A stretch of DNA of 38,921 bases from Flavobacteriales bacterium (GTDB taxonomy: Bacteria > Bacteroidota > Bacteroidia > CAIKAF01): positions 1 through 38,921 of the forward strand of contig JAOABX010000024.1 in NCBI GenBank assembly GCA_026418175.1. The letters are read 5' to 3'. The notes below the pieces were generated by a model, which saw only the letters and a program-made list of their open reading frames with translations, was not told the origin of the DNA and searched no databases. Position numbers and translations under genes: made by a program. Of the stretch, positions 1 through 38,921 are shown in pieces; within the stretch, counting starts at the first letter, position 1, and each line of letters opens with the position of its first letter.

Positions 1-1335
1 GATTTACCCATACAACCAACCGACACGGTAATCATAGGAGGTAACAATTACCGTTTAGGCATCATGAACGGTGAATTTGCAATTGTTTCAGAAGCCAGTC
101 CTTCCGTTGAAAGCAGGGAAGTAAGCTTTTACATGGAAAAAGGAAAAACAAAAACTGTAAGACTAACCTGGAGAAGAGTTAGCCTGGTTTTACCTGACGA
201 AAATAATCAGCCCAAAACCATAAACGGTTATATTTTAGAAAATTATCTGTACGGAGATAATTACCTGACACCTGAAGAACAAAGAGCTCTTTATATAGAT
301 TTCAAAAACAGGCATCCCAAGCTCAAAAAGGGTACCGAGGAATTTAAGGAGGCCATTATAAATGACAAGTATTTCAATTGCATACTTTTGAAATACGGTT
401 ATGCGGTAACTTGCCACAAAGCTCAGGGCGGTGAATGGGACAATGTATTTGTTTTTTGGGATAAAGGAGTAAAAGATAATTTCAATTTTTTTGAGGATGA
501 GCACGACCGCTCAGGTAAGACAAATTCTGAGTTTTATCGTTGGGCATACACCGCTGTAACCCGTGCATCCAATAAACTCTTTTGCATCAATCCGCCTTAT
601 TTTACATCCTTTTCAGGCATGAATTTTATTGATGTGAATGTTCAAAAAGCCTTCAATGCGTTGACAGGGCAATCAAATCCTACAGTTGAAATCAATATCA
701 GTGAAGTTTTACCGGAGTTAGAAAAATTTGGTTTAGCTGATGCACCATTGACCATCCAAGATCATTTTATTCACAGGTGGTATAATCTGCATAAGCATTA
801 TATAGATATTGTTGGATGGGAAAAGAAAGGCTATGAAATTTGGTACAAATTCGCTAGAGAAGATAAAACGGCAGGAATAAAGTATTCGATAAACGGTCAG
901 AATCAATTTAATACTACTTATCAAAATAAAATTCCTAAACTCACAAATTCTGATGAGTTATTTGAAACCATAACAAAAATACTAGAGAATGCTACTCCGA
1001 TTGTAGTAAACAGAAACACCATTGAAGGTATTCTGACGAAACTTGAATTTGACATAGCCATTGAAGAAGAAAAGCCATTTTTAAAAAATCTGTATGATTT
1101 AATCACCAAGAATTTATCAGAAGGTGAAATTATTTCCAACATTCAGCATCTCGAATACCGCGAAAGATATGCCATTGAAAAAAATGGAAAGTCTTGTGTT
1201 ATTGACTTTGAGTATGATAAAGCGGGCTTTTTTGGTCGGGTGCTTCCATTAGAAAAAAAATGTGACAGCCCGGAGCTGCTTACCAAAATTAAATCTATAG
1301 TAAATAAGCTTAAAGAGGCCGATTATGTCATTTAA
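1..1335 (+). CDS. RecD-type SF1 DNA helicase, 3' part only
   Basis: The frame is open to the left edge, so the N-terminal part with Walker A and B is outside the window. What remains starts with a segment like the small SH3-like domain of RecD/RecD2 (the NNYRLGIMNGEFAIV stretch, bases 43-87). Next is the UvrD_C_2-like motif TCHKAQGGEWDNVFVF (about 409-456) and the arginine-finger motif YTAVTRASNKLF (about 550-585). These are the late helicase motifs of superfamily 1B. About 240 further residues form a C-terminal extension I do not recognise. The TAA stop overlaps the start of the next gene by 11 bases, so the two are probably co-transcribed. Helicase assignment is sound; the cellular role is not known. 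An accessory or defence role is possible from the partner gene, but this is inference. Confidence 0.8.
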   Translation, partial: DLPIQPTDTVIIGGNNYRLGIMNGEFAIVSEASPSVESREVSFYMEKGKTKTVRLTWRRVSLVLPDENNQPKTINGYILENYLYGDNYLTPEEQRALYIDFKNRHPKLKKGTEEFKEAIINDKYFNCILLKYGYAVTCHKAQGGEWDNVFVFWDKGVKDNFNFFEDEHDRSGKTNSEFYRWAYTAVTRASNKLFCINPPYFTSFSGMNFIDVNVQKAFNALTGQSNPTVEINISEVLPELEKFGLADAPLTIQDHFIHRWYNLHKHYIDIVGWEKKGYEIWYKFAREDKTAGIKYSINGQNQFNTTYQNKIPKLTNSDELFETITKILENATPIVVNRNTIEGILTKLEFDIAIEEEKPFLKNLYDLITKNLSEGEIISNIQHLEYRERYAIEKNGKSCVIDFEYDKAGFFGRVLPLEKKCDSPELLTKIKSIVNKLKEADYVI

Positions 1336-2881
1336 AGAAATCAAAGAATTACGACAAGCGGGTAAGCTTGATGAAGCTTTGCAAATGGCAAATAAGGCTT
1401 TAGAAGCAGAACGCGACAACATTTGGAATAAGCGGGCGGCTGCATGGGTGTATTATGATTTTCTCAAAAAGAACGTTCATCCTGATTCATTTGAAGCATT
1501 TAGGGATAATCTTATTAAGATTAAAGATTTGCAATTACCTGAAGATGAGAAAATGGTGTTTGATAAATGTGCTTGGCAGATAGGTAAATTCATTTTTGAG
1601 TTGCAAAACAAAGAGCCGATTGATTATAGAAAAATCAATGAATTATTTGAAATTATTAAAGATTTTCATTTCTCCAAGCCATCTGAGGCATATTCATTTC
1701 TTTACAAAGCTTTTCACAAAGGCTATCAAAACTGGTCAAACTATCTGGCTTTCGCTGATTGGTGGAATTTCGAGAACTTCTTATCCAAAGATTATTTAAA
1801 AGAGGAATTCAATGGGAAAAAGATAATGTCTATTGCCGAACAGGCATACATTGCTTATTCCAAAAAGCTTTTGGAAGGAGCACCGTTAGATCCTTTTGGA
1901 CAACAACGAGTGATTGATAAAGAGAAAATTCAAACATTTTTACCAAAACTGGATGCTTTGATTGATAAACATCCCGAATTCCAATATCCGCCATATTTTA
2001 AAGCAAATCTACTTTTAAAGTTAGGCGATGCTGAAGATGCATTAACAGCATTTCTACCTTTTGCCAGACAAAAAAGAAATGATTTTTGGGTGTGGGTATT
2101 ATTGGCAGAAATATTCCCGAACGATAAAGAAAAACTATTTGCCTGTTATTGTAAGGCACTAAGTTTAAGAACACCGGATGAATATTTAGTAAAACTCAGG
2201 CAAAAATTCGCAGAGATACTCATTGAAAAGAAAATGTACAATGAAGCTAAGACGGAAATAGAAAAGATTATTCAAACAAGGGATGTAGAAAAATGGAATT
2301 TACCCAACCAAATAATCCAATGGACAAAACAAGAGTGGTACAAATCTGCCACGACTAAAAAAGACAACCATGATTTGTATTCAAATCACATTAAGCAAGC
2401 AGAGGAAATTTTATTTCAGGACATACCCGAAGAAATAGTTGCAGTTGAGTTTGTGAACGAAAACAAGGGTATTCTTCATTTTGTTAAAGATAAACGGAAA
2501 TTTGGATTCTTCAAATATTCGAGAATTTTAACGAAACCACAAATTGGTGACCTTTTAAAGGTACGTTTTAATGGAGACGGACAAGATGGTTTTTATAAAA
2601 TCCTGACTGCAAAAAAAGCGGACTCTAATGTGACATCTGATGCAATGAAAGATTTTGAAGGAACATTAAAGATAATCTCTCCTCAGAATTTTGGTTTTGT
2701 CGATGATGTTTTTGTTGAACCTAAAATTATAGAAGAAAGCAAACTAACTGATGAACAACATGTAAAGGGAAGAGCGATACTATCATTCAATAAAAAGAAA
2801 AATAAATGGGGATGGAAAGTAATTAGTATAAATGATGATGATTTATGGTATAAAAGAAAAGATTTTAGATTTTCAATTTAA
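1325..2881 (+). CDS. Helical-repeat (TPR-like) protein with C-terminal cold-shock/OB-like domains
   Basis: A 518-residue soluble protein with no signal peptide or membrane segment. Residues 1-50 look like a TPR (KLDEALQMANKALEAE), and about 50-350 are mostly helical with more TPR-like units near 225-245 and 300-315. Two small beta-rich segments follow, at about 372-430 and 444-503. The second (GTLKIISPQNFGFVDDVFVEP) resembles a cold-shock domain, which binds single-stranded nucleic acid. The gene overlaps the helicase gene by 11 bases, so the pair is likely translationally coupled. A reasonable inference is that this protein is a nucleic-acid-binding partner of the helicase. Similar TPR plus OB-fold proteins occur in prokaryotic conflict loci, but I cannot assign a named system from the visible part. 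Confidence 0.75.
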   Translation: MSFKEIKELRQAGKLDEALQMANKALEAERDNIWNKRAAAWVYYDFLKKNVHPDSFEAFRDNLIKIKDLQLPEDEKMVFDKCAWQIGKFIFELQNKEPIDYRKINELFEIIKDFHFSKPSEAYSFLYKAFHKGYQNWSNYLAFADWWNFENFLSKDYLKEEFNGKKIMSIAEQAYIAYSKKLLEGAPLDPFGQQRVIDKEKIQTFLPKLDALIDKHPEFQYPPYFKANLLLKLGDAEDALTAFLPFARQKRNDFWVWVLLAEIFPNDKEKLFACYCKALSLRTPDEYLVKLRQKFAEILIEKKMYNEAKTEIEKIIQTRDVEKWNLPNQIIQWTKQEWYKSATTKKDNHDLYSNHIKQAEEILFQDIPEEIVAVEFVNENKGILHFVKDKRKFGFFKYSRILTKPQIGDLLKVRFNGDGQDGFYKILTAKKADSNVTSDAMKDFEGTLKIISPQNFGFVDDVFVEPKIIEESKLTDEQHVKGRAILSFNKKKNKWGWKVISINDDDLWYKRKDFRFSI

Positions 2882-2989
2882 AGAGTAATATTTAAAGGAA
2901 AAATTAATAGAAGCTTTCTTGAAAAATTAAAAAAAGTAAACTAGATTAAAAAGAAATGTAAATAGTTAGATTACTTAGTATCAGCAAAA

Positions 2990-3185
2990 CTACAGCGCCT
3001 TTCTGATCTCGCTGACCGCCTCATCGCCTTCCGGAAACCATTCGCCCGAATTAGAACCCTAAAAACATTGGAGACACTCTAATTCATCGTCTATTACCCA
3101 ATATTTTTACAAAATCCTTGCAAAATTTTGCAATATCAGAAATGATAGGCGAAAAAAAATTTCTCACAAAACTAAAAAGGTAGTT
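2990..3185 (-). pseudogene. Decayed copy of the zinc-ribbon gene found at 4717-4980
   Basis: Read leftward, this stretch matches much of the intact zinc-ribbon gene near xseB. The shared end reads WFPEGDEA, then diverges to VSEIRKAL before its own TAG stop at 2990-2992. An upstream DDELEC segment is also shared. It is not functional: an in-frame TAG follows the CF of the last cysteine pair, a frameshift precedes DDELEC, further stops interrupt the FFAYHF region, and several zinc-binding cysteines are lost. The 5' end of the gene is absent. It is the only recognisable content of the 344-base gap between the TPR-like gene and the next small gene. Confidence 0.8.
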
Positions 3186-3225
3186 TCCAAAAAAAGTGTA
3201 TATGAAGTGTAGTTTTTTAAGCTAA

Positions 3226-3468
3226 CTACTTTTTCATCCGTTCTAATAAAAACTCTATTATTGCACGTAATATCTCATACGAATAATAAAGAATAGAAAA
3301 GGATAGAAGTCCTGGCCAAAAAACACAATAAAGAGCCCAATACCAATAACTATTTACAAATCGGCTATGGTAAGCTTTAAAATAAATATAAAGCAATATT
3401 AAGACTGCAATATGTGACACAACAATATAAATTGTGAATCCTTGTTCTATGGTTGATGTTGTTTCCAT
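3226..3468 (-). CDS. Small two-helix membrane protein, unknown function
   Basis: An 80-residue protein with two clear hydrophobic segments, at about residues 10-30 and 42-62, and a positively charged end (ERMKK). It is rich in Tyr and Trp near the membrane boundaries, as expected of a real small membrane protein. I do not recognise a family. It lies in a very AT-rich segment between the decayed and intact zinc-ribbon copies, next to other leftward or hypothetical genes. No ribosome binding site is obvious, which is normal in this phylum. A chance ORF is possible but the regular hydrophobic pattern argues for a gene. Confidence 0.5.
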   Translation of the reverse strand: METTSTIEQGFTIYIVVSHIAVLILLYIYFKAYHSRFVNSYWYWALYCVFWPGLLSFSILYYSYEILRAIIEFLLERMKK

Positions 3469-3634
3469 GATTAAATGTTCTTTAATAATGAAAATACCAT
3501 CTTAGTTGTATTCGATGCTATAAAATTCTAAACTAATATGATTCATGGGTTCATTTCCACAGTGAAAATAAAATAGCGCTTTCTTTATTTTTAAGTCTTT
3601 TCAATTTTTTACTAAATCACTTATTCTCATCATT

Positions 3635-4018
3635 TTATTCTTTTACATAGTATATTATGAAATGGAATATATCGGTAATTTCTCCATTTCCCTGATTTAC
3701 ATAAAAGAAATCCATAAAATCTGGACCTACTGCTAAAACATAATAATTGCCCGTGTTTGAAAATAATGTATATACATTATTTAGTTCTTTATTTTTATCC
3801 ACTATATGATAAATAGCAGTTTCACCATCTATTGTGCATACAATATAATCATCTTTAAAAATGAATTCTGTGAATGAATTTAAAACTATAGTACGTTCAA
3901 ATTCACCAGTAATTTTATTTTTTTCAAAAATTTCCATTGTGTTACTATATGCTTTAGGCTGAGCGTATAGTTGAAATAATGTAAATATGCTAAATATTAC
4001 AAGTAATACCGTTTTCAT
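3635..4018 (-). CDS. Secreted hypothetical protein
   Basis: A 127-residue protein starting with a classic signal peptide: MKT, a hydrophobic core VLLVIFSIFTLF, and a likely cleavage after YAQ at residue 20, so it is probably periplasmic or surface-exposed. The mature part alternates hydrophobic and polar residues, as in a beta-rich fold (for example NNVYTLFSNTGNYYVLAVG). No catalytic motif or known domain is visible. It sits inside the small accessory island with other hypothetical genes and shares their low GC content. Confidence 0.6.
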   Translation of the reverse strand: MKTVLLVIFSIFTLFQLYAQPKAYSNTMEIFEKNKITGEFERTIVLNSFTEFIFKDDYIVCTIDGETAIYHIVDKNKELNNVYTLFSNTGNYYVLAVGPDFMDFFYVNQGNGEITDIFHFIIYYVKE

Positions 4019-4091
4019 AATTCTATATCTAAGTTTTACTAATTATTATCATTTAAAACCAGCATTTATACTATATCTATAAACACCTGAA

Positions 4092-4164
4092 TACCCCATT
4101 GAGATTTTTACCAAAGAGCTACTGCTAACTTGGTAGTAGCTCTATTCAGCTGAGCTATGTGTTT
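4092..4164 (-). other. Decayed tRNA-like sequence
   Basis: Read leftward, 73 bases can be laid out as a damaged tRNA. There are seven acceptor bases, then TA, then a perfect D arm (GCTC, loop AGCTGAATA, GAGC). A 17-base anticodon-like arm follows (ACTAC, CAAGTTA, GCAGT; 4 of 5 pairs), and a T-arm-like region with about 4 of 5 pairs. The acceptor stem has only about 4 of 7 pairs, the base before the anticodon is A instead of the invariant T, and the TTCRA of the T loop is missing. It cannot be a working tRNA. The D-arm match is strong; the rest could be chance. Confidence 0.35.
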
Positions 4165-4435
4165 AATAAAATATAAAATCATTAAACCTTCATATAATTT
4201 TAGATATTGATAAACCTTAAAACCAGCAATCGTAATCTTACCGGCACACCGTATCACTCCACGATTTGGACTTGTGGCAAATAATGTAATTGGAATATAT
4301 GAAATATTTTTCATAGGCTATTTTTAAGCAAATTTTATTAAGAAAAGTGCAATTATTTTTCACTAAAAGATCTACTGCAAAAAGATTGCTCTTATTAAAT
4401 CTTTCTTTGAGTTAAAAGAACCTATTACTGAATGT

Positions 4436-4720
4436 ATGAGTAATAAAATTGAACTTTATTTGTTTAAAAATCCTGATAAAATAGTTTGGGATTTATCGTA
4501 TGTACAAAAAAGTTATGATTTAATTCGGCTGAAAGAAATTACGTTAATAAATCATAGTATTTATGAAGAAGAGATATATATCAGTACAGAATATCTCAAA
4601 AAGAGATTTGTCAATAATTTAAATCGAATACGAGTTACATCCCAGTTAGCAAACTATTTATTTGAACATTTACCGGAGCTGCATGATCAGATTACAGATA
4701 GAATCATTGAAAGAGATTAA
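4436..4720 (+). CDS. Hypothetical protein, 94 residues
   Basis: A 94-residue soluble protein without signal peptide or membrane segment. The composition looks coding, with mixed charged and hydrophobic residues and a helical C-terminal half (TSQLANYLFEHLPELHDQITDRIIERD). I do not recognise a family. The only rightward gene in the island, it converges on the zinc-ribbon gene, and their stop codons overlap by four bases. The tight convergent end suggests this is where the inserted segment meets the ancestral neighbourhood. The start at 4436 is the first ATG of the frame. Confidence 0.5.
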   Translation: MSNKIELYLFKNPDKIVWDLSYVQKSYDLIRLKEITLINHSIYEEEIYISTEYLKKRFVNNLNRIRVTSQLANYLFEHLPELHDQITDRIIERD

Positions 4721-4980
4721 TTGAGTGATTTTTTTAATTCATTCAATGCTTCATCGCCTTCCGGAAACCACTCCCACGAATTGGAACGCTGAAAGCATTG
4801 GGGACACTCTAATTCATCGTCTTTAACTCCACAGTTTTTGCAATATCCTTGCACAGCAGGGCAATCCCAGAAATGATAGGCAAAAAAACACTTCTCGCAA
4901 AACCAGAAATCTTTTTCCAGCTGAATTTTGTACCGACAATGCGGACAAACCGGCAACGGCTTATTTGAAAAATTATTCAT
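4717..4980 (-). CDS. Zinc-ribbon protein, unknown function
   Basis: An 87-residue protein with four CxxC pairs: CPHC (12-15), CEKC (28-31), CKNC (47-50) and CPQC (59-62), plus an extra Cys at 40. This is enough to bind two zinc ions in a double zinc-ribbon. Such domains bind nucleic acid or proteins; no enzyme motif is present. The C-terminal WFPEGDEALNEL segment is acidic and probably helical. Its start overlaps the end of xseB by eight bases, so it is co-transcribed with the exonuclease VII genes and may act with nucleic acids, though that is inference. A ruined copy lies at 2990-3185. Confidence 0.75.
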   Translation of the reverse strand: MNNFSNKPLPVCPHCRYKIQLEKDFWFCEKCFFAYHFWDCPAVQGYCKNCGVKDDELECPQCFQRSNSWEWFPEGDEALNELKKSLN

Positions 4981-5173
4981 TCAAATTCTTTAATACATCG
5001 TTTACTTGCTGTTGTGTATCGCGTAACCTCGATTTGCAAAAGTGAATCAGCTCCGAAGCCCGTTTCACGGCATTAGCCAACTCATCTACGGGCATCTGGC
5101 CTGTTTCAAGTTTTTTGATAATGCTTTCCAATTCCTGCAGTGCTTCGGCGTAAGATTGTTGTTCAGGATGCAT
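4973..5173 (-). CDS. xseB: Exodeoxyribonuclease VII small subunit
   Basis: A 66-residue protein with the XseB pattern: YAEALQELESIIKKLETGQMPVDELANAVKRASELI, two helices forming a hairpin around a conserved LE.G.....L.....A..L signature. Several XseB copies coat the extended helical arm of XseA in the exonuclease VII complex, which degrades single-stranded DNA from both ends. Length is typical (60-80). It overlaps the end of xseA by 11 bases and the zinc-ribbon start by eight, so the three genes form one leftward operon. Confidence 0.9.
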   Translation of the reverse strand: MHPEQQSYAEALQELESIIKKLETGQMPVDELANAVKRASELIHFCKSRLRDTQQQVNDVLKNLNE

Positions 5174-6530
5174 GATGTATGGTGTTTTGAATTACAGTAA
5201 TAAGTTGGCCATCGTAAAGTTGCACTAATACCGAATCGCCCGGAGTGGTGTGGCGTGATGAGGTAAGCACCTTTCCGTTGTGATAGGTAATACTATAACC
5301 GCGCTTTAAAGTAGCTTCAGGAGACAATAAATTAACTTTTTCTTCCTGCTGATTAAGCTGGTGGCTGTGCTGGGTAATCAGATGTTCTGTGTAGCGTTGC
5401 AATCGGTCAGGCCATACGTCATACAACTGCTGATGATGACGCTGAAGGATTTGGTTTGTCTGCAAAGCCAAAGCATGCAACATATGTTGCAAGGTTTGTT
5501 GGCTTTTATAAACGGCTTGCGCCCCACTCACCTGAAACCGGCGTGTAAGTTCCAGCAGATGCCCGCCCTGCAAACCCAGCAGGGTTTCTGATTGCTGTTT
5601 CATTCGGCTCGTCCATTCATCTATCTGCAACTCGATTTGCTGAAACTGCTGAATAAGAAAATATCCTGTTTCAGACGGAGTGATCAGGTTACGGGCTGCC
5701 ACTAATTCTGTTACCGTTTGATTGCTGGCATGGCCAATACCGGTAAGTACAGGCAACGGAGCCTGTGCCACGGCAGAAGCCAGCTCGTACTGATCGTAAG
5801 CACTGAGACCGGCATCCCCGCCGCCGCCTCGAATCAACAAAATAAGGTCATATTTATCAGCGTGTTGTGCAATGGCTTTTAACTGAGCCGTAATGGAACT
5901 CACCGCCTGTTCTCCTTGCAAAAACGCAGGAAACAGGGTATGTTGGAAACGATATCCCTGTTCATTGCCGTCAATAATGCTCAAAAGATCGTGATAACCT
6001 TTGCTGGTTTCAACAGATATAATGGCTAAGCGCTTGGGAAGAACAGGAAAAGGAAGGGATTTATTGAGATCGTATAACCCTTCATTTTTCAGGCGTTCGA
6101 TGCACTCCGCCCGTTGCCGGGCCAGATCGCCCAGGGTATATTGCGGATCAATGTCTTCTACTACCAGTTTCAGACCGTTCACCGGATGAAACTGTACAGA
6201 AACCAGCATGAGGATATTGATGCCGTCACGCAGGGTTTCGCCGGTTACCTGTTCAAACCTTCGGTTGATTTCCAGGTAAGCATCTTTCCAAATCATGCCC
6301 CGCATCTCGGCCACAATCTTTCCATGATTTTTTTCAGTAAACTCCGGATAGCAATGGCCTGAACGCGAATAATAATTGAGTTTATGCAGTTCGGCTTTAA
6401 TCCAATACTGTGCTGTATAAGTACGTTGTAAAGTCTGCCGAATATTCTCCGCCAGCTGCAGCAGGGTGTAGATATGTTTCTTCTCCGTACTCACTGACAC
6501 AAGTTTACAAAAAGAAAGAAGCAGATACAA
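5163..6530 (-). CDS. xseA: Exodeoxyribonuclease VII large subunit
   Basis: The catalytic subunit of exonuclease VII, at 455 residues near the family's usual 400-460. An N-terminal OB-fold (about 20-120: YWIKAELHKLNYYSRSGHCYPEF) binds single-stranded DNA. The central nuclease domain carries the ISVETSKGYHDLL segment, the glycine-rich LLIRGGGGDAGLSAYD motif, and GIGHASNQT with its conserved His. A long helical region with many Gln follows (about 300-400), then a C-terminal LKRGYSITYHNGKVLTS segment. The first 12 residues are unlike the family, and two GTG codons (at 6500 and 6494) are better starts because homologues begin just before the YTLLQLAENI helix. First gene of the xseA-xseB-zinc-ribbon operon. 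Confidence 0.93.
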   Translation of the reverse strand: MYLLLSFCKLVSVSTEKKHIYTLLQLAENIRQTLQRTYTAQYWIKAELHKLNYYSRSGHCYPEFTEKNHGKIVAEMRGMIWKDAYLEINRRFEQVTGETLRDGINILMLVSVQFHPVNGLKLVVEDIDPQYTLGDLARQRAECIERLKNEGLYDLNKSLPFPVLPKRLAIISVETSKGYHDLLSIIDGNEQGYRFQHTLFPAFLQGEQAVSSITAQLKAIAQHADKYDLILLIRGGGGDAGLSAYDQYELASAVAQAPLPVLTGIGHASNQTVTELVAARNLITPSETGYFLIQQFQQIELQIDEWTSRMKQQSETLLGLQGGHLLELTRRFQVSGAQAVYKSQQTLQHMLHALALQTNQILQRHHQQLYDVWPDRLQRYTEHLITQHSHQLNQQEEKVNLLSPEATLKRGYSITYHNGKVLTSSRHTTPGDSVLVQLYDGQLITVIQNTIHHAS

Positions 6531-6774
6531 TAATTTTCAACACATTCAAGAGTTGATAAAAAATTAAAAAATTATGTTATTAAAAAGCAATAAAGAAAAG
6601 CAAGAATAAAGTTCTATTTGATGGTAAAAAATTATCATTTTCTAAGAAACTATTTTAAACAAAATACTTTAAATCATTTATGCAAAAACACTGCACTCAA
6701 AAAAATTTTTTTTGTACATACATACTAAAACCAACCCTGATTTAGTTAAAATTTTATTTAAAACTTGCAGCGCT

Positions 6775-7293
6775 ATGAAAACCCTCCTTCTAAACTTTAT
6801 CCAAGCAGGCTTTTATTGCTTTTTTACTCCAGTTTTATTCGTATTTGCCGGTGATTCAACCCAACAAATGCCAGATCCCCTGGAAGGCATTTGGAATATT
6901 CATGTGATACGTTCTTTGTATTATAATGGACAACTGGTTAGTCAGGAAAAAGAATCCAATATCGCCACCTATGCAATCCTTAGAAATAAAAATAACCAAT
7001 TGGAAGTAACATATATTGGAGTAAAAGCAAAATATGATACTCCAAATTCATTCAAAGCGTGGTTTTGTTCCAGCTCAACACCAGATATTTATTTATATAA
7101 ATGTCGTTTTAAAAAACCTGTATATTGGGAAGTACAAACTACAGCCCGATTGTATAATAACAACATTCTGGAATATGAATATTTTGTTCATCGAAGGTTT
7201 ATGTATTTTGTATATGGTAAGGATTATGTAAATGCAGGGTATCAATTGCACTGGCATTTTTACTGGACCCGCGACACCAGCTTAAAAACCTAA
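6775..7293 (+). CDS. Secreted hypothetical protein, possibly lipocalin-like
   Basis: I place the start at the ATG at 6775, not the in-frame ATG at 6712. The later start gives a proper signal peptide: MKTLLL, a hydrophobic stretch to about residue 25, then VFAG. The upstream 21 residues have no such feature. The mature protein (about 147 residues) begins PLEGIWNIHVIRSLYYNGQLV and runs through alternating strand-like segments. The 'L.G.W.......' opening is common in small lipocalin-like periplasmic proteins of Bacteroidota, but that is only a resemblance. The divergent 245-base gap before it is AT-rich and holds no other gene. Confidence 0.6.
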   Translation: MKTLLLNFIQAGFYCFFTPVLFVFAGDSTQQMPDPLEGIWNIHVIRSLYYNGQLVSQEKESNIATYAILRNKNNQLEVTYIGVKAKYDTPNSFKAWFCSSSTPDIYLYKCRFKKPVYWEVQTTARLYNNNILEYEYFVHRRFMYFVYGKDYVNAGYQLHWHFYWTRDTSLKT

Positions 7294-7341
7294 TCACCTT
7301 TTTTTAATTCGTACTATTTTTTAACTACTTTACACTGATTT

Positions 7342-7932
7342 ATGCAAATACTCGGACAAGCACTACACGAATTTAAACAGCAACTGGATAATAAAAGCCT
7401 GAAATTCCACTTAAAAACAGGATTTAAAACACTGGATTATTTTGCTGGAGGTTATTATCGAGGTGAAATGACGGTAGTAGCCGGACGTCCAGGCATGGGA
7501 GTTACTTCCTTTTTACTGGAATCAGCCATAAATATGGTAAAAAACCACGGATACCGAGGGGCTTATATTTCGGTGGATCATAATGAACAACTCATCCAGG
7601 CCAAGTTGATGTCGATTCTGACCAATGTTCCGGTAAAAAATTTACTGGATGAAAATCTGAAAAAGGAAACACTCAAAAAGATTACGTTAACGGATGATCA
7701 ACTATCACTTCCCTTATATGTTCATGCACAAACCAATCGGATGCTGGAAGAGCTGATGAATGAAATTATGGTTCTACACAGCCAGCACCCATTGGATTTT
7801 GTAATGGTAGATACCGTTCAGAATATTATCCTTACCGAACGAAATCATTTCTGCAGCCAGTTTGATCATTTTAATGAAATGCTGCTTCATCTCACCACAT
7901 TTTTCAGAGAGCAAGATATCGCTTTAATCTGA
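7342..7932 (+). CDS. DnaB-like helicase core domain, first fragment, Walker A lysine replaced
   Basis: Resembles only the C-terminal RecA-fold half of the replicative helicase DnaB. The N-terminal primase-binding domain is absent: the match starts at about residue 25 (TGFKTLDYFAGGYYRGEMTVVAGRPGMG). The Walker A motif reads GRPGMGVTS, where DnaB has GKT or GKS, so the catalytic lysine is Val. The Walker B-like strand is LDFVMVDTVQ (normally ending in IDYLQ). The frame ends at a TGA (7930-7932), but without it the same frame continues through FSRKVEDRGGDKRP, typical DnaB sequence, into the next fragment. TGA is a normal stop here (murG and murC use it). Either a decaying paralogue or an inactive ATPase. 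It lies directly upstream of the retron-like RNA. Confidence 0.75.
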   Translation: MQILGQALHEFKQQLDNKSLKFHLKTGFKTLDYFAGGYYRGEMTVVAGRPGMGVTSFLLESAINMVKNHGYRGAYISVDHNEQLIQAKLMSILTNVPVKNLLDENLKKETLKKITLTDDQLSLPLYVHAQTNRMLEELMNEIMVLHSQHPLDFVMVDTVQNIILTERNHFCSQFDHFNEMLLHLTTFFREQDIALI

Positions 7933-7986
7933 GGTTCGCGGTTTAGCCGGAAGGTAGAAGACCGGGGAGGTGATAAAAGACCGTAT

Positions 7987-8298
7987 ATGTCTGATATCAG
8001 CATCAGCGGAATGTTAGAAGAAAAAGCAGAAAAAGTACTATTTCTGTATCGTCCGGAATATTACGGGATAGAACGTGATGAAAACGGAATCATGATGAAT
8101 GGCATTATGCATGTAATTATTGCCAAAAACCAATCAGGCCCTACCGGCGATGTTACCTTATTTGCCGGCGAACACCGGAGTCATCCGTTCCGGGTAGTTG
8201 ATCCGAAATCAGATGATGAATATCTCAAAAAATACATTTACGAAGAGGATGATTTATATGAGGAAGAAGAAGATGATGATGATGATGCGCCTTTTTAA
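7987..8298 (+). CDS. DnaB-like helicase core domain, second fragment
   Basis: In the same frame as the preceding fragment and separated from it only by the TGA at 7930-7932. It carries the DnaB-like tail: SDISISGMLEEKAEKVLFLYRPEYY (family form: SDLRESG.IEQDAD.V.FLYRPEYY) and HVIIAKNQSGPTGDVTLFA (family form: IIAKNRNGPTG). The end is an unusual acidic tail, EEDDLYEEEEDDDDDAPF, not part of the helicase fold. Coding would truly resume at 7933; the ATG at 7987 is only the next possible restart. Conservation after the stop suggests the nonsense change is recent or is a sequencing error. The gene ends 38 bases before the retron-like RNA. Confidence 0.65.
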   Translation: MSDISISGMLEEKAEKVLFLYRPEYYGIERDENGIMMNGIMHVIIAKNQSGPTGDVTLFAGEHRSHPFRVVDPKSDDEYLKKYIYEEDDLYEEEEDDDDDAPF

Positions 8299-8335
8299 AC
8301 ACATATTTAATTAAATAAAAATCTCCATGAGATAC

Positions 8336-8488
8336 CCTGTGCTGCTAAAATCATGCGTCATACTTTAGGACCCGTGCCTAAGAAACAGGCTGTGCACCTG
8401 CGGTCTGGTTGTTAAAAGTCGAAGTAAATCGATGTTGCGTCGGCACGACGCAACATCGGAGTAAATCATAGATGAGGGGCAGCACAGG
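8336..8488 (+). ncRNA. Retron-like msr-msd RNA
   Basis: The 195-base gap before the reverse transcriptase has the layout of a retron RNA. The ends are a perfect 10-base inverted pair, CCTGTGCTGC (8336-8345, a1) and GCAGCACAGG (8479-8488, a2), which would close the RNA. Inside, the msr-like part holds two short hairpins: TTAGG/CCTAA with a 7-base loop (8365-8381) and CAGG/CCTG with a 7-base loop (8386-8400). The msd-like part is a perfect 13-bp hairpin with a GCA loop (8430-8458, arms CGATGTTGCGTCG and CGACGCAACATCG), flanked by the 8-base direct repeat AGTAAATC (8423 and 8460). The a2 end lies five bases before the RT start. GC content is higher than the surroundings. The exact priming G cannot be fixed by eye. 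Confidence 0.8.
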
Positions 8489-8493
8489 AATTC

Positions 8494-9660
8494 ATGGATA
8501 AAAAAGAATTTATGCCTTGGAATAACGATTGGAAACCCTTGTTTGAATTAGATGCTGGTATTTTCTTCCGACAATTTGGGTTCACAGATGCGGCCGAAGC
8601 CCTGAAATTTTTAAATTCGGAAAAAGCTTACCGGAAAATATCCATTCCCAAACGGAATGGTTCTGCACGCATCGTGTATCAACCGCACAAGAAGGTGGAA
8701 GCCATGCAGCAAGCCATTAAACCGCTGTTGGATAAATTATATGTTCAGGCCTGTGAAGTACGCGACTTCTTTACCAAAGTACCCGCAGTACCTATCCCCT
8801 GGGAAGATAAGTTTCGGCAGCAGGCATTACATAATAAGTTTCCGAAAAGCGACGACTTCATACAAGCTTTAAAAATTAAATATCAAGATCAGATAAACAG
8901 AATCAGAAATAAATGTGGAAAAGATGCTGTTAAATATGTAAACCGAGTATTCAGTGAAGTATATGAAAAAGATCATGACTACTACTATTATTTTCAGGGA
9001 TGCAGTAAAGAACATCCGTTCAAACAGGTAATGCAGTTTTATGGCCCGGTAACTGTTCATGGACATAAAGCTGTAAAAAAACCCTACCTGCTGAAATGCG
9101 ATATTCAGAATTTCTATCCGTCCATCACGCATAAAAAACTGTATTCAGAATTAATTAAATCACCTTTTAAAGACCGAATCAGCGAGGAAACTGCTGCTGT
9201 GATCGTGGCCGTTGCCATGCACAAAAAACGGCTGGTACAAGGTTCCTGCATTTCACCGGTATTGGCAAACATATTTATGTTTCATACGGATTACTTCTTT
9301 CGGGAAAAATTGAGCAGTTATCGAAATATAACTTACTATAGCCGGTATGTGGATGATTTAATTTTTGCATCCTATGCGCTGATAGACAAAGAGAAAATCC
9401 TTGAACAGATCAGCAACCAGTTAAAACCATTGGGGTTAAACCTTCATCCGGAGAAAACCCGGTATCTGAAACCGCATCAGAAAAAAATAGTAACCGGCAT
9501 GGTGGTGAATGAAAAACTGAATGTGGACAGAAGGTATATCCGGAGGATACGTGCCATGCTGCATGATGCGGAGCAAAACGGCATACAAATGGCCTGCTGG
9601 CATCATAACGGCGGATCACTAACCGCGATTACACCAGACGATAAAAAAAATTCCTGCTGA
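8494..9660 (+). CDS. Retron-type reverse transcriptase (C-terminus frameshifted)
   Basis: An RNA-directed DNA polymerase. Motifs in order: RKISIPKRNGSARIVYQ (47-63), LLKCDIQNFYPSI with Asp203 (199-211), VQGSCISPVLANI (248-260), the catalytic YVDD (285-288), LGLNLHPEKTRYL (313-325) and VTGMVVN (333-339). The last motif and the QG...SP form are typical of retron RTs. About 90 extra residues (roughly 92-180) separate the first motif block from the catalytic Asp, where compact retron RTs have a short loop, and I see no NAxxH motif. The frame ends at TGA 9658-9660 after an A8 run (9643-9650); a +1 frame continues with a normal retron RT end. Preceded by its putative msr-msd RNA. It would make multicopy single-stranded DNA, usually part of anti-phage defence. 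Confidence 0.88.
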   Translation: MDKKEFMPWNNDWKPLFELDAGIFFRQFGFTDAAEALKFLNSEKAYRKISIPKRNGSARIVYQPHKKVEAMQQAIKPLLDKLYVQACEVRDFFTKVPAVPIPWEDKFRQQALHNKFPKSDDFIQALKIKYQDQINRIRNKCGKDAVKYVNRVFSEVYEKDHDYYYYFQGCSKEHPFKQVMQFYGPVTVHGHKAVKKPYLLKCDIQNFYPSITHKKLYSELIKSPFKDRISEETAAVIVAVAMHKKRLVQGSCISPVLANIFMFHTDYFFREKLSSYRNITYYSRYVDDLIFASYALIDKEKILEQISNQLKPLGLNLHPEKTRYLKPHQKKIVTGMVVNEKLNVDRRYIRRIRAMLHDAEQNGIQMACWHHNGGSLTAITPDDKKNSC

Positions 9661-9779
9661 AAATACAGGGAATGATTGCCTGGGTAGAGCAGGTACGCGG
9701 CACGCTTGATCCATTATCGGTGAAACTGCGAGATAACTGGGATAAACAATTCAATTTATGGAAGCATAAAAATCTTTAA
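9651..9779 (+). pseudogene. Displaced C-terminal end of the reverse transcriptase
   Basis: If one A is added to the A8 run at 9643-9650, the reading frame continues past the TGA for about 43 codons. It reads KFLLKIQGMIAWVEQVRG, then DPLSVKLRDNWDKQF, and stops at TAA 9777-9779. The 'L.GMIA.V..VRG' pattern is the usual thumb-end sequence of retron RTs, so this belongs to the same gene. The complete protein would be about 430 residues. Causes could be a sequencing or assembly error in the homopolymer, a real mutation, or slippage during transcription or translation. Confidence 0.75.
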
Positions 9780-9855
9780 TACTAGTAATTAAAAGTTTTA
9801 AACGAAGACATAAGTTCACAGTATAATCAAAACAAGATTTTGCACAATAAGATTT

Positions 9856-10260
9856 ATGAAAAAAAACATTTTGATAATCATTGCGTATGCATGCGGAAAA
9901 TATTTTACACATTCCCAGACTCCGTATAGAGAAATTCATGAAGAGAACTATTTCACTTATTATTGTTATGAGATAAAATATAGTGTATTTGAATGGGAAA
10001 AGAGAGAGTGGGTGAAAAAAGATTATAAATGGGTACTTAGTGAGTACCATTATAATACTCTTACCGATACTATTATACACAAATTCCCCCTCGACCAAAA
10101 GGAAATTATCTATACAATGCAATATCTTATGTTACGGGATGAAAAAGGTGATTATTGGAAACTGAGTTTTGATAATGATGGCATATATCTAAACAGGTGG
10201 GATGTATTTTATAATCAACATCAAATATATTTAGTTTATAAAAAAGTAATTCGTGCGTAA
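9856..10260 (+). CDS. Hypothetical protein with possible signal peptide
   Basis: A 134-residue protein. The N-terminus MKKNILIIIAYACGKYFTHSQ has two lysines and a short hydrophobic core, consistent with a weak signal peptide. The rest is unusually rich in Tyr, Trp and charged residues (YYCYEIKYSVFEWEKREWVKKDYKW), suggestive of beta strands. No known domain is seen. It starts 76 bases after the RT frame ends. A retron effector encoded here cannot be excluded, but nothing in the sequence points to a toxin or nuclease fold. Confidence 0.55.
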   Translation: MKKNILIIIAYACGKYFTHSQTPYREIHEENYFTYYCYEIKYSVFEWEKREWVKKDYKWVLSEYHYNTLTDTIIHKFPLDQKEIIYTMQYLMLRDEKGDYWKLSFDNDGIYLNRWDVFYNQHQIYLVYKKVIRA

Positions 10261-10334
10261 AATAATAAGTTTTTATTTCGCTTAATTCTAAAGCCATATA
10301 GTAATTGTTAAAGTAATTAATTAATAATAAATAT

Positions 10335-10646
10335 ATGATACTACTGAATGAAATTGAAAGAGGCTTAAAAGCCACGTGCAGAAATTGCCTGGAAACTACT
10401 TTTTACAATGGCAAAATTCGTGTACGAGTTGAAAAAGAAGGGAAAAGGCTGGTACTATACCAACGCGAATTTCAGTGCCAGGACTGTGGGGAACTAAAAA
10501 TAGAGCCTTATGACAACGAACTGATGGTTGATTGGCTCATGGAACGATGTGCCTGCGGAGGAGAATTCCGGCGCGATAAACCCATTTTTTGCAAACATTG
10601 CAAAGCCAACAAAACCGAACTGAATAAAAGCGAACCGGCAGTTTAA
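10335..10646 (+). CDS. Zinc-ribbon protein, 103 residues
   Basis: A small cytoplasmic protein with four metal-binding cysteine clusters: CRNC (15-18), CQDC (48-51), CAC (72-74) and CKHC (86-89). They would hold two zinc ions. Between them is a strand-rich segment (KIRVRVEKEGKRLVLYQREFQ). No enzyme motif is present, and it is not related to the zinc-ribbon gene next to xseB in its order of motifs. A terminator-like hairpin lies 29 bases downstream, so it may be its own transcript. Confidence 0.65.
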   Translation: MILLNEIERGLKATCRNCLETTFYNGKIRVRVEKEGKRLVLYQREFQCQDCGELKIEPYDNELMVDWLMERCACGGEFRRDKPIFCKHCKANKTELNKSEPAV

Positions 10647-10674
10647 AAAAACCAATTCATGCAAGCCCAAATTC

Positions 10675-10710
10675 AGAATAGGGCAAATGACCTATTCTTT
10701 GCATTTTAAT
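10675..10710 (+). terminator. Probable intrinsic terminator after the zinc-ribbon gene
   Basis: An 8-bp perfect stem, AGAATAGG (10675-10682) and CCTATTCT (10691-10698), with an 8-base loop, is followed by TTGCATTTT. The stem is AT-rich, so its strength is modest. Confidence 0.5.
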
Positions 10711-10825
10711 AAAAATACTCTTTTCTTTTCAGCATATTCTTTCAGTAATATGCACGTTATCATCCAGAGATTAGGATTACAGTTTGGTATTGCGTTCATG
10801 CTTCCCTTGATTAAAGATAATTAAG

Positions 10826-11273
10826 ATGCGATATTTGATTTTTATGATTATTAGTTTTATAGCACTTGCTACAGGATGCAGCTCGCATGAATCGTATTTC
10901 ATCGGTACTGGTTGGACAATGGGACATTGTATCGTATGAACATACAAAAATTGATTCCAGTGGCAACCGTTATACTCTCATAAACGAAGAAAACGTAGGC
11001 CGCTGGGACTTTTACGTTGATCCTATAATTGGAGAAGAAGGTCCGTTTATTTATGCATTTGAATACGATGGATCACAGAGATTTCAATATGATTCAGGGT
11101 ATGTAAAAATATCAGAAGAAGGAAAACGCTTTATTATTATAGGTCCATCCATTGGAAATGATATTCATTTCAACATTGATGAATTTACCGGCAACGAATT
11201 GTTATTAAATCAATACGCACCGAATCAGGATACGGCTACCTATCTATTGATCATCAGGCTGGCGAAGAAGTAA
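10826..11273 (+). CDS. Lipocalin-like lipoprotein, frameshifted after the signal peptide
   Basis: From ATG 10826 the frame encodes a lipoprotein signal: MRYLIFMIISFIALATGC, with the lipobox ending at Cys18 (10877-10879), then SSHES. This frame stops at TGA 10937-10939. The mature part lies in the +1 frame (open from TTG 10866 to TAA 11273): LVGQWDIVSYE, then strands ending in TYLLIIRLAKK. The 'L.G.W.' opening right after a lipobox is the usual layout of small lipocalin-like lipoproteins of this phylum. The two halves very probably form one gene broken by a single-base shift between about 10885 and 10910. The TTG at 10866 alone would give a protein without an export signal, which is less likely. 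Cause: mutation or sequencing error. Confidence 0.6.
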
Positions 11274-11357
11274 TCATTTAAATCTTGAATTAAAATGCTT
11301 TTGAAAACTGAAGAAGAATATGAGGTACATGAAATGCCCTTGATTCCCGAAAAGAAT

Positions 11358-11385
11358 AAAGGCAGCTTTTGCTGCCTTCTTTCTC
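11358..11385. terminator. Bidirectional intrinsic terminator
   Basis: Stem GGCAGC (11361-11366), loop TTTT, GCTGCC (11371-11376). It is preceded by an A-rich run and followed by TTCTTTC, so T-rich tails occur in both directions. It sits between the lipoprotein gene and the 3' end of the convergent phosphatase gene and can serve both. Confidence 0.75.
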
Positions 11386-11397
11386 GAGTTCAGAAAA

Positions 11398-13227
11398 TTA
11401 ATAAACCTTCAATAATCGTTTGCTGGCTTTTGATTTCTGCCCTTGCAAGGTAATGATATACATACCTGCTGCCAGCTTCGAACCGTCAAAATGAGCGTAG
11501 TTCAAGCCTTGTACAGACATTCCAAGATTTTTTTCTAAAATCACTTTTCCATCCATATCGGTTACTATGATACGCATAGCTTCCGGTTCATACGTATAAT
11601 ACTGAACCACCACCTGGCTGAAAAATGGGTTGGGAAAAGCGCCAATGGTAATCACATTATGATTTTCTTTTATTCCGGTAGTTCCGGCATTATAGGGAGC
11701 CAACGGTGGATAAATTCCGCCCACCGCTATCCCAGATGCCTGTTGCAAATGACGAGTTCCGTCCAATGTGTACCAGCTGGCATCTACCGATACAGTGTAA
11801 CTGCGACTGGTTATTGTATTAATATTATAAAAGTCAGCCTGTGTACGGTTTCTATTTAGGTCTAAAATATAGTATCCATGATTATCGAGGTTAGCATATT
11901 TTACATGAGGGAAAAGTGTACCTATTAAACTGGAAGGAACACCCAAGGGAGAATTTTCGGAAGTAACGCTGGTAGTTACAAACTCTACCCCAACCGAATT
12001 GGCTCCGGTACTGCTATTATAGCCTGTAAGCGGCAAATCATTCGCCCACGAAGTATGGATATCCCCAGTAAGCACAACCATATTTTGAATATTGTTATTT
12101 ATAACACTATCATAAAGTTGTTGCCTTTGAACGGGATAACCGTCCCATTGATCTGTATTCAATGGCGCACCTAATACACGTAAAGGAGCCATCATTACCT
12201 GTTGCCCCAACACTTGCCATTTTGCCGTAGATTGTTTCATATTGGATGTAAGCCAAGCAAATTGATCTGCACTGATAATTTTCCGGTTCGGATCATTGAG
12301 GGCTGAGCTGGTGGCTCCTACCTGTTCATCACGGCCTTCCAGTCGTGTATCTAACATATATAGATCGATCAAATCTCCAAAATTGAATTCCCGCCAAATA
12401 CGCAAGGTATCATTAGGATCTGGCTGGCGAATCGGCATCCATTCAATATATGCCTGCACTCCCGATTTTTTTCTTGCTTCCCAATCACCTTCAGTACCTG
12501 GTGTATGATTTTCAGCACCACCACTCCAGGAATTATTTGCTGTTTCATGATCATCCCATACAGCTATCATTGGTAACTGCTGATGAAGAAGTCTTAGATC
12601 AGCGTCCAGCTTATATAAACTATGTCGAATACGATAATCCGTAATAGTAATTATCTCTGTAGTGGGCTCATGATTTCGGTCGCTCAAACTACTACTGGCA
12701 CCGTATTCATAAATATAGTCTCCTAAATGCAATACATAATCTACATCATTACGCAAGGCAATATCTCGGTATGCATTAAAATACCCATTTTGATAGTCAC
12801 TGCAGGAAACTACAGCTATGCGTATAGAGTCTACATTCATTCCGGAGGGCATGGTGTGCGTTCTTCCGGTAATGGATCGGTTGCCATTGTATTCAAAACG
12901 ATAATAATACCAGCTATCCGGCTGAAGGCCAGTAACATCCACTTTGATGGTATAATCTTTATCCACCGAAGTAGTGGCATTTCCTGATGCAACTATGTTT
13001 GTAAATAACGTATCGGTAGCCATTTGCCAACTAACAGTTACCGGATCAACCGGAGGGTCGAGCGTAATACGGGTCCAAATAATTACGCGGTCTGGCAATG
13101 GATCGCCAGATGCCACTCCATGATAGAATGGAGCCAGTGCCGGATCTAAAAATGAACGGTCTGATTGAGCAAAGAACTGAAAGCTAACAAATAGCAAAAC
13201 GAGGGTGTAAATTTTTTTCATAAACAA
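11398..13227 (-). CDS. PhoD-like alkaline phosphatase/phosphodiesterase with T9SS C-terminal domain
   Basis: A 609-residue exported metallophosphoesterase. It begins with a signal peptide (KKIYTLVLLFVSFQFFAQ); the start is more likely the second ATG (13219-13221), giving MKKIY. A PhoD N-terminal beta domain follows (FYHGVASGDPLPDRVIIWTR, YYYRFEYNG). The catalytic domain has SCSDYQNGYFNAY, HLGDYIYEYG, AVWDDHETANNSW and LTGDIHTSW, which carry the metal-binding Asp, Cys, His and Asn residues of PhoD enzymes. The last 80 or so residues (AFPNPFFSQVVVQYY to SKRLLKVY) are a type IX secretion sorting domain, so it is probably released or anchored on the cell surface. Likely role: phosphate scavenging from phosphate esters. 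Confidence 0.92.
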   Translation of the reverse strand: MFMKKIYTLVLLFVSFQFFAQSDRSFLDPALAPFYHGVASGDPLPDRVIIWTRITLDPPVDPVTVSWQMATDTLFTNIVASGNATTSVDKDYTIKVDVTGLQPDSWYYYRFEYNGNRSITGRTHTMPSGMNVDSIRIAVVSCSDYQNGYFNAYRDIALRNDVDYVLHLGDYIYEYGASSSLSDRNHEPTTEIITITDYRIRHSLYKLDADLRLLHQQLPMIAVWDDHETANNSWSGGAENHTPGTEGDWEARKKSGVQAYIEWMPIRQPDPNDTLRIWREFNFGDLIDLYMLDTRLEGRDEQVGATSSALNDPNRKIISADQFAWLTSNMKQSTAKWQVLGQQVMMAPLRVLGAPLNTDQWDGYPVQRQQLYDSVINNNIQNMVVLTGDIHTSWANDLPLTGYNSSTGANSVGVEFVTTSVTSENSPLGVPSSLIGTLFPHVKYANLDNHGYYILDLNRNRTQADFYNINTITSRSYTVSVDASWYTLDGTRHLQQASGIAVGGIYPPLAPYNAGTTGIKENHNVITIGAFPNPFFSQVVVQYYTYEPEAMRIIVTDMDGKVILEKNLGMSVQGLNYAHFDGSKLAAGMYIITLQGQKSKASKRLLKVY

Positions 13228-13283
13228 TGTAATAAATGAATGAACTAATTTAAGAAAATGAAAAATAGGTAATGGAATATTTT

Positions 13284-14561
13284 TTAAAGATAACGAAATC
13301 TTGACATTGCTTCCTTTTCAAGCCATTCCCGATGCATGGGATGAGCTATTTCAATCAAAGCCTTTGCCCGCTGCCGAAGATTTTTACCATATAAATATGC
13401 TACCCCGTACTCTGTAATTACATAATGAATATGAGCTCGGGTGGTGGTAATCCCTGCCCCTTCTTTTACAAAAGGGACAATTTTTGATTTACCGTTTTTA
13501 GTAATTGATGGAAGTGCTATAATAGGTTTCCCTTTTTCAGAAAGTGCCGCACCCCGAATAAAATCCATTTGCCCTCCTACACCGGAATATTGATAGGCAC
13601 CAATAGTATCTGCACAAACCTGACCTGTAAGATCTATTTCGATGGCCGAATTAATAGCGGTTACCCGGGGATTCATGCGTATGATATTGGTATCATTGGT
13701 AAACGATGCTTCACGCATCGAAATCATCGGATTGTCATGAATGAAATCATACAACTTTTGAGAGCCTAATGCAAAACAAGATACAATCTTACCTTTTGAC
13801 GATCGCTTTTCCTCGCCGGTAATAACTCCTTTTTCTACTAACGGAATAATACCATCCGAAAACATTTCGGTATGAATTCCTAGTCGGCGGTGATGCTGCA
13901 ACTCGTTCAATACAGCGTTGGGGATATTCCCAATACCCATTTGCAAAGTAGCTCCGTCTTCAATGAGTCCCGCCACATACTTACCAATGGCACGATCAGT
14001 TTCGGTTAGTTCTTCCGATAAATGCTGAAATATAGGTCGTGAAGTTTGAACCAAGCAATGAAAACGACTAATATGAACGTTTCCGGCCCCATGCGTTCGG
14101 GGGGCTTGTTCATTTACCTCCGCAATAATAAAATCAGCCGATTCAATGGCAGCCAAAGCTACATCAATAGAAGCTCCTAATGAACAAAATCCGTGACGAT
14201 CTGGCGGAGATACCTGAACTAAGGCTACATCGGGTTTTACAAGTCCTTGCTTCATCAGCAAATGAATTTCACTGAGAAACACCGGAATATAATCGCCATG
14301 TCCTTCATTTACGGCCTGACGAACATTGCCTCCAACAAAAAATGAATTAATGCGAAAAGAACCGGCTAAAGATGGGTCAGCGTAAGGAGCAGGACCTTCA
14401 GTATGCAGATGAACAAACTCTACATCCTTTAATTCTGATGCCCTTCGCACAATGGCTTCAGTCAAGGGCAATGGATGCATAGCCCCTCCATGAACAAAGA
14501 CGCGTTGCCCGCTACGTATTTTTCTTACTGCTTCATCGGCCGTAACGTAGATAGAATTCAT
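13284..14561 (-). CDS. Acetyl-CoA hydrolase/transferase family protein (4-hydroxybutyrate CoA-transferase-like)
   Basis: A 425-residue cytoplasmic enzyme of the family I CoA-transferases, at the usual length of 4-hydroxybutyrate or butyrate:acetate CoA-transferases. The N-terminal domain has VFVHGGAMHP and HLHTEGPAPYADP; the middle has the glycine-rich QMGIGNIPNAVL. LGIHTEMFSDG (about 227-237) contains Glu232, which matches by position the catalytic glutamate (Glu238) known in the clostridial enzyme. AINSAIEIDLTGQVCADTIG and the end HPMHREWLE are also typical. It moves CoA between short-chain acids, or hydrolyses acetyl-CoA; substrate cannot be decided. It is monocistronic, between the phosphatase gene and the divergent dcw cluster. 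Confidence 0.9.
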   Translation of the reverse strand: MNSIYVTADEAVRKIRSGQRVFVHGGAMHPLPLTEAIVRRASELKDVEFVHLHTEGPAPYADPSLAGSFRINSFFVGGNVRQAVNEGHGDYIPVFLSEIHLLMKQGLVKPDVALVQVSPPDRHGFCSLGASIDVALAAIESADFIIAEVNEQAPRTHGAGNVHISRFHCLVQTSRPIFQHLSEELTETDRAIGKYVAGLIEDGATLQMGIGNIPNAVLNELQHHRRLGIHTEMFSDGIIPLVEKGVITGEEKRSSKGKIVSCFALGSQKLYDFIHDNPMISMREASFTNDTNIIRMNPRVTAINSAIEIDLTGQVCADTIGAYQYSGVGGQMDFIRGAALSEKGKPIIALPSITKNGKSKIVPFVKEGAGITTTRAHIHYVITEYGVAYLYGKNLRQRAKALIEIAHPMHREWLEKEAMSRFRYL

Positions 14562-14820
14562 GGGTTAAAAATAAAAACAAACTTGGTTTATAAGATTTTC
14601 AACCTGATTCCAAACAATATTTACAACACTTTTTATCAACCATCTCATCACTTAGTTTTATTGAATATAGTTATTAATTTGATTTTATTATACTTATAAA
14701 ATTGTTAATTATTATCACCCACTTAAAACCATTGCAAATACTCATTTTTTGAAAAAAAATAGCCTGTATTTATTGATTTTACAATAAAAAAAATTGTTAA
14801 TACGTTTTTTTTTATCAACA
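14562..14820. other. AT-rich divergent intergenic region
   Basis: The gap between the leftward CoA-transferase gene and the rightward dcw cluster is 330 bases. In this left portion I see no gene, RNA or clear repeat, only very AT-rich sequence with long A and T runs. Promoters for both directions must lie here or just to the right. Confidence 0.5.
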
Positions 14821-14822
14821 AA

Positions 14823-14875
14823 GTGGTAGAAAATGGTAAATTGTGTAGCAAAGTGGTAAAATAATACTATTTTTA
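14823..14875 (+). promoter_or_regulatory. Probable MraZ operator and mraZ promoter
   Basis: TGGTA occurs at 14824, 14834 and 14854, with a degenerate TGTAG at 14844: four direct repeats at exactly 10-bp spacing on one face of the helix. Known MraZ binding sites (in E. coli, TGGGN repeats separated by 5 bases) have the same spacing and similar sequence. Just downstream, TATTTTTA (14868-14875) matches seven of the eight bases of the Bacteroidota -7 box. The repeats would lie across the promoter upstream of the -7 box, consistent with autorepression by MraZ. Confidence 0.7.
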
Positions 14876-14891
14876 CGTTGATTTTTAGCAA

Positions 14892-15365
14892 ATGGCAACT
14901 TTTATCGGGGAATATCAAGCAAAAGTTGACGCCAAAGGGCGGGTGATGTTTCCTGCACCATTCCGTAAGCAACTGGAGGGTGAAGGCCAGGAGGAATTTG
15001 TAATCAATCGTGGATTTGAGGCTTGCCTGGTGATATATCCTAAAAAAGAATGGGATGCCATTAGTAAAAAAATCAATGCGCTAAATCCATTCAAAGCAGA
15101 GAACAGAAATTTTATCCGATTATTTAACAACGGAGCTACATTGGTTTCGCTGGATGGAGCCGGGCGATTGCTGCTTCCCCGAGAACTTATGAAGTATGCA
15201 GGTATTGAAAACGACATTTACCTAGCAGCCAATGGCCGAAAAATAGAAGTATGGGCGAAGTCGAAATACGAAGAAATGATGAATGTAAGTGCAGATGACT
15301 TTGCTGCACTGGCAGAAAAAGTGATGGGTGAAATTGATTTGAATTTCGACGGAGGAGATGAATAG
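14892..15365 (+). CDS. mraZ: Transcriptional regulator MraZ
   Basis: A 157-residue protein of two tandem SpoVT/AbrB-like MraZ repeats, close to the usual 145-155. The first starts at GEYQAKVDAKGRVMFPAPFRKQL (about 6-28). The second has LVSLDGAGRLLLPRELMKYAGI (about 83-104), with the typical D..GR...P pattern in both. MraZ forms a ring, binds short repeats upstream of its own gene and regulates the dcw cluster; those repeats are visible at 14824-14858. It is the first gene of the cluster, and its stop overlaps the rsmH start by eight bases. Confidence 0.95.
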   Translation: MATFIGEYQAKVDAKGRVMFPAPFRKQLEGEGQEEFVINRGFEACLVIYPKKEWDAISKKINALNPFKAENRNFIRLFNNGATLVSLDGAGRLLLPRELMKYAGIENDIYLAANGRKIEVWAKSKYEEMMNVSADDFAALAEKVMGEIDLNFDGGDE

Positions 15366-16284
15366 CCAATTGGAAGGCAGCGGAGAATACCATATACCTG
15401 TTCTTTTACAGGAATCCGTAGAGGCCCTGATTACAAATCTTGACGGAATTTATGTTGACTTAACATTCGGTGGAGGTGGCCATTCGTTAGCGATACTGGA
15501 TAGACTGTCGGAAACAGGGAAATTATTTGCATTTGACCAGGATGAGGATGCGTTTCGTAATAAACCTAACGACAAACGACTGGTATTGATTAAAGCAAAC
15601 TTCAGGTTCTTTGAAAATTATTTACGATATCATCAAATCCATACAGTGGATGGGGTATTGGCAGATCTGGGTGTATCGTCATACCAATTCGATACAGGTA
15701 GCCGGGGCTTTTCCATTCGTTTTGATGCACCTCTGGATATGCGGATGGATAGAAAGCAGCCCTTGCATGCTCAAAAGGTGTTGAATGAATATGATGAAAA
15801 ACAACTGGCCGATGTGTTTTATTACTATGGTGAACTGCGCAATGCTCGCCAGTTGGCAGCTAAAATTGTACAAATACGAAGGCAGCACCCCATATTAACA
15901 ACCACAGATCTTAAAAATGCATTGAAAGGCATATTTAAGCCTCAGCATGAAAAAGATTTGATGATTCAAGTATTTCAGGCAATTCGCATAGAAGTGAATG
16001 GCGAATTGGATGCATTGAAAGAAATGCTTGAACAGAGTGCACGGGTTATCAAACCTGGGGGGAAACTGGTTGTGATTTCTTATCACTCCCTTGAAGACCG
16101 GTTAGTAAAAAACTTTCTACGGGCAGGAAATTTTGAGGGAGAGCAACAAAAAGACCTGTATGGTAATGTAATAGCACCATTTAAGCCCCAAAGTGCCAAA
16201 GCAATAACCGCAACAGAAGATGAAGTAAAAAGAAACCCCCGATCGAGAAGTGCACGAATGCGAATTGGGATTCGGAATAATTAA
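15358..16284 (+). CDS. rsmH: 16S rRNA (cytosine-1402-N4)-methyltransferase
   Basis: A 308-residue SAM-dependent methyltransferase (formerly mraW), matching the usual 300-315. It opens with HIPVLLQESVEAL; the SAM-binding motif is VDLTFGGGGHS (33-43). Then come FDQDEDA, VDGVLADLGVSSYQFD, RGFSIRFDAPLDMRMD (about 115-130), the inserted helical domain with VFQAIRIEVNGELDAL, and VISYHSLEDRLVK. It N4-methylates C1402 in the decoding centre of 16S rRNA. The second gene of the dcw cluster; the start is fixed by the eight-base overlap with mraZ. Confidence 0.96.
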   Translation: MNSQLEGSGEYHIPVLLQESVEALITNLDGIYVDLTFGGGGHSLAILDRLSETGKLFAFDQDEDAFRNKPNDKRLVLIKANFRFFENYLRYHQIHTVDGVLADLGVSSYQFDTGSRGFSIRFDAPLDMRMDRKQPLHAQKVLNEYDEKQLADVFYYYGELRNARQLAAKIVQIRRQHPILTTTDLKNALKGIFKPQHEKDLMIQVFQAIRIEVNGELDALKEMLEQSARVIKPGGKLVVISYHSLEDRLVKNFLRAGNFEGEQQKDLYGNVIAPFKPQSAKAITATEDEVKRNPRSRSARMRIGIRNN

Positions 16285-16321
16285 AAAAACAGTAAAAAAT
16301 ATAATAAAAAATAATCAACCT

Positions 16322-16729
16322 ATGAGTGTAAATAATACACTAAAGAAAGAAAAAGCAGAAGAATCAGAATCTGTAAAATCATCCACAAATAAACGTTTTC
16401 GTTTTTCGGTGATGCAGATTTTAAACGGAGAAATTCTTCAGAAAGAATATTTTTTAAAAAATCTGCCATTCTTATTTTACGTGGCTATGCTTTTAGCCAT
16501 ATACATTGCCAATGTTTTTTATGCAGAAAATAAAATACGGGAAATTGCTTTGGTGGAAGAACAAATAAAAGAACTACATACAGAATATATTTCTTTAAAA
16601 GCATCGCTCACTGAACTTTCTAAAGAACACCAATTGGATACTACCCTCAGCAAGTATGGAATAACAGTTTCTACTGTACCTCCTAAGGTAGTGCCAATAA
16701 CAAAAGAAGAATCATTAAAAATTTACTAA
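16322..16729 (+). CDS. ftsL: FtsL-like cell division protein
   Basis: I take the ATG at 16322, not the upstream ATG at 16250 that would overlap rsmH. This gives a 135-residue protein with a cytoplasmic N-terminus of about 55 residues. A single membrane helix follows (about 50-70: FLFYVAMLLAIYIANVFY), then a periplasmic coiled coil (about 75-105: KIREIALVEEQIKELHTEYISLKASL). Sequence identity to E. coli FtsL is not expected; the topology and the place between rsmH and ftsI decide the call. FtsL bridges FtsQ and the FtsW-FtsI synthase in the divisome. Confidence 0.85.
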   Translation: MSVNNTLKKEKAEESESVKSSTNKRFRFSVMQILNGEILQKEYFLKNLPFLFYVAMLLAIYIANVFYAENKIREIALVEEQIKELHTEYISLKASLTELSKEHQLDTTLSKYGITVSTVPPKVVPITKEESLKIY

Positions 16730-16732
16730 GAA

Positions 16733-18850
16733 TTGGATAAACGGAAAGACATATTGTGGAGAATATACCTGGTATATGTGGTCATGGGCATATTTAGCGT
16801 GCTCATAGTTTACCGCATATTTCATATCCAAATAGCAGAAGGCGAGATGTGGAGAGCACGTGCTGAAGAAATTTCTACTCAGCAAATAAAAGTACAAGCA
16901 AATCGCGGAAATATTTTGGCCAGCGACGAAAGTTTTTTGGCAGTATCCGTACCAGTATATGACTTACGTATGGATACAAGAGCCGAAGGTATTACCCAAG
17001 AATTATTTAATAAAGAAATTGACTCACTAGCCATTGCATTATCTGAATTATTCAAAGATAAGCCTGCATCAGAATATAAAGAGATAATACGAAAAGGGAG
17101 AAAAGAAAAAAATCGGTATCTATTGCTTCAACGGAATGTTACTGCCATGCAATTAGATAAAGTAAAAAAATTTCCGCTTTTCCGCATGGGTAAAAACAAA
17201 GGTGGAATGATTGCAGAACAAAAATCAAAACGGGTAAAACCTTATGGAAACTTAGCAGCACGAACCATTGGCAAAGAAGATGGTGAAAGCAAAGGTACAG
17301 GCCTAGAAAAAGCATACGATGAATATTTACGTGGCGAAGAAGGATTGCGTTTGATGGAAAAACTAAGTGGAAATGTATGGCGTCCTTTAGATACTGAAAA
17401 CACAGTAGATCCAGTGGATGGATACGATGTATATACCACCATTGATCCCCGTATTCAAGATGTAGCTGAATCTGAACTCGAACGACAATTAAGCATGCAC
17501 AATGCAGGATACGGATGTGTAGCACTGATGGAAGTGAGTACCGGAGATATTAAAGCCATTGCGAATTTAAAACGGGCAGAAAATGGAAGATACTATGAAA
17601 GTTATAATTATATGATTGGAGAAGCCTCTGATCCAGGCTCCACATTTAAACTTGCCACGATGATTGCTTTATTGGAAGATGGACTAGTAAAGCTGGAAGA
17701 CAAAGTAGAAACAGGGAATGGAGAAATGCGATTCTTTAATCATACACTTACCGATTCAAAAAAAGGAGGACACGGAACAATCACTGTTCAGCATGCCTTT
17801 GAAGTCTCGTCTAACATAGCCATGGCTAAATTGGTATTTAATAATTACAAAAACGATCCACAAAAATTTGTAGAACATTTGAAAAAATTACATCTGGATC
17901 GCCCATTGGGTTTAGAAATTCCTGGTGAAGCCACGCCACGTATTAAAAATAAAAACGATAAAGATTGGTCAGGATTAACCTTACCCATGATGTCAATTGG
18001 TTATGAAAGTTTAGTAACCCCAATACAAATATTAACACTGTATAATGCAATTGCAAATAATGGGCGAATGATGAAGCCGCGTTTTGTAAAAGAAATCAGA
18101 AACCGGGGAACCATAATAAAAACATTTTCCCCCATCGTGCTGGAAGAAAAAATATGTTCAGAAAAAACGCTTCGCGATTGCAGAACCATATTGGAAGGAG
18201 TGGTAGAAAACGGTACAGCCACCAACCTTAAAAACTCAGTGTATAAGATTGCCGGAAAAACAGGAACTGCAGTAATAGCAAACAATAACAAAGGGTACCG
18301 ATCTCCTTCAGGTAAAATTTACCGAGCCTCATTCTGTGGTTATTTTCCGGCAGATAATCCTAAATATACCTGTATTGTTGTAGTTAATGCTCCATCTAAC
18401 AACGTATATTACGGGAACGTAGTAGCAGGTCCAATCTTTAGGGCAGTAGCAGACAAGGTTTATGCTTCAGCATTTGATATTAATCAAAACTACTATGTGG
18501 AGCGTAAAGATCAATTCACGAATCGTATTCCGCAATGCAAAGCCGGATATATTACAGACTTGAAAACAGTGCTTAATAAGTTAAATATTTCGAGCGAAAC
18601 AAAAAATACAAGCACAGAAGGCATTGTGTATGCGGTATCTACCCAAAGCTATGTTGAACTACATGGCAAAGAAATTCGTAATAAAATCATGCCGGATGTA
18701 AAAGGGATGGGAGCGCGTGATGCCATATACTTACTGGAGAAAATTGGTTTACAAGTTCGTATGAAGGGCAAAGGAGTTGTTCGTTATCAATCCATAGAAC
18801 CGGGAACACCCATTTCACAAATTGCTGAAGTAGTAATAGAACTGAGTTAA
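16733..18850 (+). CDS. ftsI: Class B penicillin-binding protein (FtsI/PBP3, septal transpeptidase) with PASTA domain
   Basis: A 705-residue bitopic transpeptidase, started by a TTG three bases after ftsL; no in-frame ATG fits the membrane anchor. The N-terminal anchor is at about 9-28. The pedestal (dimerisation) domain contains ANRGNILASD. The transpeptidase domain has the serine motif STFK (303-306), SSN (359-361) and KTG (509-511), so the enzyme is complete. A PASTA domain closes the protein (about 653-705, MPDVKGMGARDAIYLLEKIG), as in SpoVD-type proteins and many Bacteroidota FtsI. It cross-links septal peptidoglycan with FtsW. The stop overlaps the murE start by one base. Confidence 0.95.
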   Translation: MDKRKDILWRIYLVYVVMGIFSVLIVYRIFHIQIAEGEMWRARAEEISTQQIKVQANRGNILASDESFLAVSVPVYDLRMDTRAEGITQELFNKEIDSLAIALSELFKDKPASEYKEIIRKGRKEKNRYLLLQRNVTAMQLDKVKKFPLFRMGKNKGGMIAEQKSKRVKPYGNLAARTIGKEDGESKGTGLEKAYDEYLRGEEGLRLMEKLSGNVWRPLDTENTVDPVDGYDVYTTIDPRIQDVAESELERQLSMHNAGYGCVALMEVSTGDIKAIANLKRAENGRYYESYNYMIGEASDPGSTFKLATMIALLEDGLVKLEDKVETGNGEMRFFNHTLTDSKKGGHGTITVQHAFEVSSNIAMAKLVFNNYKNDPQKFVEHLKKLHLDRPLGLEIPGEATPRIKNKNDKDWSGLTLPMMSIGYESLVTPIQILTLYNAIANNGRMMKPRFVKEIRNRGTIIKTFSPIVLEEKICSEKTLRDCRTILEGVVENGTATNLKNSVYKIAGKTGTAVIANNNKGYRSPSGKIYRASFCGYFPADNPKYTCIVVVNAPSNNVYYGNVVAGPIFRAVADKVYASAFDINQNYYVERKDQFTNRIPQCKAGYITDLKTVLNKLNISSETKNTSTEGIVYAVSTQSYVELHGKEIRNKIMPDVKGMGARDAIYLLEKIGLQVRMKGKGVVRYQSIEPGTPISQIAEVVIELS

Positions 18851-20319
18851 TGAAACTGTTAAAAGACATATTATACCGTGCAGGCATCGAAGAAGTAATG
18901 GGGTCAACCAACATTGCTATAGAAAATTTATGCATTGACTCACGGGAGGTTACTAAATTCTCCCTTTACATTGCGATGCGTGGCACTGTTAACGACGGCC
19001 ATCAGTATATTGAACAGGCAGTAGAAAATGGAGCAGCAGCTGTAGTATGTGAAGAATATCCGTTAAGCCTGGTTAGTGGAATTACATATGTAAAAGTAAA
19101 AAGCACCAAAATAGCATTAGGTAATATTGCTTCAAATTTTTACGACCATCCATCTTCAAAATTAAAACTCATCGGTGTTACTGGTACCAACGGAAAGACA
19201 ACCGTAGCAACCGTATTGTATGACCTTTTTACAAAACTTGGATATAGCTGCGGATTAATTTCAACGGTTAGAAATAAAATTAATCAACAAGAAATACCCG
19301 CTACCCATACAACACCCGATGCCATTACACTCAACCGATTATTATATCAAATGGTTGAAAAAAAATGCACTTACTGTTTTATGGAAGTAAGCTCTCATGC
19401 CTTAGATCAAGGAAGAGTAGAAGCCATTGAATTTAAAGGGGGTATATTCACTAATATAACTCATGATCATTTAGACTATCATAAAACATTCGAAAATTAT
19501 ATACGAGCAAAAAAGAAGTTGTTTGACATGCTGAAGGAAAACTCATTTGCATTGGTAAATGCAGATGATAAAAATGCACGAATCATGGTTCAAAATTGCC
19601 GTGCACAAATAAAGACGTTTGCATTAAAATCAACTGCAGATTTTAAAGCCAGAATTATAGAAAACCAAATTAACGGATTACACTTAATGATTGATAATAC
19701 AGAGTTATATGCAAGATTTATAGGTGATTTTAATGCATATAATTTATTGGCAGTATATGCATGCGCACTGTTATTAGGACAGGATAAAATGAATGTATTA
19801 ACTACACTAAGCACATTAACACCTCCTGATGGCAGATTTCAAATTATTAGAGGGCCAAAAGGTATTACAGCAATTGTTGATTATGCACATACCCCTGATG
19901 CGTTGGAAAATGTATTACAAACCATTCGAAACATCGTGCAAAAAGAACAAAAAATTATTACAGTGGTAGGATGCGGAGGGAATAGGGATAAAGCAAAACG
20001 TCCTGTAATGGCACGTGTATCTGCACGTCTATCTGACAAATCAATTTTTACTTCTGATAATCCAAGAAATGAAAAACCTGAGGATATCATTGCTGACATG
20101 AAAGCTGGATTGGATACATCAGAATTGGTTAAAGTAATAAGTATCACAGACCGAAAAGAGGCTATTCAACAAGCATGTCTTTTAGCAGAAACAAACGATG
20201 TGATATTAATAGCCGGTAAAGGACATGAAAAATATCAGGAAGTGAACGGAATAAAAACACATTTTGATGATGTAGAAGAAGTTATAAATGCTTTTAAACT
20301 CATTGAACAAAAATCATAA
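18850..20319 (+). CDS. murE: UDP-MurNAc-tripeptide synthetase, meso-diaminopimelate-adding
   Basis: A 489-residue Mur ligase. The ATP-binding motif is [10 protein letters not shown] (109-118); [18 protein letters not shown] and ITHDHLDYH follow. The DNPRNE motif at about 403 selects meso-diaminopimelate (lysine-adding enzymes differ here), so this organism should make DAP-type peptidoglycan. The GKGHEKYQ motif near the C-terminus binds the amino acid carboxylate. It adds the third residue to UDP-MurNAc-L-Ala-D-Glu in the cytoplasm. The murF gene that would act next is not in this cluster. Confidence 0.96.
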
Positions 20320-20324
20320 AAGCC

Positions 20325-21608
20325 ATGCTATATTATCTATTTCAATACCTTCATTCGCTAAAAATACCCGGAACAGGTGTATTTCAATACATTTCATTCC
20401 GCACAGGCATGGCAGTGATACTATCACTAATTATCTCTGCAATAATTGGTAAAAAAATTATTGAAATATTACGAAAAAAACAAGTAGGTGAAACCATCCG
20501 TGACTTGGGATTAGAAGGACAAATGTCAAAACAAGGAACTCCCACCATGGGTGGATTGATTATTCTGGCAGCAATTTTAATACCTACCCTATTATTTGCC
20601 CGATTAGATAACATTTATATAATCCTGATGATAATATCAACTATATGGCTTGGAGTTATTGGATTTTTGGATGATTATATCAAAGTATTTAAAAAGAATA
20701 AAAAGGGATTAGCCGGAAAATTTAAAGTGATTGGTCAAATAGGTATCGGACTTATTGTAGGAATTACACTTTATTTTCATGATGATGTAAGGGTTCGAGT
20801 TTATGAATCATCAGCCATACCAATACATAAAGCACAAACAGCACAATTAGAAGATAATACTACAGAACGGCTAAGCGTAAATGAAGATGGCATTATTGAG
20901 CGACATGTTGTTTCGCATCATGATGAAAAATCAACACAAACTACTCTCCCATTTATTAAAAATCATGAATTAGATTATAGTAGTCTGCTTTGGTTTATGG
21001 GAGAAGATGCAAAGAAATATGCCTGGATAATTTTTATACCTATTGTAATATTAGTTATTACAGCAGTTTCAAACGGAGCAAACATGACAGATGGGTTGGA
21101 TGGATTAGCAACTGGAACATCTGCTATTATAGGTGCTACATTAGCTGTTTTTGCTTATGTAAGTGGAAATACAATTTTCGCTGATTATTTGAATATCATG
21201 TATATTCCTGATTCAGGAGAATTAGTGATATACAGTGGAGCATTTGTGGGGGCATGTATTGGATTTTTGTGGTACAATGCCTATCCTGCACAGGTATTTA
21301 TGGGAGATACTGGATCGCTATCGCTGGGGGGAATCATTGCCGTATTAGCCATTGCTGTTCGAAAAGAGTTATTGCTACCAATTCTTTGTGGAATCTTTTT
21401 GATTGAAAACCTATCTGTAATGATACAGGTTGGATATTTCAAATATACCAAGAAAAAATACGGCGAAGGAAGAAGAATATTCAGAATGGCACCACTTCAT
21501 CATCATTACCAAAAAGGCAATATGCATGAAGCAAAGATTGTTGCAAGATTCTGGATAGTAGGATTAATGTTGGCAGTATTAACCATAATCACCCTGAAGT
21601 TGAGATAA
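20325..21608 (+). CDS. mraY: Phospho-MurNAc-pentapeptide transferase
   Basis: A multispanning membrane enzyme that attaches phospho-MurNAc-pentapeptide to undecaprenyl phosphate, giving lipid I. Motifs: [34 protein letters not shown], the [12 protein letters not shown] segment and the [10 protein letters not shown] loop, all standard MraY. At 427 residues it is longer than the E. coli protein (360). The extra part is a hydrophilic segment at about 153-221, with many Glu, His and Thr, between two membrane helices. Its stop overlaps the murD start by one base. Confidence 0.96.
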
Positions 21609-22948
21609 TGAAGCGTATAGTTGTCATAGGAGGAGGAGAAAGCGGAGCTGGTGCAGCCATATTGGCTCGTCGAAAAGGTTTTGATGTATTTCTAAGTGAC
21701 GGCAGCAAACTAAAAGATCGCTACCGCAAAATGTTACAGGACGAATCAATTGCTTTTGAAGAAGAGGGGCATAGTGCTGAGTTAATTCTGAATGCAGATG
21801 AAATTATAAAAAGCCCTGGTGTACCCTATGAAAACAAAATGATACAGCAAGCAATCAACAAAAAAATTCCGGTAATTTCAGAAATTGAATTTGCCGGTAG
21901 GTACACAAATGCAACAATAATTGGAATAACAGGAACCAACGGAAAAACAACAACTACACATTTAACCTATCATATACTTAAAAAAGGCGGACTGGATGTT
22001 AGAATGGCTGGAAATGTAGGAAATAGTTTTGCCTTAGAAGTAGCAACCAATGAAAGAGACTGTGCATATTATGTGCTTGAATTAAGTAGTTTTCAACTAG
22101 ATGGAGTATATGATTTCAGACCACACATTGCCATCCTAACGAATATCACACCCGACCATTTAGACAGATATCAATATAAACTTCAAAATTATATTGATGC
22201 AAAATTCCGAATTACACGAGCACAAACAAGCAACGATTATTTCATATACTGTGCTGACGACCCTATCACTATGCAGGAAATTGAAAAGAGAGAATTCAAA
22301 TCTAAACTTCTTTCTTTCACACTAAAGGATGATAATACAAAAGCTGCTTACATACATAACGATAAAATCATTATTAACCTTAAAAACAACGTAACAGACA
22401 TGTTTATCAATGAACTGGCACTACAAGGAAAACACAATCTCTACAACTCAATGGCAGCTGCAGTTGCAGCACGCTTGGTAGAGGTAAGAAAAGAAAGCAT
22501 CCGTGAATCACTGGCTGATTTTGAGAATATTGAACATCGGCTGGAATTTGTAGCACGGATTAAAGGCGTTGATTTTATCAACGACTCCAAGGCAACCAAT
22601 GTTAATTCTGCCTGGTATGCATTAGAGTGTATGCATAATCCGGTAATCTGGATTGCAGGTGGAGTAGATAAAGGGAATGATTACAGCATACTGGTGCCTT
22701 TGGTAAAAGAGAAAGTAAAAGCTATTATTTGTCTGGGAAAAGACAATGAAAAACTTAAGGCAGCTTTTGGAGACATGGTTGAAACTTTGGTTGAAACCCA
22801 ATCCATGCAAGAAGCTGTAAAAGCAGGCTATTATCTCGGGAAAAAAGGGGATGTAGTACTATTATCACCAGCTTGCGCCAGCTTTGATCTATTTGAAAAC
22901 TATGAAGACCGCGGACATCAATTCAAAAAGTTTGTAAGAGAACTTTAA
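21608..22948 (+). CDS. murD: UDP-MurNAc-L-alanine:D-glutamate ligase
   Basis: A 446-residue Mur ligase. The N-terminal nucleotide-binding fold has VVIGGGESGAGAA (4-16). The central ATP motif is [14 protein letters not shown] (about 105-118). Further on come ELSSFQLDG, NITPDHLDRY, the INDSKATN motif (about 325) that marks MurD, and VLLSPACASFDLFENYEDRG at the end. It adds D-glutamate to UDP-MurNAc-L-alanine in the cytoplasm. Confidence 0.96.
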   Translation: MKRIVVIGGGESGAGAAILARRKGFDVFLSDGSKLKDRYRKMLQDESIAFEEEGHSAELILNADEIIKSPGVPYENKMIQQAINKKIPVISEIEFAGRYTNATIIGITGTNGKTTTTHLTYHILKKGGLDVRMAGNVGNSFALEVATNERDCAYYVLELSSFQLDGVYDFRPHIAILTNITPDHLDRYQYKLQNYIDAKFRITRAQTSNDYFIYCADDPITMQEIEKREFKSKLLSFTLKDDNTKAAYIHNDKIIINLKNNVTDMFINELALQGKHNLYNSMAAAVAARLVEVRKESIRESLADFENIEHRLEFVARIKGVDFINDSKATNVNSAWYALECMHNPVIWIAGGVDKGNDYSILVPLVKEKVKAIICLGKDNEKLKAAFGDMVETLVETQSMQEAVKAGYYLGKKGDVVLLSPACASFDLFENYEDRGHQFKKFVREL

Positions 22949-22966
22949 TTACACTAATAATAATTC

Positions 22967-24172
22967 GTGAAGCTGATCAATACATATCTTAAGGGTGACC
23001 GGGTAATTTGGGTACTAGTACTCATCATCTCGGTATATTCTCTGCTATCAGTGTATAGCACAGCAGGTCAACTTGCCTTTAAATATAAAGGAGGCAACAC
23101 GGAATATTATTTAGTGCAACGCTTTATCATGCTGTCACTTGGATTTGGAATTATGTATTTGGCACACAAAGTTAAATACACCCTATTTTCCAAGTTATCT
23201 GTAATAGGCATGATAGTTACCGTTCCATTATTGCTTATTACGTTAATCATGGGGGCAAATCTTAACTCAGCTACGCGATGGCTTTTGATACCCGGGCTTG
23301 GTATCAGTTTTCAAACTAGTGATCTTGCAAAGCTTATCCTGGTAACGTATGTAGCAAGAATGTTGGCAAAAAATCAGGAGAATATCAAAGATTTCAAAAC
23401 CGGATTTTTGCCTATTGCTATTCCAGTGGTCATTGTTTGTGCATTAATTCTCCCTGCAAACTTTTCTACAGCTGCCATGCTGTTTCTTATTTGTATTATT
23501 CTGATGTTTATTGGAAGAGTGTCAATTAAACACATTGGTATCTTAACAGGGAGTGCTGTTGCCGGATTTGGATTACTGATATTGTTGGCTATGGCAGCAC
23601 CAAAACTTCTTCCTCGTTTAGATACCTGGAAGAGCAGAGTAATGACATTTATTGGTACAAATCAAGAAGACGAAACAACTACTTCCGGACAAGTTTCACT
23701 CAGCAAAGAAAAATATCAATCAGATTTAGCAAAAATGGCAATAGCTGAAGGTGGTTTGTTGGGCACTGGGCCAGGAAATAACATTAATAAATACAGGTTA
23801 CCACAAGGATATTCAGATTTTATCTATGCAATGATTATTGGTGAATATGGATCAATATTCGGTGGAATGATTGTCTTATTAGCTTACCTGATATTACTTT
23901 ATCGGGCAGTGCGAATAGCAACCCGAAGCGAATATGCATTTGCCACATTCCTTGTCATAGGATTAAGCCTAAGCATGGTGATACAGGCATTTATTAATAT
24001 GAGTGTGGCTGTAGGTATCTTTCCCGTAACAGGACAACCACTTCCCATGATAAGCATGGGAGGCACCTCAACCTTATTTACAGGTCTTACATTAGGTATG
24101 ATCTTAAGTGTAAGCAGAACATTGGATAAAAAAGAAAAAGAAAATCATGCAGCTGAAACGGGTAATAATTAG
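22967..24172 (+). CDS. ftsW: Peptidoglycan glycosyltransferase FtsW
   Basis: A 401-residue SEDS-family membrane protein with about ten hydrophobic segments, started by a GTG 18 bases after murD. Conserved SEDS features: the early loop LLSVYSTAG, TRWLLIPGLGISFQTSDLAKL (residues near 105-125, containing the pore motif with the essential Asp), a large periplasmic loop with YQSDLAKMAIAEGGLLGTGPG and YSDFIYAMIIGEYG, and the end PVTGQPLPMISMGGTS. It polymerises lipid II at the septum with FtsI. The last 26 bases overlap murG. Confidence 0.95.
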   Translation: MKLINTYLKGDRVIWVLVLIISVYSLLSVYSTAGQLAFKYKGGNTEYYLVQRFIMLSLGFGIMYLAHKVKYTLFSKLSVIGMIVTVPLLLITLIMGANLNSATRWLLIPGLGISFQTSDLAKLILVTYVARMLAKNQENIKDFKTGFLPIAIPVVIVCALILPANFSTAAMLFLICIILMFIGRVSIKHIGILTGSAVAGFGLLILLAMAAPKLLPRLDTWKSRVMTFIGTNQEDETTTSGQVSLSKEKYQSDLAKMAIAEGGLLGTGPGNNINKYRLPQGYSDFIYAMIIGEYGSIFGGMIVLLAYLILLYRAVRIATRSEYAFATFLVIGLSLSMVIQAFINMSVAVGIFPVTGQPLPMISMGGTSTLFTGLTLGMILSVSRTLDKKEKENHAAETGNN

Positions 24173-25247
24173 CGGCGGGGGAACCGGCGGTCATATATTT
24201 CCAGCCATCGCAATAGCGAATGCGCTGAAAGAAATGTCGCCAGGAATAGAAATATTATTTGTTGGTGCCAAAGGAAAAATGGAGATGGAGAAGGTTCCAG
24301 CTGCAGGATATCAAATCATTGGATTAAACATCACTGGATTACAAAGAAAATTCTCGGTATCAAATCTATGGTTACCTATCAAACTTTTACGAGCTTTGAT
24401 CAAAGCTGGAAAAATTATCAATCAATTTAAACCACAAGTCGCTGTAGGAGTTGGAGGTTATGCAAGTGCTGCCTTGGTATATATGGCTGCTAAAAAAGGA
24501 ATTCCTATACTTATACAAGAACAAAACTCATATCCAGGAAAAACCAACCGATTTTTGGCTAAATACGCTTCAAGAATATGCGTGGCATATCCAGGAATGG
24601 AGCAGTTTTTTGAAAAAAATAAAATTGTATTAACAGGAAATCCGGTGCGGCAGGATATAGAAAAAAGTAATCTAACTAAAGAACAAGGCATACAGTTTTT
24701 TAATCTAGATCCAAAGAAAAAAACAGTATTTGCATTTGGAGGAAGCCAAGGTGCAAAAGCCATAAATGAAGGCATGGAACATGCCTTGGAAATTTTAAAT
24801 AAAAATCAAATACAAGCCATCTGGCAAACTGGTAAGCATTACTATCAACGGGCAAAATCAATTGTTGAAGAAAAAGGATATGAACATATTCGAGTATATG
24901 AATTTATTGAGCGAATGAACTATGCCTATGCAGCAGCAGATCTGGTAATATCTCGTTCAGGGGCTATTGCTGTAGCAGAGTTGAGCATTCTTGGCAAAGC
25001 AAGCATATTGGTTCCATTGCCCACAGCTGCAGAAGATCATCAAACTAAAAACGCGATGGCACTGGTAAATCGAAATGCTGCAGTACTACTTAAAAACGAA
25101 GATTGTCCAAATGAACTTGGAACAATCATTTTAAAATATTTGGAAAATGACCAATTAAGAAATCAATTAGAACAACAAATAAAAAGTATGGCAAATCATG
25201 ATGCAGCAAAAATCATTGCATCAGAAATATTAAATCTTGCAAAATGA
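24147..25247 (+). CDS. murG: UDP-GlcNAc:lipid I N-acetylglucosaminyltransferase
   Basis: A 366-residue membrane-associated GT-B glycosyltransferase that converts lipid I to lipid II. It has the glycine-rich SGGGTGGHIFPAIAIA near the N-terminus (about 9-24), GVGGYASAALVYMAAK, LIQEQNSYPGKTNR, FAFGGSQGAKAINEG and ISRSGAIAVAELSILGKASILVPLPTAAEDHQ, the UDP-GlcNAc site. Length is as expected. It overlaps ftsW by 26 bases, and its TGA stop overlaps the murC ATG by three bases (ATGA), which also shows that TGA is a normal stop here. Confidence 0.96.
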   Translation: MQLKRVIISGGGTGGHIFPAIAIANALKEMSPGIEILFVGAKGKMEMEKVPAAGYQIIGLNITGLQRKFSVSNLWLPIKLLRALIKAGKIINQFKPQVAVGVGGYASAALVYMAAKKGIPILIQEQNSYPGKTNRFLAKYASRICVAYPGMEQFFEKNKIVLTGNPVRQDIEKSNLTKEQGIQFFNLDPKKKTVFAFGGSQGAKAINEGMEHALEILNKNQIQAIWQTGKHYYQRAKSIVEEKGYEHIRVYEFIERMNYAYAAADLVISRSGAIAVAELSILGKASILVPLPTAAEDHQTKNAMALVNRNAAVLLKNEDCPNELGTIILKYLENDQLRNQLEQQIKSMANHDAAKIIASEILNLAK

Positions 25248-26641
25248 ACTTAAAACAGATGCATAACATATACCTGATAGGCGCTGGAGGAATAGGAATG
25301 AGTGCCCTGGCTAGGTATTTTATGCATCAGGGAGCCAATGTATTTGGTTATGACAAAACTCCATCGCCACTTACAGATGAATTGATACGCGAAGGGATGC
25401 ATTTTCATTTTGAAGATGCTATCCATTGTATACCAGAAAAAATTATTCAATCTGCCAAAGAACATTGTTTAATTATTTATACTCCAGCAATTCCAGCTAA
25501 TCACAACGTGCTTAATTACCTAAAGCAGCAAGGATATACGATAATGAAACGGGCAGAAGTACTTGGAAAAATTGCATTACAATATAAAACCTTGGCAATA
25601 GCCGGAACACATGGTAAAACAACTACCACCACTATGATTGCTCATGTATTATTCAGTGCAGGATTTCCTATGGTAGCATTTTTAGGTGGTATATCTGCTA
25701 ACTATCAAACGAATTACTTAATACAAGGCACACCAGAGTTTTGTGTAGTAGAAGCAGATGAATACGATCGTTCGTTTTTACAGCTTAATCCATACATGGC
25801 AGTAATCACATCCACAGATGCAGATCATTTAGATATATATGGAAAACATGAAGATGTAAAAGAAAGCTTTGTACAATTTACACATCGTGTAAAAAAAGAT
25901 GGACTATTGGCAATTAAGAATGGTATTGATATTAATATTCCATCAGGAATTAAAACAGTAACTTATCATGCAAACAATGAAGCTACGTATGTAGCAAAAA
26001 ATCTGGAGGTGGTAAACGGTGGAATGGAATATGATGTATATGAAAATGACAAGAAACTATCCAGGTTCAGACTTGAAATGGGAGGACTTCATAACGTTGA
26101 AAATTCACTTGCTGCAATTGCTATATGTAGAAATATAGGCATTGAAATACAAAATATTAATAATGCATTACAAACCTTTCGTGGAGTAAAAAGAAGGTTT
26201 GAAAAAATTACAGAAAACAGCAAATACATTTATTTTGACGATTATGCACATCATCCGGAAGAGATAAAAGCTACCATTAATGGATTACGAATGATTTATC
26301 CGAATCGTAGAATTTTAGGAATTTTCCAACCACATTTATATTCACGTACAAAAGATTTTTACAAAGAATTCGCAGCCAGCTTAAGCATGCTGGATGAACT
26401 CATCCTGCTGGATATTTATCCTGCCAGAGAGCTTCCTATTCAAGGTATTAGTTCGGAAATAATACTACAACATGTTGGTATTCAAAATAAAACCTTAACA
26501 AATAAAGAAAAACTCATTTCAACGCTCAAAGAAAAACTCAAAGAAAATGATCTGGTAGTTACCATGGGAGCCGGTGATATTGATCGCTTTGTGAATCCTA
26601 TAGCAAAAATGTTAAACCATTCAAACCCAATACAGGCATGA
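25244..26641 (+). CDS. murC: UDP-MurNAc:L-alanine ligase
   Basis: A 465-residue Mur ligase that adds the first amino acid to UDP-MurNAc. It has a Rossmann motif YLIGAGGIGMSALARYF (about 10-26), the ATP motif AIAGTHGKTTTTT (about 120-132; MurC uses THGKT where its relatives use TNGKT), EADEYDRSF, TSTDADHLDIYG, FDDYAHHPEEI and FQPHLYSRT. The length is typical. It is linked to murG and ftsQ by overlapping stop and start codons (ATGA type at both ends). Confidence 0.96.
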   Translation: MNLKQMHNIYLIGAGGIGMSALARYFMHQGANVFGYDKTPSPLTDELIREGMHFHFEDAIHCIPEKIIQSAKEHCLIIYTPAIPANHNVLNYLKQQGYTIMKRAEVLGKIALQYKTLAIAGTHGKTTTTTMIAHVLFSAGFPMVAFLGGISANYQTNYLIQGTPEFCVVEADEYDRSFLQLNPYMAVITSTDADHLDIYGKHEDVKESFVQFTHRVKKDGLLAIKNGIDINIPSGIKTVTYHANNEATYVAKNLEVVNGGMEYDVYENDKKLSRFRLEMGGLHNVENSLAAIAICRNIGIEIQNINNALQTFRGVKRRFEKITENSKYIYFDDYAHHPEEIKATINGLRMIYPNRRILGIFQPHLYSRTKDFYKEFAASLSMLDELILLDIYPARELPIQGISSEIILQHVGIQNKTLTNKEKLISTLKEKLKENDLVVTMGAGDIDRFVNPIAKMLNHSNPIQA

Positions 26642-27492
26642 AACGGATAATAAAAATATCAATGTTTGTATTGCTGATTGGCGGAACATTACTAGTCTTA
26701 GGCTTTGTAAACAGTACGCCGGAAAAAACTAATTGTGAAGACATAACAATTACCATCAAACGTCCAGATGGCAATGAATATATATTAGAAGAAGAAGTAA
26801 AAAATATAGTATTACTAAATTGTAACATTCAAAAAGATTCATCCGGCAATCAAGAAATAAACATAGAAAAAATAGAACGAGCCATTAAAAGTAATCCAAC
26901 CATTGCTAAGTGTGAAGTTTACAAAACAGTGAAAGGTGCATTACATGCGGAAATTGTACAACGTAGGCCTATCGGAAGAATAATCAATGCAATGGGGGAA
27001 TCTTTCTATTTGGATGAAAAAGGATGGATGATGCCAGCTATAGCAGGTAGGCCTGCCAGGGTATTGGTAGTTAACGGTGATATCTTTGAATCATACAGCC
27101 CCAATCCATATTTTTTGGAAAATGATTCAGCCGCAGTAATTTCTGTATTAGATGAAGTGTATAACATATTGAAATATACAGATGAACATCCTTTCTGGAA
27201 AGCACAACTGGAACAAATCGTAGTGAATAAAGACAAAACATTTATTCTGATTCCTAAAGTAGGAAACCACGAAATTCATTTTGGGAATATTGATAACATG
27301 GAAGGAAAATTCAAAAAACTTGAAATTTTTTACCAACGAGGCATGACCGCGGAAGGGTGGAAAGGATACAACGTAGTGGATGTGCAATATAAAAATCAAA
27401 TAATTTGCAGAGGAGCCAGCGTATTACATAAAGTACAAAATAACATTAATAATGCAGATACAGAAATAGCAACCAATCAAAACACACATTAA
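26638..27492 (+). CDS. ftsQ: Cell division protein FtsQ
   Basis: A 284-residue bitopic protein with a short cytoplasmic end, one membrane helix (about 4-22: IIKISMFVLLIGGTLLVLGF) and a periplasmic part. A POTRA-like region at about 38-110 contains YILEEEVKNIV, IEKIERAIKSNPTIAKCEVYKTVKGALHAEIVQRRPIGRI, followed by FYLDEKGWMMP, the usual FtsQ beta domain. It recruits FtsL in the divisome. Sequence identity to E. coli FtsQ is low, but layout and its place between murC and ftsA make it secure. Confidence 0.92.
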   Translation: MKRIIKISMFVLLIGGTLLVLGFVNSTPEKTNCEDITITIKRPDGNEYILEEEVKNIVLLNCNIQKDSSGNQEINIEKIERAIKSNPTIAKCEVYKTVKGALHAEIVQRRPIGRIINAMGESFYLDEKGWMMPAIAGRPARVLVVNGDIFESYSPNPYFLENDSAAVISVLDEVYNILKYTDEHPFWKAQLEQIVVNKDKTFILIPKVGNHEIHFGNIDNMEGKFKKLEIFYQRGMTAEGWKGYNVVDVQYKNQIICRGASVLHKVQNNINNADTEIATNQNTH

Positions 27493-27504
27493 ACATAGCA
27501 GTAT

Positions 27505-28779
27505 ATGGAAAACTCAGAAATTGTTGTCGGATTAGACATCGGCACTACCAAGATAGTGGCTATGGTAGGTCGGCGTAATGAATTTGGAAAAATTGAAATA
27601 CTAGGTGTAGGAAAAAGTGACTCTATTGGAGTATCACGGGGTGTAGTAACAAATATTCTGCAAACTGTAGAATCAATTAAAACGGCTGTAGCCGAGGCTG
27701 AAAAATCATCAGGAGTTGAAATTAAGGTGGTAAATGTAGGCATAGCCGGACATCATATAAAAAGCTATCAGCACCGGGGAATTCATACCCGTAAAAACAT
27801 GGATGATGTGATTTCGCAACAAGACATTGATGCCTTGATTGATGATATGTACAAGCTAGCAATGCTTCCCGGCGAGCAAATTATTCATGTTTTACCACAA
27901 GAATATATAGTAGATAACACTTCCGATATAAAAGACCCGTTAGGGATGATGGGTGTACGCTTGGAAGCAAATTTTCATATCATAACAGGAAATGTATCTG
28001 CTGCACAAAACATTAGCCGTTGCTGTCAATTAGCCGGACTTACAATAGCTGAATTGATACTTGAGCCATTGGCATCCTCCAAAGCAGTATTGAGTAATGA
28101 GGAAAAAGAAGCAGGTGTTGCATTGGTTGATATTGGAGGTGGAACAACAGATATTGCAATATTCCAGGATGGTATTATTCGTCACACCGCTGTAATACCA
28201 TTTGGAGGTAATATAATCACAGAAGACATCAAAAATGGGTGCAGCATTATTAAAACCTATGCTGAACTTCTGAAAATCAAACATGGATCAGCACTCGCTA
28301 TGGATAGCATGGAAAATAAAGTAGTAACAATACCAGGCCTAAGAGGCCGTCCACCCAAAGAAATTAGTATTAAAAACCTGGCACACATCATTCAAAGCCG
28401 CATGGAAGAAATTCTTGAATATGTAGATTATGAAATAAAAAATTCAGGTTTTAAAGATAAACTTTCAGCCGGAATGGTTATCACAGGCGGAGGATCTCAA
28501 CTCAAACACATACGGCAACTCACAGAGTATATTACAGGTATGGAAACCCGCATTGGTCTGCCCAATGAACATATCTCTGGTGGCATGATTGCAAAGGTTT
28601 CCAGCCCGATATTTAGTACCAGTATCGGTTTGATGATGATGGGATTTGACAACATTCGTCAAGAATCAAAAGAAGAAATGAAAGTAAAAACCCATTCAAC
28701 CAAAGAAAGAGGAAGCTTTTGGGACAAACTTATAAGTCAGGGAAAAAAGTTTTTTGATGATGAAGAAACACAACTTTAA
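27505..28779 (+). CDS. ftsA: Cell division protein FtsA
   Basis: A 424-residue actin-like ATPase that tethers FtsZ to the membrane. The phosphate-1 motif is VGLDIGTTKIVAMVG (about 8-22). The inserted 1C domain includes GVEIKVVNVGIAGHHI and ALIDDMYKLAMLPGEQIIHVLPQEYIVD. Phosphate-2 is ALVDIGGGTTDIAIF (about 208-222), and the adenosine motif VITGGGSQLKHI (about 325). The end, SFWDKLISQGKKFFDDEE, is an amphipathic helix for membrane binding. It begins 12 bases after ftsQ. Confidence 0.96.
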   Translation: MENSEIVVGLDIGTTKIVAMVGRRNEFGKIEILGVGKSDSIGVSRGVVTNILQTVESIKTAVAEAEKSSGVEIKVVNVGIAGHHIKSYQHRGIHTRKNMDDVISQQDIDALIDDMYKLAMLPGEQIIHVLPQEYIVDNTSDIKDPLGMMGVRLEANFHIITGNVSAAQNISRCCQLAGLTIAELILEPLASSKAVLSNEEKEAGVALVDIGGGTTDIAIFQDGIIRHTAVIPFGGNIITEDIKNGCSIIKTYAELLKIKHGSALAMDSMENKVVTIPGLRGRPPKEISIKNLAHIIQSRMEEILEYVDYEIKNSGFKDKLSAGMVITGGGSQLKHIRQLTEYITGMETRIGLPNEHISGGMIAKVSSPIFSTSIGLMMMGFDNIRQESKEEMKVKTHSTKERGSFWDKLISQGKKFFDDEETQL

Positions 28780-28814
28780 TTAATAATCTTTCAGTAACTA
28801 CTAAAACTATCAAT

Positions 28815-30425
28815 ATGATCAACATGGAATTAAATTTAAATGAAGAACCAATTAAGTTCAATCTGCCCAAAGAACAAAGTTCTATTATTAAAGTAATTGG
28901 AGTGGGCGGTGGTGGAAGCAATGCTGTAAACCATATGTATCGGCAAGGGATTAAGGGAGTAGATTTTGTAATATGTAATACAGATAGTCAAGCCTTGGAA
29001 ATGAGCCCAATTCCAAACAAAATTCAACTTGGGAAAAACCTTACCGAAGGGCGTGGAGCAGGTGCGATACCTGAAGTAGGTAGAAAATCTGCTTTAGAAA
29101 ACATTGAAGAAATTAGAAAAATTCTATCAAACAATACCAAAATGGTATTTGTAACTGCCGGAATGGGTGGCGGAACCGGAACAGGCGCTGCACCAATTAT
29201 TGCAAAGTTAGCAAGAGAAATGGGCATTTTAACTGTAGGTATCGTTACCGTTCCGTTTACTTTTGAAGGAAAACGTAGAAGAGAACAAGCAGAAGAGGGC
29301 ATTGAAGAATTAAAAAGAAATGTAGATACATTACTAGTTATCTCTAACGATAAGTTGCGTGAAATTTATGGCAATTTATCATTGACCAATGCTTTTTCAA
29401 AAGCTGATGATATACTCACAACAGCTGCTAAAGGCATTTCAGAAATTATCACCGTAACGGGATATATCAATGTAGATTTTGAAGATGTAAAAACAGTGAT
29501 GACCAATGGTGGTGCTGCCATTATGGGTAGAGGAACTGCAGAAGGAGAAAATCGTGCCCTTCGTGCTATTGAAGCAGCCCTTACATCGCCATTGTTAAAT
29601 GATAGCGATATTCGGGGAGCTAAACACATCTTGCTGTATATGACATTTGGCAATGAAGAAATCAGCATGGATGAAATGGGCGAAATAACTGACTACATCC
29701 AACAAGTAGCTGGAACAACTGAACATATGATTTTTGGTACAGGTTATGACGAAACGCTTGGTAATAAAATTGGAGTAACTTTAATTGCTACAGGGTTTAA
29801 ATCTTTAACCGATGTAAACTACACACTTACAAGTAATCAACCGCAAAAAGTAGTACTAGAAGTAGTTGACAAAAAGCAAGATGAAATTATTGAAGCCATC
29901 AATGAAGAAAAATTTGCACCTATAGCTGAAGAAACTTCAGATTTTTTCATTCAACCGGAGGATCCATCATTTGATAATGATAAGCTTTCCCCAAATCAAA
30001 TTGAATTTAAAGTAGAAGAAAAACCTATTGCAAATACTCCTGTTTCTTCATCACAAAACAATGTGGAACGCTATACATTATTTGATGATGAAAAAGATGT
30101 AGAAAAGCAACTAAATGATTTTAATTTATATTCTCCAGTTGAAAAGAATGAAGCTGATAGCTTAAACAAAGATGAAGAAAAAGGAATATTATTTAAGCCG
30201 AATGAACGCTTGCAACGTTTAAAAGACATTAGTATGAAACTAAAAACTCCATCAGGCTTAAAAGACCTTGAAAATGAACCTGCATTTAAAAGAAGGAATG
30301 TAAAACTAGAAGACTCTGCATCATTGCATGATAATGAGGCCTCACGTCTTTCCATTTCAGCAGACAAAGAAGAGGGATATAAATTACGTGAAAACAACTC
30401 TTTTCTTCATGACAGTGTAGATTAA
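28815..30425 (+). CDS. ftsZ: Cell division protein FtsZ
   Basis: The tubulin-like GTPase that forms the Z ring. The GTP-binding loop GVGGGGSNAVNHM (about 29-41) and the tubulin signature MGGGTGTGAAP (about 116-126) are intact, as is the T7 region NVDFEDV. At 536 residues it is long: the core ends near 340, and a variable acidic linker of about 145 residues leads to EPAFKRRNVKL, which corresponds to the conserved C-terminal peptide. About 38 more residues ending NNSFLHDSVD follow, as in other Bacteroidota FtsZ. The start could be either of two ATGs (28815 or 28824). A strong terminator follows. Confidence 0.96.
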   Translation: MINMELNLNEEPIKFNLPKEQSSIIKVIGVGGGGSNAVNHMYRQGIKGVDFVICNTDSQALEMSPIPNKIQLGKNLTEGRGAGAIPEVGRKSALENIEEIRKILSNNTKMVFVTAGMGGGTGTGAAPIIAKLAREMGILTVGIVTVPFTFEGKRRREQAEEGIEELKRNVDTLLVISNDKLREIYGNLSLTNAFSKADDILTTAAKGISEIITVTGYINVDFEDVKTVMTNGGAAIMGRGTAEGENRALRAIEAALTSPLLNDSDIRGAKHILLYMTFGNEEISMDEMGEITDYIQQVAGTTEHMIFGTGYDETLGNKIGVTLIATGFKSLTDVNYTLTSNQPQKVVLEVVDKKQDEIIEAINEEKFAPIAEETSDFFIQPEDPSFDNDKLSPNQIEFKVEEKPIANTPVSSSQNNVERYTLFDDEKDVEKQLNDFNLYSPVEKNEADSLNKDEEKGILFKPNERLQRLKDISMKLKTPSGLKDLENEPAFKRRNVKLEDSASLHDNEASRLSISADKEEGYKLRENNSFLHDSVD

Positions 30426-30466
30426 TGTTTTATCCCATTTGATCATACTGTAGTTTTAGTAAATTA

Positions 30467-30493
30467 AAAGCCGGCTTTATGCCGGCTTTGTTG
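30467..30493 (+). terminator. Intrinsic terminator of the dcw cluster
   Basis: Perfect stem AAAGCCGGC (30467-30475) and GCCGGCTTT (30481-30489), with a 5-base loop and a short TTG-T-rich tail. It lies 42 bases after the ftsZ stop and marks the end of the long mraZ-ftsZ transcript. Confidence 0.85.
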
Positions 30494-30501
30494 TATATTT
30501 G
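30494..30501 (+). promoter_or_regulatory. Promoter -7 box for smpB
   Basis: TATATTTG is an exact match to the Bacteroidota sigma-A -7 box TAnnTTTG. The smpB ATG is only 19 bases downstream, so the leader would be about 12 bases. No -33 TTG is seen at the usual distance, where the terminator stem lies. Confidence 0.65.
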
Positions 30502-30519
30502 CGCCCCTGAATCCAAATC

Positions 30520-30969
30520 ATGCAAATTATTGTAAAAAACAAGAAAGCCCTTTTTGAATATAATCTGCTCGATACATTTGATGCAGGAATTCAGCTTTTG
30601 GGTTCAGAAATAAAATCCATCCGGGCCGGCAAAGTGAATCTTCAAGAAGCTTATTGCTATTTTTTAGGAGATGAACTATTTATAAAAGGCATGCACATTG
30701 CTGAATATTCACACGGTGGTTATGCAAACCATGATCCTATTCGACAACGCAAATTGCTTCTTAAACGTATTGAGCTTCGTAAAATTAAAAACAAGTTAAA
30801 GGAAAAAGGCCTTACTGTAATTCCGGTAAAACTCTATATTAATGAACGCGGTTTTGCAAAGCTAGAAATTGCCATCGCCAAGGGAAAAAAGTTGTACGAT
30901 AAACGCAATGATATTAAGAATAAAGATGTTAAACGCGAATTAGATCGTACACGAAAAAACTTTGGATAA
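30520..30969 (+). CDS. smpB: SsrA-binding protein SmpB
   Basis: A 149-residue small basic protein that binds tmRNA and brings it to stalled ribosomes (trans-translation). Family signatures: KKALFEYNLLDTFDAGIQLLGSEIKSIRAGKVNL (about 8-41), IAEYSHGGYANHDPIRQRKLLLKRIEL, and the basic tail KKLYDKRNDIKNKDVKRELDR, which becomes helical in the mRNA channel. Length is typical (145-160). It has its own promoter-like box right after the ftsZ terminator. No tmRNA gene is seen in the window. Confidence 0.96.
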   Translation: MQIIVKNKKALFEYNLLDTFDAGIQLLGSEIKSIRAGKVNLQEAYCYFLGDELFIKGMHIAEYSHGGYANHDPIRQRKLLLKRIELRKIKNKLKEKGLTVIPVKLYINERGFAKLEIAIAKGKKLYDKRNDIKNKDVKRELDRTRKNFG

Positions 30970-31016
30970 TAATAGTACATTTATCTCGTTTCTTAAGCTT
31001 ACATTTCAATTATCAC

Positions 31017-32069
31017 ATGCAAACATTACAAGCAATTACAGACCCAATTTATCAAGAAGATAAACCCTTAACCCGATTAGATAAATTTTTCATATCACTC
31101 ATTCACGATAAGAGAAACCTACCATTTGTTTATCTAACCATACAAATTAGCGTAGTATTAATTGCACTTGCCATCATTATATATTATCCAGGTATTCCTG
31201 ATAGCATTTGGTGGATAACCGCTATAACATATTTTTTCTTTAACAATTTTGTATTTAAGGGATCCTTCGGCTTGATGCTACATTGTACAAGTCATAGAAT
31301 ATTTTTTAAGAAAAAATACCAACTGCTAAATTATTACTTGCCCTGGTTTTTGGGCTTGTTTTTTGGCCAAACTCCAGAAACATACTATAGCCACCATATC
31401 TGGATGCATCATCCGGAAAACAATTTGGAACAAGATAAAAGCAGTACGATGCAATATCAAAGGGATAGTTTTCGGTCGTTTATGAAATACTTTTTAAACT
31501 TCTTTTTTATGGGCATGATTGAACTGGTTTCTTATTTCAAAAAGAAAAACAGAAAAAACCTAATTGTAAAGTGCCTATTGGGTGAATTTTTCTTTTTCTT
31601 TCTCTGTATTGGTTTATCATTTATAAATTTTAAAGCAACGATGGTAGTATTTATTTTACCATTTTTAATCTCAAGATTTATTATGATGGTTGGTAATTGG
31701 ACGCAACATGCTTTTGTGGCTGCGGAAGATCCCGGAAATGCATATAAAAATTCAATCACCTGCATCAATGTAAAATATAACCACAAATGCTGGAATGATG
31801 GATATCATATTACCCATCACTTAAAACCCGGAATGCATTGGACGAATCATCCGGTAGAATTTATGAAAACGCTACCACAGTATGCTGAAAACATTGCAAT
31901 TGTTTTCCAGGGAATTGGATTTTTGGGTATATTTTTTCACCTGATGCGAAAAGACTACGATAAGCTGGCAGAATATGTAGTAAATATTAACAATACTTTT
32001 ACCTCCAAAGAAGAAATTATTGAATTAATGAAACATCGCACTCGACGTATTTCTGCATTAGCTGCATAA
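31017..32069 (+). CDS. Membrane fatty acid desaturase/hydroxylase-like protein
   Basis: A 350-residue integral membrane protein with about four to six hydrophobic segments and the histidine clusters of membrane di-iron desaturases: HCTSH (89-93), HHIWMHH (126-132), QHAF (His231) and HITHH (264-268). These would hold two iron ions for oxygen-dependent desaturation or hydroxylation of a lipid. The spacing fits the FA_desaturase family; the substrate is unknown. It is monocistronic, 47 bases after smpB, and faces the leftward pcm gene. Confidence 0.8.
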   Translation: MQTLQAITDPIYQEDKPLTRLDKFFISLIHDKRNLPFVYLTIQISVVLIALAIIIYYPGIPDSIWWITAITYFFFNNFVFKGSFGLMLHCTSHRIFFKKKYQLLNYYLPWFLGLFFGQTPETYYSHHIWMHHPENNLEQDKSSTMQYQRDSFRSFMKYFLNFFFMGMIELVSYFKKKNRKNLIVKCLLGEFFFFFLCIGLSFINFKATMVVFILPFLISRFIMMVGNWTQHAFVAAEDPGNAYKNSITCINVKYNHKCWNDGYHITHHLKPGMHWTNHPVEFMKTLPQYAENIAIVFQGIGFLGIFFHLMRKDYDKLAEYVVNINNTFTSKEEIIELMKHRTRRISALAA

Positions 32070-32227
32070 CAATAAACAATTAAACTTGCCATATACTAAC
32101 TCATATTAGGTTTTTACTCATTGGTAAAAAAATAAACCTGGATAGTAGGTACTTTTGGATGCTTTTCAAGCTTGTTTTTGGCGAATTACAATCTTGAAAT
32201 GGGTATTCAAACTAACCTTAATGAATT

Positions 32228-32258
32228 AATCGGGGAGTTACATCCCCGATTTGTTTTT
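32228..32258 (+). terminator. Intrinsic terminator overlapping the 3' end of pcm
   Basis: Stem AATCGGGGA (32228-32236) and TCCCCGATT (32243-32251) with a 6-base loop, then TTGTTTTTT. The T-rich tail is on the rightward side, so it serves the desaturase-like transcript, about 160 bases after that gene. The right arm and tail code for the last residues of Pcm (LKNKSGM). Confidence 0.7.
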
Positions 32259-32885
32259 TAGCATAGGAACAAAACGGAAAACTCCTTGGTCTTCAATCTT
32301 CAATACCCCTTGTAACGATTTTCGAATTACTTTCATTACCTGCGTATCTCCCTCTCCTACCGGAATTACCATAATTCCTCCGGGTTTTAATTGTTCTATC
32401 AACTTTTCAGGAATATGAGGGGCACCACAAGTAACCAAAATTCGATCAAATGGAGCAAATGCAGGTAATCCGGCATACCCATCTCCATAAAAAAATTTAG
32501 GTTGATAATTCATTTTGGCAAGCAATAGCTTAGCTTTTTCATACAATATTTTTTGACGCTCGATAGTAAATACTTTAGCACCCAATTCTAACAAAACACA
32601 AGTTTGATATCCAGAACCGGTTCCAATTTCCAACACCTTCATTCCTTTTTCTAGTTCGAGCAACTCTGTTTGTCGAGCAACGGTATATGGCTGTGAAATG
32701 GTCTGACCTGCATCAATTTTAAAGGCCATATCTTGATAAGCAAATTTATCAAACTGGCTATCCATAAAATAATGACGTGGAATTTTACCTATTGCATCCA
32801 ATACCCGTTGATCTCGAATCCCCTTTTCCTTTAATAGTTGCACCAATTGCCTACGCAATCCCTGATGTTTATATGAGTCTATCAT
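32238..32885 (-). CDS. pcm: Protein-L-isoaspartate O-methyltransferase
   Basis: A 215-residue SAM-dependent enzyme that methylates L-isoaspartyl residues in damaged proteins, allowing repair. Family motifs: VLDAIGKIPRHYFM near the N-terminus (about 25-38), AGQTISQPYTVARQTELL (about 58-75), the SAM-binding VLEIGTGSGYQTCVLLELGAKVFTIER (about 84-110), FDRILVTCGAPHIPEKLIEQLKPGGIMVIPVG (about 150-180). Length is typical. Its -7 box TACCTTTG is at 32904-32911, read leftward. Confidence 0.95.
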   Translation of the reverse strand: MIDSYKHQGLRRQLVQLLKEKGIRDQRVLDAIGKIPRHYFMDSQFDKFAYQDMAFKIDAGQTISQPYTVARQTELLELEKGMKVLEIGTGSGYQTCVLLELGAKVFTIERQKILYEKAKLLLAKMNYQPKFFYGDGYAGLPAFAPFDRILVTCGAPHIPEKLIEQLKPGGIMVIPVGEGDTQVMKVIRKSLQGVLKIEDQGVFRFVPMLKNKSGM

Positions 32886-32903
32886 ACCCTAATTTCAATC
32901 ATT

Positions 32904-32911
32904 CAAAGGTA
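32904..32911 (-). promoter_or_regulatory. Promoter -7 box for pcm
   Basis: Read leftward the sequence is TACCTTTG, an exact match to TAnnTTTG, 18 bases before the pcm start codon. No clear -33 element is visible. Confidence 0.55.
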
Positions 32912-32987
32912 CATTACAATGAATTGAAGTGTTTTTTAGGGAATTGTTATTTTTTAACTAATATTTGTCTGAAAATTTTTTTAATCA

Positions 32988-33971
32988 ATGATTAAGATTG
33001 GATTGCTGGGTGCCGGCCATTTGGGCAAAATCCATTTACGCTTACTAAAAGAAATACCTGCCTTTGATGTTGTTGGATTTTATGATCTCAACCCCCTATG
33101 TGCTGCAGAGGTTGAGCACATGTTTGGTATAAAGGCATACTCAGACGCAGAAAGTCTAATGGATGCATGCGATGCCATTGATATTGTTACACCCACTATT
33201 TCCCATTTTGAGTTGGCTGCCAAAGCCATCAAAAAGCATAAACATGCATTTATTGAAAAACCACTGGTTACTACCCAAAAAGAAGCACGAACTTTACTAA
33301 AACTGGCTGTCGAAGCAAATGTAAAAGTGCAGGTTGGGTTCGTAGAACGTTTTAATCCGGCATTAATAACAGCTTTACCCTATATCAATTGCCCATTTTT
33401 TATTGATGCTCAACGAATTTCAGAATTTCATATACGAGGAACGGATGTATCAGTAGTGCTGGATATGATGATTCATGATATTGATATCATCATGCACATC
33501 GTAAAATCGCCAGTAAAAAAAGTAAGCGCAACTGGGGCAGCCGTAGTGAGCGACGGAGCTGATATTGCTAATGCCAGAATAGAATTTGACAATGGCTGTA
33601 TAGCCAATATTACTGCCAGCCGAGTAGCTCTTGGCAAAGCTCGTAAAACACATATCTTTCAGCACGATTCACAAATATTAATTGATTTCTTAAATAAAAA
33701 AGTAGAAGTATACCATATTGAAGATTATAAAGGCACCCTCCAACCAGGAGCAATTATAATTGGACACCCGGGCAGACATCAAAAACAAATTCTTGTTGAG
33801 CAGCCACAAGTTTCTGAACTAAACGCTATAAAAACTGAACTGGAAGGATTTGCCAAAGCCATAAAAGAAAATATTTCTCCACCCGTTACTATTGAACAAG
33901 GGGTTGCTTCGATGGAAGTAGCTTTTAAAATATTGGAACATTTAAAACACAATGCTCAGATCTATGCATAA
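32988..33971 (+). CDS. Gfo/Idh/MocA family oxidoreductase
   Basis: A 327-residue NAD(P)-dependent sugar dehydrogenase-like protein. The N-terminal Rossmann fold has IGLLGAGHLGKIHLRLL (4-20); the EKP motif of the family is in AFIEKPLVTT (about 91-100). The C-terminal alpha/beta domain has VGFVERFNP, and MMIHDIDIIMHI (about 161-172), where the His and Asp fit the catalytic pair. The substrate is probably a sugar or nucleotide sugar. It is the first of three overlapping genes ending in a polyprenyl-phosphate sugar transferase, which suggests a surface polysaccharide or glycolipid role; this is inference. Confidence 0.88.
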   Translation: MIKIGLLGAGHLGKIHLRLLKEIPAFDVVGFYDLNPLCAAEVEHMFGIKAYSDAESLMDACDAIDIVTPTISHFELAAKAIKKHKHAFIEKPLVTTQKEARTLLKLAVEANVKVQVGFVERFNPALITALPYINCPFFIDAQRISEFHIRGTDVSVVLDMMIHDIDIIMHIVKSPVKKVSATGAAVVSDGADIANARIEFDNGCIANITASRVALGKARKTHIFQHDSQILIDFLNKKVEVYHIEDYKGTLQPGAIIIGHPGRHQKQILVEQPQVSELNAIKTELEGFAKAIKENISPPVTIEQGVASMEVAFKILEHLKHNAQIYA

Positions 33972-34818
33972 AAACAAGAATATTGCATTCATTATTATCT
34001 TAATATCGGGTTTTGTATTGCCCTTTTTCTCAACCGGATGTGCAGATAAAGCACAGATCCCAGCTTTTTTGCGTATTGATACAATTATATTAGATTCTAC
34101 CAGCTATGATTCTGTAGGATCTACTTCTCATAAAATTCGATTTGCTTGGGTATATGCTGATGATAATTTGCAAGGAGTTTACCAATTACCATGCAGGGTG
34201 CCAATTTTAAAAAGCGGGTTAACCAATTTAAAAATTTTTGCTGGAGTAAATGAAAACGGAGTAGGAGAACAAGCCTTGCAATATCCCTTTTATGCATATT
34301 ACGAAAGTAACGTCAATTTCATCCCCGAAGATACTTTAACTATTACACCCCATGTACGCTATAATAAAGGGCTAAAGATTCCTTACATAGAAGATTTTAA
34401 TATAGATTTTTCTCCAACTGTTAGCAAGGATATGGGAGGCGGATTTTTTGATTATTTGATGGATCCTACCCGAGCTTTTGAAGGCAACGGATGCGGGTAT
34501 TTTTATTTACCGGATGGTGAACAAGCACTGATTTGCACTACCAATGTTATTACAACTCCCAAAAACAAAGCAGCTTACATGGTAGAATTTAATTATAAAA
34601 ACAACTGCGATTTTCTTGTTGGTATTCGAACCTCGCAAGATGGAGAAACTATTCTGGGGCTAAGAGCACGTGATTCTTGGAATAAAATATATCTTAATAT
34701 AACCCCTGCTGTTGATGCTATTCCAGGTACTGATCTCAAAATATTCTTTATAGTACCTCAAGATACGCTCGTTCCCATACAAGAAGTGTATATTGATAAC
34801 TTAAAACTCCTGTTCTGA
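33964..34818 (+). CDS. Lipoprotein, unknown function
   Basis: I choose the ATG at 33964 over the one at 33952: it gives a cleaner signal, MHKNKNIAFIIILISGFVLPFFSTGC, with the lipobox Cys near residue 26 and an eight-base overlap with the upstream stop. The mature part (about 258 residues) is beta-rich, with no catalytic motif I recognise. Residues about 130-280 (DFNIDFSPTV to YIDNLKLLF) look like a jelly-roll carbohydrate-binding-type module: FYLPDGEQALICTTNV, then NKAAYMVEFNYKNNCDFLVGI and VQEVYIDNLKLL-like closing strands. Its stop overlaps the sugar transferase start by one base. Likely attached to the outer membrane. Confidence 0.7.
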   Translation: MHKNKNIAFIIILISGFVLPFFSTGCADKAQIPAFLRIDTIILDSTSYDSVGSTSHKIRFAWVYADDNLQGVYQLPCRVPILKSGLTNLKIFAGVNENGVGEQALQYPFYAYYESNVNFIPEDTLTITPHVRYNKGLKIPYIEDFNIDFSPTVSKDMGGGFFDYLMDPTRAFEGNGCGYFYLPDGEQALICTTNVITTPKNKAAYMVEFNYKNNCDFLVGIRTSQDGETILGLRARDSWNKIYLNITPAVDAIPGTDLKIFFIVPQDTLVPIQEVYIDNLKLLF

Positions 34819-36236
34819 TGAAGAACCGGTACCTACAGATAATAAAATACGCTTTATTTGATTTGCTGGCAGCCGAATGCACCTGGTTGTTATTTTTTGC
34901 ATTCAGGAAAAAAGTAATTGAACCCAAGCTTTTAGGATATGAATTACCCCTGCAAGCAGATTATAATCTGTTTTTAGGTGCAATCATCATCCCTTTGTTT
35001 TGGTTAATGCTATCATGGATGTCTGGTTATTACCGGGATATTTTTCGAAAATCAAGACTTGCTGAACTGGGTATTACCTTACTTACCACACTTATCGGTA
35101 CCCTGATCCTATTTTTTGTTTTGTTTTTGGACGATGCAGTGGCAAACTATAAAAGCTATTATTTATCGCTACTGGTTTACTTTAGCTTACAATTTACATT
35201 TACATATGCTTTTCGGGTTATAATAACTTCTCAAACCATTCGTCGTATTCGCCAAAAGAAAATTTGGTTTAATACACTAATTATTGGCAGTAATGAAAAA
35301 GCCTTAGAATTATATCGTTCCATCGAAAATCAAAAAATATCCTCAGGAAATAAAATACTTGGATATGTAAGCATCGGCAATGAAAACAACTCGGGGCTGC
35401 AAGGTATTTTACCACATCTTGGCCCCATTAACAAGGTAAAATCCATTGTTTTACTTCATCAAATTGAAGAAGTAATTATAGCAATTGAAAGCTCAGAGCA
35501 CCATATTCTTCAAAAACTAATTACAGACCTAGATGAAAAAGATGTAAAAATCAAAGTGATACCAGATATGTATGATATACTCTCAGGTTCTGTAAGATTT
35601 AATGCCATTTTTGGAACACCGCTTATTGAAGTAAATGCTGTGGTAATGCCAGAATGGCAACAATCGGTAAAACGTGCCATAGATATTTGTTTTTCAGCAT
35701 TTATGCTGATTTTACTTTTTCCGCTCTTTATCCTTTTGGCTATATTAATAAAACTAGATAGTAAAGGCCCGATTATATTTAGTCAGGAAAGAATAGGCCG
35801 GTATGGAAAACCATTTAAGATCTTTAAATTTCGTTCTATGCGGGTAGATGCTGAAAGTAACGGCCCGGCACTTTCTTCTGCAAAAGACCCAAGAATGACA
35901 AGAGTAGGAAAATTTTTACGAAAATTTCGACTGGATGAATTGCCTCAATTTTACAATGTATTAAAAGGTGACATGTCGCTGGTTGGCCCCCGACCCGAAC
36001 GCCAGTATTATATAGATCAAATTGTACCTAGAGCCCCGCATTACCGATTGCTTCAACGGGTTAAACCAGGCATAACATCATGGGGACAGGTAAAATTTGG
36101 ATATGCAGAAAATGTTGACCAAATGATTGAACGATTGCAATTTGACTTATTATATATAGAAAATATGTCACTTGCACTTGATTTTAAAATACTGATTTAC
36201 ACAATTTTAACAATTATTAAGGCTGAAGGCAAGTAA
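34818..36236 (+). CDS. Polyprenyl-phosphate sugar-1-phosphate transferase (exopolysaccharide initiation)
   Basis: A 472-residue membrane protein of the WcaJ/WbaP type. Four or so N-terminal membrane helices (about 8-130) precede a CoA-binding-like Rossmann domain (about 150-260, TLIIGSNEKALELYRSI). A fifth helix (about 288-312) then enters the catalytic bacterial sugar transferase domain: SQERIGRYGKPFKIFKFRSMR, DELPQFYNVLKGDMSLVGPRPE and GITSWGQVKFGYA, all standard. It moves a sugar phosphate from a nucleotide sugar to undecaprenyl phosphate, the first step of surface polysaccharide synthesis. It ends the three-gene set that starts with the oxidoreductase. No glycosyltransferase cluster follows. 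Confidence 0.93.
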   Translation: MKNRYLQIIKYALFDLLAAECTWLLFFAFRKKVIEPKLLGYELPLQADYNLFLGAIIIPLFWLMLSWMSGYYRDIFRKSRLAELGITLLTTLIGTLILFFVLFLDDAVANYKSYYLSLLVYFSLQFTFTYAFRVIITSQTIRRIRQKKIWFNTLIIGSNEKALELYRSIENQKISSGNKILGYVSIGNENNSGLQGILPHLGPINKVKSIVLLHQIEEVIIAIESSEHHILQKLITDLDEKDVKIKVIPDMYDILSGSVRFNAIFGTPLIEVNAVVMPEWQQSVKRAIDICFSAFMLILLFPLFILLAILIKLDSKGPIIFSQERIGRYGKPFKIFKFRSMRVDAESNGPALSSAKDPRMTRVGKFLRKFRLDELPQFYNVLKGDMSLVGPRPERQYYIDQIVPRAPHYRLLQRVKPGITSWGQVKFGYAENVDQMIERLQFDLLYIENMSLALDFKILIYTILTIIKAEGK

Positions 36237-36276
36237 AAAACTTTTCATAAAGTGATAGTTTGTATAAAAAAGTTTA

Positions 36277-36284
36277 TATATTTG
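36277..36284 (+). promoter_or_regulatory. Promoter -7 box before a possible small RNA
   Basis: TATATTTG, an exact match to TAnnTTTG. A TTTG lies at 36259-36262, but the 14-base gap is shorter than usual for a -33 element. Transcription would start near 36290. Confidence 0.45.
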
Positions 36285-36289
36285 CCATG

Positions 36290-36380
36290 TCAAATAGATT
36301 ATAGAATAATTTCTATATAAAATTTAATTAGGGTTGGTTTACGAAAGGCGTCTCCAAATTGGGGGCGCTTTTCGTTTTTA
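36290..36380 (+). ncRNA. Candidate small RNA with own promoter-like box and terminator
   Basis: About 90 bases lie between an exact -7 box and a strong terminator, with no gene inside. The 5' half has a hairpin, TATAGAA (36300-36306) and TTCTATA (36311-36317) with a 4-base loop; the 3' half is the terminator stem. The only possible start, ATG at 36288, gives just five codons. It could instead be simply the distal terminator of the sugar transferase gene, plus a chance promoter match. Confidence 0.35.
36341..36380 (+). terminator. Strong intrinsic terminator
   Basis: A 15-bp stem with three G-T pairs: ACGAAAGGCGTCTCC (36341-36355) and GGGGGCGCTTTTCGT (36361-36375), with a 5-base loop, followed by TTTT. 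It lies about 105 bases after the sugar transferase stop. Confidence 0.8.
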
Positions 36381-36419
36381 GTCATCACTAAATTACACCC
36401 CACATTACCCATTTTCTTC

Positions 36420-36427
36420 TATTTTTG
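36420..36427 (+). promoter_or_regulatory. Promoter -7 box for the hydroxyacyl-CoA dehydrogenase gene
   Basis: TATTTTTG matches TAnnTTTG exactly, 25 bases before the start codon of the next gene and just after a terminator. No -33 TTG is seen at the normal distance. Confidence 0.5.
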
Positions 36428-36452
36428 TTTTCAAAATTTTATTTTATATCGT

Positions 36453-37343
36453 ATGAAAAAAGTAGCTGTAATAGGGGCTGGAACAATGGGTAATGGAATA
36501 GCTCATGTTTTTGCCATGACTGGACATCACGTATCTCTCATTGATGTGGCACAACCCGCATTAGAAAAAGCACTCCATACAATTTCAAAAAATTTGGACC
36601 GCATGGTGTCCAAAGGATCCATCACTGAAGCTGACAAATCAGCCACCTTATCAAACATTAAAACCTTCACAGATATGAAATCTGGAGTGGCTTCAGCTGA
36701 ACTAATTGTTGAAGCGGCAACTGAAAATGTGGATCTGAAACTTAAAATTTTTCGTGAATTGGATGAGCTGGCTAGTCCGAATGCGATTTTGGCAACCAAT
36801 ACTTCTTCTATTTCTATAACCAAGATTGCCAGTGTTACCAACCGAGCTGACAAAGTAATCGGCATGCATTTCATGAATCCTGTGCCTGTAATGAAGCTAG
36901 TTGAAATTATTAATGGTTACAACACATCTAAGGAAGTTTCAGAAGCAATATATAACAAATCTAAAGAGCTTGGAAAAGTTCCGGTTGTTGTGAATGATTA
37001 TCCGGGTTTTGTAGCTAACCGAATACTTATGCCCATGATTAATGAAGCAATTATTACTTTATTTGAAGGCGTGGCAGGAGTTGAAGAAATTGACACAGTA
37101 ATGAAGCTGGGTATGGCCCATCCCATGGGGCCTCTTCAACTGGCTGACTTTATCGGATTAGATGTTTGTTTATCCATTTTAAATGTATTATATGAAGGCT
37201 TGGGGCATCCCAAATATGCACCTTGCCCATTGTTAGTAAACATGGTTACAGCCGGAAAACTTGGAGTTAAAAGCGGTGAAGGATTTTATATATATACTTC
37301 CGGGTCAAAAGACCTAATCGTTTCACCTTCATTTAAAAAGTGA
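36453..37343 (+). CDS. 3-hydroxybutyryl-CoA dehydrogenase
   Basis: A 296-residue NAD-dependent 3-hydroxyacyl-CoA dehydrogenase. The NAD motif is VIGAGTMGNGIAHVFAMTGHHVSLID (about 5-30). Then come ATNTSSISIT and HFMNPVPVMKLVEI (about 138-152, with the catalytic His), NDYPGFVANRILMPMINEA (about 184-202) and a C-terminal helical domain with MGPLQLADFIGLD and GVKSGEGFYIY. The length matches the short-chain hbd/paaH type, without a fused hydratase. It oxidises 3-hydroxybutyryl-CoA to acetoacetyl-CoA or the reverse. Monocistronic, with its own promoter box and terminator. Confidence 0.92.
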   Translation: MKKVAVIGAGTMGNGIAHVFAMTGHHVSLIDVAQPALEKALHTISKNLDRMVSKGSITEADKSATLSNIKTFTDMKSGVASAELIVEAATENVDLKLKIFRELDELASPNAILATNTSSISITKIASVTNRADKVIGMHFMNPVPVMKLVEIINGYNTSKEVSEAIYNKSKELGKVPVVVNDYPGFVANRILMPMINEAIITLFEGVAGVEEIDTVMKLGMAHPMGPLQLADFIGLDVCLSILNVLYEGLGHPKYAPCPLLVNMVTAGKLGVKSGEGFYIYTSGSKDLIVSPSFKK

Positions 37344-37361
37344 AGTAAACTAAAATAAGTT

Positions 37362-37395
37362 GAGACTGACTCTCCCTTTTGAGCAGTCTCTTTTT
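37362..37395 (+). terminator. Intrinsic terminator after the dehydrogenase gene
   Basis: Stem GAGACTG (37362-37368) and CAGTCTC (37384-37390), extended inside by CTC/GAG, with a T5 tail. It sits between two convergent genes. Confidence 0.8.
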
Positions 37396-37421
37396 AATTT
37401 AATATAAATCAATTTAAATAA

Positions 37422-37835
37422 TTAACAATATTCATTGTACACCTGGCGTAAATGCTCTGCCAACACATCATCGGGAGTACCTTCTATTTGATAGCGTTCA
37501 ATAAAATGAACCAATTGCCCATTTTTAAACAAAGCAATTGAAGGCGAAGAAGGAGGATACGGCAAAAAATGTTGCCGTGCTTTGGCTACTGCTTCTGTAT
37601 CTACCCCTGCAAAAACAGTAGTAAGCAGTTCAGGCTTTTTTTCATTGTTTAATGATTTTATTACTCCGGGACGGGCTCCACGTGCGGCACAACCACATAC
37701 AGAGTTTACAACCATTAAAATGGTTTTATTTTTATGCTGAAGAACTTCTTCAACTTCCTGTGCTGTTTCGAGCGAACGAAAACCACGGCTAGTTAGTTCT
37801 TCTCGACAAGGATTAACAATTTCAAGCGGATACAT
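37422..37835 (-). CDS. Bacilliredoxin, BrxA/BrxB family
   Basis: A 137-residue thioredoxin-fold protein of the YphP/YqiW family. The family's CGC motif is present (Cys47-Gly-Cys49 in VNSVCGCAARGARPG), where the first Cys removes bacillithiol from proteins. Other family segments: YPLEIVNPCREELTSRGF at the start, VFAGVDTEAVAKARQHFLPYPPSSPSIALFKNGQLVHFIERYQIEG. Length is typical (about 137-145). This suggests the organism makes bacillithiol. It converges with the dehydrogenase gene and diverges from mreB. Confidence 0.92.
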   Translation of the reverse strand: MYPLEIVNPCREELTSRGFRSLETAQEVEEVLQHKNKTILMVVNSVCGCAARGARPGVIKSLNNEKKPELLTTVFAGVDTEAVAKARQHFLPYPPSSPSIALFKNGQLVHFIERYQIEGTPDDVLAEHLRQVYNEYC

Positions 37836-37848
37836 ATTAAATTTTTTG

Positions 37849-37856
37849 CAAATTTA
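37849..37856 (-). promoter_or_regulatory. Promoter -7 box for the bacilliredoxin gene
   Basis: Read leftward: TAAATTTG, an exact match to TAnnTTTG, 13 bases before the start codon, so the leader is very short or absent. Confidence 0.5.
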
Positions 37857-38003
37857 GCAAAAAACATGATTTTTGGGAATGTTCTATATCAGATTATTAT
37901 AATAATAATCTTTAGTAACTAATGCATTAAAGGTGGTTGATTAACCCATACTAAATAGCTTGATTTTTTGAACATATTAAACAAAGTATTAAGCGATATT
38001 TAT

Positions 38004-38011
38004 TAGCTTTG
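38004..38011 (+). promoter_or_regulatory. Promoter -7 box for mreB
   Basis: TAGCTTTG matches TAnnTTTG exactly, 61 bases before the TTG start of mreB. No clear -33 TTG at the usual distance. Confidence 0.5.
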
Positions 38012-38072
38012 CATACAAATCTTATTATGTAGTTAGCAACTTGATTAATAATTAATTAAAAATATTTCAAAA

Positions 38073-38888
38073 TTGGCCTTATTTGATTTTTTAACACAAG
38101 AAATTGCAATTGATTTAGGAACTGCCAACACACTCATTATTCATAATGATAAAGTTGTGGTAGATGAACCGTCTATTGTGGCAGTTGACCGAAAAACAGG
38201 TAAAGTTATTGCCATTGGGAAGGATGCTTTAATGATGCACGGGAAAACCCATTCCAACATTGAAACCATTCGCCCCCTGAAAGATGGGGTAATTGCCGAC
38301 TTTTATGCTGCGGAAGAAATGATTCGGGGAATGATAAAAAAAATCCAGCCTAAGCGAAGCCTGATTAAACCTTCGCTTAAAATGGTAATTTGCATTCCAT
38401 CTGGTATCACAGAAGTAGAAAAACGGGCTGTTAAAGACTCAGCAGAACATGCCGGTGGTAAAGAAGTATATCTGATTCACGAACCCATGGCAGCAGCTAT
38501 AGGAATTGGTATTGATGTAGAAGAGCCACAAGGCAGTATGATTATTGATATTGGAGGAGGAACTTCTGAAATTGCCGTGATTGCATTGGGAGGTATTGTT
38601 TGTGATAAATCAATTCGGGTAGCTGGCGATGACCTTACCCACGATATTGAAGACTACATGCGCCGACAACATAATATTACCATTGGAGAACGTACTGCTG
38701 AACGTATAAAAATTGAAGTTGGGGCTGCATTACAAGAACTGGATAATCCTCCGCCTGATTTTGCTGTACATGGAAGAGACCTGATGACTGGTATTCCGAA
38801 AGAAATCATGGTTTCATACCAGGAAATAGCTTATGCATTAGACAAAACACTTACCAAAATAGAAGCAGCTATTTTAAGTGCTTTAGAG
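38073..38888 (+). CDS. mreB: Rod shape-determining protein MreB, 5' part only
   Basis: The bacterial actin that guides side-wall synthesis. 272 codons are present of about 340. The TTG start at 38073 is fixed by an in-frame TAA at 38049 and by the family N-terminus (ALFDFLTQEIAIDLGTANT). Motifs: IAIDLGTANTLI (phosphate 1), VDEPSIVAVDR, GKVIAIGKDA, RPLKDGVIADF, HEPMAAAIGIG and IDIGGGTSEIAVI (phosphate 2). The end is not natural: the genome is replaced by sequencing adapter from 38889, so the C-terminal quarter and adenosine motif are missing. Genes such as mreC would normally follow. Confidence 0.95.
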
Positions 38889-38921
38889 CTGTCTCTTATA
38901 CACATCTCCGAGCCCACGAGA
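38889..38921. other. Nextera sequencing adapter (artefact)
   Basis: From 38889 the sequence reads CTGTCTCTTATACACATCT, the Tn5 mosaic end, followed by CCGAGCCCACGAGA, the Nextera read-2 adapter. It is untrimmed library sequence at the contig end, not genomic DNA. Confidence 0.97.

Follow-up and report, generated by a model that had tools for sequence, protein, structure and literature searches.

A retron of probably unclassified type in a Flavobacteriales bacterium, with a DnaB-derived protein as candidate effector

A DnaB-like gene, an msr-msd RNA and a reverse transcriptase (RT) gene, in that order, form a unit at positions 7342-9779 of a 38,921-nucleotide stretch of DNA from a Flavobacteriales bacterium (contig JAOABX010000024.1; the whole stretch is called the window here). 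Retrons are gene units that turn their own small RNA into DNA, their usual role being the sensing of viruses, and the unit is almost certainly a retron. It probably belongs to an unclassified type, with the DnaB-derived protein as candidate effector. The three parts are kept together in a fixed order, the RNA is structurally constrained, and the RT is of the retron kind. The best explanation, to which we assign a probability of about 0.6, is an unnamed retron type in which the RT and its msDNA would restrain the DnaB-like protein and release of that protein would block replication, the copy in the window being probably inactive. The original prediction had already identified a retron here, and this identification holds, with all RNA elements in place and an RT whose profile matches, fold and tree position are retron-like.

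When the RT and the DnaB-like protein were each searched independently in 395 genomes of the class, their matches lay side by side in many of these genomes. A DnaB-like open reading frame (ORF) on the same strand is found directly upstream of the RT in all 16 top RT matches of the class (16/16, the window and its congener L003 included). The succession of DnaB-like gene, gap with conserved RNA and RT recurs at all 14 of the other class RT matches, at L003, and on the viral contig L081, which gave the best match among 2.9 million viral contigs scanned and preserves the order of the window. Of these 17 loci one is the viral contig, the others being spread over about ten families of the class; their gene neighborhoods differ, and comparison of neighboring ORFs showed that only the DnaB-like gene and the RT are common to all of them. 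The controls were 171 loci with other retron RTs, including plasmid (14 loci) and viral retron RTs. The arrangement appeared among them on one viral contig only, present twice (L081 and L183), and a DnaB-like gene upstream of the RT was found at none of the other 169 control loci; one further control carries a DnaB gene 3 kb off, on the opposite strand. The DnaB-like protein is, with high confidence, the functional partner of the retron. Since the sole constant partner is a shortened relative of DnaB, a phage-defense unit aimed at DNA replication is suggested.

No flanking genes of defense-island type were common to the loci, and a WYL-type regulator occurs near 5 of the 17, in variable position. 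WYL/HTH-like regulators were noted at L006:5986-6891, where the gene is directly upstream of the DnaB-like gene, at L081:1764-2834 and at L077:3904-4908. Four orphan DnaB-like matches without an adjacent RT (L073-L076) were left out of the locus set. One of them (L073:1651-2712) encodes a protein 58% identical to the retron-linked protein of L066 and precedes genes for NUDIX-like and 929-aa proteins on a short contig; it may be what is left of a retron after loss of the RT, or may belong to a different defense association. The short DnaB-like ORF at L075:5784-6839 precedes that of a 1052-aa protein, possibly SIR2-like and with an LGAGAS start, in a setting that looks like a mobile element.

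The msr-msd non-coding RNA of the window extends over 8336-8488 on the forward strand. Its outer arms, a1 (CCTGTGCTGC, 8336-8345) and a2 (GCAGCACAGG, 8479-8488), are perfectly complementary over 10 bases both when read directly and in the fold, and a2 ends five bases short of the ATG of the RT at 8494. Two short msr hairpins fold at 8365-8381 (arms 8365-8369/8377-8381), with a sequence kept in L003, and at 8386-8407 (arms 8386-8393/8400-8407), the latter being the counterpart of the family hairpin GGTTGTGTTCCTGCAACC in a 16-locus alignment. The msd forms a perfect 13-bp hairpin (8430-8458; arms 8430-8442/8446-8458) accompanied by an 8-base direct repeat, AGTAAATC, with copies at 8423-8430 and 8460-8467. 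Each of these elements had been foreseen in the original prediction, and the folding that it proposed as a check recovered the claimed structure at -62.2 kcal/mol, against -44.1 +/- 4.3 kcal/mol for shuffled sequences (z = -4.2; 0/200 as good). An inner helix lies within the a1/a2 pair: its 5' strand, ATCAT, is followed by G8355, the predicted branching guanosine (8350-8355 together), and pairs with ATGAG at 8472-8476. The 195-nt gap was dinucleotide-shuffled 2000 times: a 10-bp inverted repeat with arms at least 90 nt apart arose 3 times and a 13-bp hairpin never, which places both the pairing of a1 with a2 and the hairpin of the msd beyond chance.

The same architecture recurs across relatives. 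At all loci the gap between both genes is occupied by an inverted repeat, in most cases 9-13 bp long; it encloses a conserved msr composed of TTATG, a small hairpin, and then GGTTGTGTTCCTGCAACC or a variant. A covariance model (R1) was built from 11 loci, with the window, L003, L059, L061 and L071 kept out. Searched against 150 kb, it returned the five held-out loci as its top five matches (41 to 26 bits), all of them in the gap where the RNA was predicted, and the next match reached 13.4 bits. The window RNA was matched at 8339-8485 (26.3 bits, E = 0.0043), and the RNA of the viral contig L081 was also recovered (26.6 bits). The arms for the covariation analysis were picked by eye, which biases the a1/a2 counts towards pairing; the inner helix, anchored by its position beside an invariant G, covaries to a degree reached by none of 2000 shuffles: its two strands change together from U-A to C-G, G-C or A-U, and position 3 shows all four Watson-Crick types over the 17 loci. 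The RNA structure is conserved through compensatory changes. The G that follows the inner helix is invariant across the 17 loci (G8355 in the window) and is predicted as the likely branch point. RT relatives devoid of the RNA had been named in advance as the finding that would count against a retron; a1/a2, msr hairpin and msd are located upstream of the RT in every case examined.

Rfam holds no family matching the window RNA. A covariance search of the 395 genomes returned no match but missed even the window's own genome, so that its empty result carries no weight; a single-sequence genome scan gave no match, and an alignment-based scan gave the congener and, besides it, just one distant RT, from Clostridia. 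Within the otherwise variable msd, GATGCTCACTGCGTTCCGC or close variants are common to L062, L063, L067, L068 and L072, and this motif could act as an element by which the msDNA is recognized.

The RT gene as it stands (8494-9660, forward strand) encodes 388 aa and contains the retron motifs VTGMVVN and QG...SP, as had been predicted, along with YVDD; the VTG motif is invariant in the 16 family RTs. PADLOC retron RT models match it at best with 2e-48, those of types XI, XII and I-C leading (2e-48 to 3e-44), but many types score closely and the top models belong to other, fused systems, so that the scores carry no type-specific fit. A profile of the 16 family RTs searched against the PDB gave Ec67 (5e-63) and Ec86 (3e-55), with group II introns at 1e-15; the retron RTs of Kva2, Ec83 and Ec78 likewise outscored group II and DRT RTs by a wide margin. 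The predicted RT structure (pLDDT 77) retrieved the retron RTs Eco2, Ec86, Eco7 and Ec78 as best Foldseek matches, with Eco2 at the top, and in NCBIfam the retron St85 RT model (4e-38) preceded group_II (4e-20) and Drt3a (2e-19). Family RTs measure about 330-430 aa, and the PADLOC and NCBIfam matches, the latter below cut-offs, end inside the RT part; neither resource revealed a fused Toprim, protease or TIR domain in them. The closest relative, and the sole close one found, is the RT of the congener L003 (47% identity). Both RTs stand apart from the other family members: they have some 100 additional residues between RT motifs, their NAxxH motif is degenerate, and YVDD takes the place of YADD.

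The phylogeny that the original prediction had proposed as a test groups the RT with retron RTs and not with group II or Abi/DRT RTs. All 17 DnaB-associated RTs fall in one branch (support 97/99), together with one very long CRISPR-linked row, and their constraint to a single clade was not rejected (p-AU 0.31). The single supported branch indicates that the DnaB association most likely arose once or a few times and was then kept. The CRISPR-linked row is a Haliscomenobacter RT (L167, NC_015512.1) with cas1/cas2 on one side and type III-B cmr genes on the other, and the ORF upstream of it does not encode a DnaB-like protein. This CRISPR-linked, retron-like RT was already known (PMC8934634).

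The original prediction saw no effector and proposed that it might be new, fused or lost. It had missed the conserved gene for a DnaB-like RecA-fold ATPase directly upstream, at 7342-8298 on the forward strand; of its options, that of a new effector fits best, given this gene's presence at 17/17 loci, with the qualification that the window copy is interrupted. Pfam DnaB_C matches both halves of the frame (1e-21 and 2e-16), and the whole frame matches at 1.3e-44 when one TGA is allowed. An intact 307-aa homologue occupies the equivalent position in the congener (L003:298-1221), and ORFs of 309-446 aa are found at 14 further loci. The model of the L003 protein (pLDDT 79) corresponds to the C-terminal domain of DnaB, which is also its top fold match (6e-19). 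The alignment of TIGR00665 with DnaB-like proteins begins no earlier than position 115 or 165 of 435, which means that the N-terminal collar is absent, and its scores (113 and 293 bits) lie under the equivalog cut-off of 385. By sequence and fold, the protein is a member of the DnaB family, yet not a full-length replicative DnaB. It shares with the replicative helicase the C-terminal RecA-fold domain, the DnaB_C motifs and the fold, but measures about 310-370 aa in most members, lacks the N-terminal domain and has partly degenerate catalytic residues. Since the genome of the window encodes its own full-length DnaB elsewhere, 7342-8298 represents a second copy with a different job.

The roles of the Walker A, catalytic Glu and Arg finger residues are those of DnaB in general. 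Walker A is intact in 14 of the 17 proteins; its Lys is replaced by Val in the window (GRPGMGVTS) and L003 and by Arg in L081. The Glu of the DnaB FSLEMS motif is Asp in most members, the SQLSR and KNR motifs are mostly kept but altered in the window and L003, and the Arg finger is altered in the window, L003, L059 and L062. Loss of the Walker A Lys and the change of the catalytic Glu to Asp make a motor-driven toxin doubtful, at least in the branch of the window, L003 and L081.

By the preferred explanation, the RT would prime from the 2'-OH of G8355 and copy the msd into msDNA. By analogy with tripartite retrons, the complex of RT and msDNA would keep the DnaB-like protein inactive, and disturbance of the msDNA by a phage would free it. 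The freed DnaB motor domain, without its N-terminal collar, could then block replication; most likely it would join the DnaB hexamer or its loader, or compete with them, and the infected cell or the phage would cease replicating. Loss of the collar together with weakened catalysis suggests a component that would disrupt the replicative hexamer or interfere with its loading, a role that we put forward as rather doubtful in this specific form. Tentatively, and at somewhat less than even odds, we envisage a retron type not described before, whose msDNA-guarded effector is a domesticated DnaB motor domain that stops DNA replication when a phage infects, some branches having turned it into a non-hydrolysing, dominant-negative part of the ring. 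The same substitutions in Walker A, catalytic Glu and Arg finger, which may leave binding in place while weakening catalysis, would also suit a protein that is not a toxin but a sensor, a scaffold or a ring that handles msDNA; as a sensor, a RecA-fold ring on single-stranded msDNA might monitor replication or phage single-strand binding proteins. No second conserved gene offers itself as the toxin, which favors a non-toxic role in that no rival toxin is visible and speaks against it in that the unit would then have no effector. Most members moreover retain Walker A, SQLSR and KNR motifs, and we regard this non-toxic role as unlikely.

Two other readings touch the foundations of the proposal. 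Were the RT and the DnaB-like gene neighbors by chance or through common mobility, the retron would act alone, and the broken DnaB-like frame of the window, which may be dispensable there, fits such an arrangement; the pairing at every one of the 17 loci amid varied neighborhoods, and its absence from the 169 other controls, render it highly improbable. The insertion between motifs and the degenerate NAxxH of the window and L003 RTs could hint at an enzyme that is not of retron type at all (a group II intron, DRT/UG/Abi or CRISPR RT), but profiles, folds, tree, VTG motif and a covarying msr-msd RNA all contradict this, and we give it hardly any credence.

A further question is whether the window copy still functions within the proposed retron type. 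An in-frame TGA at 7930-7932 splits the DnaB-like frame where L003 has TGT (Cys). The RT frame that starts at 8494 stops at 9660 owing to a frameshift at a run of eight A (9643-9650), and the remainder of the C-terminus, FLLKIQGMIAWVEQVR..., continues out of frame over 9661-9779 (forward strand), where it aligns with the L003 C-terminus FLKRLQGMISWVQYVR and contains the conserved stretch FLxxxQGMIxWVxxVR. The span to 9779 given in the original prediction is thus correct for RT homology and incorrect for a single frame. With one lesion in each protein gene, and with Val in place of the Walker A Lys, the system of the window is probably inactive or decaying. Finding a TGA and a frameshift within 2.4 kb, while the RNA is intact, suggests either that the decay is recent or that the assembly contains errors. 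Reading the TGA as selenocysteine was considered and rejected, given that the genome contains no SelA and the tRNA-Sec match is a tRNA-Ser(TGA). That the window holds a dead remnant of a family functional in its relatives, with the TGA as a nonsense codon, is a probable reading and is compatible with the best explanation at family level: the Cys codon of L003, the removal of the conserved C-terminal motif and the missing selenocysteine machinery support it, while the wholly intact RNA, and the single-base nature of both lesions, which assembly error could yield too, weigh against it.

Retron types are defined by their effectors. The RT core resembles those of retrons I-C (Ec67/Eco2), XI (RT-protease) and XII (RT-TIR), which gave the best PADLOC scores, but those RTs carry a fused C-terminal effector, whereas RTs of the window family end after the thumb and have their partner encoded upstream by a gene of its own. 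A separate partner gene in an operon with msr-msd and RT is likewise found in retron II-A (Ec86/Eco1) and further tripartite retrons, and a sequester-and-release logic is presumed by analogy to be common to them and the DnaB-linked retron. Their partners are a nucleoside deoxyribosyltransferase, ATPase-HNH, PRTase, TM or HEPN proteins, in place of which a DnaB-family RecA-fold ATPase is found here. Thirteen retron types are recognized (PMC12548924). In Retron-Sda1, too, the retron RT is from Bacteroidota and the partner (HipA/DUF3037) is not a standard one, but its RT and RNA are III-A1-like and its partner genes are others (PMC12548924).

The retron effector models of PADLOC 2.0.0 (2023) gave no match to 15 DnaB-like proteins, for which PADLOC returned only mad8, weakly (best 8e-8). 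With the RNA absent from Rfam and the partner absent from PADLOC 2023, current scans would report a lone RT whose effector is missing, which is also what the original prediction described. A literature search found no mention of a retron-DnaB pairing; the founding retron classification lay outside its reach, which leaves about one chance in four that the association is already catalogued somewhere. The replisome, or its loading, is a target absent among the retron effectors named in the surveyed literature, and a housekeeping helicase was possibly recruited into a putative immune unit. Intact loci for its study are available, G328, G287, G338 and G061 among them.

Some observations concern the surroundings of the loci. 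A PDC-M16A/M16B gene pair (TOTE conflict system), a candidate defense system, lies at 64-2881 of the window, 4.5 kb upstream of the unit. At L077, a retron RT that has no DnaB-like gene is followed, about 4 kb further downstream, by an ORF with an M16B-like start, KELRQSGKLDEALQMANQAL. Finally, the contig of the congener (L021, JACSSC010000036.1) is titled Candidatus Competibacteraceae; its genome groups in the genus of the window, and the name looks wrong.
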